Assembly (NCBI GenBank): GCA_902788555.1
Contig: CADAKQ010000010.1
Span: 1-64,000, forward strand
DNA from: an uncultured Lachnospiraceae bacterium
Lineage (GTDB): Bacteria; Bacillota; Clostridia; Lachnospirales; Lachnospiraceae
Length of the DNA: 64,000 bases
Direction: 5' to 3'
Every line of letters begins with the position of its first letter. The first letter of the stretch is position 1. The notes under the pieces are model-generated. The model had not been told where the DNA came from, did not search any database, and saw nothing but the letters and a program-made list of their open reading frames with translations. Both the position numbers and the translations under genes were made by a program. Shown piece after piece: positions 1 to 64,000 of the stretch.

Positions 1-1
1 G

Positions 2-652
2 ATTTTACCTGATGATATGGTTAAAAACCATGATAATGCCATAATTCAGGATTTGTATGAGTATAGCCATTATGACGAGATGTCAAAAGGACAGATAGTT
101 CTATATACTTTGCTTACAGGGCTTAATGCGTATGGAGAGTATAAATCGGTTACTTCAAAGCCTACATATGAAGGAGACTATATAGATTTTTCAGATCCTG
201 AAGTCAGGAAACGAATCAGTAATAATGGAGTTAAGGATTCTGACTTTGTTAATGGTGGTGGAAGTGAGACGAAGTTTTCACCAATAAATCCTGGACCGTT
301 AGATATAAATGATGCAAATTCATTTAGAAGTGCAACATATACAAGGAAGGTTTTGACTGAAGATACAACATTTTATAGAGTATATTCGTCAGAAAGTAAT
401 AGAATTGGACCTTATATGACAAGAACACCTCAAAATGGAGCTATGCAATCACAATTAGACTTGGCTCTTAATCCTGATTGGGGAAATAATGCCGCTTATG
501 TTGAGCTGGTTACTGTACCTAAAGGTACAACAATTTATGAAGGAGTTGCTGCACCACAAACAATAAATGGTGGCGCAGGAAATTTATTAGGTGGAGGAAA
601 TCAGATTTTTATAAACAGAAAGGACTTAGATGCATTATGGTTTCATCATTAA
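2..652 (+). CDS. C-terminal part of a probable polymorphic toxin (TNT-like tip), 5' partial
   Basis: The frame is open to the window edge, so only the C-terminal end of a longer protein is seen; the first ATG (17) is internal. The last ~100 residues follow the order seen in secreted NAD-glycohydrolase (TNT-type) toxin domains. An Arg-containing strand (FYRVYSS) is followed by a Gly-Pro turn, a DLAL segment, a strand with VPKGTTIYEG, and a GGGNQIFI strand whose Gln would match the catalytic Gln of GGGTQY in TNT. This assignment comes from motif order only; the ART-like fold family is an alternative. The gene overlaps the next ORF by 16 bp, the usual layout of a toxin and its immunity gene. The DNA is more AT-rich than aroA downstream, which fits an exchangeable toxin cassette. 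Confidence 0.5.
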   Translation: MLPDDMVKNHDNAIIQDLYEYSHYDEMSKGQIVLYTLLTGLNAYGEYKSVTSKPTYEGDYIDFSDPEVRKRISNNGVKDSDFVNGGGSETKFSPINPGPLDINDANSFRSATYTRKVLTEDTTFYRVYSSESNRIGPYMTRTPQNGAMQSQLDLALNPDWGNNAAYVELVTVPKGTTIYEGVAAPQTINGGAGNLLGGGNQIFINRKDLDALWFHH

Positions 653-1212
653 AATGTGAATGCTGTAATAGATATGAAGCAGATATTAATTCTGTCAATA
701 CATTTAATGAGATAAAACTTTTTTTTGATGAGCAAGTAAAAAATGGTATTTATCTTGAAGAACAAGTATTAAGACCATATTATGTTTGGAAAGATGATAA
801 AGAACATATAGAACATTATGCAACAAAATGGTATAGGTGTATGATGTGTGGGTGTTTATGGGAAATTAAATATCCCGATTTTCCATCAAAGGGTTTTGTA
901 AAAAAATATGAGGATGGGATTTATACTGGAACAATTGTGATTAACAATAATGAAGAATCAAAAAAGGCAGATATAGTATTAAAATCAAAAATAAACAATA
1001 ATGTATATTATATGTTTTCTGATGAGATATTTATTCATGGTGATAATAAAAGTATAAATATCCCTTTGGATTCAAGCGCTATATGTTTTTATGACATGTA
1101 TTATTTGCAAGATGAGTTATTTATTGTTGTATCTACAAATAAGGATTATGATTATTTATATGTTTTAGATGAAGAAAGAATGATGCTTCAAAAAATAGGA
1201 TTGACAAAATAG
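637..1212 (+). CDS. Probable immunity protein for the upstream toxin
   Basis: A 191-residue soluble protein with no signal peptide or membrane segment and no family I recognise. It has two Cys-rich patches, CECC near residue 7 and CMMCGC near residue 68, that could form one metal site; the rest is charged and rich in Asn, Ile and Tyr. It starts inside the toxin gene (16-bp overlap), preceded by AAAGGA at 619-624, so the two are probably translated together. Position, size and overlap are the only grounds for calling it an immunity protein. Its base composition is strikingly AT-rich, like other horizontally exchanged immunity genes. It could equally be an unrelated hypothetical protein. Confidence 0.55.
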   Translation: MVSSLKCECCNRYEADINSVNTFNEIKLFFDEQVKNGIYLEEQVLRPYYVWKDDKEHIEHYATKWYRCMMCGCLWEIKYPDFPSKGFVKKYEDGIYTGTIVINNNEESKKADIVLKSKINNNVYYMFSDEIFIHGDNKSINIPLDSSAICFYDMYYLQDELFIVVSTNKDYDYLYVLDEERMMLQKIGLTK

Positions 1213-1216
1213 ATTT

Positions 1217-1354
1217 ATGATTGTCAATACTTTAGCACCACCACCCCTCCCATCAAAGCCAACTAAAGTAAATCCAACCACAATCCCGAACCCGAATCGC
1301 CTCTCAGCTATGTTGATGTCAGTCGATGAGGGTGAGGGTAGCGAGTTACGGTAG
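1217..1354 (+). pseudogene. Short proline-rich ORF, likely remnant of a toxin linker
   Basis: A 45-codon ORF begins with ATG 4 bp after the immunity gene and ends in TAG at 1352-1354. It is rich in Pro, Thr, Lys and Asn (for example APPPLPSKPTKVNP) and ends in an acidic stretch. There is no clear ribosome site. Proline-rich linkers and orphan toxin fragments are common downstream of polymorphic toxin genes, so it may be a leftover of a displaced cassette. It may also be chance. A small hairpin (GTTAC-ggta-GTAAC, 1345-1358) overlaps the end. Confidence 0.25.
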
Positions 1355-1453
1355 TAACGAGCAAGAATATAGCGGTTTTATCTCCGGTTGGGAGTACTTC
1401 AGAAAATCGTTTAAAGACAATTTATAGTTTAGTTCTATTATGCTGATATGAGA

Positions 1454-1485
1454 GCACTCTTAACAAATTGTTGGGAGTGTTTTCT
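1454..1485 (+). terminator. Rho-independent terminator after toxin/immunity unit
   Basis: GCACTCT (1454-1460) pairs with GGAGTGT (1474-1480), with two G-U pairs, and an inner AACAA/TTGTT stem extends it; TTTCT follows. The rest of the stretch up to aroA (1486-1703) is AT-rich and holds no ORF. The only signal there is an extended -10 candidate, TGCTATGAT, at 1623-1631, which may drive aroA. Confidence 0.65.
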
Positions 1486-1703
1486 ATGACAAAAATTCGT
1501 GCCATCGATTCAAATCAACTTTCTATAATTAATCATTGAAACCCATCATAAACTTACCGTAATATTGAAATTATATTAAAAAATTTGAATTATTTATCTT
1601 GGATGTATAGCAAGAATGAAAATGCTATGATACAATGTCACTGGTTTAATATCTTATTATTAGAGGATAAAAAGCAAATTAAAAGAAACCTGAGGGAAAG
1701 AAA

Positions 1704-2981
1704 ATGATTATAAAAAGAATAAAGGGTTTGTCAGGAGAGATAAGCATACCCGGAGATAAATCCATATCACACAGAAGTATTATGCTTGGTTCGCTTGCTA
1801 AGGGTGATACCGAGGTGTACGGTTTTTTGCAGGGAGCTGACTGCCTTTCGTCCATAAGCTGTTTTAAGGCCATGGGTGTGGATATAGAAAATGACGGCAG
1901 CAAGGTCATCATTCACGGAAACGGACTGTATGGTTTAAGAAAACCTTCTGACATACTTGATGTCGGAAACAGCGGGACAACCATTAGACTTATGTCCGGC
2001 ATACTTGCAGCACAAGACTTTGATGTTAGGGTTGATGGGGATGCTTCCATAAGGAAACGTCCTATGGGTAGGATTATGAACCCTCTCGGACTTATGGGTG
2101 CGGATATAAGAAGTATAAATGATAATGGCTGTGCACCGCTTGCCATAAGCGGAAGAAAGCTTAAGGGCATACATTATGAATCGCCTGTTGCATCTGCTCA
2201 AGTAAAATCGGGAGTTTTATTTGCAGGCCTTTATGCGGAGGGTGAAACCTCTGTAACGGAGCCTTACGTAAGCAGAAATCACACAGAGCTTATGCTTAAG
2301 GATTTTGGCGCTGATATAAGAACAGTTGATAAGACGGTTACGGTTGCACCGGCAAAGGAGCTTTATGCAAGACGTATAGATGTACCGGGGGATATATCAT
2401 CGGCAGCCTATTTTATTGCCGCAGGACTTATAATCGACAATTCCTGTATAACTATTAAAAATGTGGGAATTAATCCTACCAGAGACGGTATACTTGAGGT
2501 ATGCAGTATGATGGGAGCTGATATAATAGTTGAGGAAATAAACAATGATTCGGCAGAGCCGGTTGCAGATATTACTGTAAGAACTTCATCACTTAGGGGG
2601 TGCGTTATCGGAGGAGAGCTTATTCCGAGACTTATAGACGAGATACCGGTTATTGCGGTTATGGCTTGTTTTGCGGAAGGCACAACGACCATTAAGGATG
2701 CGGGAGAGCTTAAGGTTAAGGAATCTAACCGAATAGATACGATTGTTAATAATTTAAAGGCTATGGGTGCTGACATAGAGGCTACGGATGACGGAATGAT
2801 AATTAACGGAAAAGGAGATTTAAAGGGAGCTTCCATAGATTGTAAGGCAGACCACAGGGTTGCCATGAGTTTTACGGTCGCCGGACTTAACGCTGATGGT
2901 GAAACGGATATAGTGGGAAGTGAGTGTGTGGATATTTCCTTCCCGGGATTTTTTGATACGCTTAATATGCTTGTTTTTTAA
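1704..2981 (+). CDS. aroA: 3-phosphoshikimate 1-carboxyvinyltransferase (EPSP synthase)
   Basis: Sixth step of the shikimate pathway: transfers enolpyruvate from PEP to shikimate-3-phosphate, in the cytosol. At 425 residues it has the normal family length. Recognisable blocks in order are GDKSISHRS (substrate-binding Lys), GNSGTTIRLMSG (PEP-binding loop), RKRPMGRI, QVKSGVLFAGL, VPGDISSAAYF, LIPRLIDEIPV (catalytic Asp/Glu region) and LKVKESNRID near the C-terminus. The start is set by GAGGGAAAG just upstream of the ATG. It stands alone between two terminators, away from other aro genes. An extended -10 candidate lies at 1623-1631. Confidence 0.96.
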   Translation: MIIKRIKGLSGEISIPGDKSISHRSIMLGSLAKGDTEVYGFLQGADCLSSISCFKAMGVDIENDGSKVIIHGNGLYGLRKPSDILDVGNSGTTIRLMSGILAAQDFDVRVDGDASIRKRPMGRIMNPLGLMGADIRSINDNGCAPLAISGRKLKGIHYESPVASAQVKSGVLFAGLYAEGETSVTEPYVSRNHTELMLKDFGADIRTVDKTVTVAPAKELYARRIDVPGDISSAAYFIAAGLIIDNSCITIKNVGINPTRDGILEVCSMMGADIIVEEINNDSAEPVADITVRTSSLRGCVIGGELIPRLIDEIPVIAVMACFAEGTTTIKDAGELKVKESNRIDTIVNNLKAMGADIEATDDGMIINGKGDLKGASIDCKADHRVAMSFTVAGLNADGETDIVGSECVDISFPGFFDTLNMLVF

Positions 2982-3067
2982 TGGGAAGGAAGAAGCTGCT
3001 ACTTACAGGGTAATGGTGTGGCACTTTACTAAAATAATACTTAATGAGTATGATTATATAATTTAAG

Positions 3068-3103
3068 GATGGCTCTCAAATAGTATTTGGGAGCCATCTT
3101 ATT
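3068..3103 (+). terminator. Rho-independent terminator of aroA
   Basis: GATGGCTCTCAAA (3068-3080) pairs with TTTGGGAGCCATC (3086-3098), with one G-U pair, followed by TTATT. It lies between aroA and the flavodiiron gene. Confidence 0.85.
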
Positions 3104-3176
3104 ATTGCAAAATAGAAAAAAATATATTAAGATATTTTTGATTGATTTAATAAAAAAATGTAAGGAGATATATATA

Positions 3177-4328
3177 ATGATAGTAACAAATGATATCAGA
3201 TATGTAGGTGTAAATGACCATCAGATTGATTTGTTTGAAGGTCAGTATATAGTACCAAACGGTATGGCTTATAATTCTTATGTTATACTTGATGAAAAGA
3301 TTACAGTTATGGATACCGTAGATGTACATTTTACAGATGAATGGCTTTCCAATATCAAGAGTGTACTCGGAGATAAGAAGCCGGATTATCTTGTTGTACA
3401 GCATGTGGAACCGGATCATTCGGCAAGCATCGCAGCCTTTATCAAGGAGTATCCGGAGGTGACGGTTGTTGCAAATGCCAAGGCATTTGAGATGATCAAT
3501 AACTTTTACAGAATCGACTTTGGCGATAAGAAAAAAGTAGTAACAAATGGCGAGAGTCTTTCAACGGGAGCGCATACACTTAATTTCATCTTTGCGGTTA
3601 TGGTACACTGGCCGGAGGTTATGTTTACATATGACAGCAAGGATAAGGTGCTTTTCTCCGCAGATGCATTTGGTAAGTTCGGAGCCCTTGATGTGGACGA
3701 AGAGTGGGACTGCGAGGCAAGACGTTACTATATAGGTATAGTAGGAAAGTTTGGTATGCAGGTTCAAAATGTGCTTAAGAAGGCAGCAGAGCTTGACATA
3801 GAAACTATATGTCCGCTTCATGGACCGGTTCTTAAGGCGCCGCTTGAGCATTATCTTGCACAGTATAATACATGGTCATCCTATGGTGTTGAATCAGAGG
3901 GAGTTATGATTGCATATACCTCTGTTTACGGCAATACCAAGAAGGCAGTTGAGCTTCTTGCAAAGGAACTCGAGGACCTTGGATGCCCTAAGGTTGCTGT
4001 AAATGACCTTGCCAGAGAGGATATGGCAGAATGTGTTGAGGATGCATTCAGATATGGCAAGATAGTTCTTGCAACAACTACCTATAACGGAAGTATCTTC
4101 CCATTTATGAGAGAGTTTATCGAGCATCTTACAGAGAGAAACTTCCAGAAGAAAACCATCGGTCTTATCGAAAACGGTTCATGGGGACCTATGGCTGCCA
4201 AGATTATGAAGGACAAGCTTGCAAACAGCAAGGACATAACATGGACTGAAAACAATGTAAGAATATTATCATCAGTAAGTGATGAGAATATAGAGCAAAT
4301 CAAGGCACTTGCCAAAGAATTGATGTAG
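3177..4328 (+). CDS. fprA: Class A flavodiiron protein (FprA-like oxygen/NO reductase)
   Basis: Reduces O2 to water (or NO to N2O) with electrons from rubredoxin or a flavin reductase, protecting anaerobes. The 383-residue protein has an N-terminal metallo-beta-lactamase diiron domain followed by a flavodoxin domain. Iron ligands are seen as H76-x-E78-x-D80-H81 (QHVEPDH), a His in VHWPE, an Asp in SADAFG and a His in CPLHGP. The FMN loop reads YTSVYGNTKK near residue 250. I chose the ATG at 3177 because AGGAG precedes it; the frame runs another 30 codons upstream but through the aroA terminator. Rubredoxin and reverse rubrerythrin, its likely partners, lie 50 kb away in the same window. Confidence 0.94.
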   Translation: MIVTNDIRYVGVNDHQIDLFEGQYIVPNGMAYNSYVILDEKITVMDTVDVHFTDEWLSNIKSVLGDKKPDYLVVQHVEPDHSASIAAFIKEYPEVTVVANAKAFEMINNFYRIDFGDKKKVVTNGESLSTGAHTLNFIFAVMVHWPEVMFTYDSKDKVLFSADAFGKFGALDVDEEWDCEARRYYIGIVGKFGMQVQNVLKKAAELDIETICPLHGPVLKAPLEHYLAQYNTWSSYGVESEGVMIAYTSVYGNTKKAVELLAKELEDLGCPKVAVNDLAREDMAECVEDAFRYGKIVLATTTYNGSIFPFMREFIEHLTERNFQKKTIGLIENGSWGPMAAKIMKDKLANSKDITWTENNVRILSSVSDENIEQIKALAKELM

Positions 4329-4423
4329 TATATTTTAATGCTTTTGGGAGACGGCATTAACACGAGATGCATTATAAGAATGTATGATGCAGACAAAACA
4401 ATACTATATTAAGGAGTAAAAAA

Positions 4424-5200
4424 ATGGCAAAGAATTTATTTGATTTAACAGACAGAGTAGCAATCGTTACAGGATGCTCAACAGGACTTGGTGTACAGAT
4501 GGCAAAGGCACTTGCCAATCAGGGATGTAACATTGTCGCAGTTGCAAGACGTCAGAATCTTCTCGAAGAAGTATGTGCTGAAATAGAAAAGGACTATGGT
4601 GTAAAGACTATGGCCTGCAAATGTGATATAACTGATACCGAAGCAGTTGAGGCGGCAGTAGATGCAGTGCTTGAAAAGTTTGGTCGTATCGATATCCTTA
4701 TCAACAACGCAGGTACAGGCGCAGTAGCTCCTGCAGAGGACATCACTGACGATCAGTTATTCAATGAGTTAAATATCGACCTCGGCGGTACATTTAAGTT
4801 TGCACGTGCATGTGCTAAGAAGGCAATGATACCTGCAAAGTTCGGACGTGTTATAAACATAGCTTCAATGTATGGACTTGTAGGTAACAAGGTAGCACCT
4901 GCATCACCATATCATGCAGCAAAGGGTGGCGTTGTAAACCTTACAAGAGCACTTGCAGCAGAGTGGGGCAAGTACGGAATTACAGTTAATGCAATCTGCC
5001 CTGGATACTTCTATTCACCACTTACTAAGGAAACTCTTGACAGTGACTTCTTCCAGGCAAATGCAAAGACCATGATACCTATGGAAAGATATGGAAATGA
5101 TGGCGAGCTTGATACAACAGCAGTATTTTTAGCATCACCAACAACCACCTACGTAACAGGTGTAGCTTTACCTGTTGATGGCGGGTATACATGCATGTAA
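4424..5200 (+). CDS. Short-chain dehydrogenase/reductase, gluconate 5-dehydrogenase-like
   Basis: NAD(P)-dependent oxidoreductase of the classical SDR family, 258 residues. It shows the cofactor loop TGCSTGLG (16-23), NNAG, the catalytic Ser in NIASMYG, the YxxxK pair (YHAAK), the PGY turn and the C-terminal TGVALPVDGG. The wording of these blocks is closest to gluconate 5-dehydrogenase / KduD-type sugar-acid reductases, but substrate cannot be read from sequence. AAGGAG precedes the ATG. It is preceded by the flavodiiron gene with a 95-bp gap. Its stop codon is the first base triplet of a repeat array (5199-5516). Confidence 0.85.
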   Translation: MAKNLFDLTDRVAIVTGCSTGLGVQMAKALANQGCNIVAVARRQNLLEEVCAEIEKDYGVKTMACKCDITDTEAVEAAVDAVLEKFGRIDILINNAGTGAVAPAEDITDDQLFNELNIDLGGTFKFARACAKKAMIPAKFGRVINIASMYGLVGNKVAPASPYHAAKGGVVNLTRALAAEWGKYGITVNAICPGYFYSPLTKETLDSDFFQANAKTMIPMERYGNDGELDTTAVFLASPTTTYVTGVALPVDGGYTCM

Positions 5201-5516
5201 AGGATGCTATAGGAAAATCAAGCAGTTGCGAAGCAACTATTTGAATTTTCCTGCATCCTTTAACGAGCGAACAGCCTGCGAAAGCAGGCAGTAGAGCACC
5301 GAAGGTGCGGGTTCGCGAGTTAGGATTAAACGAAGCCGTCTGCGAAGCAGACAAGTGAGTGCCGACAGGCACGTGCTTGCGAGTTAAGATTAAAAAGCGA
5401 ACAGCCTGCATAAGCAGGCAGTAGAGCACCGAAGGTGCGGGTTCGCGAGTTAGGATTAAGCAAGCCGTCTGCGAAGCAGACAAGTGAGTGCCGAAAGGCA
5501 CGCGCTTGCGAGTTAA
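5199..5516 (+). repeat. Structured repeat array (units C-A1-B1-A2-B2)
   Basis: The stretch between the SDR gene and the next terminator is filled by five foldable units. C (5199-5261) is a long hairpin: AAAGGATGC/GCATCCTTT, then GGAAAAT/ATTTTCC, capped by AGTTGC-gaa-GCAACT. A1 (5261-5322) is TAAC, GA, GCGAAC (5267-5272), hairpin CCTGC/GCAGG, hairpin GCACC/GGTGC, GTTCGC (5311-5316), GA, GTTA. A2 (5391-5452) repeats A1. B1 (5333-5396) and B2 (5460-5516) have the same plan with different sequence: GCAAGC/GCTTGC outside, then GTCTGC/GCAGAC and GTGCC/GGCAC. A and B therefore keep the pairing while changing the bases. The order A-B-A-B suggests a tandem duplication of about 130 bp. No ORF here looks real. 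Confidence 0.85.
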
Positions 5517-5532
5517 AAGCTGGAAAACAATC

Positions 5533-5560
5533 GCCTGCTTCGGCAGGCTTTTGTTTTATA
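5533..5560 (+). terminator. Rho-independent terminator after the repeat array
   Basis: GCCTGC (5533-5538), loop TTCG, GCAGGC (5543-5548), then TTTTGTTTT. The stable UUCG-type loop and T-run make this the likely end of the SDR transcript, which would include the repeat array. Confidence 0.85.
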
Positions 5561-5645
5561 TGTAGATATTGATATTGAAAATAAGAAATGTACCTTATCC
5601 AATTAATAACTGATAATTTCTTTTGAAAGAAATAAAAATATAATA

Positions 5646-5691
5646 AAATCAAGTTATTTCACTTTGACGAAATAACTTGATTTTTCTTTTT
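5646..5691 (+). terminator. Strong hairpin with T-run upstream of the ATPase gene
   Basis: AAATCAAGTTATTTC (5646-5660) pairs perfectly with GAAATAACTTGATTT (5669-5683), followed by TTCTTTTTTTT. As it lies 45 bp before the ATPase start and 100 bp after another terminator, it could be a second terminator or an attenuator of the downstream gene. Confidence 0.6.
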
Positions 5692-5736
5692 TTTGGTATA
5701 TACTATAGGTAAATAGATTTTTTAGGGGGAATCCTT

Positions 5737-6936
5737 ATGTTAAAGCGAGAGATGTATTTGTCAAAGATAAGAGGGTTTTATGAAAGCGACCTTATAAAAA
5801 TATTGGTAGGGATTAGAAGATGTGGCAAATCAGTTATTTTGCAGCAGATTATGGATGAATTAAAGGAAAATAATGTTGATGAAGACCATATTATTTATGT
5901 TAATTTTGAATTTATTGAATTTGAAGAATTACAGGATTATAAAAAATTAAACAGGTATATAAAAGAACAAATAGTTGATAGAGCTTTATATTATGTGTTT
6001 CTTGATGAAATACAAAATGTGGATTGCTTTGAGAAAGTAGTTAATTCACTTAGGGCTTCAGTAAAAAATATAAGCATATTTATTACGGGTTCAAACGGAA
6101 AGTTGTTGTCGGAAGAATTATCAACAGTTTTATCCGGACGATACATTTCTTTTCAGATAAATCCTTTAAATTATCGTGAATATATTGAACTTACGGGTAG
6201 AGATGGAAAAAATAAAGAAACCTTTGATGATTTTGTAAAGTGGGGTGGACTTCCGAATCGTATACAATTCACAGATGAGAGTAACATTAAGGATTATCTT
6301 CATAGTGTATTTGATTCTATTATTTTGAGGGATGTTGTAAGTAGGTTAGGTCTTAAAGATACTTCCTTGTTTAATTTGATTTTACAATATATAATTGACA
6401 CTACAGGCAGAGAATTTTCTGCAAAAAATATTATTGCGTTTCTTAAATCAGAGGGAAGAGAATTATCGACTTCGACTTTATATAATTATTTAGATGCTTT
6501 ATGCAGGGCTTTAATTATAAAAAAAGTATTTCGATATGATATACATGGTAAAGCCTTATTGAAAACATTAAATAAGTATTATATGACTGATTTGGGAATT
6601 GCTCAGATTAAAAACCATAATTATAATATTAATTATTCATTTTCTCTGGAAAATCTTGTTTATAATGAATTAGTTGCAAGAGGATACGATGTATATACTG
6701 GTAAGACACCAAAGGGTGAAATTGATTTTGTTGCTGAAAAAGATGGTAACACAGTATATATTCAGGTTGCTTATATTTTAGCAGATGATAAGGTGATAGA
6801 ACGTGAATTTGGAGCTTTTAATGCTGTAAAGGATAATTTTCCTAAGTATGTTATATCGTTATCGGAAGGAGATTTTGGGGGAGCGGGAATCATTCATATA
6901 AATATGATTGATTTTCTGCTTGGCAGAGAACTGTAA
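5737..6936 (+). CDS. AAA_14/DUF4143 family ATPase
   Basis: Member of the large family of archaeal/bacterial P-loop ATPases with a C-terminal DUF4143 domain; role in the cell unknown. The 399-residue protein has a Walker A GIRRCGKS (25-32), Walker B VFLDEIQ (Asp90-Glu91), a sensor-like ITGSN, a winged-helix-like middle (sequence around STSTLYNYLDAL) and a C-terminal GEIDFVA motif with the PD-(D/E)xK nuclease-like look of the family. AGGGGGA lies 10 bp upstream of the ATG. The gene is more AT-rich than its neighbours and such genes are often scattered by transfer. It is 16 bp before the PF06541 gene and may be cotranscribed. Confidence 0.85.
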   Translation: MLKREMYLSKIRGFYESDLIKILVGIRRCGKSVILQQIMDELKENNVDEDHIIYVNFEFIEFEELQDYKKLNRYIKEQIVDRALYYVFLDEIQNVDCFEKVVNSLRASVKNISIFITGSNGKLLSEELSTVLSGRYISFQINPLNYREYIELTGRDGKNKETFDDFVKWGGLPNRIQFTDESNIKDYLHSVFDSIILRDVVSRLGLKDTSLFNLILQYIIDTTGREFSAKNIIAFLKSEGRELSTSTLYNYLDALCRALIIKKVFRYDIHGKALLKTLNKYYMTDLGIAQIKNHNYNINYSFSLENLVYNELVARGYDVYTGKTPKGEIDFVAEKDGNTVYIQVAYILADDKVIEREFGAFNAVKDNFPKYVISLSEGDFGGAGIIHINMIDFLLGREL

Positions 6937-6952
6937 ATGAGAGGAGATTTAA

Positions 6953-7780
6953 ATGTACAATTATACTTTTGGAGAGTGGCTTGCATTTTTTGCAATTTAT
7001 TGCTTTTTCGGTTGGATATTTGAAAGTATATATGTTTCGTTAGAATATAGAAAGCCGGTCAACAGGGGCTTTTTATACGGACCGGTTATACCTATATATG
7101 GTTTTGGTGCTGTTACAATTGTATTTTTTACAGCGCCGTTTAAGGCAAATGTTTTTCTCACATTTCTTTCAGGTATGCTTGCGGCAACTGCCCTTGAATA
7201 CTTTACCGGTTATGTGATGGAGAAAATGTTTGGCGTAAGGTATTGGGATTATACCTATGAGCCGCTTAATTTAAACGGATACATATGCCTTGGATGTTCC
7301 CTTATGTGGGGGATGTTTTCAGTTGTTGTAACAAATTATATTCACAATCCGGTGGACAGGTTTGTAAAGAATTTGAATGCTACAGAGCTTTGGCTCTTTG
7401 ATGTTATATTTTTGGTGTTCTTTTGCATAGATGTATATGCATCAGCGCGTGCCGCCTTTGATCTTAAGAAGATGTTTAAGGAATATGTTGAAACAAACGA
7501 AAATGTTATCCGTATGCAAAAGCGTTTGGATGTGCTCCTCGCATTTGCTGAGGATGATTATAATCATTTCCAAAGCATGATGGAAGAAAAGAAGAAGGAG
7601 CATGAGGAAGAACGTAAAAGAATTAAAGCCAGGCTTGAAGAATTTAGGAATAAGTATTATAACAGTAAAGAAAAATCAAACAAGCGTGTTATGTATGCCA
7701 TGAGACGTAATCCGGGCATGAGCTCAAAGGACAATAGATTTGAGATTGACAGCTTGAAGAAGATATTTATGAAAAAGTGA
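6953..7780 (+). CDS. PF06541 family membrane protein (putative ABC permease-like) with coiled coil
   Basis: 275 residues. The N-terminal ~180 residues carry about five membrane segments and the family signature: FFGWIFESIY, NRGFLYGPVIPIYGFG, and LEYFTGY. Members are annotated as putative ABC transporter permeases (CmpB type), but the transport role is not established. From about residue 180 the protein is a highly charged coiled coil (KKKEHEEERKRIKARLEEF) and a basic tail, presumably cytoplasmic. GAGGAG precedes the ATG. It follows the ATPase gene by 16 bp; no ABC ATPase is nearby, which argues against a simple transporter. Confidence 0.8.
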   Translation: MYNYTFGEWLAFFAIYCFFGWIFESIYVSLEYRKPVNRGFLYGPVIPIYGFGAVTIVFFTAPFKANVFLTFLSGMLAATALEYFTGYVMEKMFGVRYWDYTYEPLNLNGYICLGCSLMWGMFSVVVTNYIHNPVDRFVKNLNATELWLFDVIFLVFFCIDVYASARAAFDLKKMFKEYVETNENVIRMQKRLDVLLAFAEDDYNHFQSMMEEKKKEHEEERKRIKARLEEFRNKYYNSKEKSNKRVMYAMRRNPGMSSKDNRFEIDSLKKIFMKK

Positions 7781-7853
7781 TATGTATTTAAAAGTAGTCC
7801 TATTTGGATTGGTTGATATTGTATTTGTGAATGATTTGAATTTGATTTCACGA

Positions 7854-7929
7854 TTGACATAAAGTATATAGAAGTATATAAGAGTATATAGAAGTATATA
7901 AGTATTTTGAAAGTATATAAGAGTATATA
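7854..7929 (+). promoter_or_regulatory. Promoter embedded in a 10-bp-period GTATATA repeat
   Basis: TTGACA (7854-7859), 17-nt spacer, TATAAG (7877-7882). The -10 is one of a series of GTATATA heptamers at 7864, 7874, 7884, 7894, 7913 and 7923, with a degenerate copy at 7902, exactly 10 bp apart in the first four. The natural unit is a 20-mer alternating GAAGTATATA and AGAGTATATA. This is the likely promoter of the first MoxR operon. Other repeats could supply alternative -10 boxes or bind a protein on one face of the helix. Confidence 0.7.
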
Positions 7930-7969
7930 AAAAGTTAAGAGTATAAAAAAGTTGTAGGAGAGGTAAACC

Positions 7970-8959
7970 ATGGAAAACAAAAATATGATAAGTCAGGAAG
8001 AAATCGAAAAAAGTAAAGTGATAATCAACAAGATAAATCAGTACTATTATAGTAAGATGGTAGGTCAGTACAGGCTTGGAACTTCACTTCTTATAGCTAT
8101 TATGTGTAATGGCCACATATTACTTGAGTCTGTTCCGGGACTTGCCAAGACTACTGCGGCAAAGACACTAACCGAGTCTATGAATGGTACATTTTCCAGA
8201 ATACAGTGTACACCCGATCTTCTTCCGAGTGATATAATCGGAACTCAGATATTTAATTATCAGACCAACAATTTTGAAACAAAGCTTGGACCTGTATATG
8301 CTAACTTTGTCCTGCTTGATGAGATAAACCGATCAAGTGCCAAGACGCAGAGTGCGATGCTTGAGGTTATGCAGGAACACCAGACAACTATCGGTGGCGA
8401 GGTATTTAAGATGCCGGATATATTTACTGTTATTGCAACACAAAATCCGATAGAACAGGAGGGTACGTATCTTTTATCTGAGGCACAGCTTGACAGATTT
8501 ATCATAAAAGAAAAGATAGAATATCCAAATCAGGAGGAGGAACTCGAGATACTTAATCGTATAGAAAATAATGTGTTTGCCGAGTCACATCCGGTGGTTT
8601 CACTGGATGATATAAAATATTTACAGCAGCTAGTGGAGAGGGTTTATGTGGACCCTGCCATAAAAAAATATATCATTGCAATAATTGATGCAACCAGACA
8701 TCCGGAAAAGTTTATCAATAAGGAGCTTGCGCAGTATATAACGCTTGGGGCAAGTACCAGAGGAGGCATCGCTCTTATGGAGGTTGCCAAGGCGGTTGCA
8801 CTTATGAATGGAAGAAATTATGTGACACCTGATGATGTAAAGGTACTTATCTATAGTGTTTTAAGACATAGAATCACGCTCAATTTTGCGGCAGTTGCTG
8901 ACAATATAACAGAAGAAAGAATTATAAATGAAATCATAGGAGCAATTCAAACACCATGA
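7970..8959 (+). CDS. MoxR-family AAA+ ATPase (operon 1)
   Basis: MoxR ATPases act as chaperone-like partners of VWA proteins. The 329-residue protein has Walker A SVPGLAKTT, Walker B VLLDEINR followed by SSAKTQSAMLE, sensor 1 ATQNPIEQEG, and the arginine-finger region SEAQLDRF. AGGAG precedes the ATG. It opens an operon of six genes with overlaps or very short gaps (MoxR, DUF58, small membrane protein, two VWA proteins, TPR protein), the layout of Bat-type clusters. Its ATGA stop/start overlap with the next gene indicates coupled translation. Confidence 0.93.
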   Translation: MENKNMISQEEIEKSKVIINKINQYYYSKMVGQYRLGTSLLIAIMCNGHILLESVPGLAKTTAAKTLTESMNGTFSRIQCTPDLLPSDIIGTQIFNYQTNNFETKLGPVYANFVLLDEINRSSAKTQSAMLEVMQEHQTTIGGEVFKMPDIFTVIATQNPIEQEGTYLLSEAQLDRFIIKEKIEYPNQEEELEILNRIENNVFAESHPVVSLDDIKYLQQLVERVYVDPAIKKYIIAIIDATRHPEKFINKELAQYITLGASTRGGIALMEVAKAVALMNGRNYVTPDDVKVLIYSVLRHRITLNFAAVADNITEERIINEIIGAIQTP

Positions 8960-9831
8960 TGGATTATATAACAAGAATAAAAGCAAATGTAAGCATATAT
9001 TCGACCAAGAAGACGGACAATGTTTTCGATGGCTCATATAAGTCAGTATATAAGGGCAACAGTCTTAATTTTGAGGATTTAAGAGAATATGTCTTAGGCG
9101 ACAATATAAGAGACATCGACTGGAAGGCTTCATCAAGAAGCAGAACTCTTCTCGTGAAAAGATATATAGCTGAAAAAAAACATAATATCATGCTTGTCTT
9201 TGATACAGGTAAGAAAATGCTCGCAGATACGAGAGGACTTGAGACTAAAAAAGAAGTTGGTCTTATAGCCGGTGGGACTGCGGCTTATATTGCATGCAAA
9301 AACGGAGATTATGTAGGCTCTGTTTTCAATAAAAACGGCATGATAGAATACGGTCAGTTAAGAACCGGACTTGTTAATCTTGAAAGGCTTATTACCTTAT
9401 ATGACAGAGCTGTTTTTAATGAGGAAAGTGGAGATTTAAATAAGTCTCTCGGATTTATACTTAAAAATATAAAACGCAAGATGATAATATTTGTGGTTAC
9501 GGATGCGGCAGGTATAATGAGCGTCAGTGACAATACATTAAAAAAGTTAAGAGTAATGCATGATGTTTTATTTATCAATATAAGCGATGCGGATTTTACT
9601 TCCGGCAGCTCATATGATTTTGACAAGTCGGAATATTTACCGGATTTTTTTGCAGGAAATAAAAAGCTGAATGCTTTGGAGCAAAATATAAAAAAAGAGC
9701 TTTATGAGCAAAACGAGAAAAAGCTTTTAAGACATGGAATTGTTTTTACAGAAATAGATAAAAAAGAGGATGTAACGGAAAAAATAGTTCTTTTATTGGA
9801 GAAACATAAGTATGCAAATAACAGGCGGTAA
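8956..9831 (+). CDS. DUF58 domain protein (operon 1)
   Basis: 291 residues with the DUF58 signature GDNIRDIDWKASSRSRTLLVK near residues 50-70; the downstream half has the alternating strands of a VWA-like fold (IMLVFDTGKKM). Unlike many DUF58 proteins it has no N-terminal membrane pair, so it is probably soluble or held by its partners. DUF58 proteins always travel with MoxR; a biochemical function is not known. It shares 4 bp (ATGA) with the MoxR gene and overlaps the next gene by 20 bp. Confidence 0.88.
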   Translation: MMDYITRIKANVSIYSTKKTDNVFDGSYKSVYKGNSLNFEDLREYVLGDNIRDIDWKASSRSRTLLVKRYIAEKKHNIMLVFDTGKKMLADTRGLETKKEVGLIAGGTAAYIACKNGDYVGSVFNKNGMIEYGQLRTGLVNLERLITLYDRAVFNEESGDLNKSLGFILKNIKRKMIIFVVTDAAGIMSVSDNTLKKLRVMHDVLFINISDADFTSGSSYDFDKSEYLPDFFAGNKKLNALEQNIKKELYEQNEKKLLRHGIVFTEIDKKEDVTEKIVLLLEKHKYANNRR

Positions 9832-10318
9832 AGTAGGTAGTCTAAGTGACTGGATAACTGTGGGACTTCAGGATATGTATTCATACACATTATGGATTAT
9901 TATTATTCTGATTATTCTGGCATTTGTTCCACCACTCATTTGGATTATTACTTTTATAAACAAAAAAAGGAAAAATATAATTGCAGATGAAAATGAGCCG
10001 GTCAAAATTGTAGATATCAAAGAAGCAAGACAAAAGTATATTGCATTGCTTCAGGATATAAAGGACAAGTATAATCAGGGTAAGCTCTCAAAACGGCATG
10101 CATATCAACAGCTTAGCAGAGCTATAAGACATTTTGTCTATGATGTAACCGGAATAAAGGTTCAGAATTACACGCTTAGTGAGATAAAACAGCTCAATAT
10201 TCCGAGACTTTACTATCTTATAGATGAATGCTATGAGCCGGAGTTTTCGAAGCAGGGCGATGGAGAGATTACAGAAACCATAGATAAAGCAGGAAGGATA
10301 ATCACTGAATGGAATTGA
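9812..10318 (+). CDS. Small single-pass membrane protein of the MoxR/VWA operon
   Basis: 168 residues: a short N-terminus, one membrane helix at about residues 27-49 (LWIIIILIILAFVPPLIWII), then a basic and helical cytoplasmic part. Position between DUF58 and the VWA genes is that of DUF4381-type proteins of Bat operons, and the helical tail (KLSKRHAYQQLSRAIRHFV) fits that family loosely. The start lies inside the DUF58 gene. I infer that it anchors or regulates the VWA partners; nothing in the sequence shows catalysis. Confidence 0.75.
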   Translation: MQITGGKVGSLSDWITVGLQDMYSYTLWIIIILIILAFVPPLIWIITFINKKRKNIIADENEPVKIVDIKEARQKYIALLQDIKDKYNQGKLSKRHAYQQLSRAIRHFVYDVTGIKVQNYTLSEIKQLNIPRLYYLIDECYEPEFSKQGDGEITETIDKAGRIITEWN

Positions 10319-11307
10319 TGTATAAGTGGGTTTTATATATTGGAATTCCTGTGGTAATTATACTGCCTTTTATTGTGATTAAGAAAAAAAACAGCTATAA
10401 GGACAGTATAAAGGCTGCAAATGTTTCATATGTAAAGGATAATCCACAGTTTAGGAAAAAGGTAATTATATATAAGATAATGGGATTTATTGCTCTGGCA
10501 GGATTGTGGTTTTCGATAGCGATAAGCTTCATAATGGTTTCAAGACCTGTTGAAGTAAAGACAATTTCCAAAACCTTAAGGAACAGGGATATATTTTTAT
10601 GTCTTGATATATCGGATTCAATGGATGAACTCAATCAATATATATGTGATGATTTAAAGGAGCTTGTAAACGGACTTGATGGTGAGCGGTTCGGCATAAC
10701 CATTTTTTGCGGTAAATCAGTTGTACTTGTTCCGCTTACTACTGACTATGATTATGTGTTGAATGAGATAGATAAGCTTAATGAAGCATTTCAAAAGAGT
10801 ATGTCGTATTGGAACTGGTACAATGATTTCGATTTGGAAACATACGAATATAAGTATGCAGGTACTTTAAGTGATTATGGAAGTTCATTAATCGGTGACG
10901 GTCTTGCAGCCTGTCTTTTTGATTTTCCGGATTTAAGAGAGGATAGCGAGCGTGCAAGGATTATAATTCTTTCAACGGACAACGAGGTCTACGGACAACA
11001 GTTAGTTACGGTGGATGAGGCTACAGACCTTTGTGCCAAGTACGGTGTAAAGGTGTTTGCACTTGGACCGGATTATGTATATGATGAAGAAGGCTTTAAA
11101 AGGGATATAGAAAAAACAGGTGGTCAGTATTATAAGATAAAAAAACAATCTGCCGTGCAGGAGGTTATAGATGCCATAAGTGTTACGGATGCTTCTGATA
11201 CTGAGGAAATTGAAACCATTATAACTGACAGACCGAAGCTTTTATTTTATATTTTACTGGCGAGTTTGGGAGTATATTTTATAGCCGGAAGAAAGGTAAG
11301 ATTATGA
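10309..11307 (+). CDS. VWA-domain membrane protein, BatA-like
   Basis: 332 residues: two N-terminal membrane helices (about 4-24 and 58-80), a von Willebrand factor A domain, and a C-terminal helix (about 308-325). The metal-dependent adhesion site is intact: DISDS after FLCLD gives the DxSxS motif, a Thr lies in PLTTDYD, and STDNE supplies the distal Asp. It is the MIDAS-bearing partner expected for MoxR. AGGA lies 10 nt before the first ATG; a second in-frame ATG at 10318 is less well spaced. It overlaps both neighbours by a few bases. Confidence 0.88.
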   Translation: MELMYKWVLYIGIPVVIILPFIVIKKKNSYKDSIKAANVSYVKDNPQFRKKVIIYKIMGFIALAGLWFSIAISFIMVSRPVEVKTISKTLRNRDIFLCLDISDSMDELNQYICDDLKELVNGLDGERFGITIFCGKSVVLVPLTTDYDYVLNEIDKLNEAFQKSMSYWNWYNDFDLETYEYKYAGTLSDYGSSLIGDGLAACLFDFPDLREDSERARIIILSTDNEVYGQQLVTVDEATDLCAKYGVKVFALGPDYVYDEEGFKRDIEKTGGQYYKIKKQSAVQEVIDAISVTDASDTEEIETIITDRPKLLFYILLASLGVYFIAGRKVRL

Positions 11308-12254
11308 AGATAAATCCTATTATACCTATATGGGCCATGACACTCATATGTGTATTTTTTCTTTTGATGAAAAGAAAAGGGAAATTAAATTTTATAAGAC
11401 AGATAGTTATAGTAATTCTTTTATTTACAATCAACACAAGAATCATGGTAGAGGATGAAAATGTTCAGGCGGTCACTCAGGATGTTGATGTATTATTTGT
11501 TGTGGACAATACCATAAGTATGCTTGCAGAGGACTATAATGGTAATGGAAGAAGACTTGATGCCGTAAAGGCAGATTGTATGTATATCGCAAACAGTCTT
11601 CCTACTGCCAATTATTCGGTTATTACTATGGGAAATAATGCTGATAAAACCATACCATATACAAATGATATTAATTTACTTGAACAGGTTTTAAAGGCTT
11701 TAAACGGGCAGACAAGGCTATATGCAAAGGGTACATCCTTTGATGATGCACTGACTTTGCTTGAAAAGGATTTGGATAATGACAGGGACAATTATCAAAT
11801 TGTTTTCTTTATAAGTGACGGTGAGATAACAAGTGATGAAAAGCTTAAAAGTTATTCGAAGCTTGATGATAATATAGATGATGGAGCGGTGCTTGGATAT
11901 GGAACCGTTGACGGTGGACCGATGAAGGCTTCTTCCTTTGCAGGGGAAGATTCCGAACCGGAATATCTTTATTATTATGATGCTAAGTACAATAAAGTAA
12001 AGGCAGTTTCCTGTATTGACGAGGATAATCTGAAGAGCATTGCAAAGGATATGGGAGTCGACTATATACATATGACAAAGCAGTCGGACATCGATGTGAA
12101 GCTAAGTGAGATAAAAAAGGATATCGGCGAGCTTGAGTATGGAAAAAACGGGAAAAAAGGATACAGGGATATATATTACTATTTTGTTATCCCGCTTTTA
12201 ATAATTCTTATATATGATTTTGTTTATTACAGAAGAAAGGTTAAAATAAGATGA
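11304..12254 (+). CDS. VWA-domain membrane protein, BatB-like
   Basis: 316 residues, two N-terminal hydrophobic segments (about 7-20 and 29-43), a VWA domain and a C-terminal helix near 290-307. The adhesion site reads DNTIS, so the first Ser of DxSxS is Thr; the distal ISDGE loop is kept. That substitution is tolerated in some VWA proteins, so metal binding remains likely. It overlaps the preceding VWA gene by 4 bp (ATGA) and the following TPR gene by 4 bp. With the previous protein it forms the usual pair of paralogues in Bat operons. Confidence 0.87.
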   Translation: MKINPIIPIWAMTLICVFFLLMKRKGKLNFIRQIVIVILLFTINTRIMVEDENVQAVTQDVDVLFVVDNTISMLAEDYNGNGRRLDAVKADCMYIANSLPTANYSVITMGNNADKTIPYTNDINLLEQVLKALNGQTRLYAKGTSFDDALTLLEKDLDNDRDNYQIVFFISDGEITSDEKLKSYSKLDDNIDDGAVLGYGTVDGGPMKASSFAGEDSEPEYLYYYDAKYNKVKAVSCIDEDNLKSIAKDMGVDYIHMTKQSDIDVKLSEIKKDIGELEYGKNGKKGYRDIYYYFVIPLLIILIYDFVYYRRKVKIR

Positions 12255-13000
12255 AAAAGAAAGTATTGTTAATTATATATCTGTTTTATCTTGTTATAGT
12301 GGGAAAGCTTCTTTTCACCTATGTATATAATGAAAAAATTATAAAAAAGGTGGAGCGGGAGAATTATGCCAAAAGTGCAGAAATGCTTACATTTGCCAAT
12401 TTTTATCAGCCATATATAGCACACTATAATCGTGGTGACATTTTTTATAAACAGGGGAATTATAGTGAAGCGATAAAGGAGTATAATAAGGCATTGGAAT
12501 ATAAGCTGCCGGAGAAAAAAGAGTGTCCGATAAGGATTAATCTTGCACTTTCAATTATTAAGATGATACCCAACGATTATGCTTCAAAGGATAACATAGA
12601 TTCTTCCATAGCATCTTTAAAGGAAGCACGGGATGTCCTTCTTTTTGACGGCTGTGCCAATGATGAGGGAACCGGACACAGTTATAAGGCACAAAAGCTT
12701 AAGGATGAGATAGATGATATGATTGAAGAGCTGGAAGAAATAAAGGAAGAGCAGAATCAAAGTAATGACAATCAGGGTGATGAAAACGAAGATGAAAATG
12801 ACAGTCAAAATGATAATCAGAATGACAATAATCAGGACAGCACCGAAACAGATGCCGAGGAACAGCATATAAATGATATAGAACAGCAGTTTATGGAACA
12901 GCAGGAGCAGGCGTATGAGGAAAGACAGGAGGAAATGCAGTCTATTCAGGAAATGTATAATTTTGATTTTAATTTTGGCGGTGATGAAGGAATATGGTAA
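12251..13000 (+). CDS. TPR-containing membrane-anchored protein, BatC-like
   Basis: 249 residues. An N-terminal membrane helix (residues 4-25) is followed by a tetratricopeptide pair (HYNRGDIFYKQGNYSEAIKEY and its neighbour, about residues 55-120), a low-complexity acidic Asn/Asp/Glu region (about 160-205) and a Glu/Gln-rich helix. TPR proteins commonly close Bat operons, where they are thought to help assemble the complex. Last gene of operon 1, ended by a strong bidirectional terminator. Confidence 0.8.
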   Translation: MKKKVLLIIYLFYLVIVGKLLFTYVYNEKIIKKVERENYAKSAEMLTFANFYQPYIAHYNRGDIFYKQGNYSEAIKEYNKALEYKLPEKKECPIRINLALSIIKMIPNDYASKDNIDSSIASLKEARDVLLFDGCANDEGTGHSYKAQKLKDEIDDMIEELEEIKEEQNQSNDNQGDENEDENDSQNDNQNDNNQDSTETDAEEQHINDIEQQFMEQQEQAYEERQEEMQSIQEMYNFDFNFGGDEGIW

Positions 13001-13004
13001 ATAA

Positions 13005-13043
13005 AAATAACGGTTCTCAAATAGCTTTTGAGAACCGTTATTT
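13005..13043. terminator. Bidirectional terminator between operon 1 and degV
   Basis: AAATAACGGTTCTCAAA (13005-13021) pairs perfectly with TTTGAGAACCGTTATTT (13027-13043) around the loop TAGCT. T-runs on both strands serve the two convergent genes. Confidence 0.92.
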
Positions 13044-13910
13044 TTATCGGTCTTTAACAACAATTGCAGTTCCGATAGAGTCTATGCCTACGTGACAGGC
13101 GATGCTGCATGATAGGGGAAGATAATATGAATCGTATTCAGGAAAAGCATCGTTTATCATATCAAGCCAAGCATCTGCATCCTCACTTTTTTCAAATGTT
13201 CCGGCTGTACCTATAGAAAGCTTTTCTTTTGGATAGCTTTTAAAGCGTGTTTCCAAATCCTTTGTTAAGGCTTCAACCATTTTTTGCTTTGCGTTGTTAA
13301 TGCCTCTTACCTTTGCAAATGCATCAAGCTTTTCACCCTGTATGGTAAGAACAGGTTTTAAATTGATAACGGTTGCTATCGCTGCACCGGCAGAGGTAAC
13401 TCTTCCGCTTTTTTTTAGATATTCAAGCGAATTTACCGTTATATATATACTGGCGTTATATGCATTTTTTTCGAGCTTTTCTTTTATTTCCTTTGCAGAG
13501 AGTCCGCTATCGGCATAAGCCTTTGCATCATATACGGATTCGTACAAGGAAAGTGAAATTCTATGGTTGTCTGCTACCTGAACCTTTCCGTTATAATTTT
13601 TTGAAAATGCCATTGCCGTTGCACATGAACCGCTTAATCCGCTTGACATAGGTATGTAAACAAGCTCATCATATCCCTGCTTTAATATTTTGTCCCACAT
13701 TTCGCTTACGGCACCTATGGCGGGCTGTGAGGAATGAATATCAAGACCTTTTCTCATAGCCTCATATAAATCCGAATGTGTTACATCTATCCCCTCAAGA
13801 TAATCCTTGTCGTCAATTATGACCGGCATAGGCAGAACAAATATGCCGTCCTCTTCTCCCTTTTTTAAGGTGATACCACTGTTGGTATCTGTCATTATTG
13901 CGGTTTTCAT
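13044..13910 (-). CDS. DegV family fatty-acid-binding protein
   Basis: DegV/FakB proteins bind a fatty acid and, in Firmicutes, present it to fatty-acid kinase FakA. 288 residues with the N-terminal IMTDTNSG motif, the middle IPMSSGLSGS motif that contacts the carboxylate, and VNSLEYLKKSGR(V) typical of the family. The start was moved to 13910, where AGGAG lies just upstream; the longer frame would run through the divergent promoter. No fakA is in the window. A -10 (TATAAT) and -35 (TTGTTG) lie upstream. Confidence 0.9.
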   Translation of the reverse strand: MKTAIMTDTNSGITLKKGEEDGIFVLPMPVIIDDKDYLEGIDVTHSDLYEAMRKGLDIHSSQPAIGAVSEMWDKILKQGYDELVYIPMSSGLSGSCATAMAFSKNYNGKVQVADNHRISLSLYESVYDAKAYADSGLSAKEIKEKLEKNAYNASIYITVNSLEYLKKSGRVTSAGAAIATVINLKPVLTIQGEKLDAFAKVRGINNAKQKMVEALTKDLETRFKSYPKEKLSIGTAGTFEKSEDADAWLDMINDAFPEYDSYYLPLSCSIACHVGIDSIGTAIVVKDR

Positions 13911-13946
13911 TTGAATTACTCCTATTATTTTTTTTAAACAAAGATG

Positions 13947-14017
13947 ATTATAACACACCGGTACTATCACAACAACAAAAAAATAAATTTGACAATATAT
14001 ATCGGCAATGATAAATT
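13947..14017. promoter_or_regulatory. Divergent promoters for degV (-) and MoxR operon 2 (+)
   Basis: Minus strand: TTGTTG (13970-13975), 17-nt spacer, TATAAT (13947-13952) with an upstream TG. Plus strand: TTGACA (13989-13994), 17-nt spacer, TAAATT (14012-14017). The two -35 boxes are 13 bp apart, so polymerases would compete. Confidence 0.65.
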
Positions 14018-14048
14018 TTATTCAGATTATATTTGTTTGGAGGAAACT

Positions 14049-15011
14049 ATGGCGGATAGTAATTATAAAGATGCAGCATCGCTTGCAAAGGCGATAAGTG
14101 ACAATGTCTCGAAGGTAATAGTTGATAAAGAGGAACAGATTAAGCTTATAATAACAGGTATACTTGCCGGAGGACATATTCTTATTGAGGATAATCCGGG
14201 GACAGGTAAAACTATGCTTGCGAAGGCATTTGCAAAAAGTCTTGCGGTTGAGTTTAAGAGAGTTCAGTTTACGCCGGATCTTATGCCTTCAGATATAACG
14301 GGACTAAATGTGTTTAATCAGAAGGAGTCAGAATTCAGACTTGTAAAAGGACCTGTATTTACCAATATACTTCTTGCCGATGAGATAAATCGTGCAACTC
14401 CCAGAACACAATCAAGTCTTCTTGAAGCTATGGAGGAAAAACAGGTTACCATTGATGGGCAGACCATTAAATTAGATGAGCCTTTTATAGTTTTTGCGAC
14501 AGAAAATCCGGTTGAAACAAGCGGAACCTATCCTTTGCCGGAGGCAGAGCTTGACAGATTTTTGATTAAGCTTTCGATGGGAGAAAATGACAAGGAAACA
14601 GAGCTTGATATCATAGAAAAATATATAGAAAGTACACCTGTTGATGAGATTACGAGTGTATGTACTTCCGCAGATATCATGGAAAAGAGGCAGGAGATAA
14701 AGAAGGTTTTTGTACATGAAAGTGTAAGAGGATATATGGTTGATATAGTGCTTGCAACAAGAAAAAGCAGTAAGCTTAATCTGGGTGTCAGTACGAGAGG
14801 AACGCTCGCCCTTGTAAGATGCTGTCAGGCTTATGCTGCAATAAGCGGACGAAGCTATGTTGAACCGGATGATGTAAAAAAGCTTGCTCCGTATGTTTTG
14901 GGACACAGGATTCTTTCCTTTGGAGCAGCAGGAGATTTCGGACGAAACGGAAATATAATTTCAGAGATAGTTGAAGGAGTAGAAGTACCTGTTGAGGATT
15001 GGAAGGCATAA
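14049..15011 (+). CDS. MoxR-family AAA+ ATPase (operon 2)
   Basis: 320-residue paralogue of the MoxR protein at 7970. It shows Walker A DNPGTGKTM, Walker B ILLADEINR with ATPRTQSSLLE, ATENPVETSG as sensor 1 and PEAELDRF. The canonical GxGKT loop differs from the LAKTT loop of the first copy, so the two belong to different MoxR subgroups. I chose ATG 14049, preceded by GGAGG; the frame extends 35 codons further up, through the promoter. The DUF58 gene follows after 6 bp. Confidence 0.93.
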   Translation: MADSNYKDAASLAKAISDNVSKVIVDKEEQIKLIITGILAGGHILIEDNPGTGKTMLAKAFAKSLAVEFKRVQFTPDLMPSDITGLNVFNQKESEFRLVKGPVFTNILLADEINRATPRTQSSLLEAMEEKQVTIDGQTIKLDEPFIVFATENPVETSGTYPLPEAELDRFLIKLSMGENDKETELDIIEKYIESTPVDEITSVCTSADIMEKRQEIKKVFVHESVRGYMVDIVLATRKSSKLNLGVSTRGTLALVRCCQAYAAISGRSYVEPDDVKKLAPYVLGHRILSFGAAGDFGRNGNIISEIVEGVEVPVEDWKA

Positions 15012-15017
15012 TTATTT

Positions 15018-16139
15018 ATGAAATTGGTTGTTGCGATTTTAATAGCAATTTTTATATATGTATTTCAAAAGAAGCTTTATGAAAGCTTGTGGGATGATAA
15101 GCTTGATGTAAGCGTGGATTTTCATGATACCTATCTTAATCAGGGAGAGTCCTCGTATATTACCGAGGTAGTCAATAATGCTAAGTTTCTTCCACTTTCC
15201 TTGCTGCATGTAAAGTTTGCCGCACCTAAGAATTTTACCTTTGAGGACAAGGAAAATGCAGCCATCTCAGATTCCTATTACAGAAACGATGTTTTTTCTA
15301 TTATGCCGCAAAGCAGGATAACGCGTAGGCTTTATTTTACTGCACATAAAAGAGGGTATTATGTGATTGATGGAGCAAATGTCATCTCCAGAGATTTCTT
15401 TCTTACAAAAAATTTTGCTAAAAATATAACTCATAAATCAGATATCTACGTTTTTCCGGAAAAATATGATGATATAAAGCTTGAATCCATGTTCAGTATG
15501 GTTATTGGTGATATAGAAAGTCAAAGGAGTCTTCTGGAGGATCCGTTTACCTTTCGCGGAATAAGGGATTATGACAGTTCATTTAATATGAAAAAAATCA
15601 ACTGGAAGGCTACTGCAAAAACGGGAAGTCTTATGGTAAATGTGTATAATCATACATCTCTGCAAAATATAAAGGTTCTTCTCAACCTTGATACTAACAA
15701 TATGATAAAAGCCGAGTATATGGATGAGATAAGTATCTGTCTTGCAAGCTCGGTATGCAGATTTTTTCTTATGCGTAATCTTAATGTGGCCATAGCTTCA
15801 AACGGTTTGGATATAGTTACGGAAAGTATGGGAGAAATCGCACTCGGAGCATCCTTAAAGCACCTTTTATCCATAGATAAATATCTGGCACGTATCAAAA
15901 ATAATTCCAGAGATGATGCCTTTTTATCAATTGTTGATAAGGAGCTTGAAGTAAAAGAAAGAAATATGACATATATAATTATTTCGCCGTATTATAAAGA
16001 GGATTTATTGAAAAAACTGGATTACATGAGAGATATGGGTATAGATGTATTTATGCTTGTCCCTTATTATAATATTCACGGCTTCAGTAAAATTCGTTCC
16101 TATATGCAAGGCTGGGAGGTGAATATATATGAGACATAA
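15018..16139 (+). CDS. DUF58 domain membrane protein (operon 2)
   Basis: 373 residues. One N-terminal membrane helix (about 3-16), a beta-rich extracytoplasmic-looking segment, then the DUF58 signature FRGIRDYDSSFNMKKINWKA around residues 180-200 and a VWA-like C-terminal half. It is longer than the operon 1 homologue because it keeps the N-terminal part. It overlaps the next gene by 11 bp. Confidence 0.87.
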   Translation: MKLVVAILIAIFIYVFQKKLYESLWDDKLDVSVDFHDTYLNQGESSYITEVVNNAKFLPLSLLHVKFAAPKNFTFEDKENAAISDSYYRNDVFSIMPQSRITRRLYFTAHKRGYYVIDGANVISRDFFLTKNFAKNITHKSDIYVFPEKYDDIKLESMFSMVIGDIESQRSLLEDPFTFRGIRDYDSSFNMKKINWKATAKTGSLMVNVYNHTSLQNIKVLLNLDTNNMIKAEYMDEISICLASSVCRFFLMRNLNVAIASNGLDIVTESMGEIALGASLKHLLSIDKYLARIKNNSRDDAFLSIVDKELEVKERNMTYIIISPYYKEDLLKKLDYMRDMGIDVFMLVPYYNIHGFSKIRSYMQGWEVNIYET

Positions 16140-17337
16140 AATTGAACTTTTCAGAGGACTTGCAAGCCTTATTTATGAGTGGCTTTTCACGGTGCTTATC
16201 GCATACTTTGTGATAGTTATATTTATGGGTAAAAGACCTGAGGCGTTTATAGAAACAGCAATATTATTGATATATATTGTATCGTATCTTATCAGAAAAA
16301 ATGCCGGATATAATATCTGGATTTTTCTGGTACATTTAATTCTTGCTATCGGACTTTATTTTCTGCCGTTTTCCATTGGGACAAAATGGTTGCTGATAGG
16401 AATTACCGTATATCAGATGAGCGAAGCTTTTTTATATGAAAAAAGAGGAAATTTTGCAAACTTTACAGATGTACCGTGGCCAACGTTTTTTGTAAGCGTA
16501 ATTATATATGCTTATGGTTTTGCGACAAAGAGCAGTCTGCTTAAAACAGGTGCATATGTTATTCCCTTAATTCTTATAATAATTTATCTTTTGATAATAT
16601 ATCTTGATGGATTAAAGGGATATCTTGCCTCAACTAAAAACGTATCAGGAATACCGGTAAAAAGTATAGTTTCCACAAACTCACTTATCGTTGTATTGAT
16701 AATATTATCTTTATTTGTGGGAATATTTTTAGGATACGTGTTTGGACTTGATGAAGCGCTTTACAAGGCATTAAGAGGCTTACTTTATGTCTTGTCCTAT
16801 ATTATATTTGCAATCAGATTATTGTTGTTGCTTTTAATCAGACCGCTTACTCAAACATCAGATGAAAAAATATATGAGGAGCAGGGGAGGTTAAGCTCAT
16901 TTATATCGGGACATGCGGATGATGTTGTCGGTATTCTTGATATTATTTATAAAACATGTGCTATTATCCTTGTAATTTATATCCTATATAAGGCAGCGAT
17001 AATCATAATTCGTTTACTTATGAAAAAAAGAAGCGTAAAGGGAGACAAGGTAGAGGAGGCTTACGTAAAAAAAAGAAATGTAAGGGAAAAAAAGATAAAA
17101 AAAGAACAGTATGGCTATGGTTCGAGTGAGCTAAAGCTAAGGAAGCTGTATCGCGAGAGAATACTTAGATATAAGTATGACATAAGGCTTGACAAATCAA
17201 AGACACCTACGGAGATAAGGGATGAATTATATAACGGAAGTATAGATGATGTAGGTGATATAACAAAAGCATATCGTGATGTAAGATATGGAGGTAAAAA
17301 AGCTACAAAGGATATGCTCAGGCTGTTTGATAAATAA
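16129..17337 (+). CDS. Polytopic membrane protein of MoxR operon 2, DUF4129-like tail
   Basis: 402 residues with about eight or nine membrane helices through residue 300, followed by a basic cytoplasmic tail ending in a helical block (KLYRERILRYKYDIRLDKSKTPTEIRDEL) that looks like the DUF4129 region of transglutaminase-like proteins. In many MoxR-DUF58 clusters the third gene is a membrane transglutaminase; here no catalytic Cys-His-Asp core is seen between the helices and the tail, so that domain appears to be missing. GGGAGGTG precedes the ATG. Its function is unknown. Confidence 0.7.
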   Translation: MRHKIELFRGLASLIYEWLFTVLIAYFVIVIFMGKRPEAFIETAILLIYIVSYLIRKNAGYNIWIFLVHLILAIGLYFLPFSIGTKWLLIGITVYQMSEAFLYEKRGNFANFTDVPWPTFFVSVIIYAYGFATKSSLLKTGAYVIPLILIIIYLLIIYLDGLKGYLASTKNVSGIPVKSIVSTNSLIVVLIILSLFVGIFLGYVFGLDEALYKALRGLLYVLSYIIFAIRLLLLLLIRPLTQTSDEKIYEEQGRLSSFISGHADDVVGILDIIYKTCAIILVIYILYKAAIIIIRLLMKKRSVKGDKVEEAYVKKRNVREKKIKKEQYGYGSSELKLRKLYRERILRYKYDIRLDKSKTPTEIRDELYNGSIDDVGDITKAYRDVRYGGKKATKDMLRLFDK

Positions 17338-17339
17338 AT

Positions 17340-17378
17340 CCCGGTTTGTATGAACATCGTCAGCAGACCGGGGTTTAT
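17340..17378. terminator. Terminator between MoxR operon 2 and the DHH gene
   Basis: CCCGGT (17340-17345) pairs with ACCGGG (17367-17372) around a long loop, with TTTATTTTATTT on the plus side and an AT-rich stretch on the other. It separates two convergent genes; weaker than the others in the window. Confidence 0.55.
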
Positions 17379-18352
17379 TTTATTTGCTCGCCGAGTATGC
17401 AGGTAAAGCGTTCTATAATAGCTTTGTCAGGATTCTCACCAAGCCTTTCTATATCCTCAATGCGTATAAAACCGCCTGCCATAGACGGATGACCGCCGCC
17501 GGTACCTAAACCCTTAAGTGCCAGATTTATGACGGAGCCGGCATCAATAGAAGGACTTTCTGAGCGTATGGAAAATTTATAACCATCCGCACGCTTGGAA
17601 TATATGACTGTTACATCCACGCTGTTAAGCTCGAGCATAAAGTCGGATATTATTCCTATCAAAGCATCAGGACATGAAAATGGTATAAAAGCAAAGCCGG
17701 ATGAGCCGTATATTTTTATATTTTCTATGGCTGCACCATAAGCCTTCAAATCACTTAGTTCCATATTATTGTGCTCAAGCACCTTGAGCATGTCGTTGTC
17801 TGCTTTCGGGTAAAGATATTTGAACATATCTATATCCATAATGGTTGTGCCTCGTGAAAAATTAAGCGTGTCGGTTTTTAAACCGTATATTAGAGCGGAA
17901 GCAGTCGGCTTATCCATAGGTACGGAAAGCTCTTCAAAATATTTTGCAATAATTGTAGCACAGCTTCCCACAAATCTTATATCACTATATTTATATTCGG
18001 TATTTATATAGATAGGGTGATGATCTATACATGCTATTTCATCACCGATAAAATCAGTTATATTTCCTCCGCCCTTTTGTGAGTCGACACAGATTATATA
18101 GTCTCCCTCCGTCATATCCTCTTTTATTGTTTCATAGGAATATATATTTATTTCAAATATCTCCGTCATCTTCTTTGTACTAAGCTTATCTATTTTACCT
18201 GCATAGCAAAGTGTGGAAGAAATACCAAAATGCTTCATAAGCTTTTGAAGACCGTAAGCCGATGCTATAGCATCCGGATCGGGAAAGTTATGAGTCTGAA
18301 TGTATATATGTCTGCCTTTGCATATTTCAATCAAATCTCTGCAATCCGCCAT
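17375..18352 (-). CDS. DHH/DHHA1 phosphoesterase (NrnA-like nanoRNase / pAp phosphatase)
   Basis: 325 residues. The manganese-binding motifs are visible: THNFPDPDA near residue 20 (motif I), ICVDSQ around 90, CIDHHP (the DHH triad) near 110, and a second Asp in GLKTDTLNF. The C-terminal DHHA1 domain ends with GTGGGHPSMAGG. Family members degrade short RNA oligomers and pAp; c-di-AMP linear products are another substrate in Firmicutes. AGGAT lies before the ATG. It is divergent from the LTA-synthase-like gene with a shared promoter region. Confidence 0.88.
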   Translation of the reverse strand: MADCRDLIEICKGRHIYIQTHNFPDPDAIASAYGLQKLMKHFGISSTLCYAGKIDKLSTKKMTEIFEINIYSYETIKEDMTEGDYIICVDSQKGGGNITDFIGDEIACIDHHPIYINTEYKYSDIRFVGSCATIIAKYFEELSVPMDKPTASALIYGLKTDTLNFSRGTTIMDIDMFKYLYPKADNDMLKVLEHNNMELSDLKAYGAAIENIKIYGSSGFAFIPFSCPDALIGIISDFMLELNSVDVTVIYSKRADGYKFSIRSESPSIDAGSVINLALKGLGTGGGHPSMAGGFIRIEDIERLGENPDKAIIERFTCILGEQIK

Positions 18353-18393
18353 ATGATTTATCCTCCGTAGCTTTTAATTTAAATATTGCAAAT

Positions 18394-18446
18394 ATTATAC
18401 TAAAACAAGTTTAATATTGCAAATGCCAAGTTAGTTAGAGTATAAT
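18394..18446. promoter_or_regulatory. Divergent promoters sharing one palindromic -35 (TTGCAA)
   Basis: TTGCAA at 18417-18422 is its own reverse complement. Plus strand: 18-nt spacer to TATAAT at 18441-18446 (LTA-synthase-like gene). Minus strand: 17-nt spacer to TATAAT at 18394-18399 (DHH gene). Both -10 boxes are perfect. Confidence 0.7.
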
Positions 18447-18472
18447 TACGTCGAGAAATGAGGTAGCTAAAA

Positions 18473-20554
18473 ATGCAAAGAGAAAGTATTTTAAAAAAAA
18501 TATTTACATCCTTGGAGTTTTATTTTGTTATGCTGTTATTTTACTTTGAGCTCATTTTTCATTTTGTGCGTTTTGGTGCAACTCCTGATTATTTGATGTA
18601 TAAAATTTTATTTGCGGTTTTTTATGGAATAATATTTGGTATAATTGCAAATGTTTTTAAAAGAATTGTTTCTATAGTTTTAACTTTTTTATTTACCGTA
18701 TTTATTACAGCTTATTTTCTGGTGCAGGTAGTTTTCAGCGGAGTGTTTGCAACATATCTTTCTGTTGCGGGCTCTATAAAGGTTGCCGGACAGGCACTCG
18801 ACTTTACGGATGTTATAGCCAAGGAGTTAAAGGAGGAATGGTGGCTTATACTTCTTTTTATTTTACCGATTATTTTGTTGGCTGTTTTTTTAAGAAAACA
18901 CCTTGATTTTGAGAGACAAAATATCTATGTATATATGGGACTTGTCAGCGGAGCTGTTCTCCTTTTCATAATTATAATGATAAAAATGCAGATGGGAAGG
19001 CTTGCGGTTTATTCCGCTTATGAGATTTTTACGGATTATACCTCGGTTGATATGTCGGTAGAAAAGCTGGGAGTTATGGAATCCTTTTTCCTTGATACAA
19101 AGCTTGGAATAAAGGAAAAAATGGGTGCAGATGACAATACTGTTTCTTTTGTTGCTGAAGGTAAGTATGTTGATACAACAAATATAACTACGGAGGCCCA
19201 AAAAGATGAACCGGATAACGGAGAAAATAATAAAAAGACCGAGGAAGAGGTTGAAGAGATAATTATTGATACTTCACCTAATATTCTTGATATAGATTTT
19301 GAAGAGCTTATGGAGGAGGCACCAAATGAGAATATTCGCGCCATGCATGAATATATAAGCCAAGCCGTGCCGACCAATAAAAATGAGTATACCGGTATGT
19401 TTGAGGGCTATAATCTGATTTTTGTGGTTGCAGAGGGATTTTCCGGTCTTTGCATAGATGAGACAAGAACACCTATGCTTTACAAAATGAAATACGAAGG
19501 CTTTTGTTTTGATAATTATTATACTCCTCTTTGGTATGGCTCAACACTTGGTGGAGAATATGCAGATTTGACCGGACTTATGCCGAAAAACGGCGGATAT
19601 TTAAGTATGGCAAAGTCCGGACAAAATAAAAATGATATGATGTTTACATTAAGTCGTCAGCTTCTTGACAAAGGATATAAGGTGACGGGTTATCATGATA
19701 ATTATTATGACTATTATGACCGCAATATATCGCATCCTAATCTGGGATATGACTGGATAGGAGTAGGAAATGGGTATGAACCTGAATACAGTGATTCGGG
19801 TGTTATGCTTTGGCCTCAATCTGACCTTAGGATGATAGAAAACACCTTTGATGATTATGCAAATGAGGAGCCCTTTCATACATATTATCTTACGGTAAGC
19901 GGACATGTTATGTATAATTTCGGTGGCAATGCCATGGCACAAAGACATAAGGATTTAGTCGATGATTTGGCTTATTCGGAGACTACCAAGGCATACATAG
20001 CTTGTCAGTATGAGCTTGAGCTTGCCATGGAGGAGCTTGTTGAAAGACTTGAGGATGCAGGTATTGCAGACCATACACTTATCGTACTTACGGCAGACCA
20101 TGTACCTTACGACAATAAGGAGGTAGAAGACGAGCTGGCAGGTCATACTCTTGACAGCACCTTTGAGTGGTATGAAAATACTCTCATCATTTGGTCGGCT
20201 TCCATGGAAAAACCGGTTTATGTAGAAAAGTGTTGCAGCAGTCTTGATATTCTTCCGACGGTTTCAAATCTTATGGGACTTGATTACGATTCAAGAATGT
20301 TGGCAGGACAGGACATCCTTTCAGACAGTGAGGGACTTGTTATGTTCAATGACAGAAGCTTTATAACAGACAGAATCTCATATAATGCAAATACTGAATC
20401 GGTTAAGAGTCTGGACGGAAAGCCTGTTGATGAGGACTATGTTGCTGCCAAGGTTATTCAGGTTAGAAATAAATTTAGCATGGCTGAAAATATATGTAAC
20501 TATGATTATTACAGATATATAGATGACTATCTTGAAAAAAAGCAGGAAAAATAA
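18473..20554 (+). CDS. LTA synthase-family sulfatase-fold membrane protein
   Basis: 693 residues: about five N-terminal membrane helices (to residue ~172), an acidic linker, and an extracellular sulfatase-fold domain from ~310. Signature residues of glycerol-phosphate transferases appear: Glu321 in VVAEGFSG as metal ligand, Thr358 in YGSTLGGEY as probable nucleophile, and TADH near 540 as a further metal pair. The family makes lipoteichoic acid or transfers phosphoglycerol to glycans; which one is not clear. GAGGTAG precedes the ATG. The next gene starts 2 bp after its stop, so they form an operon. Confidence 0.85.
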   Translation: MQRESILKKIFTSLEFYFVMLLFYFELIFHFVRFGATPDYLMYKILFAVFYGIIFGIIANVFKRIVSIVLTFLFTVFITAYFLVQVVFSGVFATYLSVAGSIKVAGQALDFTDVIAKELKEEWWLILLFILPIILLAVFLRKHLDFERQNIYVYMGLVSGAVLLFIIIMIKMQMGRLAVYSAYEIFTDYTSVDMSVEKLGVMESFFLDTKLGIKEKMGADDNTVSFVAEGKYVDTTNITTEAQKDEPDNGENNKKTEEEVEEIIIDTSPNILDIDFEELMEEAPNENIRAMHEYISQAVPTNKNEYTGMFEGYNLIFVVAEGFSGLCIDETRTPMLYKMKYEGFCFDNYYTPLWYGSTLGGEYADLTGLMPKNGGYLSMAKSGQNKNDMMFTLSRQLLDKGYKVTGYHDNYYDYYDRNISHPNLGYDWIGVGNGYEPEYSDSGVMLWPQSDLRMIENTFDDYANEEPFHTYYLTVSGHVMYNFGGNAMAQRHKDLVDDLAYSETTKAYIACQYELELAMEELVERLEDAGIADHTLIVLTADHVPYDNKEVEDELAGHTLDSTFEWYENTLIIWSASMEKPVYVEKCCSSLDILPTVSNLMGLDYDSRMLAGQDILSDSEGLVMFNDRSFITDRISYNANTESVKSLDGKPVDEDYVAAKVIQVRNKFSMAENICNYDYYRYIDDYLEKKQEK

Positions 20555-20555
20555 G

Positions 20556-22322
20556 ATGGAAAAAGATAATTTTGCCGTGACAATTAAAAAGTGTACAAAG
20601 AAAAAAATGCCGATAATATGGAATATGGTTATAGCATTCTTTTCATTGCTGAGAATAGTATTATCTTCGGGATATGTTTATCATTTCCTCGTTAGTGCGG
20701 GTTTGGATGACCAGTGGATGGTTAAGCGTGCATATAATATTCTTGCCGGTATATGGCTTGGAGACTACAGTGATGTAACACTTATAAAGTCTGTGACCTA
20801 TCCTTTACTGCTTGCTTTTTTCAGGGCACTTGGAATACCGTACGGTATCGGAGTCGGCATTTTATATGTTTGTATCTCTTACATATTTGTTAAGGCTCTA
20901 AGGCCGATTATATCCAACAATTATTTAGCGGGATTTATATATCTTGCGGTACTTTTTTCTCCTGTTGGCTTTTTGACGCTTACCTCGGCAAGAATCTACA
21001 GAAATTCCTTATCTCATTGGCTTGCTCTTTTGGTTATATCATCAATTATCGGAATTTATTTAAGAAGAAATACGGAATATAAAAGACTCCGAAAATGGTT
21101 TTTGGCAGAAAGCTTTTCAATTATGATTTTTTGGGAGCTTAGGGAGGATGGTGTCTGGATTATGAGCTTTGTCGTTCCGGCTATGCTCATACTTTTTATC
21201 TACTGGACTGCACATAAAAGAAAGGTTTTAAAAACATTTTTAATAGTATGTATACCATTCTTTGCAATAATTATATTAGAGCTTGGACTTTCTGCAATTA
21301 ATTATAACAGATACGGAATATTTACCACAAATGACAGAACCGGAACATACTGTGGAAAAGTAATGTCACTGTTATATAAGATAGATGACGGAAAAAATGA
21401 AGATGACCGTATATGGGTTTCAAATGATGCGATAAAGCTTGCAAGGAATGTAAGTCCGACACTTGACAGCTTTGGTGATGTGATTGATGAAAGCAGAAAG
21501 TTTTGGATGCTGCCTACATCTTACGGAGCGGATGTTCCGGGAGATCATTCGGAGTGGGCACTTAGACAGGCAGTTCTTGAAATAGGCTATTATAAGGATG
21601 CAAGGACGACGAATGATTTTTATAAAAGTATTTATCAGGAGTTGAAAAAAGGCTTTGAGGATGGAAGACTTAAAGAAAAAAAGGGAATCTCACTTTCCTC
21701 GCAGATGCGTCCGTTTACATTTGAAGACATAAAGGAGTCATTTAAGCTTTCAAAGAAGGTTGTTATCAAATATGCAAATTATGATTCTACCGGTGTGTAT
21801 ATTTCATATACTGCTGAGGGAATGGATGAATTTGATAAAGGTCTGTTTGAAAATCTCCTTCTTACCAATATAATTGATTATGATGAAAATCATGAGGTGG
21901 ATATAGAAAACAGAGGTGATTATGCGAGTGCACATTATAGCTCGTTTATAATAGGTTTGCTTAATCGCATATGGAAGCTTTATAAAAAAGTCGTCGTATT
22001 TTTGAATTATCTCTCTCTTGGTGCTATAATCTTTATGTTCATAAGTATGATATTTGAGATAAGGAGAAAGGAATATTATTCCTTCTATGCATTTTTACTT
22101 ACAATGGGAATGGTTCTTGTGCTTATCTTTTATACTATGGTTATATGCTTGTGGGGAGCGTGGATGACAAAGGATGCCGAAAGCAGTATGTATTGGTTCT
22201 ATGGTTCACCGGGACCTATGCTTGCACAGGTTTGCAGAATACTTTGTCTCACATATCTTTATAACAGAATTGTATCAATTGTAAAAAAACAAAGGCAAGG
22301 AGAATTATATGGGGATATATGA
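20556..22322 (+). CDS. Polytopic membrane protein, GT-C glycosyltransferase-like
   Basis: 588 residues with roughly ten membrane helices. A conserved-looking acidic DDQW motif lies in the first extracytoplasmic loop (about residue 55) and a RIYRNS motif follows; this layout resembles GT-C glycosyltransferases, which use lipid-linked sugars, but I do not recognise a defined family. The middle (about 265-460) is a soluble extracytoplasmic domain. The ATG at 20556 is preferred to an upstream start inside the previous gene, since AGGAAAA sits before it. Its coupling with the LTA-synthase-like gene suggests a role in a cell-surface polymer. Confidence 0.65.
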   Translation: MEKDNFAVTIKKCTKKKMPIIWNMVIAFFSLLRIVLSSGYVYHFLVSAGLDDQWMVKRAYNILAGIWLGDYSDVTLIKSVTYPLLLAFFRALGIPYGIGVGILYVCISYIFVKALRPIISNNYLAGFIYLAVLFSPVGFLTLTSARIYRNSLSHWLALLVISSIIGIYLRRNTEYKRLRKWFLAESFSIMIFWELREDGVWIMSFVVPAMLILFIYWTAHKRKVLKTFLIVCIPFFAIIILELGLSAINYNRYGIFTTNDRTGTYCGKVMSLLYKIDDGKNEDDRIWVSNDAIKLARNVSPTLDSFGDVIDESRKFWMLPTSYGADVPGDHSEWALRQAVLEIGYYKDARTTNDFYKSIYQELKKGFEDGRLKEKKGISLSSQMRPFTFEDIKESFKLSKKVVIKYANYDSTGVYISYTAEGMDEFDKGLFENLLLTNIIDYDENHEVDIENRGDYASAHYSSFIIGLLNRIWKLYKKVVVFLNYLSLGAIIFMFISMIFEIRRKEYYSFYAFLLTMGMVLVLIFYTMVICLWGAWMTKDAESSMYWFYGSPGPMLAQVCRILCLTYLYNRIVSIVKKQRQGELYGDI

Positions 22323-23178
22323 TACGATAAACCGGCTTGAAGCTTTGAGAAAAAAGATACAGGCTCAGTTCATAATGATTTTTGTACCGTTTTTTCTTTG
22401 GCTTTCAATGGCATTGCTGTCTTCTGTTGTCGGAGTGGGTATTTTGCCGTTTGCCCAGCTTTGTATGATAGCATTTTTTATATTTGCTATTTCTTATACA
22501 AAGAAAACACAGAATGTAAAAAATGAATTTAAGCAGCTTTATAAGCAGACTTTTGTAGTACAGGCGCTTTCTCAGAATTTTCAAAATGTAAATTATATGT
22601 GGGAAAGCGGATTTGCGCAGGAAGCCGTCAGGATGTTTAATCTTGTGCAGCTTGGAAACCGCTTTCATACGGAGGATTATCTTTCGGCAGATTATAACGG
22701 TATACATTTTGAACAGGCGGATGTTACGGTACAGTATCATACATCCGGTAAAAATTCACATACTACAACATATTTTAAGGGAAGAATGTTTGCGTTTGAT
22801 TTTCCTTATAAAAATGTATCCTCCGTAAGATGCATATCAAATACTTTTATGTATAAGGCTAATTCAAATAATAAAAAGGTCAAGCTTGAAAGCAGTATGT
22901 TTAACCGAATATTTAAAACAGATGCTTTTTACGAGCATGATGCTTTTTACTTTTTGACTCCGCAGATGATGGAAAGAATAGAAGCTTTAAATGCAAGGTA
23001 TGGAAATATTGCTGTTCATCTGATGGGAAATAAATTATTTGTCGGAATCAATATGCACTCTGATGCTTTCGACCATGATTACAGGGAGAAGGTAGAGTAT
23101 CAGTATGAGATTGGAAAAATAAACAGGGATATGCAGGTTATAGTTGATATAATAAATACTCTGTCTCTTTATGCATAA
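22309..23178 (+). CDS. DUF3137 family membrane protein
   Basis: 289 residues. Two adjacent hydrophobic segments (about 22-42 and 45-63) are followed by a cytoplasmic or extracytoplasmic beta-rich domain typical of DUF3137 (Galanin-like) proteins, with the pattern YNGIHFEQADV and FKGRMFAFDFP. The function of the family is unknown. It overlaps the GT-C-like gene by 14 bp and has AAGGAG inside that gene. Third and last gene of this operon. Confidence 0.78.
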   Translation: MGIYDTINRLEALRKKIQAQFIMIFVPFFLWLSMALLSSVVGVGILPFAQLCMIAFFIFAISYTKKTQNVKNEFKQLYKQTFVVQALSQNFQNVNYMWESGFAQEAVRMFNLVQLGNRFHTEDYLSADYNGIHFEQADVTVQYHTSGKNSHTTTYFKGRMFAFDFPYKNVSSVRCISNTFMYKANSNNKKVKLESSMFNRIFKTDAFYEHDAFYFLTPQMMERIEALNARYGNIAVHLMGNKLFVGINMHSDAFDHDYREKVEYQYEIGKINRDMQVIVDIINTLSLYA

Positions 23179-23241
23179 ATTGACAAAGTAAGCATAACTA
23201 TGTAATAATCAGCCGAAATATGTGAGTTTGGAGAATTGATT

Positions 23242-24027
23242 ATGAAAGAAATAATGTGTGCGTTATGCATACCGTTTATGGGGACGACACTTGGTGCAGC
23301 TTGTGTTTTCTTTATGAAAAAGGAATTGAATTTAAATTTGCAAAAGCTTTTGTCGGGCTTTGCGGCAGGCGTTATGATTGCGGCTTCCGTATGGTCGCTT
23401 TTGATACCTGCCATCGATATGGCAGAGGCTGAAGGTAAGGGAAAGCTTTCATTTATACCGGCAGCAGCAGGTTTCATGATAGGTATAATATTTCTTCTGG
23501 TGCTTGACCGTATTATACCGCATCTTCATGTAAATGAAGAAGAGGCGGAAGGCCCGAAGGTGGATTTGAAAAAATCAACAATGCTTATACTTGCAGTTAC
23601 ACTCCATAATATACCCGAGGGTATGGCAGTCGGTGTAACCTTTGCAGGTATGCTCTCCGGAGAAAGTACAATTACCTTTATGGGTGCACTTGCGCTTGCA
23701 ATTGGTATAGCGGTTCAGAATTTCCCTGAGGGAGCTATTATTTCCATGCCGGTATGTGCGGCAGGAACAGGTAAAATAAAGGCCTTCATATATGGTATGC
23801 TTTCGGGAGCTGTTGAGCCTGTAGGTGCTTTAGTTATGATATGGCTTTCAAAATATATGCTTGGAATAATGCCTTATATGCTCGCTTTTGCAGCAGGTGC
23901 TATGGTATATGTGGTTGTTGAGGAGCTTATACCGGAGTCAGCAGAGGGTGAACATTCCAATATAGGAACCATCGGATTTGCAGTTGGATTTGTGCTTATG
24001 ATGATTTTGGATGTGGCTTTAGGATGA
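23242..24027 (+). CDS. ZIP family metal transporter (ZupT-like)
   Basis: Imports zinc or another divalent metal. 261 residues with eight membrane helices and the paired metal motifs HNIPEG (helix IV) and QNFPEG (helix V); a conserved EE pair lies near the C-terminus (VVEELIPES). The ATG at 23242 has GGAG 8 nt upstream; a TTG two codons earlier is less likely. A promoter candidate is TTGACA at 23180-23185 with TAATAA at 23203-23208. A short His/Glu-containing loop (HLHVNEEEAEG) follows helix III. Confidence 0.92.
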   Translation: MKEIMCALCIPFMGTTLGAACVFFMKKELNLNLQKLLSGFAAGVMIAASVWSLLIPAIDMAEAEGKGKLSFIPAAAGFMIGIIFLLVLDRIIPHLHVNEEEAEGPKVDLKKSTMLILAVTLHNIPEGMAVGVTFAGMLSGESTITFMGALALAIGIAVQNFPEGAIISMPVCAAGTGKIKAFIYGMLSGAVEPVGALVMIWLSKYMLGIMPYMLAFAAGAMVYVVVEELIPESAEGEHSNIGTIGFAVGFVLMMILDVALG

Positions 24028-24063
24028 TTATTATTGGGAAAATAAGGTTTGTTCCAATAATAT

Positions 24064-24092
24064 TTGAATTTTGACGCTTTTTAGTATATAAT
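24064..24092 (+). promoter_or_regulatory. Promoter of the 2-oxoacid oxidoreductase operon
   Basis: TTGAAT (24064-24069), 17-nt spacer, TATAAT (24087-24092), 78 bp before the gamma-subunit ATG. Confidence 0.7.
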
Positions 24093-24169
24093 AAAGAAGT
24101 TTATCATATATGAACTAATTTGAAACTTTTCAATATGTAAATAAAGATATTTTATGAGGTGATTTACAC

Positions 24170-24742
24170 ATGGATAAGAGTATTGAAATCAGATGGCATG
24201 GACGCGGTGGCCAGGGAGCAAAGACAGCAGCCTTGCTTCTTGCAGATGTTGCGTTTAATACAGGTATGTATGTTCAGGGCTTTCCTGAATACGGACCGGA
24301 GAGAATGGGGGCCCCTATTACGGCATACAATCGAATAGGGGATAAACCGATTAGGGTTCACTCCAATATATACAATCCTGATTTTGTTGTAGTTGTTGAT
24401 GAAACGCTTCTTCATTCAGTAGATGTAACAAAGGGACTGTCTAAGGATGGGGCAATAGTTATAAATACTACTCAGGAAAAAAAGGATATTATTCCTTTGC
24501 TTAAGGGTTATGAAGGAAAAGTATATACCATAGATGCGCATAAGGTTTCAATGGAAACGCTTGGAAAGTATTTTCCGAATTCACCTATGCTTGCAGCAAT
24601 CGTCAAGGTTGCTGATATAATGGATAAGGATGTATTCTTATCAGAGATGGAGGCTTCCTATAAACATAAATTTGCAAAGAAGCCTGAAGTAATCGAAGGA
24701 AATATGAATGCACTTAAAATGGCATTTGAGGAGGTGAAATAA
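24170..24742 (+). CDS. porG: 2-oxoacid:ferredoxin oxidoreductase, gamma subunit
   Basis: Smallest catalytic-complex subunit of pyruvate (or branched-chain 2-oxoacid) ferredoxin oxidoreductase, 190 residues. The family hallmark RWHGRGGQGAKTAA opens the protein, followed by FPEYGPERMGAP, the segment that contacts coenzyme A in related enzymes. GAGGTG precedes the ATG. It is the first of four genes in the order gamma-delta-alpha-beta, typical of the four-subunit form; most Clostridia use a single fused polypeptide instead. The substrate (pyruvate or 2-oxoisovalerate) cannot be settled from the sequence. Confidence 0.92.
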   Translation: MDKSIEIRWHGRGGQGAKTAALLLADVAFNTGMYVQGFPEYGPERMGAPITAYNRIGDKPIRVHSNIYNPDFVVVVDETLLHSVDVTKGLSKDGAIVINTTQEKKDIIPLLKGYEGKVYTIDAHKVSMETLGKYFPNSPMLAAIVKVADIMDKDVFLSEMEASYKHKFAKKPEVIEGNMNALKMAFEEVK

Positions 24743-25051
24743 ATGGCACAGGCATCAGATTTATCTAAAATAAATGAGAAAAGTCCATATTATGATATAA
24801 CACCGGGTAATCAGATATATGGTGGCGGCGGTGCCAGAGAATTTCACACCGGAGAGTGGAGAACACAAACGCCTGTTATAGATTGGAATAAATGTACACA
24901 GTGTTTACTTTGTACACCTGTTTGTCCGGATAGCTGTATAGCAGTTAAGGACGGAAAAAGACAGGATTTTGATTTGGATCACTGCAAGGGCTGCGGCATA
25001 TGCGAAAAGGCATGCAGCTTTGGAGCAATTACTATGAAGGAGGGAATATAG
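24743..25051 (+). CDS. porD: 2-oxoacid:ferredoxin oxidoreductase, delta subunit (2x[4Fe-4S])
   Basis: 102-residue ferredoxin-like subunit that passes electrons out of the enzyme. Two cluster motifs are complete: C51-x2-C54-x2-C57-x3-C61 (with C65 nearby) and C81-x2-C84-x2-C87-x3-C91. It starts directly after the gamma stop codon, with the ribosome site inside that gene (GAGGTG). Confidence 0.94.
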   Translation: MAQASDLSKINEKSPYYDITPGNQIYGGGGAREFHTGEWRTQTPVIDWNKCTQCLLCTPVCPDSCIAVKDGKRQDFDLDHCKGCGICEKACSFGAITMKEGI

Positions 25052-25052
25052 T

Positions 25053-26234
25053 ATGTCTATTCGTGAAAGAATGTCGGGAAATGAAGCTGTTTCCTATGCG
25101 ATAAAGCAGATTAATCCGGATGTAATGGCAGCCTTCCCTATTACACCTTCAACCGAGATACCTCAGATGGTATCTACATTTATCGCAAATGGAGAGATGG
25201 ATACTGAATTTATACCTGTTGAATCAGAGCATAGCTCAATGAGTGCAGCATTAGGTGCAAGTGCAGCAGGTGCAAGAGCACTGACTGCAACCTCTTCCTG
25301 CGGACTTGCCTATATGTGGGAAATTCTTTATGTGGCTGCCTCTGACAGACTTCCGATAGTTCTTGCTTTGGTAAACAGAGCACTTACGGGACCTATCAAT
25401 ATAAACTGTGACCATTCTGACAGTATGGGAGCAAGAGATTCGGGATGGATTCAGATTTATGCTGAAAATAATCAGGAAGCATATGATAATTTCATTCAGT
25501 CCTTCAGGATTGCTGAGCACCCTGATGTTAAACTTCCGTTTATGGCATGTCAGGATGGATTTATCACAAGTCATGCCGTAGAAAATATAGAGCTTTTGGA
25601 AACAGAGGTTGTAAGAAACTTTGTAGGTGAATATAATCCGGAAAATTATCTTTTAAACAGTGAAATGCCTATGGCAGTGGGACCTTATGCTAATTCACCT
25701 TTCTATATGGAATCCAAATATAACCAGAGAATGGCTATGAAAAATGCCAAGAAGGTTATCCTTGATGTAGCCAAAGAATTCGAAGCCATATCCGGAAGAA
25801 GCTATGGATTTTTTGAAAAATATAAACTTGATGATGCAGATGTTGCAATCGTTATAATCGGTTCGGCGGCAGGCACCTCAAAGGAAGCTGTTGATAAGCT
25901 TCGTGAGCAGGGTATAAAGGCAGGTGTTCTCAAGATAAGAGTATTCAGACCTTTCCCGGGAGAAGAAATTGCAGAAGCTTTAAAAAATGTGAAGTATGCG
26001 GCAATACTTGATAGAGCAGAGAGCTTTTCAGCTTACGGCGGACCTCTTGGCTCAGAGATTAAGTCGGCTTTATATGATGCAAAATCAGATTGTACCGCAA
26101 TTAATTATTTCTATGGAATTGGTGGTCGTGATTATACGGTTGAAGCTGCCGAGGGTGTGTTTGAAGAGCTTATCGATATAATGAACGGTAACAAAGAGAT
26201 AGAACAGTTTAAGTATATAGGTCTTAGAAAGTAG
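25053..26234 (+). CDS. porA: 2-oxoacid:ferredoxin oxidoreductase, alpha subunit
   Basis: 393 residues. It carries the transketolase pyrimidine-binding fold with AFPITPSTEIPQ and VESEHSSMSAALGA (the Glu that activates thiamine diphosphate) near the N-terminus, and the C-terminal anchoring domain with RAESFSAYGGPLGSE. GGAGGG lies before the ATG, 1 bp after the delta gene ends. It pairs with the beta subunit to bind TPP. Confidence 0.94.
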   Translation: MSIRERMSGNEAVSYAIKQINPDVMAAFPITPSTEIPQMVSTFIANGEMDTEFIPVESEHSSMSAALGASAAGARALTATSSCGLAYMWEILYVAASDRLPIVLALVNRALTGPININCDHSDSMGARDSGWIQIYAENNQEAYDNFIQSFRIAEHPDVKLPFMACQDGFITSHAVENIELLETEVVRNFVGEYNPENYLLNSEMPMAVGPYANSPFYMESKYNQRMAMKNAKKVILDVAKEFEAISGRSYGFFEKYKLDDADVAIVIIGSAAGTSKEAVDKLREQGIKAGVLKIRVFRPFPGEEIAEALKNVKYAAILDRAESFSAYGGPLGSEIKSALYDAKSDCTAINYFYGIGGRDYTVEAAEGVFEELIDIMNGNKEIEQFKYIGLRK

Positions 26235-26250
26235 TGGGAGGTAGAACGAG

Positions 26251-27183
26251 ATGGCATTTAATTTTAAAGAAGTAATGAGTAAACCGGAACGTCTTGCTCC
26301 CGGTCACAGAATGTGTGCAGGCTGTGGCGGTACGATTACCGTAAGAACTGTACTTCGTGCCCTTAAGCCTGAGGATAAGGCAGTAATTGGAAATGCTACA
26401 GGCTGTCTTGAGGTTTCAAGCTTTATGTATCCTTATACGGCTTGGGAGGACAGCTATATACATAATGCCTTTGAAAATGCAGGTTCAACACTTTCAGGTG
26501 TTGAGACAGCTTACTATGCTCTTAAGAAAAAGGGCAAGATAAAGGATAATTATAAGTTTATAACCTTTGGTGGCGACGGTGGTACATATGATATAGGTCT
26601 TCAGTCCTTATCAGGAGCGATGGAAAGAAATCATGACCTTGTTTATGTATGCTATGACAACGGCGCATACATGAATACAGGTATTCAGCGTTCATCTGCA
26701 ACGCCTATGTATGCAGATACGACCACTACACCTGTAGGTAAGAATTCTGTTGGTAAGATGCAGAACCGTAAGGATCTTGCTTCGATAATAGCCAATCATG
26801 ACATTCCTTATGTTGGACAATCTACTCTGATTGGAACTATGAAGGATTTATACGAGAAGGCAGAAAGAGCAATCTATACACCGGGAGCAGCTTTCTTAAA
26901 TGTTATGTCCCCTTGTCCGAGAGGATGGAGATATGAAACTGCAGATATAATGAAGATATGTAAGCTTGCTGTTGAGACCTGCTACTGGCCTTTGTTTGAG
27001 GTTATAGAAGGCAGATGGATACTTAATTATGAACCTAAAAAGAAGCTTCCTATAGAGGATTTCTTAAGACCTCAGGGAAGATTTAAGCATCTTTTCAAGC
27101 CGGAAAATGAAGAGCTCCTTGTGAAATATCAGGAAGAGGTAGACAGAAGATGGGAAGAGCTTCTTTATAAGTGTGCAAGATAA
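26251..27183 (+). CDS. porB: 2-oxoacid:ferredoxin oxidoreductase, beta subunit
   Basis: 310-residue TPP-binding subunit. An N-terminal MCAGCG with a further Cys in ATGCLE provides ligands for the proximal iron-sulfur cluster, and the thiamine motif runs from GGDGG to the YDNGAYMNTG loop. QRSSATP following it is typical of the pyruvate/2-oxoisovalerate class. GGGAGG lies upstream. The last gene of the catalytic set; the acidic-repeat gene follows after 37 bp. Confidence 0.94.
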   Translation: MAFNFKEVMSKPERLAPGHRMCAGCGGTITVRTVLRALKPEDKAVIGNATGCLEVSSFMYPYTAWEDSYIHNAFENAGSTLSGVETAYYALKKKGKIKDNYKFITFGGDGGTYDIGLQSLSGAMERNHDLVYVCYDNGAYMNTGIQRSSATPMYADTTTTPVGKNSVGKMQNRKDLASIIANHDIPYVGQSTLIGTMKDLYEKAERAIYTPGAAFLNVMSPCPRGWRYETADIMKICKLAVETCYWPLFEVIEGRWILNYEPKKKLPIEDFLRPQGRFKHLFKPENEELLVKYQEEVDRRWEELLYKCAR

Positions 27184-27220
27184 ATCAGTTTGTAAATGAT
27201 ATTTATATCAGGAGATTTTT

Positions 27221-27835
27221 ATGAGTAAAAAGAAAAGAAATAAAATCAAGCAGGAGGCCGGATTGAATAATTCCGAAGCTGATTTATTCAGTAATGAGAA
27301 TTCCGAAAATACTGATATCGAAGCAGAGGATATCGAAGCAGAGGATGCTGAAGCTGAAGATATCGAAGCAGAGAATGCTGAAGCTGAAGATATCGAAGCA
27401 GAGGATATCGTGGATGATGAGGAAAAATCTGAAGCTGTCAAGGTGAATGACAGTAGTCAGATTGATGAAGAAAAGGATAATAAAGCCGGTGATTCATTTA
27501 AGAAACATATTGCGAGAGAAGCCATTCTTGATCAGATATATGAGGATAACGGGTTTAAGAAGGATGATGTAATAAGGGAGCAAAAGGAGAAAACGCCTTT
27601 TAAGGCATTGGCAGTATTTTCCCTTGTGCTTGCCGTTGCCGGACTTGCTTTAATCGGAGTTTTGGTTTATTTCATTATATTAAATCCGTACTATATAAAG
27701 TCAGGAGCTGCGGATGAACAGCTTATATATCCTATGCTGTCATCTGATACGGATGCAGAGGAATTAAGTGAACCTTTGGTTACATATGGTGCAACGGATA
27801 CTGATGCAATGCAGGATATATCTGAAGAAGAATAA
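27221..27835 (+). CDS. Unknown single-pass membrane protein with acidic tandem repeats
   Basis: 204 residues. A basic start (KKKRNKIK) is followed by a run of acidic five-residue repeats built on DIEAE and DAEAE (about 31-63), a charged segment, one membrane helix (about 129-154) and a short outer tail. The repeats are also exact or near-exact at DNA level (15-bp units in 27310-27410), so their number may vary between strains. No catalytic motif is visible. AGGAG precedes the ATG; the next unknown gene starts 15 bp after the stop. Confidence 0.7.
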   Translation: MSKKKRNKIKQEAGLNNSEADLFSNENSENTDIEAEDIEAEDAEAEDIEAENAEAEDIEAEDIVDDEEKSEAVKVNDSSQIDEEKDNKAGDSFKKHIAREAILDQIYEDNGFKKDDVIREQKEKTPFKALAVFSLVLAVAGLALIGVLVYFIILNPYYIKSGAADEQLIYPMLSSDTDAEELSEPLVTYGATDTDAMQDISEEE

Positions 27836-27850
27836 GTTAGGAGAATTGTT

Positions 27851-29272
27851 ATGAAAAACGGTTGGAGAAAGCTTCTTGTTTTTTCTTTGATATTAATATT
27901 GTTTGAAGCTATCGGTGCAGTTCTTGTTATGTTGCCGTTTTACAGCAGACAGATGGTATTTAGTAACATAGAAAAAGGCAACAGTGTAAAGTTAAGGGCT
28001 TACTATGATATGCTCGGTGATGAAGGCAGAGAAAAGGTACAGTCTTACCTCGATGATTTTGCGGCAACAATCTGTAAAAAATATATAGAAGGCGTCATAA
28101 CCTATGAAGAAGCTGTAGCCTCCTTAGATGCTATAGATGAGATAGACTCAACAAAAGTTATAGTTGATTCATATATGCCGAATGTGGCGGCAAATGAATT
28201 TAAGCTTGTTATGAATGATTTGTGCAAGGCAAATATAATATATGACACAGGTGCGATTTATAATCTGAGTGACAAAATGGATAAGATAAGCCAAAGGCTT
28301 AATAATGATGTACGTGAAAAGCTTATGATTGAGCTTGTAAATGATAAATACAGAGAATATCTGAATGAAGATATTTCCGCAGAGGAGCTTTCCGCCATGT
28401 GCAGTCTCGTAGCAGATAATTCCTTTTATCAGGCACATGATTATGCGGAAACAATACTGTCAAATGCAAACAGTGTTCTTGCATATAGAAATATTTATAT
28501 CGATTGTCAGACTATGCTTGAAGAAAATGATTATTTTGAGATACTTGATATATGTAAGCAGGTTACGGTTGATAATTGGGATGAGAAATATAAGGATTTA
28601 TTTGAGACTCTTTATATAACGGCATATGAGGGTGGAAAAGAATACTATCCCAAAGAGCTCGAAAGGTTGGTTTCTTCCAATGATAAGCCAAAGGCAGTTG
28701 AGCTTATGAATCAGATTGAGGAATATTACGGATCGGAAATTGATATAAGCAGTGTTGCCGATAATATGCTTACTGACTGGCAGAAGGAATATATTGATTA
28801 TATGGAAAGCTTTGATGCCTCTATGAATGCACATACGGTAAATACTGTTCTTTTATACGATATAAATGATGATGATATACCTGAGATGTTTTTATTTGAC
28901 ATTGCTGATATAAATAATTCATTTATTGGCTGTGAGGTGTATAATATAAAAAATAACAAGTGCAGGCATCTTGGATATTATAAGGTAATTAATTTGTGTG
29001 ATGACGGTTATCTTATCACGCTTCCGACGTCGGGAGGCTCAGATGAAGCTTATGCCCTTACCTATTATGACGGAGAAACACTTACAGAGGGTGAGGTTTG
29101 TAAGAAGTCGGGAGAAACATATTATATAAATGGCGAAGAGGTAAGTGATGCTGATTATCTATCGGTAAGAACGGGAATTCTTGCACATGCAAGTGCATAT
29201 ACGATAAATAATTCTAAAAATGCCGATATATCGGAAGCTGTAGAATATATAATGCTTTTTGAAAATAAATAA
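27851..29272 (+). CDS. Unknown membrane-anchored extracytoplasmic protein
   Basis: 473 residues: an N-terminal membrane helix (about 8-30) and a large soluble domain, helical to about residue 320, then beta-rich. Near residue 335 the motif [16 protein letters not shown] looks like a calcium-binding EF-hand-type or FG-GAP-type loop as found in many clostridial surface proteins. No enzyme family is recognisable. It probably forms an operon with the acidic-repeat protein before it, which has the opposite arrangement of helix and tail. Followed by the hydratase gene. Confidence 0.65.
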
Positions 29273-29294
29273 TAATACGGAGGATGTAAGCAAG

Positions 29295-31577
29295 ATGATA
29301 AAATTATATGAAAATGGTGCATATCTTTTAAATGGAACGGAATTAATCGAGGATAAAGGAAACTCCGATGAAGTGTTAAAAAACAAAGGTATAAATGTAT
29401 CTAAAGAGGATGCTGCCAAAAATACCATGGCTTATGGAATCCTTAAAGCACATAATACCTCAGAGGATATGGAACAGCTTAAGATTAAGTTTGATAAGAT
29501 GACATCACATGATATTACATTTGTCGGAATCATTCAGACTGCAAGAGCTTCGGGACTTACTGAATTTCCGATACCGTATGTGCTTACTAACTGCCATAAT
29601 TCACTTTGTGCGGTTGGCGGAACCATAAATGAGGATGACCATGTATTCGGTCTTTCCTGTGCTAAAAAATACGGTGGAGTTTATGTCCCGCCTCATCAGG
29701 CCGTTATACATCAGTTTGCAAGGGAGATGCTTGCAGAGTGCGGAGCCATGATACTTGGTTCTGACAGCCATACAAGATACGGCGCTTTAGGTACTATGGC
29801 AATAGGTGAAGGCGGTGGCGAGCTTGCAAAGCAGCTTCTTAAGAGAACCTATGATGTAGCAAAACCGGGTGTGGTTGCTATATATCTTGATGGGGAGCTT
29901 GCAAAGGGCGTCGGTCCTCAGGACGTTGCACTTGCAATTATCGGAGCTACATTCAACTGCGGCTATGTTAAAAATAAGGTTATGGAATTTGTCGGTCCGG
30001 GAGTTGATAAGCTTTCGGCAGACGAAAGAATCGGCATTGATGTAATGACAACAGAAACTACCTGTCTTTCTTCAATCTGGAAGACGGATGATGAGATAAA
30101 GAAGTGGTACGAAACTCATTACAGACCGGAGGCCTATAAAGAACTTAATCCGGGTGAAATTGCGTATTATGATGGAGTTGTATATGTTGATCTGTCGAAG
30201 ATAAAGCCTATGATAGCAATGCCTTTCCATCCGAGCAATGTTTATACAATTGAAGAATTAAAGGCGAACCTTATGGATATACTTGATGATGTGGAGAAAA
30301 AGGCTCTTGTATCACTTGACGGAAAGGTTGAATTTTCACTTAAGGATAAGGTTAGGGATGGTAAGCTTTATGTTGAACAGGGAATCATCGCAGGCTGCGC
30401 CGGAGGTGGTTTTGAGAATATCTGTCAGGCGGCGGATATTATAAGAGGTAAGTACATAGGTGCGGATGAATTTACGTTATCTGTATATCCGGCCTCGACT
30501 CCGATTTATATGGAGCTTGCTAAAAATGGTGTTCTTGCTGACCTTATAAAAACAGGTGCTATTGTTAAGACAGCGTTTTGCGGACCTTGCTTCGGCGCCG
30601 GAGATACGCCTGCCAATAATGCGTTCAGTATCAGACATTCAACAAGAAACTTCCCTAACAGAGAGGGCTCCAAGATACAGAACGGACAGATATCCTCGGT
30701 TGCACTTATGGATGCACGTTCGATAGCTGCTACAGCTGCTAATAAGGGTTATCTCACGGCAGCTACTGAAATGGATGTAGAATATAAGGGACAGACATAT
30801 TTCTTTGATAAAACCATATATGATAACAGAGTCTACAATGGTGTGGGAAAGGCTGATTCATCGGTAGAGATAAAGTTTGGTCCAAATATAAAGGACTGGC
30901 CGGAAATGATTGCCTTAACGGATAATCTTATGCTTAAGGTGTGTTCGGTTATAAACGATCCTGTTACTACAACAGACGAGCTTATTCCTTCGGGTGAAAC
31001 CTCTTCGTACAGATCGAATCCTCTCGGACTTGCAGAGTTCACACTCTCAAGAAAGGATCCTGAGTATGTAGGAAGGGCAAAAGCAGTTCAAAGAGTTGAA
31101 AAGATTCGTGAGAAAGGTGAGTGCATGGGTGCGGCAGATCCGTCTCTTAAGGAGGCTATGCATAAGGTTAAAGAAACCTTCCCTGATGCATGTCATGATA
31201 ATACGGGAGTAGGAAGTACTATATTTGCGGTAAAGCCGGGAGACGGTTCGGCGAGAGAACAGGCTGCTTCCTGCCAAAAGGTTCTCGGCGGATGGGCGAA
31301 TATCGCAAAGGAATATGCCACAAAGAGATATCGTTCGAATCTTATTAACTGGGGTATGCTGCCTTTTGTAATGGAAGAGGATTATAAGTTTGATATAGAT
31401 GACTACATTTTCATACCTGATATAGTAAAGGCAATAAAGGATAAGTCGGATATTATCAAGGCATATGTGGTTAATAAGGATATGCATGAGCTTAAGTTTA
31501 CGCTGGGGACACTTACGGATGATGAAAGAGATATAATCCTTTCAGGCTGCCTGATTAATTATTATAAAGAAAACTAA
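29295..31577 (+). CDS. Aconitase-family hydratase (YbhJ-like)
   Basis: 760 residues, close to the 753 of E. coli YbhJ, and read as a divergent aconitase-family hydratase. The [4Fe-4S] ligands are seen as Cys in CAGGG and the pair in FCGPCFGAG. The substrate loops GSDSHTRYG and the swivel-domain [12 protein letters not shown] are typical. The start was moved to ATG 29295, which has GGAGG at 10 nt; the longer frame starts inside the preceding gene. YbhJ is of unknown substrate, so this need not be true citrate aconitase, and no citrate synthase or isocitrate dehydrogenase is in the window. Confidence 0.85.
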
Positions 31578-31641
31578 AAGTAACAATTCAGAATAATAAA
31601 AAAGGTTTTGAAACGTATCAGGATAAGAAGGAGGTAAGATT

Positions 31642-32070
31642 ATGATGTGGATGGTAATATGGCTTATCGCTACAGCTGTTTTGGTTGTTATGGAGATGAT
31701 TTCTCTCGGACTTACCACAATCTGGTTTGCGGGCGGAGCACTTGTGGCAGCACTTACAGCCTATCTTGGCTTGCATTGGCTTGCTCAGATATTTGTATTT
31801 GCGATAGTATCGCTTTTGCTTTTATTTTTCACCAGACCGATAGCGGTAAAGCATCTTATGAAGGAACCTGAGAAGACCAATGTTGAGGGCTTGATCGGAC
31901 AGGTTGGATATGTAACAAAAACCATAAATAATCTCAAATCCGAGGGTGAGGTTAAGCTTAACGGTATGGAGTGGACTGCACGCTCTAAGGATGATGAGAT
32001 AATTGAAAAGGATGAAGAGGTTGTCGTTGATTCAATAAGCGGTGTAAAGCTGATTGTCTTAAAAAAGTAG
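31642..32070 (+). CDS. nfeD: NfeD-like membrane protein
   Basis: 142 residues: two or three N-terminal membrane helices (to about residue 65) and a C-terminal OB-fold domain (LIGQVGYVTKTI ... GVKLIVLKK). NfeD proteins are regularly encoded beside SPFH proteins, as here (77-bp gap), and are thought to work with them in the membrane. AAGGAGG precedes the ATG; a second ATG follows at once and could be used. The hydrophobic part lacks the ClpP-class protease domain of long NfeD. Confidence 0.88.
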   Translation: MMWMVIWLIATAVLVVMEMISLGLTTIWFAGGALVAALTAYLGLHWLAQIFVFAIVSLLLLFFTRPIAVKHLMKEPEKTNVEGLIGQVGYVTKTINNLKSEGEVKLNGMEWTARSKDDEIIEKDEEVVVDSISGVKLIVLKK

Positions 32071-32146
32071 AGCTTATAAGCGTTGAAGCTAATGTTTAAA
32101 TATAATTTATACAATTATAATAAAATATTTTAAGGAGGATTTTACT

Positions 32147-33106
32147 ATGGATGTTAGTTTATTGTCAGGACTTTCGGGAGGACAGTGGTTTGGGCTGTTT
32201 CTTGTATTTATCGTGGTTGTGATTGTGGCAAGCTCGATAAGAATTGTTCCGCAGGCATATGCGTATGTAATGGAGAGACTGGGTACCTATCAGTCCACAT
32301 GGGGGGTTGGTTTCCATATGAAGATGCCTATCTTTGATAAAGTGGCACACAAGGTATCTCTAAAGGAACAGGTGGTGGATTTTGCACCTCAGCCGGTTAT
32401 CACTAAGGATAATGTAACCATGAGAATTGATACGGTTGTGTTCTTTCAGATAACTGATCCTAAGCTTTTTGCTTATGGTGTTGAAAATCCGATAATGGCA
32501 ATCGAAAATCTTACAGCAACAACCTTAAGAAATATAATCGGTGATCTTGAGCTTGACCAGACACTTACTTCAAGAGAGACCATTAACACGAAGATGAGAG
32601 CTACACTTGACGAAGCCACAGACCCTTGGGGTATAAAGGTAAACAGAGTTGAACTTAAGAATATTATTCCACCGGCTGCCATTCAGGATGCGATGGAAAA
32701 GCAGATGAAGGCAGAAAGAGAACGTCGTGAACAGATTCTTATCGCAGAAGGTGAAAAGAAGTCTGCAATTCTTCGTGCTGAAGGTCAGAAGGAATCTCTT
32801 ATTTTGGCGGCTGAGGCTGAAAAGCAGTCGGCAATCCTTCGTGCTGAGGCTACCAAGGAAGCTACCATAAAGAGAGCAGAAGGTGAGGCACAGGCAATAC
32901 TTGCCGTTCAAAAGGCAAATGCCGATGGTATAAGATATCTCAATGAAGCTGCGCCTGAGAAGGCTGTACTTACATTAAAGAGTCTGGAAGCGTTTGAAAA
33001 GGCTGCAGACGGCAAGTCAAACAAGCTTATTATACCTTCGGAGATAGCAAGTATAGCAGGCCTTGCATCCTCTATAACCGAGATAGTAAAGGATACTAAA
33101 GAATAG
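32147..33106 (+). CDS. SPFH/stomatin-like membrane protein (QmcA/YbbK type)
   Basis: 319 residues. One N-terminal membrane helix (about 12-33), the SPFH domain (IVPQAYAYVMERLGTYQS through the KEQVVDF region) and a long C-terminal coiled coil with repeating AEGEKKSAILRAEGQ blocks. Such proteins assemble into membrane rings that organise microdomains and interact with proteases such as FtsH. AGGAGG lies before the ATG. Partner NfeD is directly upstream. Confidence 0.9.
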   Translation: MDVSLLSGLSGGQWFGLFLVFIVVVIVASSIRIVPQAYAYVMERLGTYQSTWGVGFHMKMPIFDKVAHKVSLKEQVVDFAPQPVITKDNVTMRIDTVVFFQITDPKLFAYGVENPIMAIENLTATTLRNIIGDLELDQTLTSRETINTKMRATLDEATDPWGIKVNRVELKNIIPPAAIQDAMEKQMKAERERREQILIAEGEKKSAILRAEGQKESLILAAEAEKQSAILRAEATKEATIKRAEGEAQAILAVQKANADGIRYLNEAAPEKAVLTLKSLEAFEKAADGKSNKLIIPSEIASIAGLASSITEIVKDTKE

Positions 33107-33120
33107 AAAGGTGGATAAGT

Positions 33121-33471
33121 ATGGGACTTCCTGAACTGCAAAATGAAGCCATAAAACAGTTGGCTGAATATAGTGAAAAAATAATTCCTGCAACCGAAAC
33201 GGTTATTAAGGAGTTAAGGGGAGACAAGAAGGAAGATACGGATGAACTTTTCGGACTGGTAATTCAGGGGATTAACTGGGAAATAGAAATATTTAATAAT
33301 TGTGAATCGGTTATAAATAAAAACGAAGCACTGGTAGATAAGTCAAAGATGGCGCAGGCCGTAACCAGACTGGGAAAGGTACTTCAGGAAAAGGATGATA
33401 TTAAAATAGCAGCCTGTCTTGAGGTTGATTTCCTTCCGTTTCTGAAAAATATGAAAAAAGCTTCCGAATAA
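33121..33471 (+). CDS. Hypothetical small acidic helical protein
   Basis: 116 residues, soluble, helical, without cysteine-based or catalytic motifs except a single Cys pair at NCESV and AACLE. It starts 14 bp after the SPFH gene with AAAGGTGG before the ATG, so it is probably the last gene of that operon. I do not recognise the family. A palindromic element starts 17 bp downstream. Confidence 0.7.
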   Translation: MGLPELQNEAIKQLAEYSEKIIPATETVIKELRGDKKEDTDELFGLVIQGINWEIEIFNNCESVINKNEALVDKSKMAQAVTRLGKVLQEKDDIKIAACLEVDFLPFLKNMKKASE

Positions 33472-33487
33472 CAACATTTGCGATGCT

Positions 33488-33579
33488 TTTTCTCTGACAA
33501 ATCAAGGGAGAGGTACTCACATAGCACTTTGCAATATAATGCTATGCTAAGCGCCTCTCCCTTGATTTGTCAGAGAAAA
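33488..33579. repeat. Palindromic element P1 (26-bp perfect arms)
   Basis: The left arm 33488-33513 and right arm 33554-33579 are perfect reverse complements. The 40-bp centre contains a second hairpin, CATAGCA/TGCTATG. At the arm/core borders the motif AGGTACT on the left and GCG-CCT on the right are shared with the elements at 44525 and 46498, so this looks like a short member of the same family. The adjacent T-run (CTTTTTTT after the right arm) would also let it terminate the upstream operon. Confidence 0.8.
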
Positions 33580-33681
33580 TCTTTTTTTAGCGATTTTTAT
33601 GAAAATTTACCATTGATTATAAATTTTATGAAGATTTCTTATAAAATTTACACAAAAAGTATTTCACTTTTTGGATATTAA

Positions 33682-33690
33682 TGGTATAAT
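33682..33690 (+). promoter_or_regulatory. Extended -10 promoter of glgCD
   Basis: TGGTATAAT at 33682-33690: a perfect -10 with an upstream TG, 32 bp before the glgC ATG. The region 17 bp further up (TTTCAC) is a poor -35, as often with extended -10 promoters. Confidence 0.6.
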
Positions 33691-33721
33691 ACATCTATAT
33701 TATGCTAAAAGGGGTGACATT

Positions 33722-34990
33722 ATGATTAAGAAAGAAATGATAGCGATGCTTTTAGCCGGTGGACAAGGAAGCCGTCTTGGTGTTTTAACCTCGAAGCTAG
33801 CTAAACCTGCGGTTGCATTTGGAGGGAAATATAAAATTATAGACTTTCCGTTAAGTAACTGTATTAACTCAGGTATTGATACTGTAGGTGTATTAACACA
33901 GTACAGACCGCTTAGACTTAATCAACACATAGGTATTGGTATGCCATGGGATTTGGATAGAAATATTGGTGGTGTTACAGTTCTTCCGCCCTATGAAAAA
34001 AGTACAAACAGTCAGTGGTATACAGGAACGGCTAATGCTATATATCAGAACATTGAGTATATAGATTATTACAATCCGGATTATGTATTGATTCTTTCGG
34101 GTGATCACATCTATAAGATGGATTACGAAGTAATGCTTGACTTTCATAAGACAAGCAAGGCTGATATTACTCTTGCTACATATCAGGTTCCGATGGAGGA
34201 GGCAAGTCGATTTGGCGTTGTAATAACAGATGAATCGGGCTGCATACAGGAATTTGAAGAAAAGCCTGAGCATCCGAGAAGTAATAAAGCTTCTATGGGT
34301 ATATACATTTTTAACTGGAAGCTTCTTAAGGAAGCACTTACGGTTATGAAGGATCAGCCTGAATGTGATTTTGGTAAGCATATTATTCCGTATTGTCATG
34401 AAAAGGGCAGCAAGATATGTGCTTACGAATACAAGGGATATTGGAAGGATGTCGGAACTCTCGGTTCATATTGGGAGGCCAATATGGAGCTGGTTGATAT
34501 TATTCCGGAGTTTAATCTTTATGAGGAATTCTGGAGAATTTATACTAAGAGTGATATACTTCCGCCACAGTATATTGCACCGGAAAGCTCGATTACAAAG
34601 AGTATAGTCGGCGAGGGAACAGAGGTTTACGGAACTATAGACAGTTCAGTTATCGGTTCCGGTGTTTCCATAGGAAAAGGTGCAGTAGTCAGAAATTCCA
34701 TTATAATGAATGGAGCAGTAATAGGGGACGGAGCAGTTATAGATAAGGCTATAATTGCAGAAGGTGTAGAAATCGGTGCCAATTCTGAGCTTGGTGTGGG
34801 TGAAGAAGTACCTAACGAGTTTGCACCTCATATCTATTCATTCGGACTCGTAACGATAGGCGAAAATTCAGTTATTCCTGCCAACGTAAAGATTGGTAAG
34901 AATGTTGCTATTTTCGGAGAGACAACAATTGATGAGTATCCGGACGGCTTGCTTAAGAGCGGTTCAAGCATAATAAAGGTAGGTGAATAG
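33722..34990 (+). CDS. glgC: Glucose-1-phosphate adenylyltransferase
   Basis: Makes ADP-glucose, the committed step of glycogen synthesis. 422 residues with the nucleotidyl loop [32 protein letters not shown] (catalytic Asp), EEKPEHPRS (glucose-1-phosphate loop) and a C-terminal left-handed beta-helix of hexapeptides. AAAGGGG lies before ATG 33722; the longer frame would start upstream of the promoter. It is followed after 1 bp by glgD. In Firmicutes the two form a hetero-oligomer. Confidence 0.95.
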
Positions 34991-34991
34991 A

Positions 34992-36116
34992 ATGAGAGCA
35001 ATAGGTATTATTTTAGCCGGTGGCGGCAGCAGCAGAATGGGAGATATGTCATCAAAGAGAGCTGTAGCGGCTATGCCGATTGTAGGAAGCTACAGAGCCA
35101 TAGATTTTACACTTTCAAACATGACTAATTCACACATACAGAAGGTTGCAGTATTTACACAGTATAATTCACGTTCATTAAATGAACACCTTAACTCATC
35201 AAAGTGGTGGGATTTTGGTAGAAAACAGGGTGGCTTATATCTGTTTACTCCGACTATCACGGCAACAAACAGTTATTGGTACAGAGGAACGGCAGATGCA
35301 CTGTATCAAAATATTAATTTCCTTAAATCAGCTCATGAGCCTTATGTTGTTATAGCATCAGGTGATGGTATCTATAAGCTTGATTACAATAAGGTTCTTG
35401 AAGATCACATTGCAACAGGTGCCGATATAACTATAGTTTGTAAGGATATTCCGGCAGGTGAAGATGATATCAACAGATTTGGTGTTGTTAAGCTTGCAGA
35501 GGATAACAGAGTTATAGATTTTGAAGAAAAGCCTTTGGTAGCTGAGACAAACACAGCATCTATCGGTGTATATGTTGTAAGAAGAAGACAGCTTATAGAG
35601 CTTCTTGAAGCTTGTGCTGCAGAAGGAAGAAGTGATTTTGTAAACGATATTCTTATAAGATATAAAAATGTTAAGAAGATATATGGTTATAAACTTGAAT
35701 CCTATTGGAGAAATATCGGAACAGTTGATTCATACTTCAAGACCAATATGGATTTCCTTAATAAGGATATCAGAGATTATTTCTTCAGACAGCATCCGGA
35801 TGTTTACTCTAAGGTAGAGGATCTTCCGCCGGCTAAGTACAATGGCGAGGCTGTTGTAAATAACAGTCTTGTAGCAAGTGGATGTATTATAAATGGTACG
35901 GTTGAGGATTCAGTATTGTTTAAAAAGGTTTACATTGGCAATAATTGTGTTATTAAGAATTCTATAATTCTTAATGATGTTCATATAGGAGACAACTGTT
36001 ATATAGAGAATTGTATTGTTGAGAGTAGAGATACTTTAAGAGCCAATACGGTTCATACAGGAGATCCTGATGAAATCAAAGTAATTATTGAGAAAAATTT
36101 CAGATACGCTCTATAA
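34992..36116 (+). CDS. glgD: Glycogen biosynthesis protein GlgD
   Basis: 374-residue paralogue of GlgC that lifts the activity of the GlgC partner rather than working alone. It keeps the fold (ILAGGGSSRMG, RGTADALYQN, EEKPLVAET, C-terminal beta-helix). The catalytic block differs, reading ASGDGIYKLDY, as expected of the GlgD group. I chose the ATG at 34992 (AGGTGA before it); a GTG three codons earlier would overlap glgC. Confidence 0.93.
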   Translation: MRAIGIILAGGGSSRMGDMSSKRAVAAMPIVGSYRAIDFTLSNMTNSHIQKVAVFTQYNSRSLNEHLNSSKWWDFGRKQGGLYLFTPTITATNSYWYRGTADALYQNINFLKSAHEPYVVIASGDGIYKLDYNKVLEDHIATGADITIVCKDIPAGEDDINRFGVVKLAEDNRVIDFEEKPLVAETNTASIGVYVVRRRQLIELLEACAAEGRSDFVNDILIRYKNVKKIYGYKLESYWRNIGTVDSYFKTNMDFLNKDIRDYFFRQHPDVYSKVEDLPPAKYNGEAVVNNSLVASGCIINGTVEDSVLFKKVYIGNNCVIKNSIILNDVHIGDNCYIENCIVESRDTLRANTVHTGDPDEIKVIIEKNFRYAL

Positions 36117-36145
36117 TGTAAGGCGGTATAAAAAGGGGGATTAAT

Positions 36146-36415
36146 ATGCAGATTACAGATGTGAGAGTAAGAAAGGTCACAAAAGAAGGTAAGATGAGGG
36201 CAGTAGTATCGATAACGATTGATAATGAATTTGTTGTTCATGATATCAAGGTTATTGAAGGAGAAAAGGGTCTGTTTATAGCGATGCCAAGCCGCAAAGC
36301 TTCAGATGGAGAGTATAGAGATATAGCACATCCGATTAATTCAGACACGAGAGATAAGATACAGAGTATCATACTTGAAAAGTATCAGGAAACTGCATCT
36401 GAGACCGAAGAATAG
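36146..36415 (+). CDS. spoVG: Septation/sporulation regulator SpoVG
   Basis: 89 residues, small RNA/DNA-binding protein conserved in Firmicutes. The sequence [21 protein letters not shown] and DIAHPIN are diagnostic. AAAAGGGGG precedes the ATG. It lies 29 bp after glgD and may be cotranscribed, though spoVG is more often next to purR or gcaD. Its presence does not prove that the organism sporulates. Confidence 0.95.
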
Positions 36416-36427
36416 GAAGTACATTTT

Positions 36428-36455
36428 AAGGGACTGTCAGTTGGCAGCCCCTTTT
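36428..36455 (+). terminator. Rho-independent terminator after spoVG
   Basis: AGGGACTG pairs with CAGCCCCT (one bulged A) followed by TTTTCACTTT, within 36428-36455. Confidence 0.65.
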
Positions 36456-36508
36456 CACTTTATGGAAATTTCATAGAGTAAAAAGACGGATTTTTAAAGG
36501 AGGACAGG

Positions 36509-37459
36509 ATGGAAGAGGAATACAGTGTAACAGTCACGGATCTTATCAATAAAATGAATTTGGAAAATCATACACCGGAGATAGATACCGATAAGATACT
36601 GATAAAGGATCCCAATATGAACAGACCGGCAGTACAGTTGGCGGGATTTTTTGAGCATTTTGATGCGGCAAGAATACAGATTTGCGGTAATGTAGAATAT
36701 GCTTATATAGCAAATATGCATTCAAGAGAAGAAAATATTGAAATCTTTGAAAAGCTTTTTGCGTATAAAATACCGTGTCTTATATTTTGCAGAAATCTTC
36801 AGCCGTATGATTTTATAATTGAGGCCGGAAAAAAACATGGAATACCGATACTTACCGATAAGTCAGAAACCACATCCGAATTTGTTCATGAGGTTGTAAG
36901 GTGGTTACATGTTGAGCTGGCACCGCGTATATCCATTCATGCTGTTTTGGTTGATGTATATGGCGAAGGTGTTCTTATTATGGGAGACAGCGGTATAGGT
37001 AAGAGTGAGGCCGCTTTGGAGCTTATAAGGAGAGGACACAGACTTGTATCTGATGATGTTGTGGAAATTAAAAAGGTAAGCGATGAAACCTTAGTTGGAA
37101 CGGCACCGGATACAACAAGACATTTTATAGAGCTTAGGGGTATAGGAATCATAAATGTTAAGACAATGTTTGGTGTAGAATGTGTTAAGCAGACTCAGAC
37201 CATTGACCTTGTAATAAATCTTGAGGAATGGGATAAGGAAGCTAATTATGACAGGCTTGGACTTGAAGACCAATATACAGAATTTTTGGGTAATAAGGTT
37301 GTAAGTCATTCGATACCTATAAGACCGGGACGTAATATAGCAATTATAGTTGAGTCGGCAGCCGTAAACCACAGACAAAAGAAGATGGGTTATAATGCGG
37401 CACAGGAGCTTTATGACAGGGTAACTCAAAACATAGCAAATAATTCGCAGAACGCATAG
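36509..37459 (+). CDS. hprK: HPr kinase/phosphorylase
   Basis: Senses glycolytic intermediates and phosphorylates Ser46 of HPr and Crh. 316 residues: an N-terminal domain, the P-loop GDSGIGKS (159-166), the HxD-type segment HRLVSDDVVEI and the HprK signature LRGIGIINVKTMFG. AGGAGG is before the ATG. Gene order hprK then ROK kinase is common in Clostridia, and a Crh-type substrate lies 3.7 kb downstream. Confidence 0.95.
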   Translation: MEEEYSVTVTDLINKMNLENHTPEIDTDKILIKDPNMNRPAVQLAGFFEHFDAARIQICGNVEYAYIANMHSREENIEIFEKLFAYKIPCLIFCRNLQPYDFIIEAGKKHGIPILTDKSETTSEFVHEVVRWLHVELAPRISIHAVLVDVYGEGVLIMGDSGIGKSEAALELIRRGHRLVSDDVVEIKKVSDETLVGTAPDTTRHFIELRGIGIINVKTMFGVECVKQTQTIDLVINLEEWDKEANYDRLGLEDQYTEFLGNKVVSHSIPIRPGRNIAIIVESAAVNHRQKKMGYNAAQELYDRVTQNIANNSQNA

Positions 37460-37471
37460 GGAGGAAATGAA

Positions 37472-38413
37472 ATGAAAAAGTATGTTTTTGGCGTGGATAT
37501 AGGTGGAACTACAGTTAAGATAGGACTTTTTACCAGTGAGGGTGAGCTTCTTGAAAAATGGGAGATTACTACTCGTACTGATGGCGGTGGAAAGCACATT
37601 CTCGGAGATATAGCAAGATCCATAGATGCTAAGATTGAAGAAAAGAGTATCAGCCGTGATGAGGTTGCAGGTATAGGCATGGGTGTACCGGGACCTGTTA
37701 AGAGTGATGGAACGGTACTTAAATGCGTAAATCTCGGATGGGGAATATTTAATGTTGCCGAAGAGATGAAAGAGCGTACCGGATTTGATGTTAAGGTTGG
37801 AAATGATGCAAATATGGCTGCCTTTGGTGAAATGTGGCAGGGTGGCGGCAAGGGCTATAAGGACCTTGTAATGGTAACACTCGGAACAGGAGTTGGCGGC
37901 GGTATTATCATAGATGGAAAAATGCTTTCCGGGGTAAATGGAGCCGGAGGTGAGATTGGACATATTCAGGTAAACGACCATGAGACAGAGGTATGTGGTT
38001 GCGGCAGATGCGGATGTCTGGAGCAGTATACTTCAGCTACAGGTATAGTTAGAATGGCAAATATAAAGCTTAATAATTCCGAGGCACCGTCATCACTTAG
38101 AAATGTTAAATATATATCTTCAAAGGCCATATTTGATGCGGCAAAGGATGGAGATGAGATTGCAGCAGGACTTGTTGAAGAGCATGGAAGAATATTGGGA
38201 AAGGCACTCGCTCAGATAGCCTGTGTTGTAGATCCGGATATTTTTGTTATAGGCGGAGGAGTATCTAAGGCAGGTGATATCATAATAGAAAAGACTTCAA
38301 AGTATTTTCAGGAGAATGCATTCCATGCATGTAAAAAGACAAAATTTGCTCTTGCAACTCTTGGAAATGATGCTGGAATTTATGGTGGAGCATATGCTAT
38401 TCTTAACGTCTAA
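37472..38413 (+). CDS. glcK: ROK-family glucokinase
   Basis: Phosphorylates glucose to glucose-6-phosphate. 313 residues with the ATP motif DIGGTTVKIG, GVPGPV, TLGTGVGGG, EIGH and the zinc-binding CGCGRCGCLE. The intact Zn motif and absence of a DNA-binding domain mark it as a kinase, not a ROK repressor. It starts 12 bp after hprK (GGGAGG before the ATG), and the pair links sugar input to carbon-catabolite control. Confidence 0.9.
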   Translation: MKKYVFGVDIGGTTVKIGLFTSEGELLEKWEITTRTDGGGKHILGDIARSIDAKIEEKSISRDEVAGIGMGVPGPVKSDGTVLKCVNLGWGIFNVAEEMKERTGFDVKVGNDANMAAFGEMWQGGGKGYKDLVMVTLGTGVGGGIIIDGKMLSGVNGAGGEIGHIQVNDHETEVCGCGRCGCLEQYTSATGIVRMANIKLNNSEAPSSLRNVKYISSKAIFDAAKDGDEIAAGLVEEHGRILGKALAQIACVVDPDIFVIGGGVSKAGDIIIEKTSKYFQENAFHACKKTKFALATLGNDAGIYGGAYAILNV

Positions 38414-38490
38414 TCGTTACATAATGGTTAAATCGACGAACTAATAGACTTTTTTTAGAATAAAATTGATATTTTTTCACATTGAATATA

Positions 38491-38533
38491 TTAAACCCAT
38501 AATGTATGATAAATATATTATGGGTTTAATTTT
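38491..38533 (+). terminator. Rho-independent terminator after glcK
   Basis: TTAAACCCATAAT (38491-38503) pairs perfectly with ATTATGGGTTTAA (38517-38529), then TTTT. Confidence 0.9.
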
Positions 38534-38596
38534 ATGTTCTATGAAAGTGCTCATATAAATTAAAAAGATTATGATTTTCATTAATAAGGAGCTTTT

Positions 38597-39475
38597 ATGT
38601 CTGATATATTTGAAAATATAAGCTATAAGGCGGATGAACCGTTAAAAAAACATACAACAATGCGTGTCGGAGGAAATGCAAAATATATTTTCTCACCGAA
38701 AAATGCTGATGAGATAAAGGATATAATCGATTATTGTAAAGATAATGAAGAAAGATACATTATCATTGGAAATGGAAGTAATATTATATTTTCAGATGAG
38801 GGCTATGATGGTATAGTTATAAAGCTTAACAGCCTTATGAATGATTATACTGTGGAAAATGATTTGATAATTGCAAAGGCGGGATGTATTTTGTCAAAAC
38901 TTGCCGCTGCCGCAAGAGAAAATTCACTTACAGGTATGGAATTTGCAGCCGGAATACCGGGAACTCTTGGTGGTGCCGTTGTTATGAATGCCGGTGCATA
39001 TGGTGGCGAGATGAAGGATATTATTGAATATGCGGATGTTCTTATGGAGGATGGAAGTGTAAAAAGATTTTCCAATTCCGAAATGAAATTTGCATATAGA
39101 GAAAGTATTATAAATGCTGATGAAATAGTTCTCAGTGCGTGCATAAGATTAAAAAAGGGTAATAAAGAGGATATAGAGGCATTGATGAATGAACTAAAGG
39201 AAAAAAGAACCTCAAAACAACCGCTTGAGTATCCAAGCTCGGGCTCGACATTTAAAAGACCTGAAGGGTATTATGCCGCAAAGCTTATAGAAGATGCCGG
39301 ACTTAAGGGATACCGTGTCGGAGGAGCTATGGTATCAACGAAGCACAGTGGTTTTGTTATAAATTATGATAATGCTTCATCGGCAGATGTTGTTAGGCTT
39401 ATAGATGATGTTAAAAAAGTAGTTTTTGAAAAATTTGGGGTTATGCTTGAACCGGAGGTAAAAATCATAAGATGA
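38597..39475 (+). CDS. murB: UDP-N-acetylenolpyruvoylglucosamine reductase
   Basis: Second step of peptidoglycan precursor synthesis, FAD-dependent. 292 residues, with HTTMRVGG, GNGSNIIFSDEG, GIPGTLGGAVVMNAGAYGGE (FAD region), YPSSGSTFKRPEG (catalytic Ser) and a C-terminal Glu in MLEPEVK. It lacks the tyrosine loop of type I, so it is a type II enzyme. Translation couples to rapZ by an ATGA overlap. Confidence 0.95.
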   Translation: MSDIFENISYKADEPLKKHTTMRVGGNAKYIFSPKNADEIKDIIDYCKDNEERYIIIGNGSNIIFSDEGYDGIVIKLNSLMNDYTVENDLIIAKAGCILSKLAAAARENSLTGMEFAAGIPGTLGGAVVMNAGAYGGEMKDIIEYADVLMEDGSVKRFSNSEMKFAYRESIINADEIVLSACIRLKKGNKEDIEALMNELKEKRTSKQPLEYPSSGSTFKRPEGYYAAKLIEDAGLKGYRVGGAMVSTKHSGFVINYDNASSADVVRLIDDVKKVVFEKFGVMLEPEVKIIR

Positions 39476-40347
39476 GATTTGTTATAGTTACCGGAATGAG
39501 TGGTGCCGGAAAATCAACTGCATTAAGAAAGCTTGAAGATATGGGGTTTTTCTGTGTGGATAACCTGCCTGTTATGTTGATTAAGAGATTTGCGGATATT
39601 GCATATGACGATGAACTTTCTGTAGATAATGTTGCAATAGGAGTTGATATCAGAAGCGGTGAGTCCTTAAATCAGCTTTCGGTTTTGCTTGAGGATATGA
39701 AAAAAAGCGGTTACAGCTATGAAATTCTTTTCCTTGATGCAACGGAGCCGGAGCTTGTAAAGAGATTTAAGGAAACAAGAAGAAAGCATCCTCTTTCAAA
39801 AAGCGGAAGAATCAATGAGGGAATCGTAAGAGAAAGACAGAAGATAGAATTTCTTAAGCAGAAGGCAGATTATATAATTGATACAAGTGGGCTTCTTACC
39901 AGAGAGCTGGGTGCCGAAATAGAAAAAATATTTACAAGCGGAGAAGCCTATAACAACATGATTATAACCATTATGTCATTTGGCTTTAAATACGGAATAC
40001 CGAGGGATTCCGACCTTGTATATGATGTGAGATTTTTACCTAATCCTTATTATGTCGAGAAACTGAAAAATCTTACCGGAAATGATAAGCCGGTGGCCGA
40101 TATGGTTATGAATTGCGAAGAATATGAAGCTTTTATGAGAAAGCTTGTTGATATGATTGATTTTCTTGTGCCGAATTACAAGAAGGAAGGAAAAAATCAG
40201 CTTGTTATATCCATTGGTTGTACAGGTGGAAAGCATCGTTCCGTTACGGTTGCAAATGCTCTTTTTGAGGAGCTTGGTAAATTGCCATATACGGTAAGAA
40301 TATTTCACAGGGATATAACAAAGGATAAGATTGTAAAGGGAGAATAA
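39472..40347 (+). CDS. rapZ: RNase adapter / nucleotide-binding protein RapZ (YvcJ)
   Basis: 291 residues: an N-terminal P-loop GMSGAGKS (8-15) and a C-terminal domain with SIGCTGGKHRS. In B. subtilis YvcJ affects competence; in E. coli RapZ senses GlcN6P precursors. It sits in the rapZ-whiA-crh order known from Bacillus, but the yvcK gene normally between rapZ and whiA is missing here. Overlaps murB by 4 bp. Confidence 0.95.
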   Translation: MRFVIVTGMSGAGKSTALRKLEDMGFFCVDNLPVMLIKRFADIAYDDELSVDNVAIGVDIRSGESLNQLSVLLEDMKKSGYSYEILFLDATEPELVKRFKETRRKHPLSKSGRINEGIVRERQKIEFLKQKADYIIDTSGLLTRELGAEIEKIFTSGEAYNNMIITIMSFGFKYGIPRDSDLVYDVRFLPNPYYVEKLKNLTGNDKPVADMVMNCEEYEAFMRKLVDMIDFLVPNYKKEGKNQLVISIGCTGGKHRSVTVANALFEELGKLPYTVRIFHRDITKDKIVKGE

Positions 40348-40350
40348 CAA

Positions 40351-41169
40351 ATGTCATTTTCCGGAAAGGTTAAACAGGAACTATATGAGCATCTAAGCAG
40401 TGCGAGGCATTGCAGACTTGCAGAGCTTTCTGCACTTTTTGTAATGTCTGATGATAATGAAGATACACTTGCGGGGAAAAAAATTCAGAAGCTTTCAGAT
40501 ATTTTAGGTATTTCTCCTTACGATGAAGCAGGAAAAAAAGCTTTGAAAATCGTGGAAAGAGATGGAAAGACAACGATTGAACGGCTGCTAATATCTAAAA
40601 ACTGCTGTAAGCAGGCATTTATAAGAGGAGCATTTATAGCAGGTGGTTCGGTGACAAATCCTGAGAAGTCTTATCATTTCGAAATTGTCTGTGATACAGA
40701 GGATATGGCAAAACTGCTTATAGATATCATAAAGGATTTTGATATAGAGGCAAAGCTTATTGAAAGAAAAAAATCGTATGTGGTCTATATAAAGGATGGC
40801 TCAATGATAGTAGATTTATTAAATGTAATGGGTGCACATATGTCGCTCATGGATATGGAAAATGTCCGTATACTTAAGGATGTGAGAAATCGCGTTAACA
40901 GAAAGGTTAATTGTGAGACTGCCAACCTGAATAAAACTGTCAATGCTGCAGTAAAACAGATTGAGGACATAAGATTTATTGAAGAAACTAAAGGCTTGAA
41001 ATACCTTCCGGAGGGGCTTAGGGCGGTCGCCCGACTTCGTATGGAGGAACCGGAGCTTTCGCTTTTTGACTTAGGTCAAATGTTATCTCCGCCGCTCGGT
41101 AAATCAGGTGTTAATCATAGATTAAGAAAAATAAGTGAGATAGCTGGTGAACTAAGGAGGATTAATTAA
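40351..41169 (+). CDS. whiA: WhiA-type regulator of cell division
   Basis: 272 residues. It has a LAGLIDADG-derived N-terminal domain (FIRGAFIAGGSVTNPEKSYH) and a C-terminal helix-turn-helix (LSLFDLGQMLSPPLGKSGVNHRL). It is somewhat shorter than the usual ~310 residues, mostly at the N-terminus, but all blocks are present so it is not a fragment. It starts 3 bp after rapZ and ends 1 bp before the crh ATG. Confidence 0.94.
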   Translation: MSFSGKVKQELYEHLSSARHCRLAELSALFVMSDDNEDTLAGKKIQKLSDILGISPYDEAGKKALKIVERDGKTTIERLLISKNCCKQAFIRGAFIAGGSVTNPEKSYHFEIVCDTEDMAKLLIDIIKDFDIEAKLIERKKSYVVYIKDGSMIVDLLNVMGAHMSLMDMENVRILKDVRNRVNRKVNCETANLNKTVNAAVKQIEDIRFIEETKGLKYLPEGLRAVARLRMEEPELSLFDLGQMLSPPLGKSGVNHRLRKISEIAGELRRIN

Positions 41170-41170
41170 A

Positions 41171-41425
41171 ATGTTTACTAAAAGTGTTATTGTGAATTTA
41201 CCTACAGATTCAGAAGCAAGGCCTGTAGCTGTGATGGTGCAGATTTCAAGCAGATATGACAGCAGAATATTTGTTTCTTCAAACAACAAAAAGGTGAATG
41301 CCAAAAGTATCATGGGTATGATGAGTATGGGCTTTGCCAATGGCGATGAGCTTAGTATTGAAGCTGAGGGTGAGGATGCCGAGGAAGCTGTAGAGGCAAT
41401 GGCAAAATATATTGAATCTAAATAG
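41171..41425 (+). CDS. crh: Crh-like HPr paralogue (no phosphorylatable His15)
   Basis: 84 residues of HPr fold. The PTS histidine is replaced: position 15 is Glu in DSEARPVAV (codon GAA), so it cannot carry a phosphate from enzyme I. Ser46 is kept in NAKSIMGMMSMG, the target of HPr kinase. These are the two properties of B. subtilis Crh (which has Gln15), and the gene follows whiA as in Bacillus. It should be a regulatory substrate of the nearby HprK, acting with CcpA or on an enzyme. Confidence 0.88.
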   Translation: MFTKSVIVNLPTDSEARPVAVMVQISSRYDSRIFVSSNNKKVNAKSIMGMMSMGFANGDELSIEAEGEDAEEAVEAMAKYIESK

Positions 41426-41434
41426 TTTGCTTTC

Positions 41435-41463
41435 TTGCGTAAGTATATTTTATATGTTATAAT
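41435..41463 (+). promoter_or_regulatory. Promoter of the Sel1-repeat gene
   Basis: TTGCGT (41435-41440), 17-nt spacer, TATAAT (41458-41463) with an upstream TG, 100 bp before the ATG. Confidence 0.65.
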
Positions 41464-41563
41464 AAAAGTTACTGAAATTGTATTTTTATTAAATGGAATG
41501 CTTATGATTTAGCTGTAACTAATCATATATCCGTATATCAATTATAATAAAGGAGGAGGTCAA

Positions 41564-44284
41564 ATGGGAAAGCTTAGTGATTTCTTTGGTAAGATTCCTT
41601 TCTTATCGAATATTGGCAATAAGAAGAAATCCACAAAGAGTAATGTAGAACTCCAATATGATAAAGGTATAAACCTTATGGAAAATGGCAATCCTGAAGA
41701 AGCTGTTGATATATTTGAGAAGATAGCTGATATAGCCATTATGGACGAAAATTACAAATCATTTGGCTCAGATGCCCTTAAGATAATGGGCGAATTTTTT
41801 GAGACTGGAAAGTATAGCAATAGTAAAACAGAGATAGATAAGGCTAAAGCTACAACCTATTATGAGAAGTATATCAAGCTTAATAAAGACGGGGATATGA
41901 TTTATAAGCTTGCCAAAATGCTTCTTGAAATTCAGAATTTTTCAAAGGCAATTACTTATTTTGAAAAGGCGACTGAGTGTGGAATCAAGGCCGCTTATAT
42001 GAATTTGGGAAGTATCTATGAAAATGGACTTAACAGAATTGACCAATATGGTAACAAAAGTGATTTTGTAGTACCTGTAGATTATGAAAAGGCTATGAAG
42101 TGGTATAAGAAGCTTGCTGATTTGGGAGATTCTAAAGCCAAATCTGCATATGAAAGAGTTGAATATGCAAGCAGCCATACAGATAGTATTGAATTTGAGG
42201 AAAAGGATAAGCTTTATACTGCGATAGCTGAAGAAAGACGTGCAAAGGGTAAGGAACCGAAATATAAAATGATAGAGGCTTCAAAGCTTCAGTATCAATA
42301 TACGTATGTACATAATCAGGTAGATGGTTATATACATAAGTTGCCAAAGGATTGGGTTAAGACTATAAATGAGGAAACCGATGAGGAGTATTATGCACCG
42401 AATCTTACATACAAGGATTTTGCAATGTATGTTTCCTATGACAGTATACCCAGAGATTCAAAGAAAACTCTTGAAAATTATCTGAGATATTGTAATGATG
42501 CCTTCGATGAGGAGCTTCAGCTTAAAGCATATATTACAGAATATGCAGATGGTATATGTACAACCTTCTATCATAAGGAGATGGAAAAGGGTATTGTTAC
42601 ATTTGCATTTTATCAGGGTAAACGTCTGGCTTGTATGAAATTTGTATGTGCCAATATGGATATCATAGAACAGTACGAAGAGATAATTTTTGAAACTGCA
42701 AACTCCTTTGCCTTTGTTGATCCTACATTGGTAAGTGACCAGAGTGCAAACCGTAAGGATAACCAGTATTACAGCGAAGCGGTTTACTGCTATTATCTTG
42801 AGGACTATGAGGGCGCGATGGCTGCAGCAAAGCAGGCTCTTAAGCTTGGAAGTATAAAAGCAAGCTATCTTCTTATAGAGCTCTATTTTGATGATGATTC
42901 ACCATATAAGGATTTGGAAAAGACGATAAGCTATGCAAAGCAGCTTTTTGATGCAACAAAGGATCCTGACCTTGCATTCCTGCTTGGTAATATATACGAC
43001 CAGCAGCTTAAGGATTATATGAAGGCACTTAATTGGTATGAAAATGCACACAGGCTTGGACATAAGAGAGTTGCCTTCTATCTGGGAAGATTTTACTATT
43101 ATGGTGTGCTTAGAACCAAAAGAGATGGTGTGAAAGCACTCAAGTACTTTGAAGAAGCTGCTGCTAACGGTATTATGGAGGCGGAAGCTTATATTAAGGA
43201 TATCAAAGAATTAGGCGGAGAAGATTTACAAAGCTGTGTAGAAAAGTGGGAAAGAGCAGTACAGGCAGGAAGCGGTGCTGCAGCACTTAAGATAGCACTT
43301 TATAAGCAGAGTCAGGTGTTTTATATAGCTAATTCCTATGAGATAGAAAAAGCCTTTAACGAGGCTCTCGGACTCGGAAGCTACCAGGCAGCATATGAGT
43401 TGGGTAAGATATATCAGCAGCAGGAAGCCGATGAAAATTATAAGGGTGAAATAAGAAGTATTAAATATTTTGAGAAGGCTTATGATAACCGTTATGATGG
43501 CTTTGATAAGGAAAATCTTTATAAGGTTATTGAATATAAGGCGGGAAAAACAGACAATCCTGCTGAAAAGATAGAGCTGTATCTCAATAGCGCAAAAACA
43601 GGTTATGTACCTGCCATAGAAAAGCTTATCGACCTTGTACCACAATGTAATGAAAAAATTGAATTTCTTTATAATGAGCTTAGGGAAATTGCTGAGACCG
43701 GAGATGATGCATGTATAATCGGTATGAATAAGCTCGAAAGAAAGTATACAAGTCTTATCTTAAGAGAGCCTGACGAATGGCAGAAGGTTATTGAAAATAA
43801 ATTCTTCAGATTATGTGTACCTAAGGAATGTACAGCACAGATAAATGATGACGGCGGTACAATTAAGTTTGCTGATTCGGTAGTGGAATTTGCGGTTGCG
43901 GAGCTTCCGGTTAAGGCAGATGATGAAGAAAACTATCTTAAGATTTATAAGCTCATTCTTTCAGAATATCTTCCTGATGAGAATGCAGAAATAATAATTG
44001 CAAATTCAAGAATGATTGGTTCGGCTATGAGAGAGACAAAGAATAATATACATTCTTATAACATCCTCATGATAAGCTCGAAGAATCAGTATATGTTCAA
44101 ATTAAGCTCGCGTGACAGACGTGAGATGATGCAGTTTAAGGACAGAGTACTTGAAATAGCTAAGTCACTTGTTGAAACCGGCGAGATATATGTTGCAACT
44201 GAGGAAAGCAGAAAGAATATCGGATTATCCTTCCTTCTTCGTTCCAATGAAAGTGGCTTTCTGTCAATCGGTAAGAGTGAATAG
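41564..44284 (+). CDS. Large Sel1/TPR-repeat protein
   Basis: 906 residues, no signal peptide or membrane helix, so probably cytoplasmic. Sel1/TPR repeats of the form AMKWYKKLADLGDSKA and ALNWYENAHRLGHKRVAFYLG occupy roughly 25-200 and 400-720. Two non-repeat domains (about 255-390 and 745-885) each begin with a K/RLPxxW-like or FFRLCVPK segment and share a beta-rich pattern, so they may be copies of one domain. Sel1 proteins scaffold signalling complexes; no partner is evident. AGGAGGAGG precedes the ATG. Confidence 0.8.
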   Translation: MGKLSDFFGKIPFLSNIGNKKKSTKSNVELQYDKGINLMENGNPEEAVDIFEKIADIAIMDENYKSFGSDALKIMGEFFETGKYSNSKTEIDKAKATTYYEKYIKLNKDGDMIYKLAKMLLEIQNFSKAITYFEKATECGIKAAYMNLGSIYENGLNRIDQYGNKSDFVVPVDYEKAMKWYKKLADLGDSKAKSAYERVEYASSHTDSIEFEEKDKLYTAIAEERRAKGKEPKYKMIEASKLQYQYTYVHNQVDGYIHKLPKDWVKTINEETDEEYYAPNLTYKDFAMYVSYDSIPRDSKKTLENYLRYCNDAFDEELQLKAYITEYADGICTTFYHKEMEKGIVTFAFYQGKRLACMKFVCANMDIIEQYEEIIFETANSFAFVDPTLVSDQSANRKDNQYYSEAVYCYYLEDYEGAMAAAKQALKLGSIKASYLLIELYFDDDSPYKDLEKTISYAKQLFDATKDPDLAFLLGNIYDQQLKDYMKALNWYENAHRLGHKRVAFYLGRFYYYGVLRTKRDGVKALKYFEEAAANGIMEAEAYIKDIKELGGEDLQSCVEKWERAVQAGSGAAALKIALYKQSQVFYIANSYEIEKAFNEALGLGSYQAAYELGKIYQQQEADENYKGEIRSIKYFEKAYDNRYDGFDKENLYKVIEYKAGKTDNPAEKIELYLNSAKTGYVPAIEKLIDLVPQCNEKIEFLYNELREIAETGDDACIIGMNKLERKYTSLILREPDEWQKVIENKFFRLCVPKECTAQINDDGGTIKFADSVVEFAVAELPVKADDEENYLKIYKLILSEYLPDENAEIIIANSRMIGSAMRETKNNIHSYNILMISSKNQYMFKLSSRDRREMMQFKDRVLEIAKSLVETGEIYVATEESRKNIGLSFLLRSNESGFLSIGKSE

Positions 44285-44304
44285 ATTGATTGCTTAAATA
44301 ATAC

Positions 44305-44332
44305 TTGTAATTATTGTATTGCATAGTATAAT
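44305..44332 (+). promoter_or_regulatory. Promoter of the riboflavin leader
   Basis: TTGTAA (44305-44310), 16-nt spacer, TATAAT (44327-44332). It starts transcription about 10 nt before the FMN riboswitch. Confidence 0.65.
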
Positions 44333-44348
44333 AAATATAATTTAATAA

Positions 44349-44455
44349 ATCTTCAGGGCAGGGTGCAATTCCCGACCGGCGGTACAGCCCGCGAGCCGAA
44401 AGGTTGATTTGGTGGAAGTCCAAAGCCGACAGTAAAGTCTGGATGGAAGAAGAAT
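44349..44455 (+). ncRNA. FMN riboswitch (RFN element)
   Basis: The conserved blocks appear in order: TCTTCAGGGCAGGGTG, AATTCCCGACCGGCGGT, GCCCGCGAGC, GGTGGAAGTCC, AAAGCCGACAGT and AGTCTGGATGGAAGAAGA. These form the six-helix junction that binds FMN. A hairpin (TAATGCA/TGCATTA, 44456-44482) follows and then a terminator, so FMN should stop transcription before ribD. Confidence 0.96.
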
Positions 44456-44491
44456 TAATGCATATATTTTGTTGTGCATTATTATGATTTA

Positions 44492-44523
44492 AAACCTGAA
44501 GTTTTTTGCTTCAGGTTTTTTGA
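44492..44523 (+). terminator. Riboswitch-controlled terminator
   Basis: AAACCTGAAG (44492-44501) pairs with CTTCAGGTTT (44509-44518), followed by TTT. It lies 37 nt after the FMN aptamer. Confidence 0.85.
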
Positions 44524-44524
44524 A

Positions 44525-44663
44525 TGTGCCGGTTGATAATTACATGTCTATCGTAGGCACGCTTTCGCTACTCTCACACGCAGCGGTACTAAGCTCACAA
44601 GCTCGCTAAGTGCCGGCGTGTTCAAAGTACCTGCTTATAGACATGCAATTATCAACCGGCACA
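44525..44663 (-). repeat. Palindromic element P2, between riboswitch and ribD
   Basis: The 27-nt arms 44525-44551 and 44637-44663 are reverse complements with one mismatch. The core 44552-44636, read on the minus strand, matches the core of P3 (46524-46611) closely: AAGCAGGTACT at one end, TTAGTACCG in the middle, and AGTAGCGAAAGCGTGCCT at the other. Arms of P2 and P3 are unrelated. The element fills the ribD leader up to 50 bp before the ATG and contains no ORF of note. Confidence 0.85.
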
Positions 44664-44712
44664 GCAAAGTAATATGAAAAAATAGGCACTTTAAATAGGA
44701 GTAAATATTAAT

Positions 44713-45804
44713 ATGTTTGATGAAAAATATATGCGATACGCTATTGAATTGGCGAAGAAGGGTGTCGGTGCGGTCAATCCGAATCCTCTTGTGGGGGCGG
44801 TAATTGTAAAAGATGATAGGATAATAGGTGAGGGGTATCATAAGAAGTATGGCGGATTACATGCAGAAAGAGAAGCTTTTGCTAATCTTGCTGAGGAGGC
44901 AGAAGGTGCAGATATGTATGTAACACTTGAGCCCTGTTGCCATCATGGTAAACAGCCTCCTTGTGTGGAAGCTATAGTTGAGCATAAGATTAAAAGAGTG
45001 TATGTCGGTTCTGACGATCCGAATTTGCTTGTAAGTGGAAAAGGCTATGAATATTTAAGAAAGCATGATATAGAAGTTCATACTCACATTTTAAAGGAAG
45101 AGTGTGATGCGTTAAATGATATATTTTTTCATTATATTACAACGAAGACACCTTATGTGATAATGAAATATGCCATGACAATGGATGGCAAGATAGCAGC
45201 ATATACAGGAAAGAGTAAATGGATAAGTAACGAAGCATCAAGGCTGAATTCTCAGGAGCTTAGAAACAGGTGCAGTGGAATAATGGTTGGAATAGGGACT
45301 GTTATTATTGACAATCCGATGCTTACATGCAGATTGGAGGGCGGACATAATCCTGTAAGAATTATTTGTGATACCAAGCTTAGGATTTCTCCTGAGTCAA
45401 ATATAGTAAAAACGGCTAAGGATATAAGAACCATTGTTGTAGCCGGTGAAGGTCAGAATAAAAAGGATAAATATAACGGGCTGACAGAAAATAATGTTGA
45501 GGTTATATTTATAGAAGAGGAAAATGGAGAGATCAGTCTTAGGAAGCTTATGAGTAAGCTTGGAGAGCTTGGCATAGACAGTGTCATAATTGAAGGTGGT
45601 GGTACACTTAATTACAGTGCATTGGAAGCAGGAATAGTAAATGAGGTTATGATATACATGGCACCTAAGGTTTTAGGTGGAAAAGAGGCTCTTACTGCGG
45701 TAGAAGGACAGGGATTTGAAGAACCTGATATGGCGGCACATTTTAATCTGCAGGAAGTCAAAAATCTGGATGGAGACTTGCTGATAAGATATGTGCGCAA
45801 ATAA
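44713..45804 (+). CDS. ribD: Bifunctional diaminohydroxyphosphoribosylaminopyrimidine deaminase / reductase
   Basis: Deaminates and reduces the early pyrimidine intermediate of riboflavin. 363 residues. Deaminase domain: NPNPLVGAVIV, HAERE (His and Glu of the zinc site) and EPCCHHGKQPPC. Reductase domain: KYAMTMDGKIA, GIGTVIIDNPMLTCR, and EGGGTLN. It is controlled by the FMN riboswitch. The -35/-10 of its own is not apparent. The weak ATAGGAG site precedes the ATG. Confidence 0.95.
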   Translation: MFDEKYMRYAIELAKKGVGAVNPNPLVGAVIVKDDRIIGEGYHKKYGGLHAEREAFANLAEEAEGADMYVTLEPCCHHGKQPPCVEAIVEHKIKRVYVGSDDPNLLVSGKGYEYLRKHDIEVHTHILKEECDALNDIFFHYITTKTPYVIMKYAMTMDGKIAAYTGKSKWISNEASRLNSQELRNRCSGIMVGIGTVIIDNPMLTCRLEGGHNPVRIICDTKLRISPESNIVKTAKDIRTIVVAGEGQNKKDKYNGLTENNVEVIFIEEENGEISLRKLMSKLGELGIDSVIIEGGGTLNYSALEAGIVNEVMIYMAPKVLGGKEALTAVEGQGFEEPDMAAHFNLQEVKNLDGDLLIRYVRK

Positions 45805-45827
45805 TAATTCGAAGAAAAGAGGTTAGT

Positions 45828-46481
45828 ATGTTTACCGGAATAGTAGAAGAAATCGGAGAAATAAAAAACATAAAGCATGGTTCTAAATCTGTTGTGCTTA
45901 CCATACAGGGAAAAACCGTGACAAAGGATTCAAAGGTTGGTGACAGTATAGCTGTAAATGGTGTGTGTCTTACGGCAACATCCATTGAAAAGGATATATT
46001 TACTGCGGATGTTATGGCTGAAACCATAAGACGCTCAGCCCTTGGAAGCTTAAAGCAGGGAAGTAAGGTCAACCTTGAAAGAGCAATGCTGTGTAACGGA
46101 AGATTTGGCGGACATATAGTTTCAGGACATATAGACGGAATGGGAACCATAAGAAATCTGTCCCGTGAAGACAATGCCGTATGGGTTACAATTGCTGCAA
46201 CACCGGAAATATTAAAATACATAGTCGAAAAAGGCTCTATTGCAATAGACGGTATAAGCCTTACCGTAGCCTATGTCGATAACGAGGTATTTAAAGTATC
46301 TATAATACCTCACACGGCAAATGAGACCACTCTGCTCACCAAAAACAAAGGAGACATAGTAAACCTTGAAAACGACATTGTCGGAAAATATGTTGAAAAG
46401 CTGATGAAGTATAATCACCAAGATACAACTGTGAAATCTAATATTGATATGGAAATGTTAAATCGATATGGTTTTATATAA
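45828..46481 (+). CDS. ribE: Riboflavin synthase, alpha subunit
   Basis: Dismutates lumazine to riboflavin. 217 residues made of two similar half-domains, each with the MFTGIVEEIG / GSIAIDGISLT-type motif; the active N-terminal SIAVNGVCLT loop is intact. AAGAGG lies before the ATG. The 23-bp gap after ribD suggests cotranscription. P3 separates it from ribBA by 180 bp. Confidence 0.95.
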   Translation: MFTGIVEEIGEIKNIKHGSKSVVLTIQGKTVTKDSKVGDSIAVNGVCLTATSIEKDIFTADVMAETIRRSALGSLKQGSKVNLERAMLCNGRFGGHIVSGHIDGMGTIRNLSREDNAVWVTIAATPEILKYIVEKGSIAIDGISLTVAYVDNEVFKVSIIPHTANETTLLTKNKGDIVNLENDIVGKYVEKLMKYNHQDTTVKSNIDMEMLNRYGFI

Positions 46482-46497
46482 TTTTATAGAAGAGTAA

Positions 46498-46638
46498 GGT
46501 TTGATATGAGTTTAAAAGTATATAAGCAGGTACTCTGGAGACGTCGGTACTTAACGAGGTTTTTTCGAGTTTAGTACCGTTACGTCGTAGGGTAGCGAAA
46601 GCGTGCCTGCGATATACTTTTTAAACTCATATCAAACC
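46498..46638 (+). repeat. Palindromic element P3, between ribE and ribBA
   Basis: Arms 46498-46523 and 46612-46638 are reverse complements apart from one extra A. The core 46524-46611 is nearly the same as the P2 core in opposite orientation. It contains nested hairpins: GCAGGTAC/GTGCCTGC at the base, CGGTACT/AGTACCG in the middle and GCG-aaa-GCG. No ORF. Together P2 and P3 bracket ribD-ribE as inverted copies. Confidence 0.85.
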
Positions 46639-46661
46639 GTAATAATAATAAGGAGGACAAA

Positions 46662-47858
46662 ATGGAATTTAACACGATTGAGGAAATAGTTGGGGATTTG
46701 CAACAGGGTAAGATTGTTGTGATTCTTGATAATGAGGATAGAGAAAATGAAGGTGATGTAATCTGTGCAGCGGAGTTTGCAACGACAGAAAATGTAAACT
46801 TTATGGCAAAGTATGCAAGAGGTCTTATATGTATGCCAATGTCACCGGAATATACGGATAAGCTTCATCTGCCGCAGATGTGTATAACCAATACGGATAA
46901 TCATTGCACGGCTTTTTCGGTATCTGTTGACCATGTAAGTACGACGACAGGTATTTCGGCGGAGGAAAGAGGAATAACTGCAAGAAAATTTGTGGATGAT
47001 ACTGCAAAGCCGGAGGATTTTAGAAGACCGGGACATATGTTTCCTCTTGAAGCAAGACCAGGAGGTGTTATTGAAAGACAGGGACACACAGAAGCAACGG
47101 TTGACCTTATGAAGATAGCGGGACTTAAGCCTGTCGGACTTTGCTGTGAGATTATGAAGGATGACGGAACCATGGCAAGAAGAGATGACCTTTTTGCATT
47201 TGCTAAGGAACATAATCTTAAGATATGTACGATAGAAAAGCTGATAAAATATCGTAAGGAGCATGAGGTATTTGTCGAGTGTGTTGCAAAGGCAAAGATG
47301 CCTACAAGATATGGAGAATTTACAATCTACGGCTATATAAATAAGCTTAACGGCGAACACCATGTCGCACTTGTCAAAGGCGATATAACTGATGGTGAGC
47401 CTGTGCTTTGCAGAGTACATTCTGAGTGCCTTACAGGAGATGCACTTGGCTCGGCAAGGTGTGACTGCGGACAGCAGTATGATGCAGCTATGAAGGCTAT
47501 AGCAAAGGAAGGACGCGGTGTGCTTCTTTATATGAGACAGGAAGGTCGAGGAATCGGACTTATAAATAAGATAAGAGCTTATGAGCTTCAGGACAAGGGC
47601 CTTGATACAGTTGAAGCAAATCTGAAGCTCGGATTTCCGGAGGATGCAAGAGACTATACTATAGGGACACAAATCCTTGTAGACCTTGGAATCAGAAAAT
47701 TAAGGCTTTTAACAAACAATCCACTTAAGGTCTACGGCCTTTCGGGATACAACCTTGAAATAGTTGAGCGTGTTCCGATACAGATGGAGCCGGGACCATA
47801 CGACTCATTTTATTTAAAAACCAAAAAAGAAAAAATGGGACATATACTCGATATATAA
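46662..47858 (+). CDS. ribBA: Bifunctional DHBP synthase / GTP cyclohydrolase II
   Basis: 398 residues. N-terminal DHBP synthase: [18 protein letters not shown] and the Asp-rich metal loop. C-terminal GTP cyclohydrolase [20 protein letters not shown] (zinc cysteines), RQEGRGIGL, and [10 protein letters not shown]. Both active sites look complete. AAGGAGGAC is before the ATG, giving it a strong independent ribosome site after P3. Confidence 0.95.
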
Positions 47859-47924
47859 ACAGTAATCAAACTTTTTTGGTTACCTATTAAATTGATTAAA
47901 TAAATAAGAAAAGGAGAAAAAAAG

Positions 47925-48386
47925 ATGAATGTTTTAGAAGGAAAAATGGTAGCAGAAGGAATAAAGATTGGTATAGTTGCATCAAGGTTCAATGAGTTTA
48001 TAGTTTCAAAGCTCATAGCCGGTGCAAAGGATGCACTGGTAAGGCATGACGTAAAAGATGACGATATAACTCTTGCCTGGGTACCGGGAGCATTTGAGAT
48101 ACCTGTAGTTGCAAAGAAGATGGCAAAGTCAGGGAAGTATGATGCTGTAATCTGTCTTGGAACTGTCATAAGAGGAGCAACAAGTCATTATGACTATGTA
48201 TGTAATGAGGTATCAAAGGGGATTGCACAAGCTTCTATGGAAACCGAGATACCGGTTATGTTCGGTATTGTCACAACCGAAAATATTGAGCAGGCTATCG
48301 AGCGTGCAGGAACAAAGGCGGGTAATAAAGGCTATGATTGTGCGTTGGGTGCTATAGAGATGATAAATCTTATGAAGCAGATGTAA
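47925..48386 (+). CDS. ribH: 6,7-dimethyl-8-ribityllumazine synthase
   Basis: 153 residues with [31 protein letters not shown] (catalytic His) and FGIVTTEN. Completes the pathway with ribE. AAAGGAG before the ATG. Ends the riboflavin operon; the membrane kinase gene follows 34 bp later. Confidence 0.96.
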
Positions 48387-48420
48387 AAATTCAAGATGTT
48401 TAATTTTGGTGGTAAATAAT

Positions 48421-50214
48421 ATGAATGAACGAAGATTGAAACAATTAAATATCATTATCATAATAACCATTCTTGCAGGGCTGATTTTTATTGGTTTATT
48501 TGTATTTGTATTTGCACCAAAAGGACAGGATAAGCTGGCAGGAAATACAATAACAGATTTTTCCGACGGATGGATACTTAAGGCATTCAATGGTGGTTCC
48601 GACAGGATAGTTACTCTTCCGGATAAGTTGAAAAATGATCCGGAAAATGTTATTGTTCTTATGCATAAGGTACCGGAAAATATAAACGGAAATACCGCCA
48701 TAGCATTTAAAACAGAGTTTCAAAATGTCAGAGTTATGGTCGGAGAAAGGACGATATATACCAATGGAATTTTGAATGAGCAAAAGCTCATGAAAAACGC
48801 AGTTCCATGCTATAATATTGTCGATATAGGCAGCACTGTGCCGGGAGAAATAATTACCATATATTTATCTTCAGGATATAAAAAGTACAGTGGCATTCTG
48901 CCGGAGATATACTATGGTAATAAAAGTGATATAATTTTTGATATTATCAATAATAATGGATTGGGACTTGTCCTTGCGATATCTCTTATAGCAACCTCGA
49001 TTATATTGACTATATGTCTTATGCTTATGAAAAATTCTGAGGTTAATAAGAGAAAGTCGGTATATGCTTTTTCATTTATATTTGCGACGGCACTTTGGAG
49101 TCTTTTATCCAATCCGATAATGCAGATACTTTTCAAAAATACCTTTGGTATTTATATGAGCAGTATGGTTATACTTCTTATAATGCCTGTGCTTTATATT
49201 ATGTACCAAAGATGCTTTGCTTTGAAGAGAAGATATGCCATGATATTTGAAATAGGAATATATACGTATGCAGTTAATTATCTGACAGGTGTTATCTTTC
49301 AGATATGCGGAGTATGTGACTTTGCAACTTATATAGGCTTTACCAAGATACTTATAATAATAGGACTTATTTTTTTATCGGGAATAATGTATCTTGCAGC
49401 AGATGCTTATTCCGATAAGAGCATATACAGTAACTTTCTGACAAATATTCTTTTGCTTGTTGCATGTATAGCAGAAGGTGTGTTATCATTTTTTGGCTTT
49501 TATAAAAGATATGACGGAACTGTGCTGCAGATAGGAATTTATATATTCCTGATTCTTCTTGTAGTGACTGTTCAAAAGGAGATAGTAAAGGAAGTAAATT
49601 CCCAAAAGGATGAGGCGCTTAACAGCCTTGAAGAAAAGAAAGAAAAACTGATAAAAAACATAAATACCAATCTGGTATTTCATTCCTTAAATGAAGCGAT
49701 AAGCTCTCTTAAGGAGGATAAGGAAAACAGCAGGCTCATCTATAATACTTCGGTCTATCTGAAAAATAATATGAGAGCCACGACCGATAACGGACTCGTT
49801 CCGTTTTCAGAGGAGCTTGATTATATTAAAGCATATCTTGGCATGGAACAAAGAATTAATGAAGGACTTATAATAGAGCTTGAAGACAAGGTGGATAATT
49901 TCAGGATACCATTTGCCACGATAGAACCGCTTGTTGAAAATGCGGTAAGAAACGGAGCCTTAAGGTCAACGGGAACGCCGAGAATTGTACTTAGAATATA
50001 TGAAAGACTGGATTGCTTTGCAATTCAGATAGTTGATAATGGTAAGGGGATAGGACCAGATAAAAAGTTTACGGGTTCACTATCTTTTAAAGAGATAAAA
50101 AAGAAACTTAAGAATATGTGTCGTGCAGGTGTTGAGGTTAGAAATAAGGTTGATAAGGGAACAGTCGTAACGGTAAAAATCCCTAAGGAAGGTTTTATTA
50201 TTAAGGAGGATTAG
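48421..50214 (+). CDS. LytS-like histidine kinase homologue with degenerate H-box
   Basis: 597 residues. One N-terminal helix (10-32), an extracytoplasmic domain (about 40-175), seven helices (about 180-390), then a coiled coil and a kinase module. The H-box of this group reads QxNPHFLFNxLN; here the aligned stretch is NINTNLVFHSLN (413-424), so the phospho-accepting His is Asn417 and the later Asn is His421. The ATP-binding motifs remain: IEPLVENAVRNG (N-box) and VDNGKGIG (G-box). ATG 48421 has GGTGG upstream. No response regulator is adjacent. It may be a pseudokinase or may phosphorylate on His421. The next gene starts 1 bp later. Confidence 0.75.
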   Translation: MNERRLKQLNIIIIITILAGLIFIGLFVFVFAPKGQDKLAGNTITDFSDGWILKAFNGGSDRIVTLPDKLKNDPENVIVLMHKVPENINGNTAIAFKTEFQNVRVMVGERTIYTNGILNEQKLMKNAVPCYNIVDIGSTVPGEIITIYLSSGYKKYSGILPEIYYGNKSDIIFDIINNNGLGLVLAISLIATSIILTICLMLMKNSEVNKRKSVYAFSFIFATALWSLLSNPIMQILFKNTFGIYMSSMVILLIMPVLYIMYQRCFALKRRYAMIFEIGIYTYAVNYLTGVIFQICGVCDFATYIGFTKILIIIGLIFLSGIMYLAADAYSDKSIYSNFLTNILLLVACIAEGVLSFFGFYKRYDGTVLQIGIYIFLILLVVTVQKEIVKEVNSQKDEALNSLEEKKEKLIKNINTNLVFHSLNEAISSLKEDKENSRLIYNTSVYLKNNMRATTDNGLVPFSEELDYIKAYLGMEQRINEGLIIELEDKVDNFRIPFATIEPLVENAVRNGALRSTGTPRIVLRIYERLDCFAIQIVDNGKGIGPDKKFTGSLSFKEIKKKLKNMCRAGVEVRNKVDKGTVVTVKIPKEGFIIKED

Positions 50215-50215
50215 A

Positions 50216-50989
50216 ATGACATTTTCCGAACAGATAGTTTATGCCATGTTTAAACCATCAAAATATAAAGAAATGCTGGAGCAAAAAAAGGGGAGATTTG
50301 CCCTGTTTGCAGTTGTGCTTATGCTTGCTTTGGGGATTGTAAGAGTTGCAGTTCCGACTGCTGCGCTTATAACCGGCTTTGGCGGCTTTGATAATTTATT
50401 TATGAAAAAGATGGCACCTATGGAATTTAAGGATGGCAGGCTTAGCATTGAGAAAAAATTTGAGATGTCACTTGGAATATATAAGATTGTGATTGATACA
50501 GAAGAAGACAGAGTACCTGATGAGAGGCTAAACAGAACAAGCGGGTATCTTGCATTCGGAGGTGAGTATCTGACAGTTGCGGTAAACAGTGGAAATAAGA
50601 TTACAAGATACCAGGAGATAAAGCTTGATAACCTCTTGACCGAGGGCTTTAATAACGACAGCCTAAGACAGATGATTCCATTTATATATACCTATATAGT
50701 TGTCAGCTTTATTATTTCCTGTATAGGGTATTTCTTAAAGTATGCATTGCTTGCACTTATATTTGGAATATTTGTAAATTCAATAAATAATAATCTTGGA
50801 CTTGGACTATCCAAAAAAGATGTGTTTAAGCTTTGCTTCTATGGACAGACACTTGGAATTATTATTTCCAATTTCAATACCGCAATCGGATTTTTACCAT
50901 CCGGAATAGTAAGCGGTATCTGCTTAGTTATATCTATAAATATGATTTCAGCAGGAGCTTTCGGAATGAACAAAATGAATCAGGTCTGA
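50216..50989 (+). CDS. DUF1189-like membrane protein
   Basis: 257 residues. A hydrophilic start, one helix (about 27-50), a long extracytoplasmic region (about 60-155) and four C-terminal helices, as in the DUF1189 family of Firmicutes, whose role is unclear. It begins 1 bp after the kinase-like gene and has AAGGAGG inside that gene, so the two proteins probably work together. Its last 42 bp overlap, in the opposite sense, the CYTH gene. Confidence 0.7.
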   Translation: MTFSEQIVYAMFKPSKYKEMLEQKKGRFALFAVVLMLALGIVRVAVPTAALITGFGGFDNLFMKKMAPMEFKDGRLSIEKKFEMSLGIYKIVIDTEEDRVPDERLNRTSGYLAFGGEYLTVAVNSGNKITRYQEIKLDNLLTEGFNNDSLRQMIPFIYTYIVVSFIISCIGYFLKYALLALIFGIFVNSINNNLGLGLSKKDVFKLCFYGQTLGIIISNFNTAIGFLPSGIVSGICLVISINMISAGAFGMNKMNQV

Positions 50990-51457
50990 GATTTCTTCTT
51001 CCGACATTTTGCTCATATTACTGTTGTGAAAACGACTATCAAAGGTTACCTCATCGCCAAAAAAATGCGGTGGGGTAAATTTTTTTGCACATTCCTCATT
51101 TGGAAATTCTACCTCTGCCATTATAATACCATCAAATGCTCCGCTGAAGATATCTAATTCGGCTTTTAAGCCATCTGAAAGAGGTATAATATATCTTTGC
51201 TTGATTATGATGTTCCCCTTCGCTTCCTGTAGGAAATTGTTATATGCGGAAATTGTTATAGCTGTCTCAACCTCCTCGCGTGAAAGCATGCCTTTTGACT
51301 TTACCGTAAGAAAGAATTCCTTCGTTTCCCCGGATAGTCTTTTTCTGATTCGCACAACGGGTGAATCGGAAAGATATGCCTGTTCGATAGTATAATTTGT
51401 ATAGTTATTCAAATCCCCGGGTAAATTTTTTAAAAGATATTTTTTCTCTATTTCCAT
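50948..51457 (-). CDS. CYTH-domain protein (triphosphate tunnel metalloenzyme)
   Basis: 169 residues opening with MEIEKKYLL, the ExExK signature of the CYTH family. Further tunnel residues are seen in VRIRKR, FFLTVKSKG and ELDIFSGAFDG, with EVEF near the end. Members hydrolyse inorganic triphosphate or thiamine triphosphate. It converges on the DUF1189-like gene with a 42-bp overlap of both coding ends. GGAGG upstream of the ATG on the minus strand. Confidence 0.88.
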   Translation of the reverse strand: MEIEKKYLLKNLPGDLNNYTNYTIEQAYLSDSPVVRIRKRLSGETKEFFLTVKSKGMLSREEVETAITISAYNNFLQEAKGNIIIKQRYIIPLSDGLKAELDIFSGAFDGIIMAEVEFPNEECAKKFTPPHFFGDEVTFDSRFHNSNMSKMSEEEISDLIHFVHSESSC

Positions 51458-51588
51458 TTCAGACCTCCGGACTTTAATATTTGTTTATCTTGAAGAATTA
51501 ACAGATATATTATATACTAATCTCATGTGATTTTAAATATAAAATGTATTTATAAAAAAACGAATTGATAAATGCGGAGGTTAGTTTT

Positions 51589-52131
51589 ATGAAAAAGGTA
51601 AATATATTTTTTGCAGAGGGCTTTGAAGAGGTTGAGGCATTGACCGTAGTTGATATTTTAAGACGTGCCGGAATTGAGACATATATGGTTTCAATAACAG
51701 GTGAGAAAATGGTTAAGGGCTCTCATGGAATAAAAGTAGAGATGGATAAGACATTTAACGTTATTACGGATGCTGATGCAATTGTTCTTCCGGGAGGTAT
51801 GCCGGGTACGCTCAATCTGAAAGCACATGAGGGATTAAAAAAGCTTATCAATGAGTATAATGCTTCGGGAAAGCTTCTTTGTGCTATATGTGCAGCACCG
51901 ACTGTATATGGGAGTATGGGACTTCTTAAGGAAAGGCATGCTACCTGCTATCCGGGTATGGAAAAAGAGCTTGATGCCATGGAGGCACTTACAGATGCTG
52001 TAGTTATTGATGACAATTTTATAACAAGCAGAGGTGTCGGAACCGCTATAGAGTTTGCACTTGCAATTGTAAGAAATCTTATAGATGATGTAACTGCTGA
52101 CAAATTGGCGAGTAGTATAGTATATGAGTAA
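51589..52131 (+). CDS. DJ-1/PfpI family protein (YajL-like)
   Basis: 180 residues. The nucleophile elbow AICAAPTV carries the conserved Cys, with Glu in AEGFEEVEA forming its partner. Family members act as deglycase/chaperone-like enzymes or thiamine-related proteins. The start is set by GGAGG at 51577-51581; the longer frame has no ribosome site. It precedes murF by 29 bp and may be cotranscribed. Confidence 0.9.
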   Translation: MKKVNIFFAEGFEEVEALTVVDILRRAGIETYMVSITGEKMVKGSHGIKVEMDKTFNVITDADAIVLPGGMPGTLNLKAHEGLKKLINEYNASGKLLCAICAAPTVYGSMGLLKERHATCYPGMEKELDAMEALTDAVVIDDNFITSRGVGTAIEFALAIVRNLIDDVTADKLASSIVYE

Positions 52132-52160
52132 TTATTGCTGTATAACGGGAGAGACATATT

Positions 52161-53525
52161 ATGAACATATCTGTTAAAGAAATAGTAGAAGTTACAAACG
52201 GAACACTTCTTTGTGGAGACGAAAATGTCGTAGCAAAGGATGTATGTATAGATTCAAGAGTTACAAAAGAAGGAGATTTGTATATTCCTATAATTGGTGA
52301 ACGTACAGATGGCCACATCTATATAGAAAGGGCACTTGAAAAATGTGTTGCAACACTTACATCAAGAGATGAGGAAGTAAAATCCGACAAGCCATATATA
52401 AAGGTAGATAATACGGTAAAAGCACTTCAGGATATCGGAGCATATATAAGAGATAAGTATAATATTCCTGTTATAGGTGTTACGGGAAGTGTCGGAAAGA
52501 CAACCACAAGAGAGATGATTGCGGCTGCTCTGTCAGGAGAATTGAATGTATATAAAACCTCCGGTAATCAGAACTCGCAGATAGGAACACCTATAACACT
52601 CACAAGAATAAATGAGGATGCTGAGGTTGCTGTTCTTGAGATGGGTATGAGTGAAGAGGGACAGATGGAAATCTTGTCCGAAATGGTAAAGCCGGATATA
52701 TGCGTTGTTTCAAAAATCGGTGTTGCTCATATAGAGTTTTTGAAGACGAAGGAAAATATAAGAAAGGAAAAGCTTTCCATTACAAGCCATATGAATAAAG
52801 AGGGCGCTCTCTTTTTAAATGGTGATGATCCTATGCTTGAGGAGATAAAAGGAAGTACCGGAGTAAAAACTTTTTGCTATGGTACCAAGGAGTGGTGTGA
52901 TTATCGGGCAGAGAATATTCATATGGAGAATTATCAATATGTATATGATTACGTTCATAAGGATGAGCGTGTAAGAGTTATTCTAAATGCTCTCGGAAAA
53001 CATAATGTCATAGATTCACTTGCCGGTCTTGCAATAGCGGATTATATGAAGCTCGATATAAAAAAGGCGGCAAAGCAGTTTGAAAGCTTTCAGGGACTTC
53101 GACTTAAGCTTCTTCATATACCGGGCAAATATACTATTATAGATGATACTTATAATGCAAGTCCCGATTCTATGAAGGCGAGTATAGATGTTATAGATGA
53201 GATAGAGGTATCAAATGAAGGAAGAAAGCTTGTCGTACTCGGAGATATGTTTGAACTTGGAGAAAATAGTGAAAAATATCATACAGAGGTGGGCGAGTAC
53301 CTGGCAAAAAAGAAGATAGATGATTTGATAGTAGTAGGAGAGCTATCCCAGCATATAGCAGATGCAGTTGAGGCTTCAGGTTCGGATATTAAGTGCTACA
53401 GATTTAAGGACAATGGCGAGGTTGCACTATATCTTCTTTCGGTTATGCAACCGGATGACATAGTTTTGATTAAGGGCTCAAATGGTATGCATCTGGATGA
53501 AATAGTTTCCAATATGCTTGGTTAA
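52161..53525 (+). CDS. murF: UDP-N-acetylmuramoyl-tripeptide-D-alanyl-D-alanine ligase
   Basis: Last cytosolic step of the peptidoglycan precursor. 454 residues: N-terminal substrate domain (DSRVTKEGDLYIPI), ATP loop GSVGKTTT (109-116), GNQNSQIGTP, the Glu-containing VLEMGMSEEGQ and the C-terminal IDDTYNASPDSMKA. AGAGA before the ATG. It lies apart from other mur genes except murB 13 kb away. Confidence 0.95.
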   Translation: MNISVKEIVEVTNGTLLCGDENVVAKDVCIDSRVTKEGDLYIPIIGERTDGHIYIERALEKCVATLTSRDEEVKSDKPYIKVDNTVKALQDIGAYIRDKYNIPVIGVTGSVGKTTTREMIAAALSGELNVYKTSGNQNSQIGTPITLTRINEDAEVAVLEMGMSEEGQMEILSEMVKPDICVVSKIGVAHIEFLKTKENIRKEKLSITSHMNKEGALFLNGDDPMLEEIKGSTGVKTFCYGTKEWCDYRAENIHMENYQYVYDYVHKDERVRVILNALGKHNVIDSLAGLAIADYMKLDIKKAAKQFESFQGLRLKLLHIPGKYTIIDDTYNASPDSMKASIDVIDEIEVSNEGRKLVVLGDMFELGENSEKYHTEVGEYLAKKKIDDLIVVGELSQHIADAVEASGSDIKCYRFKDNGEVALYLLSVMQPDDIVLIKGSNGMHLDEIVSNMLG

Positions 53526-53615
53526 TAAATATGACAGAGTCTTATTTTAGATTCATTATATATGGTTAGGTGCCTCTAACCCTTGTAAATACGTGCTTTT
53601 TCACATTCAAACAGC

Positions 53616-53644
53616 TTGACATAAAAAGGCTCATATGGTAGTAT
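53616..53644 (+). promoter_or_regulatory. Strong promoter upstream of reverse rubrerythrin
   Basis: TTGACA (53616-53621), 17-nt spacer, TAGTAT (53639-53644), about 126 bp before the rubrerythrin ATG, leaving a leader of ~120 nt that contains a terminator-like hairpin. Confidence 0.75.
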
Positions 53645-53685
53645 ATAAAACAGTAATTATTATCGTTTTATATTATTTGATTATT

Positions 53686-53730
53686 AATTGCGAAACTTGA
53701 TACAGCATATACGGTTTCGCAATTTTTATT
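53686..53730 (+). terminator. Leader hairpin with T-run (possible attenuator)
   Basis: AATTGCGAAAC (53686-53696) pairs perfectly with GTTTCGCAATT (53714-53724), then TTTATTCTT. It sits between the promoter at 53616 and the rubrerythrin gene, so it would end transcription ~75 nt from the start unless read through. Confidence 0.6.
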
Positions 53731-53770
53731 CTTAAATATAAGATGAAGGAATTAAAGGAGGAGCTATATT

Positions 53771-54310
53771 ATGAAGTTTGTATGTACTGTATGCGGATAT
53801 GTACATGAGGGAGATGCTGCACCGGATTTTTGTCCTGTATGTAAGGCACCTGCTGAGAAGTTTAAGGCACAGGACGGTGAGATGACCTGGGCGGCTGAGC
53901 ATGTTGTCGGAGTTGCTCAGGGAGTAAGTGAGGATATCATAGCTGATCTTAGATCCAACTTTGAGGGTGAGTGCTCTGAGGTTGGTATGTATCTTGCTAT
54001 GGCAAGAGTAGCAATGAGAGAAGGGTATCCTGAGGTTGGAATGTATTTTGAAAAGGCTGCGTTTGAAGAAGCAGAGCATGCTGCAAAATTTGCAGAGCTT
54101 CTCGGAGAGGTTGTTACCGATTCAACCAAGAAAAATTTAGAGATGAGAGTTGATGCGGAAAACGGAGCAACGGCAGGTAAGACAGATCTTGCAAAGAGAG
54201 CTAAAGCTGCTAACCTTGATGCTATTCATGATACAGTTCATGAGATGGCAAGAGATGAGGCAAGACACGGTAAAGCTTTTGCAGGATTACTTAAGAGATA
54301 TTTTGGTTAA
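53771..54310 (+). CDS. Reverse rubrerythrin
   Basis: Peroxide and oxygen detoxification. 179 residues in reverse order: an N-terminal rubredoxin-like centre (CTVC ... CPVC, residues 5-25) followed by a four-helix diiron domain with E residues in [21 protein letters not shown] and [18 protein letters not shown] precedes the ATG. Rubredoxin follows after 73 bp; the flavodiiron protein at 3177 is a further likely partner. Confidence 0.93.
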
Positions 54311-54383
54311 TAGGTATTTGATTTTTGTATAGAAAAGTTAGGTAACTAAAAAATATAATACATAAGTAAGGAGGACTTTTACT

Positions 54384-54557
54384 ATGGATAAGTATTTTTG
54401 CAACCCATGTGGTTACACCTATGACCCTGAGGTAGGAGATCCTGAGCATGGAATCGCTCCGGGAACTGCATTTGAAGATTTACCTGATGATTGGGTATGT
54501 CCAAATTGTGGAATTGACAAGAGCATGTTCCAAAGATGTATCGAAAATTATAACTAA
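54384..54557 (+). CDS. Rubredoxin
   Basis: 57-residue electron carrier with both iron motifs, CNPCG (residues 6-10) and CPNCG (39-43), the family spacing of ~30, and the usual aromatic residues. The extra C-terminal tail carries one Cys (Arg-Cys-Ile). AGGAGG precedes the ATG. It probably passes electrons from a reductase to the reverse rubrerythrin upstream and to the flavodiiron protein. Confidence 0.95.
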
Positions 54558-54567
54558 TAATTTCGAT

Positions 54568-54614
54568 GTAAATGAAAATACTGCTGCACTGTGTGCAGCA
54601 GTATTTTCATTTAC
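54568..54614 (+). terminator. Long hairpin after rubredoxin
   Basis: GTAAATGAAAATACTGCTGCAC (54568-54589) pairs perfectly with its reverse complement at 54593-54614 around TGT, 10 bp after the rubredoxin stop. No T-run follows the stem, though the arm itself is T-rich. Probable terminator or 3' stabiliser. Confidence 0.65.
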
Positions 54615-54697
54615 GGAAAAGTTAATCTGTAAAAAAACTTTTTTAAGAAGGAGTGTTTTATAAAAATAATTTTTCACTGTAGTATTTGATTAACAGG

Positions 54698-54764
54698 ATA
54701 ATATTATCTCACTTGTTAGTATTGTTTTGATACTAACAAGTGAGATAATATTATAATTTTTTTT
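54698..54764 (+). terminator. Very strong terminator-like palindrome
   Basis: 25-bp perfect arms 54698-54722 and 54730-54754 around TGTTTTG, then AATTTTTTTTT. It adds to the hairpin at 54568. The rest of the 54558-54952 gap is AT-rich and without an ORF; TATAAT-like -10 sites occur near 54859. Confidence 0.85.
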
Positions 54765-54952
54765 TGCAATTTTACTTGTGCATTTTTTATATTTTTTGGA
54801 AATATTATTTGAATGAATTGGTAAATATATAAGAAAATTTTTTAAACGCTTGCAAAATATAATAAAAAAGCGTAATATCCTATTTGTAGCAGACATAAGA
54901 TAAGACATAAATATTAAAATACAATTTTAAAATTTATACGGAGGAAAACAAA

Positions 54953-55417
54953 ATGGCAGTTAAAAAGGCAACAGTAGATTCAACTATGGCAAAAGTAGAA
55001 GCAGCTAAGGCTGAAGTTAAAAAGGAAGCACCTGCAAAGAAAGAAACAGCAAAGAAAGCAGAACCTGCAAAGAAGGCAGAGCCTGCTAAGAAGGAAGCAC
55101 CTGCAAAGGCAGCGGCACCTGCAAAGAAGGCAGCAGCTCCTAAGAAAGCAGCACCTGCAAAGAAGGCAGCAGCTCCTAAGAAGGCAGCACCTGCTAAGAA
55201 AGCAGCTCCTGCAAAGAAGGCAGCTCCGGCTAAGGCAGCATCTGAGAATGTAGTTATCGAGTTTGCTGGCGGACAGGTAGCAACATCTGATATCGTAGCT
55301 AAGGCAGTTGAAGCATCAGGCAAGAAGTCAATCAAAGTATTAAATGTATACTATCAGCCTGAGACCGGTATGGTTTACTTCACAGCTGATGGCGATGAAG
55401 GATCATTTGCATTATAA
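54953..55417 (+). CDS. Lys/Ala/Pro-rich histone-H1-like protein with DUF6465-type C-terminus
   Basis: 154 residues. Residues 1-95 are almost only Lys, Ala, Pro and Glu, in near-repeats of APAKKAAAPKKA, as in the tails of histone H1 and HU/AlgP-like bacterial proteins that bind DNA or RNA. Residues ~97-154 form a compact domain (VVIEFAGGQVATSDIVAKA, then YYQPETGMVYF) that resembles DUF6465, common in Clostridia. The basic repeat is encoded by near-repeats at DNA level. CGGAGGAAAA is before the ATG, preceded by 190 bp of AT-rich DNA. The function is a guess: nucleoid or RNA binding. Confidence 0.8.
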   Translation: MAVKKATVDSTMAKVEAAKAEVKKEAPAKKETAKKAEPAKKAEPAKKEAPAKAAAPAKKAAAPKKAAPAKKAAAPKKAAPAKKAAPAKKAAPAKAASENVVIEFAGGQVATSDIVAKAVEASGKKSIKVLNVYYQPETGMVYFTADGDEGSFAL

Positions 55418-55443
55418 GATAAATGTTTCTTCTGAGAAAACAA

Positions 55444-55475
55444 AAACATCCCCTGCTTATGCAGAGGATGTTTTT
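55444..55475. terminator. Bidirectional terminator between H1-like gene and proC
   Basis: AAACATCCCCTGC (55444-55456) pairs with GCAGAGGATGTTT (55461-55473) with one mismatch, with T-runs on both sides. Confidence 0.8.
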
Positions 55476-55480
55476 GCTTT

Positions 55481-56281
55481 CTATAAACTTTTAGATTTAT
55501 CTGTACAGGCTTTCATGGCTTCGATGACGGAGCTGCGGAAGCCTTTTTCTTCGAGAACGCGAACCGCTTCTATTGTTGTGCCGGCAGGAGAGCAGACCAT
55601 ATCTTTTAACTCGCCCGGATGCTTACCCGTTTCGATAACCATCTTGGCACTTCCTAAAACTGCCTGTGCAGCAAACTTGTATGCCTTGTCTCTTGGCATA
55701 CCGTCAAGTACGGCCGCATCTGCCATGGCTTCAATGAACATAAATACATATGCAGGAGAGCTTCCACTTACGGATACGACAACGTCCATAAGATTTTCAG
55801 ATATTTCTTCCGCAAGTCCGAAGCTTGATAGTAGTGACATTATGTATGAAAATTCTTCTTCACTTACAAGAGAGTTTTTACATACTGCTGTTATACCTTC
55901 ACCTACAAGTGCAGGAGTGTTTGGCATGGTTCTTACAAGCTTTACATCAGAACCTATTCTTTCAGCAAGCCATGCAAGAGTTTTACCGGGAGCGATTGTT
56001 ACCACAATCTGGTTGGCTGAAATTGAATCTTTAATTTCAGTGATAACTGTTTCGTAGAACTGAGGCTTAACTGATAAAAACAATACATCGGAATTAGAAG
56101 CAACTTCTTTATTGTTAAGAGTTGTATCTATACCAATATTATCTGATGCTTTTTCGATAGCTTCTTTGGATGCATCTGCTGCGATTATTTCCTTAGGTGT
56201 AATACCTGCGTTATTTATAAGTCCTCCTATGATGGCTTTGGCCATATTGCCGCAACCTATAAAACCTACCTTGTATTTCAT
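55481..56281 (-). CDS. proC: Pyrroline-5-carboxylate reductase
   Basis: Final step of proline synthesis. 266 residues with the NADPH loop FIGCGNMAKAI, the middle RTMPNTPALVGEG, the SGSSPAYVFMFIEAMAD signature and CSPAGTTIEAV near the end. The start was set at 56281 (AAAGGAA upstream on the minus strand), excluding 12 codons without support. proA/proB are not in the window. Confidence 0.94.
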   Translation of the reverse strand: MKYKVGFIGCGNMAKAIIGGLINNAGITPKEIIAADASKEAIEKASDNIGIDTTLNNKEVASNSDVLFLSVKPQFYETVITEIKDSISANQIVVTIAPGKTLAWLAERIGSDVKLVRTMPNTPALVGEGITAVCKNSLVSEEEFSYIMSLLSSFGLAEEISENLMDVVVSVSGSSPAYVFMFIEAMADAAVLDGMPRDKAYKFAAQAVLGSAKMVIETGKHPGELKDMVCSPAGTTIEAVRVLEEKGFRSSVIEAMKACTDKSKSL

Positions 56282-56319
56282 TTTTCTATTCCTTTCATTA
56301 TGTGCTTTTTTTATCATCT

Positions 56320-57072
56320 CTATTTTGCTTTTCGTCTTAAAAATCTTTTTTTCTTTTCTATGTCATCGAGCATGTATGCTCTGACTTTTAGTGCAACGTT
56401 TGGTTTGTCGGTTATAATGCCGTCAACATGGTTTAATATACATTTGCCCATGTTGCGTGCACGGTTTACTGTCCAGACATATACAGGCTTGTTATAAAGC
56501 ATCATACGCTTCATAAAGCCCGGAGTTGCAATTTTGTAGTAAGGTGATACAAAGTCGGCGTTGCAGGCCGCAAGTCTTGTCATAGGGAAAAATTCATGAA
56601 GCTTTGTTTTGAGCGATCCACCCTTACGTCCGAGTAAAAGTCCCGTCTTTATGTATGGATCATATTCATGTATGGCCTTTACGGTACTGTCAATAAATGA
56701 TTTCATCATAAATTCATCGTAGCGGTAAAGTCTGGTTACCATATCTATAACGCGTTTTTCGTATCCTGATTCCTTTAATTCTATGTCAAGCTTAATCCTT
56801 CCTTTGCAAAGCTCAAGCACCTCTGATAAAAGCGGCACACGATAATTATCCTTTGCGGTTATGCTGCAAAGCTTGTCATAGGTAAGAGAGGATATTTCTT
56901 TCCCTTCTATATCGTCATCATGAAAAACAATTAACTGATTGTCCTTGGTTTTTCTGATATCAAATTCTACATAGTCTGCTTTAATTTGAATTGCGATTTT
57001 AAATGCTTCCAAAGTATTTTCGTGATGAGCAAGTGCACTTGCACCACGATGAGCTATAATTACAGGCTTCAT
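56320..57072 (-). CDS. Glycerophosphodiester phosphodiesterase
   Basis: 250 residues of the GDPD family: AHRGAS near the N-terminus, HENTLEAF, VEFDIRKTKD (Glu/Asp metal ligands), and VFHDDD. Hydrolyses glycerophosphodiesters to glycerol-3-phosphate. No signal peptide, so cytosolic. GGAGG before the ATG. Convergent with nothing; transcribed with proC from the same strand 38 bp upstream of it. Confidence 0.9.
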   Translation of the reverse strand: MKPVIIAHRGASALAHHENTLEAFKIAIQIKADYVEFDIRKTKDNQLIVFHDDDIEGKEISSLTYDKLCSITAKDNYRVPLLSEVLELCKGRIKLDIELKESGYEKRVIDMVTRLYRYDEFMMKSFIDSTVKAIHEYDPYIKTGLLLGRKGGSLKTKLHEFFPMTRLAACNADFVSPYYKIATPGFMKRMMLYNKPVYVWTVNRARNMGKCILNHVDGIITDKPNVALKVRAYMLDDIEKKKRFLRRKAK

Positions 57073-57138
57073 GTTACCTCCTTTTTAATTGCAAAATATA
57101 AGCTTTCATATAAGGTAAAAAATATGCTTACTTATATT

Positions 57139-58542
57139 TTAGTTTGTTCCTCTCAGTTCTATAATCGGTGAGCCCTTGCCGTTTATGTAATCGCCGGTTA
57201 TGGTAACAGTTCCGATAGAATCATCTCTTGGAATTTCATACATTATATCCAGCATAAATTTTTCGATTATTGCACGAAGAGCTCTGGCACCGGTTTTCTT
57301 TTCCATAGCCTTTTCGGCAATTGCCTCGTAAGCGGAATCATCAAATTGAAGATTAACCTCATCCAAAGCAAGCAGCTTTTGGTACTGCTTTAAGATTGCA
57401 TTTTTCGGCTCCTTTAAAATCTTGATATACATATCCTTATCAAGGGCATCAAGTGTAAATATAACAGGCAGTCTTCCCAAAAATTCAGGTATCATTCCGA
57501 AGTCTCTTAAGTCATCCACGGTGACTTCCTTCATAAGATTAGGTTCATCGTCAAATCTGTCTTTGAGGTCGGCATTGAAGCCCATGGAGGACTGCTTGGT
57601 AAGTCTTTCCTTAATTATATCTTCAATATCAGGAAATGCTCCGCCACATATAAATAAAATGTTTTGGGTATTCATGGTTGTCATCGGTGTCATGGCATTT
57701 TTACTTCCCGAACCGACAGGTACCTCAACCTCAGCACCCTCAATTATTTTAAGAAGTCCCTGCTGAACTGACTCACCGCTTACATCACGGCTCCTGGTTT
57801 CCTTCTTTTTTGCAATCTTGTCTATCTCGTCTATAAATACGATTCCGCGTTCTGCCTTTTCAACATCATTGTCGGCAACTGCAAGAAGCTTTGAAAGAAT
57901 ACTCTCTACGTCATCACCTATGTAACCCGCCTCTGTAAGAGAGGTTGCATCCGTTATGGCAAGAGGCACATTTAAAAGTCTTGCAATGGTTTTCACAAGA
58001 TAGGTCTTACCGCAGCCTGTAGGACCGAGCATGAGCATATTGGATTTTTCTATTTCGATATCATCCATAGTGTTGGTGATAACTCTCTTGTAGTGGTTAT
58101 AGACCGCAACCGAAATAGCCTTTTTGGCATATTCCTGTCCAACCACATACTCATCAAGCATAGCCTTGATTTTATGAGGGGCAGGAATATTTTCCAATGT
58201 AAGAGGAGCTTCCTCTTCCTTTTCCTCTTTTTTCTTTTTCTTTTTTACCTTCTGGGATTTTGGAATATCATCAAATGGCATAAACTGCGACATATTGATA
58301 TTCGGCATATGAGATAAATCTATAAACTGCATCTGGCTGCCGTTAAAGGCATCAAAGCTTTTCTGCATACAGTCATTGCAGATGTGCATGTTACCCGGAA
58401 GCGTGATGAAAGGACCGGCTGTAGATTCCGGTCTTCTGCACAGATAGCAGTAGGTTTCATATTCATCATTATTTTTATCGTTATCTTTTTTTTCTTTTGT
58501 ATCTTCGTCTTTGGTTTCCATATCGTCGATATTGTTAGCCAT
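57139..58542 (-). CDS. clpX: ATP-dependent Clp protease ATP-binding subunit ClpX
   Basis: Unfoldase for ClpP. 467 residues with a C4 zinc finger (C32, C35, C55, C58), Walker A GPTGCGKT, Walker B FIDEID, the pore loop GYIGDD and the ClpP-docking loop SSMGF, in place of the usual IGF. A Lys/Glu-rich linker (KKKKKKEEKEEE) follows the zinc finger and is longer than usual. The family C-terminal lid is complete. GGAGGAAA precedes the ATG. clpP and tig are not adjacent, so this may be a separate or second clpX. Confidence 0.9.
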   Translation of the reverse strand: MANNIDDMETKDEDTKEKKDNDKNNDEYETYCYLCRRPESTAGPFITLPGNMHICNDCMQKSFDAFNGSQMQFIDLSHMPNINMSQFMPFDDIPKSQKVKKKKKKEEKEEEAPLTLENIPAPHKIKAMLDEYVVGQEYAKKAISVAVYNHYKRVITNTMDDIEIEKSNMLMLGPTGCGKTYLVKTIARLLNVPLAITDATSLTEAGYIGDDVESILSKLLAVADNDVEKAERGIVFIDEIDKIAKKKETRSRDVSGESVQQGLLKIIEGAEVEVPVGSGSKNAMTPMTTMNTQNILFICGGAFPDIEDIIKERLTKQSSMGFNADLKDRFDDEPNLMKEVTVDDLRDFGMIPEFLGRLPVIFTLDALDKDMYIKILKEPKNAILKQYQKLLALDEVNLQFDDSAYEAIAEKAMEKKTGARALRAIIEKFMLDIMYEIPRDDSIGTVTITGDYINGKGSPIIELRGTN

Positions 58543-58617
58543 ACTTTTCCTCCGTATAAAATGGTTTTGTCGGTGATTATTATCTCTCAATCACGCAGCT
58601 TCGATGCTATAGTAAAC

Positions 58618-58744
58618 ATTATCTCGCAAGCACGCATCTTCGATGCTCGCTCATCTGCTTCGCAGATGGCTTGCTCGATAATAATCCGCGAAAAATTCAA
58701 ATGTCGACTTCGTCGCCGCTTGATTTTTCGCTAGTGATTATTAT
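58618..58744 (-). repeat. Structured repeat locus, second copy, reverse strand
   Basis: Read on the minus strand, a long hairpin unit C (58678-58744) has local arms ATAATAATC/GATTATTAT, GCGAAAAAT/ATTTTTCGC and CGAC/GTCG, matching unit C at 5.2 kb. It overlaps a three-way unit (58618-58682) with the plan of units A/B: ATTATC, GA, GCAAGC, hairpin CATCTGC/GCAGATG, hairpin GCATC/GATGC, GCTTGC, GA, GATAAT. A truncated copy of its 3' half lies at 58582-58617. It sits ~75 bp upstream of clpX in the same sense. Confidence 0.8.
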
Positions 58745-58809
58745 TATACCACTATTTCTTATTAGTGCAAATGGAAATGAAAGGTTGCTGTCCGCAGATA
58801 AAGTGCGGT

Positions 58810-59349
58810 TTAATAATTACCCATAAAGCCCTTAAGCATATTGAATCGCTGTCTTTCGGCAGGGGAGAGGGACTCTTCAATTACATCCATAAGCACCGAG
58901 GTTTCGTCCTTGCTGAAATTCATATTGCGTCGGTTTAATTCCTGATTTATTTTCATAATTTCCGGAAGAAGCTCTTCAATGGATTTATTCTTGCTTTTTT
59001 CTCTGATTTCCATAATGATTTTAAGCTTTACGGGATCTATGCCGCTTAATCTTTGATTATGTAGAAAATCAAGGTTGTCAGGTTGGTAATTGCTTTTATT
59101 GTTTGATTGATAATTATCCTGATATTTATTTTGGTCGGATGGTTGGTTGTTATAATTTCTGTTTGTCTGATTGCTGTTTTGATAGCTGTTTTTGCTTGAT
59201 GCTTGATTTGGGCTTTCTCCTCTGTTTGAATTGTTGCCTGAATTATTGCCTGTCATATTGCTTGGATTGTTGCCTGTCATATTGCTGTTATTATTCCGGT
59301 TATAATTGTTGCCTCTTTGCATAGGATTAAAAAAATTGTTATACATCAT
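58810..59349 (-). CDS. Asn-rich hypothetical protein
   Basis: 179 residues. The first ~95 are Asn, Gln, Ser and Tyr rich with repeats such as NMTGNNPSNMTGNN, and the C-terminal ~80 form a compact helical domain (DPVKLKIIMEIREKSK ... LSPAERQRFNML). No family is recognisable. The GGAG-ATG spacing supports the first of two tandem ATGs. It is the second of two close genes (19-bp gap) encoding Asn-rich proteins. Confidence 0.7.
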   Translation of the reverse strand: MMYNNFFNPMQRGNNYNRNNNSNMTGNNPSNMTGNNSGNNSNRGESPNQASSKNSYQNSNQTNRNYNNQPSDQNKYQDNYQSNNKSNYQPDNLDFLHNQRLSGIDPVKLKIIMEIREKSKNKSIEELLPEIMKINQELNRRNMNFSKDETSVLMDVIEESLSPAERQRFNMLKGFMGNY

Positions 59350-59368
59350 ATTTCACACTCCGGTTATG

Positions 59369-59986
59369 TTATTGTTCATTGTTTAAGATATTAAGTACAC
59401 TGTCGTAAAGACTATCATCATTGTCAGGATTATTATCACTCATCATATCATCATAAAGCTTGCTTGCTCTGTCGTAATCACTATAACTGTTTGTGTTATC
59501 CATACCGTCTGCGTCATTTGTGTTGCTTGAGCTGTTCATGTTGCCTGAATTGTTCATTTTATTCATTAAATTCATGGCCTTCATCAGGTCGGCAGGATTA
59601 AAATTATTCATACCGTTATTTGAAAAATTGGTGTTTGAATAGTCGGGATTCGAATCATTATTACTGTTCATGACATTCATCATGTTCATCATATTTTTCA
59701 TATTATGAATTGTTGCGGCGTATTCGCCCGGCATGAACTTACACATATCCATTATCATATCATCAGAGTTTTTCGGATGGCAGTCAAAACCGCATTCCGA
59801 TATAAAACTCTTATTGTTAAGGCAGTTTAAAATGGACATAAGCTCCTTATACTTTATAAGCATAACAAGCATTCGCTTGAAGGGATAGTCCACAAATGCA
59901 ACCACTGATTCAAGCAGCCACAATGAATCATCAGTTATTAATTTATCAAGAGGATGAACCTTGTTCATTGCGTTTAGACCAAACAT
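59369..59986 (-). CDS. Hypothetical protein with Asn/Met-rich tail
   Basis: 205 residues. N-terminal ~95 residues form an ordered domain (MFGLNAMNKVHPLDKLI; a helix LMSILNCLNNK; Cys in ISECGFDCH). The rest is rich in Asn, Met, Ser and Asp with SNNGMNNF-type repeats and ends in a helix. The gene neighbours the Asn-rich gene and the Cys-rich gene on the same strand. I do not recognise a family; a role in the spore or cell surface is possible but not shown. Confidence 0.7.
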   Translation of the reverse strand: MFGLNAMNKVHPLDKLITDDSLWLLESVVAFVDYPFKRMLVMLIKYKELMSILNCLNNKSFISECGFDCHPKNSDDMIMDMCKFMPGEYAATIHNMKNMMNMMNVMNSNNDSNPDYSNTNFSNNGMNNFNPADLMKAMNLMNKMNNSGNMNSSSNTNDADGMDNTNSYSDYDRASKLYDDMMSDNNPDNDDSLYDSVLNILNNEQ

Positions 59987-60097
59987 AATATTTATCCTTT
60001 TTATAATATATGATATGAAGCTTTTTTTTATTAAAGCAGTATGTTAGCAAGTAATAATAATTTTTTAGATTTTAAAACGTGTGACTATAGAAATAAA

Positions 60098-60120
60098 GGC
60101 TGCTGCAATAAGCAGCAGCC
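60098..60120 (-). terminator. Terminator after the Cys/Gly-rich gene
   Basis: GGCTGCTGC (60098-60106) pairs with GCAGCAGCC (60112-60120), perfect; on the minus strand TTTATTTCT follows. It lies 18 bp after the Cys-rich gene, so that gene may be transcribed mostly alone. Confidence 0.8.
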
Positions 60121-60137
60121 CAAGGGTAAAAATATAA

Positions 60138-60368
60138 TTAGCAGCCGCAGCCACCATTGTTACCGCCACAGCAGCAAAGGAGAATAAGGATGATCCAGAT
60201 GCAGTCACATCCGCCACCAAATCCATTATTACCAAAGATACCATTGTTGCCACCACAGCAAGAAAGTAATAACAAGATAATTATTATGCAAGAGCAGCTA
60301 TTGTTTCTTCCAAAACCGAAATCATTATCACAGCCGCATCCGCACTGAGTTGCTGATAAATCACTCAT
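60138..60368 (-). CDS. Cys/Gly-rich small protein with duplicated hydrophobic repeat
   Basis: 76 residues, 14 of them Cys. After an N-terminal CGCGC stretch, two similar units follow: C25-x-C27, eight hydrophobic residues, C37-C38, GGNNG (39-43); and C54-x-C56, hydrophobic residues, C65-C67, GGNNG (68-72). The units suggest an internal duplication. GGAGG precedes the ATG. Small Gly-rich hydrophobic proteins occur in spore and surface layers of Firmicutes (for example YjcZ), but the Cys pattern is different and I do not assign a family. Confidence 0.65.
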   Translation of the reverse strand: MSDLSATQCGCGCDNDFGFGRNNSCSCIIIILLLLSCCGGNNGIFGNNGFGGGCDCIWIILILLCCCGGNNGGCGC

Positions 60369-60561
60369 TGTTTTAGCCTCCGCTTTAATTCTTTATGGTA
60401 TATATTATTCAGGTTTTTTGGATGTGTTAAAAAAGATTTTATTGGACAATTACTTTTGCTTGACTAAAGAATAAAAGAAAGAAAATAAAGAAAAATAAAA
60501 GTGAATAAAAGAAGATAAAAAGATAATAAAAGTTTGATAATGCCTATAATGTTTATAAATA

Positions 60562-60604
60562 TTGACAAAATAATGATATTAGTTTATAATTATGAACATT
60601 ATAA
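60562..60604 (+). promoter_or_regulatory. Consensus promoter and probable HipB operator
   Basis: TTGACA (60562-60567), 17-nt spacer, TATAAT (60585-60590): both boxes are perfect. The -10 is half of an inverted repeat TTATAAT (60584-60590) / ATTATAA (60598-60604) with a 7-nt centre, so a bound HipB would block the promoter. The remaining gap DNA up to 60369 is very AT-rich and without ORFs. Confidence 0.7.
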
Positions 60605-60676
60605 AAGATGTTTTTTCTTTGGATAGTAATTATATTTTAGGTGTTTTATAAAGAGTAAAAGGAGCAAATAAATATT

Positions 60677-61000
60677 ATGGGTAAAAGTAAGGTCGTGTTA
60701 TTGCCACAGACACAAAGAATATTAGAGCAAATGGGTGACCAGATTAGACTTGCAAGGTTAAGACGTGACATCTCTGTTGAGTTGGCAGCAGAGCGTGCAG
60801 GAATAAGCAGGACTACCTTATGGCAGATAGAAAAGGGTTCACCTTCTGTTGCCATAGGTGCTTACGCAGCGGCACTTCATGCATTAAATAATATGGATAA
60901 AGATTTGCTTCTTGTTGCAAAAGATGATGAGCTCGGGAGGAAATTGCAGGATTTGGGACTTGAAACAAAAAGGAGAGCCAGTAAGAAGGAAGATTGGTAA
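60677..61000 (+). CDS. hipB: HipB-like XRE-family antitoxin
   Basis: 107 residues with a helix-turn-helix near 28-65 (LAAERAGISRTTLWQIEKG) and a basic C-terminal tail. Binds HipA and represses the operon. AAGGAG-like sites precede the ATG. It shares its TAA with the hipA ATG (TAATG), so the two are translationally coupled. Confidence 0.88.
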   Translation: MGKSKVVLLPQTQRILEQMGDQIRLARLRRDISVELAAERAGISRTTLWQIEKGSPSVAIGAYAAALHALNNMDKDLLLVAKDDELGRKLQDLGLETKRRASKKEDW

Positions 61001-62253
61001 TGATTATGGAAAATCAAAAAATAATATATGTATATGAAAATTGGAGCAGCAATCTTCCTAATCTTATAGGAAGATTATATGTAGATAAGGCAAAGGGAAA
61101 AGAAAACTATTCCTTTGAATATGATTCTTTATGGCTGTTGAATAAAAATAAAAAATATATATTGGACGCAGATTTGAATCTTTACAGTGGAAGACAATAT
61201 ACAGCCGTTGATAAAAAAATGTTTGGCATTTTTTCCGATTCGTGCCCTGACAGATGGGGACGGCGACTAATGCAAAGAAGGGAAAATATAATTGCAAAAA
61301 AAGAACAAAGGAAACCACGAAGCTTAACTGAAAGTGATTATCTGCTCGGAGTCTATGATGAGTCACGTATGGGAGCTTTAAGATTTTCTTTAAATGAAGG
61401 CGGAGAATTTTTATCCAATGATAGAGACTTTGCAACTCCTCCATGGGTTTCTTTAAGGAAGCTTGAGGCTGCATCGTTGGCATATGAGAAGGATGAAACA
61501 GGTTTAGATGACAGGTGGATAAGCCAACTTATTGCTCCGGGTTCATCACTTGGAGGTGCAAGACCGAAGGCATCAGTTGAAGCACCGGATGGCTCTCTTT
61601 GGATTGCAAAATTTCCATCAAAAAATGATGAGTATGATATCGGTGCATGGGAGATGGTAGCACATGAGTTGGCAGTGAAATGTGGACTTAATGTGCCTGA
61701 GGCTAAGCTTGAAAAATACAGTAAAAACGGCTCGACATTTTTAACAAAACGATTTGACAGGGAGATAAAAAAGAGAATTCATTTTTCTTCCGCAATGACT
61801 ATGCTCGGAAGAAATGATGGAGAGGATGGAAGTTATCTTGAAATTGCATCTTTTTTGAAAAGTCAGGGTGCAGCCCCTAAAACTGATTTAAAGGAATTGT
61901 GGTGCAGAATAGTTTTTAATATGTCTATTTCAAATACAGACGACCATCTAAGAAATCATGGATTTATATTAGAGAAAGAAGGATGGAGGCTTTCTCCGAT
62001 GTATGATGTGAATCCGGTTCCTTATGGTGATTCGTTATCCTTGTATATTGATGAAATTGATAATACTATTGATTTGGATTTGGCATTGAGTGTTGCAAAT
62101 CAGTTCGGATTAAAGCAGGATGAAGCAAAAGGAATAATAGGAAATATATTGAAGGTTGTTTCGGATTATAAAGACATAGCCAAAGGTCTGGGAATATCAC
62201 GGGGAAGTATAGAATATATGGAACCGGCGTTTATGAATTATGCAAAGGATTAA
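61000..62253 (+). CDS. hipA: HipA-family Ser/Thr kinase toxin
   Basis: 417 residues. The Ser-Gly-rich ATP loop GSSLGGARPKA, the catalytic NTDDHLRNHG and the metal-binding SPMYDVNP are intact, so the kinase is probably active. E. coli HipA phosphorylates glutamyl-tRNA synthetase; the target here is unknown. The start ATG 61000 has AGGA 9 nt upstream; a second ATG at 61006 is possible. Confidence 0.9.
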   Translation: MIMENQKIIYVYENWSSNLPNLIGRLYVDKAKGKENYSFEYDSLWLLNKNKKYILDADLNLYSGRQYTAVDKKMFGIFSDSCPDRWGRRLMQRRENIIAKKEQRKPRSLTESDYLLGVYDESRMGALRFSLNEGGEFLSNDRDFATPPWVSLRKLEAASLAYEKDETGLDDRWISQLIAPGSSLGGARPKASVEAPDGSLWIAKFPSKNDEYDIGAWEMVAHELAVKCGLNVPEAKLEKYSKNGSTFLTKRFDREIKKRIHFSSAMTMLGRNDGEDGSYLEIASFLKSQGAAPKTDLKELWCRIVFNMSISNTDDHLRNHGFILEKEGWRLSPMYDVNPVPYGDSLSLYIDEIDNTIDLDLALSVANQFGLKQDEAKGIIGNILKVVSDYKDIAKGLGISRGSIEYMEPAFMNYAKD

Positions 62254-62260
62254 AAATATA

Positions 62261-62293
62261 AGAAGAACCGCTATGAAAGTGGTTCTTCTCTGT
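62261..62293. terminator. Bidirectional terminator between hipA and the HTH gene
   Basis: AGAAGAACC (62261-62269) pairs perfectly with GGTTCTTCT (62281-62289). The HTH stop codon lies in its loop. Confidence 0.75.
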
Positions 62294-62708
62294 ATTTATC
62301 AAGTAATAAGTCGGTATCAAGTACACTTGCATGCTGATTTATGGCTACAGATATGATAATATCACGTCTGTTTTTGGGGTAAAGTGGGGCTAACTGACTT
62401 AATTCCAGAGCTCTTGTTGTTTCACGCATTGATAAACCTGCACCGATGCAAAGCCTTAAAACTTTGTCGCGGCTCGGATTGCGGGAACCCTTGAAAATCT
62501 GATAATAGTATGATTTTTCTATTCCACTTAGAGTAATGAGCTCGGAGTCAGTAATCTTTTTTACGGCAGGAAGTGAACGGAAATATTCCGTAAAGCTTTT
62601 ATAGCTGTCTGTTACCTTGGGATTATCCATAAAGCTTTCCATAGCTTTGGTATCATCTATCTTTGAAAGTATGTCTGTAAGTTTTTTAGTGGTTGATTCG
62701 TCTATCAT
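62271..62708 (-). CDS. HTH-domain regulator, divergent from a Ser/Thr kinase gene
   Basis: 145 residues. A helix-turn-helix of XRE type near 60-85 (ITDSELITLSGIEKSYYYQIFKG) and helical flanks. GAGGAGG precedes the ATG at 62708; the frame is open 10 codons further without support. Its promoter (TTGAAT/TATTAT) lies back to back with that of the kinase gene. I infer that it works with the kinase, as a regulator or substrate. Confidence 0.75.
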   Translation of the reverse strand: MIDESTTKKLTDILSKIDDTKAMESFMDNPKVTDSYKSFTEYFRSLPAVKKITDSELITLSGIEKSYYYQIFKGSRNPSRDKVLRLCIGAGLSMRETTRALELSQLAPLYPKNRRDIIISVAINQHASVLDTDLLLDKYREEPLS

Positions 62709-62762
62709 AGCTTCCTCCTCTTGAAAGTGAAATATCATTGTGATAATTTATATCTGTAGTTG

Positions 62763-62791
62763 ATAATATATGAATGCTATAATTAATTCAA
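62763..62791. promoter_or_regulatory. Overlapping divergent promoters of HTH gene and kinase
   Basis: Minus strand: TTGAAT (read from 62791-62786), 17-nt spacer, TATTAT (62768-62763). Plus strand: extended -10 TGCTATAAT at 62775-62783, lying within the minus-strand spacer. The two promoters overlap and should exclude each other. Confidence 0.6.
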
Positions 62792-62846
62792 GTAAATTTT
62801 TATAAAGTATTTATCAGAGATTTTTATAAAAGATATGGGGAGACTT

Positions 62847-64000
62847 ATGGATAAAAGTGAAAATATGTCCAGACTTGAGGATATATGTGAGGGAGCATTA
62901 TATCAGGAGATTAAACAGTTAAAGGATGGAAAAAGTATAGTTATGGATATGGAAACGGAGAAACTATACTATAGAAAAGAACTTTCTGTTTATAATCTTG
63001 CCGTATTTGAATATATAAAGAATAATAAATGTAAGTGGCTTCCTGAAATTAAGGTTTTTTGGGAAGAAAATGATAAGCTCATATGTATTGAGGAATTTAT
63101 TCAAGGAAAAACTTTGGAAGAATACATTGATGAAAGACCGTCTTTTGAAGAAAGAAAAAGAGTCCTTCTTGACATATGTGATGGAATAATATTTTTACAT
63201 TCGGCAAATCCTCCAATAATTCACAGAGACATAAAAGCTTCCAATATAATGATAACAGATGATGGTATAGTTAAAATAATCGACTATGATGCTGCAAAAC
63301 AATTTCTTGAAAATAAAAGTAAGGATACTGTTTTGATGGGTACACAGGGGATTGCCGCACCTGAGCAGTATGGCTTCGGACAGTCTGATGAAAGAACAGA
63401 TATATATGCAATGGGCAAGCTGATAGAAAAGGTATTGCCTGATGTAAGGGAAGCTGAAAGGGTGGTTGTCAAGGCAACAAGAATAGAACCGGATTTAAGA
63501 TATGATGACATGTATCAGTTGAAAAAACAGATAGAAAAACTATGGGACCCTGCCATCAGTAAAAGTCTGCGCAGAAAAATGACCTTTGAAAATGTTATAA
63601 AAAGTAAAGCATTTAAACGGGGAACTGCTTTTTCTATCATAAGCATAGTTTTGATAATTTGCATTTCTTTTGGAATAAAGTTATTTAGAACATATATATA
63701 TCCGACTCAATTCATTTATAAGCCTGCATATGAGCGCGGAGTAAAAGCTATGGAAAATGAGGATTACGAAGCGGCGATTGATGAGTTTTCATTATGTGAG
63801 GGTTATAAGGATAGTGATGAGCTTGTCAAAGAATGCAATGACTATATAATGTACGAAAATTACAAAAAAAGTGCAGAGAAAAAAATAGAGACTTTTTGGT
63901 TGACATATAGTACGGATGATGAAGCAGCAGCAATAACTGCATGCAAATTAGTTTCATTATATGAGGATACCGGAGAAGGAGAAGAGATGCTTCAGTCATT
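62847..64000 (+). CDS. Membrane Ser/Thr protein kinase, 3' partial
   Basis: 384 codons before the window end, no stop seen. The kinase domain (about 12-235) has HRDIKASN (His126-Asn133), DYD in place of DFG (146-148) and APEQY (171-175). The glycine-rich loop is not recognisable and Lys44 is the only candidate for the ATP lysine. Juxtamembrane region, one helix (about 260-278), then an extracytoplasmic TPR-like part (YERGVKAMENEDYEAAIDEF). GGGGAG precedes the ATG. The divergent HTH gene is its likely partner. Confidence 0.85.
   Translation, partial: MDKSENMSRLEDICEGALYQEIKQLKDGKSIVMDMETEKLYYRKELSVYNLAVFEYIKNNKCKWLPEIKVFWEENDKLICIEEFIQGKTLEEYIDERPSFEERKRVLLDICDGIIFLHSANPPIIHRDIKASNIMITDDGIVKIIDYDAAKQFLENKSKDTVLMGTQGIAAPEQYGFGQSDERTDIYAMGKLIEKVLPDVREAERVVVKATRIEPDLRYDDMYQLKKQIEKLWDPAISKSLRRKMTFENVIKSKAFKRGTAFSIISIVLIICISFGIKLFRTYIYPTQFIYKPAYERGVKAMENEDYEAAIDEFSLCEGYKDSDELVKECNDYIMYENYKKSAEKKIETFWLTYSTDDEAAAITACKLVSLYEDTGEGEEMLQS

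Follow-up and report, generated by a model that had tools for sequence, protein, structure and literature searches.

The BOX element of Streptococcus pneumoniae is built from modules in the order boxA-boxBn-boxC, and 36 of the 58 overlaps between BOX and coding sequences are reported to lie at the 3' end of the gene, with BOX supplying the stop codon (PMC3049150). For E. coli, 446 of the 4,072 predicted REP elements are reported to lie within 15 nt of a stop codon, and REP elements at this distance are reported to stall ribosomes (PMC12306157). Stem-loops near stop codons have also been reported in low-GC Firmicutes (PMC1590033). The Clostridiales-1 motif (RF01699), which occurs in Lachnospiraceae, was described by Weinberg et al. 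(2010) as probably an RNA and probably not cis-regulatory (PMC2864571).

The feature studied here lies in a window of 64,000 nucleotides from an uncultured Lachnospiraceae bacterium, behind a gene for a short-chain dehydrogenase/reductase (SDR). It consists of a long hairpin, E1, followed by one or more copies of a branched domain, E2. At somewhat better than even odds, it is one copy of a modular palindromic interspersed DNA repeat family of Lachnospiraceae. Its closest working analogue is BOX of pneumococcus, compared here by description: both are modular, hairpin-forming and interspersed and have a tandemly variable middle module, whereas E1–E2 is polar, has no TIRs seen and places E1 at a -10 box or a stop codon. 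TIRs were looked for by inspection, as the mark of a MITE. REP and BIME elements resemble E1–E2 as small palindromes in spacers, some of them near stop codons. Unlike these, E1–E2 has a larger, branched plan and no PF01797 transposase in its own genome. A RAYT/IS200-like transposase was considered as mobiliser and rejected, PF01797 being present in 7 of 30 genomes (several of them incomplete) and absent from the genome of the window. A RAYT-driven REP is therefore unlikely. REP/RAYT palindromes of 20-40 nt carry a GTAG or CGTC tag at their foot; in the A units of the window, GTAG precedes hairpin 2.

The array behind the SDR gene and the copy at 58.6 kb

The SDR gene is an ORF at 4424..5200 (+) with a PF13561 match (E 9.4e-58). 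Its TAA stop codon (5198-5200, +), which is paired in the DNA fold, forms the foot on which the E1 stem begins. E1 (5198..5262, +) matches R2, the covariance model of E1, at 5202-5262 and folds into a stem TAAAGGATGC.../...GCATCCTTTA with CAAGC-hairpin-ATTTG and the loop GCGAAGC; it contains an A-run, a hairpin and a T-run. The sequence-only reading, which described the repeated units directly 3' of it, overlooked this partner hairpin.

Four tandem E2 units follow on the plus strand: A1 (5260..5322), B1 (5326..5386), A2 (5390..5452) and B2 (5454..5515). All four fold and are matched by R1, a covariance model built from 26 E2 copies. A1, which is also supported by covariation, comprises an outer stem, a tandem GA, an inner stem and two hairpins. 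A2 lies 130 nt after A1, with 94% identity over 70 nt. The idea that the A-B-A-B array (about 5260-5518) arose by duplication of a two-part unit was borne out by two repeat pairs, 5260-5329 / 5390-5459 (94%) and 5333-5419 / 5462-5548 (82%), and by the spacing of the A-B pairs of 129-130 nt. A1 folds as had been claimed (-31.6 kcal/mol, z -6.3, equalled by 0 of 200 shuffles), and so does A2 without the GA step (-27.0 kcal/mol, z -5.1, 0 of 200 shuffles as good). The B units had been said to follow the same plan. This holds for B2, whose centroid structure contains all three stems, GCAAGC/GCTTGC enclosing GTCTGC/GCAGAC and GTGCC/GGCAC (z -3.4), and not for B1, in which the 5' arm reads CGAAGC, so that the inner stem lacks its two outer pairs (C.C, G.G) and the best fold differs (z -2.8). 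Likewise, the GA/GA closure is complete in A1 and is not found in full in the other three array units; in relatives the fold is well supported. The units described earlier are thus real, with B1 and the GA closure differing from the description.

A hairpin with a T-run resembling an intrinsic terminator, found as an inverted repeat and in a pattern scan, stands 3' of the array (5524..5557, +). Farther on, a long AT-rich inverted repeat (5635-5694; 26 nt arms, 85%) precedes an AAA/DUF4143 gene and has a terminator-like score on both strands. At three loci (L004, L005, L006), a truncated A unit consisting of the first hairpin and a T-run lies behind the SDR gene and looks as if it had turned into an operon terminator.

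The unit at 58.6 kb is also an E1–E2 element of the minus strand, flanked by a TATAAT and by a gene that we take to be ClpX-like; this plan had been missed. The TATAAT is read in the sequence directly upstream of the copy (58743..58748, -), and the DNA fold includes two of its bases in the E1 stem. E1 follows at 58679..58739 (-; R2 match) and E2 at 58620..58680 (-; R1 match), in the leader of the ClpX-like gene (ATG at 58542).

Fold, covariation and distribution of E1–E2

The fold of E2 was examined in the alignment of 26 copies. Pairing is kept in 95.8% of 542 cells, and 11 of the 21 pairs show both-sided changes. The number of both-sided cells was 71, as compared with 20.2 ± 4.3 in shuffles, and the covariation score was 0.385 vs 0.161. 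The pair-type count, one of five covariation measures, was not above the shuffles (23 vs 23.0). Four pairs lie outside the GA step, of which one shows clear covariation (A-U 11, U-A 8) and three show hardly any; RNAalifold alone did not predict the outer pairs beyond the GA step. The earlier observation that pairing is preserved while the sequence changes was therefore confirmed, and the covariation persists in this larger alignment. As to the claim that such compensation is the mark of selection, compensation exceeds chance, but it is no proof of selection by itself, since template switching is reported to create and maintain stems (PMC8794818).

R1 detected E2 in 14 of the 37 genomes of the genus (E<=0.01), with 1-7 matches per positive genome, and in at least 50 of 397 genomes and at least 42 of 334 genera of the family (E<=1e-4). 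The family-wide counts, with up to 13 candidates scored per genome, are lower bounds. Further copies in related genomes had been expected, and these results bear the expectation out. E1 was detected by R2 in 12 of the 37 genus genomes (E<=0.001). E2 lies directly 3' of E1 in at least 66 of the 79 distinct E1 copies; conversely, among 121 distinct E2 copies, 66 lie directly behind E1 and 16 behind another E2, the remaining 39 including copies of Type II (see below). One to four E2 units follow E1, a modular build with a tandemly variable module as in BOX. A strict pattern scan of named genomes returned 12 stretches from MAGs labelled Lachnospiraceae, Clostridia, Bacillota and Acetatifactor, some of them from the rumen. 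The E1–E2 plan is thus real, covarying and wider than first reported. No BLAST match to 5199-5520 was obtained in phages or plasmids, and no viral contig was found with one strict IUPAC pattern of the element, which is weak evidence. In a limited survey of the open-access literature on Lachnospiraceae repeats, MITEs and RF01699, the family was not recognised. In genome G011, three loci (L079, L088, L096; around 1460-1620) carry E1-like hairpins, CCAAGC-hairpin-CATTTGG, directly behind TATAAT, with a different second hairpin (ACCATAAT/ATTATGGT); these are possibly a sister family.

Corresponding sites were compared between genomes, G000 being that of the window. By inspection, the clpX leader contains E1–E2 in G000 and G023; in G022 its E1 has decayed, in G008 and G024 the 5' arm of E1 alone is present, and in G004 and G014 the promoter aligns and there is no element. 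The SDR gene of G026 and one of the two in G004 end in other terminator-like hairpins without the element (inspection). It should be noted that G024 is cut at a contig end at this site, and that the element-free SDR copy of G004 could be foreign, since this genome is 84% complete with 6% contamination. The metA leader has the element in G251 and lacks it in G470 of the same genus, whose leader also differs elsewhere.

At the SDR site, seven genomes have six different E1 stem sequences, each of them complementary. Between G000 and G023 the coding sequence is 94.7% identical and the 5' arm of E1 58%, with the 3' arm following; between G023 and G004 the values are 82.6% for the coding sequence and 95% for the 5' arm. 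In neither comparison does the change resemble slow compensation in single steps; conversion between copies, replacement or template switching would explain it better, the last being a candidate process on the published description (PMC8794818). The pair G000 and G008, with 94.2% in the coding sequence and 100% in the E1 arms, shows that the arms can stay put and that wholesale change is not the rule. The second SDR gene of G004 (L101) has at its 3' end a terminator-like hairpin ATGTAAAG.../...CTTTACAT. The 3' arm of this hairpin is the reverse complement of the last codon and stop of the gene, an extension of the palindrome into the coding sequence.

Seat of E1 at promoters and stop codons

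An exact TATAAT starts within 12 nt upstream of E1 in 38 of the 79 distinct copies, and the stop codon of a long upstream ORF lies at E1 in 27. Either is present in 62 copies, or in 67 when one mismatch in TATAAT is allowed. At 1,444 other positions in the same loci, the corresponding frequencies were 1.0% for TATAAT, 12.4% for the hexamer with one mismatch and 2.4% for stops. Random positions were rejected as the only control for the stop-codon seat and replaced by other hairpins of the fetched loci (526 directions), which gave TATAAT in 8 (1.5%), a stop in 42 (8.0% rather than 2.4%) and either in 49. At the opposite end of the element, TATAAT was found in 0 of 66 copies and a stop in 1 of 66. 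Seventeen copies fail both exact tests; several of these are second copies in tandem (e.g. L010, L035, L111, L145, L146, L172), and in four the hexamer has one mismatch (L010, L014, L020, L049).

A neighbour gene was found for 59 of the 62 seated copies, giving 47 different genes that look unrelated by eye; from their sequences we take them to include cmk, metA, deoB, glyA, pheS, groEL, grpE and gltD. For 35 of the 38 promoter copies a gene was found downstream on the same strand (33 distinct genes), and for 24 stop copies an upstream gene (14 distinct genes). The copies are not all independent, since the SDR site supplies seven. Comparison of the SDR genes indicates that the stop at this site is the native gene end, and the same appears to hold for the cases presumed to be groEL-like and pheS-like. 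Plain targeting of the letters TAA was rejected, as it fails for the stop codons TAG and TGA. E1 shares with intrinsic terminators the order A-run, hairpin, T-run, and a terminator-like hairpin lies behind the window array. Unlike terminators, E1 stands directly behind TATAAT in the 38 promoter copies, 35 of them with the same-strand gene downstream, a place at which complete termination would be expected to do harm. Since stem-loops near stops are reported in low-GC Firmicutes (PMC1590033), a seat at stop codons is less of a surprise than one at promoters.

Of 65 copies, 20 have the sequence of the left end once more immediately after the element at p<=0.005, and 24 at p<=0.05 (base shuffles). 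It often represents a partial second E1, in some cases with a second TGATATAAT. TATAAT was found within 120 nt behind the element in 14 of 65 copies vs 47 of 527 control windows. As the copies usually start exactly at a stop codon or just behind a -10 box, they form an untranslated part of the host message. What surprises most is how exactly E1 sits on -10 boxes and stop codons, for which none of the tests made here offered an explanation.

The promoter copies were folded with DNA parameters from the -10 onward. Transcription as a rule starts about 7 nt behind the -10, and this distance was assumed for +1. At least four of the six nucleotides between the -10 and the expected +1 pair with the 3' arm of E1 in 31 of 38 copies, and at least two nucleotides of the TATAAT hexamer pair into the E1 stem in 17 of 38; with the assumed +1, the RNA of a promoter copy would have its 5' end within the E1 stem. 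Among the 27 stop-type copies, the DNA fold pairs all three bases of the stop in 12, part of them in 2 and none in 13, the fully paired stops being TAA-TTA (7), TAG-CTA (4) and TGA-TCA (1). The loops of the first and second E2 hairpin are GNA triloops in 89 and 93 of 119 cases, GNNA in 21 and 14, and UNCG in 0. In DNA, loops of the types cGNAg and cGNNAg have an unusual stability. The rarity of G.U pairs was given up as proof of a DNA fold: the FMN riboswitch of the same genus, used as control (28 distinct sequences), is also G.U-poor (10 of 756 cells, 1.3%), and E2 has 0.5-1.7% (genus-centred set) or 1.1-2.4% (wide set). The ratio of both-sided to one-sided cells was 40:10 in this riboswitch; in E2 it was 71:9 with all 21 pairs counted and 61:2 for the 17 inner ones. 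The sequence-only reading had left the choice between a folded RNA and a cruciform open. The evidence leans to a DNA palindrome that is also transcribed, because the stems enter promoter DNA that is expected to stay outside the transcript, GNA triloops dominate and the stem at the SDR site changed far more than the gene; both levels may matter.

In a possible, tentatively held alternative, E1–E2 is an RNA-level UTR element under selection. E1 would pair the 5' end of the message or the segment after the stop, E2 would form a compact domain, and the two would shield ribosome-free RNA from nucleases or tune translation, termination or operon balance. The copies lie on the gene's strand in predicted UTRs, the element persists at the corresponding site behind SDR in seven genomes, its fold covaries strongly, and there are intercistronic cases, including one between genes that we take to be grpE and dnaK. 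The reported stalling of ribosomes by REPs within 15 nt of a stop points the same way (PMC12306157). However, the stem of promoter copies has its outermost pairs upstream of the expected (assumed) +1, GNA triloops rather than GNRA tetraloops dominate, the neighbour genes look unrelated, and the element is missing at the same gene in related genomes.

A more doubtful proposal is that a mobile palindrome takes the host site as its own stem foot. E1 would be founded exactly on the stop or the TAAT of the -10, and its 3' arm would end in the reverse complement (TTA, CTA, TCA, ATTA). This would come about by fold-back copying or by target-complementary guidance where transcription exposes the DNA. 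If this is true, such a palindrome would write itself into the starts of UTRs without harm to the gene or promoter.

Clostridiales-1 and the explanations weighed

At the gathering score, an Rfam scan of the window returned the FMN riboswitch only and no RF01699; this riboswitch (RF00050) lies at 44345-44458 (+) and scores 119.4 bits. With permissive settings, 14 matches were obtained in 4900-5900, all of them well under the family cut-offs, and no RF01699 up to E 10; the window copy thus stays below the 48 bits required for RF01699 membership. In its turn, R1 gave three matches up to E 10 on 30 strong RF01699 loci, the best at E 0.09, which does not amount to recognition. The genome of the window has one RF01699 match (E 3.5e-8), and none reaches the cut-off within the window. 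Inspection showed that the GA-closed middle domain ATGAGCA...TGCGAAT is common to RF01699 and E2.

The two are bridged by Type II elements, which are 152-167 nt long and have a TIR (AGTTCA/TGAACT) and a long hairpin, whose loop is mostly of the TGCTTGCA type, followed by E2. A full-length match to RF01699 (1-166) was obtained in 7 of 11 Type II loci scanned (E 2.5e-6 to 0.0095), the best score of 43.6 bits being under the 48-bit cut-off, and no match in the six Type I loci scanned. The TIR copies show no visible target duplication by inspection. Only one Type II copy met the script pattern in the position test, which is uninformative for the Type II seat. In nine Type II loci (L148, L152, L162, L164, L165, L174, L177, L179, L199), the flanks extend the palindrome (GTAAC...GTTAC, CTAAAC...GTTTAG). 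Six listed Type II copies in G304 score identically, which suggests recent spread.

Clostridiales-1 thus resembles E1–E2 in its GA-closed domain and its host family, Lachnospiraceae, and has many copies per genome. It differs from the window element in lacking E1, in having one hairpin in the closed domain where E2 has two, in its first hairpin and in a third domain. E1–E2 shares its E2 domain with TIR-bearing relatives of Clostridiales-1 and is not a member itself. The earlier statement that the fold belongs to no named RNA class accordingly stands for the window copy and needs qualifying for the E2 domain; a match to a known class was found only in distant relatives, the Type II copies, under the RF01699 cut-off.

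It is improbable that E1–E2 is a trans-acting small RNA class branching from Clostridiales-1, which Rfam types as an sRNA gene. The full-length matches of E2-containing Type II loci and the common GA-closed domain speak for such a descent. Against it, the window copy and the six Type I loci have no RF01699 match, R1 finds nothing convincing in strong RF01699 loci, and RF01699 itself looks like an interspersed repeat. RF01699 exceeds its cut-off in 129 of 299 family genomes, many of them with 9 of 9 scored candidates matching, and therefore behaves like a repeat of this kind, an abundance that sits badly with the sRNA gene label. Among 26 RF01699 loci tested (from L206-L235), 3 lie at TATAAT and 6 at a stop, the same tendency in weak form.

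Least probable is the view that there is no element, only ordinary terminators and leaders whose palindromes were lengthened and homogenised by purely mutational template switching: the plain terminator-like hairpin of L101 with its 3' arm repeating the end of the coding sequence, the reported capacity of template switching to create and maintain stems (PMC8794818) and the commonness of hairpins near stop codons favour it, but parts that go beyond a plain palindrome (CAAGC/ATTTG, tandem GA, E1 then E2) recur at 47 neighbour genes, other hairpins seldom sit behind TATAAT (8 of 526), and the shared E1–E2 consensus already makes it unlikely.

We therefore prefer, at a probability of about 0.55, the reading as a palindromic, non-autonomous DNA repeat similar to BOX, which turns into a structured UTR. 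At the sequence level, the family combines the E1–E2 plan, covariation, presence or absence at corresponding sites, tandem expansion and a fixed seat of E1 at a -10-like hexamer or a stop codon, on the gene's strand. The many unrelated sites, empty sites, fixed seat, DNA-level pairing, loops, arm change and recurrence of the left end argue for this reading. On the other side, no transposition was seen, no autonomous partner found and no target duplication proven; the genus has few copies, some shared by descent (SDR in seven genomes), and hairpins often lie close to stop codons in any case (42 of 526 directions in the control). A selfish element is not obviously drawn to -10 boxes and stops, so a function tied to the starts of UTRs may retain it. 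The earlier interpretation is partly supported: kept pairing and duplication stand, compensation alone does not prove selection, and the class status stands for the window copy.

For the DNA repeat we infer both mobility and an effect on expression. E1–E2 would spread as a non-autonomous element, much as BOX and REP, and its hairpins would arise where the DNA is single-stranded. The arms would stay complementary through template switching or conversion between copies, processes that would also make many of the 'compensatory' changes. Once inserted, the element would give the message a highly structured segment, as a 5' leader, between cistrons or in the 3' region, would be tolerated because the -10 and the protein remain unchanged, and would probably tune message stability or termination.

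Because part of the covarying stem is probably not transcribed, E1–E2 is a test case for telling selection on an RNA fold from mutation that keeps palindromes. Its sites form a natural series for measuring what a structured UTR does. On the preferred reading, the border of the repeat would be the start of a UTR, which would link mobile DNA to message structure in a large family of gut bacteria.
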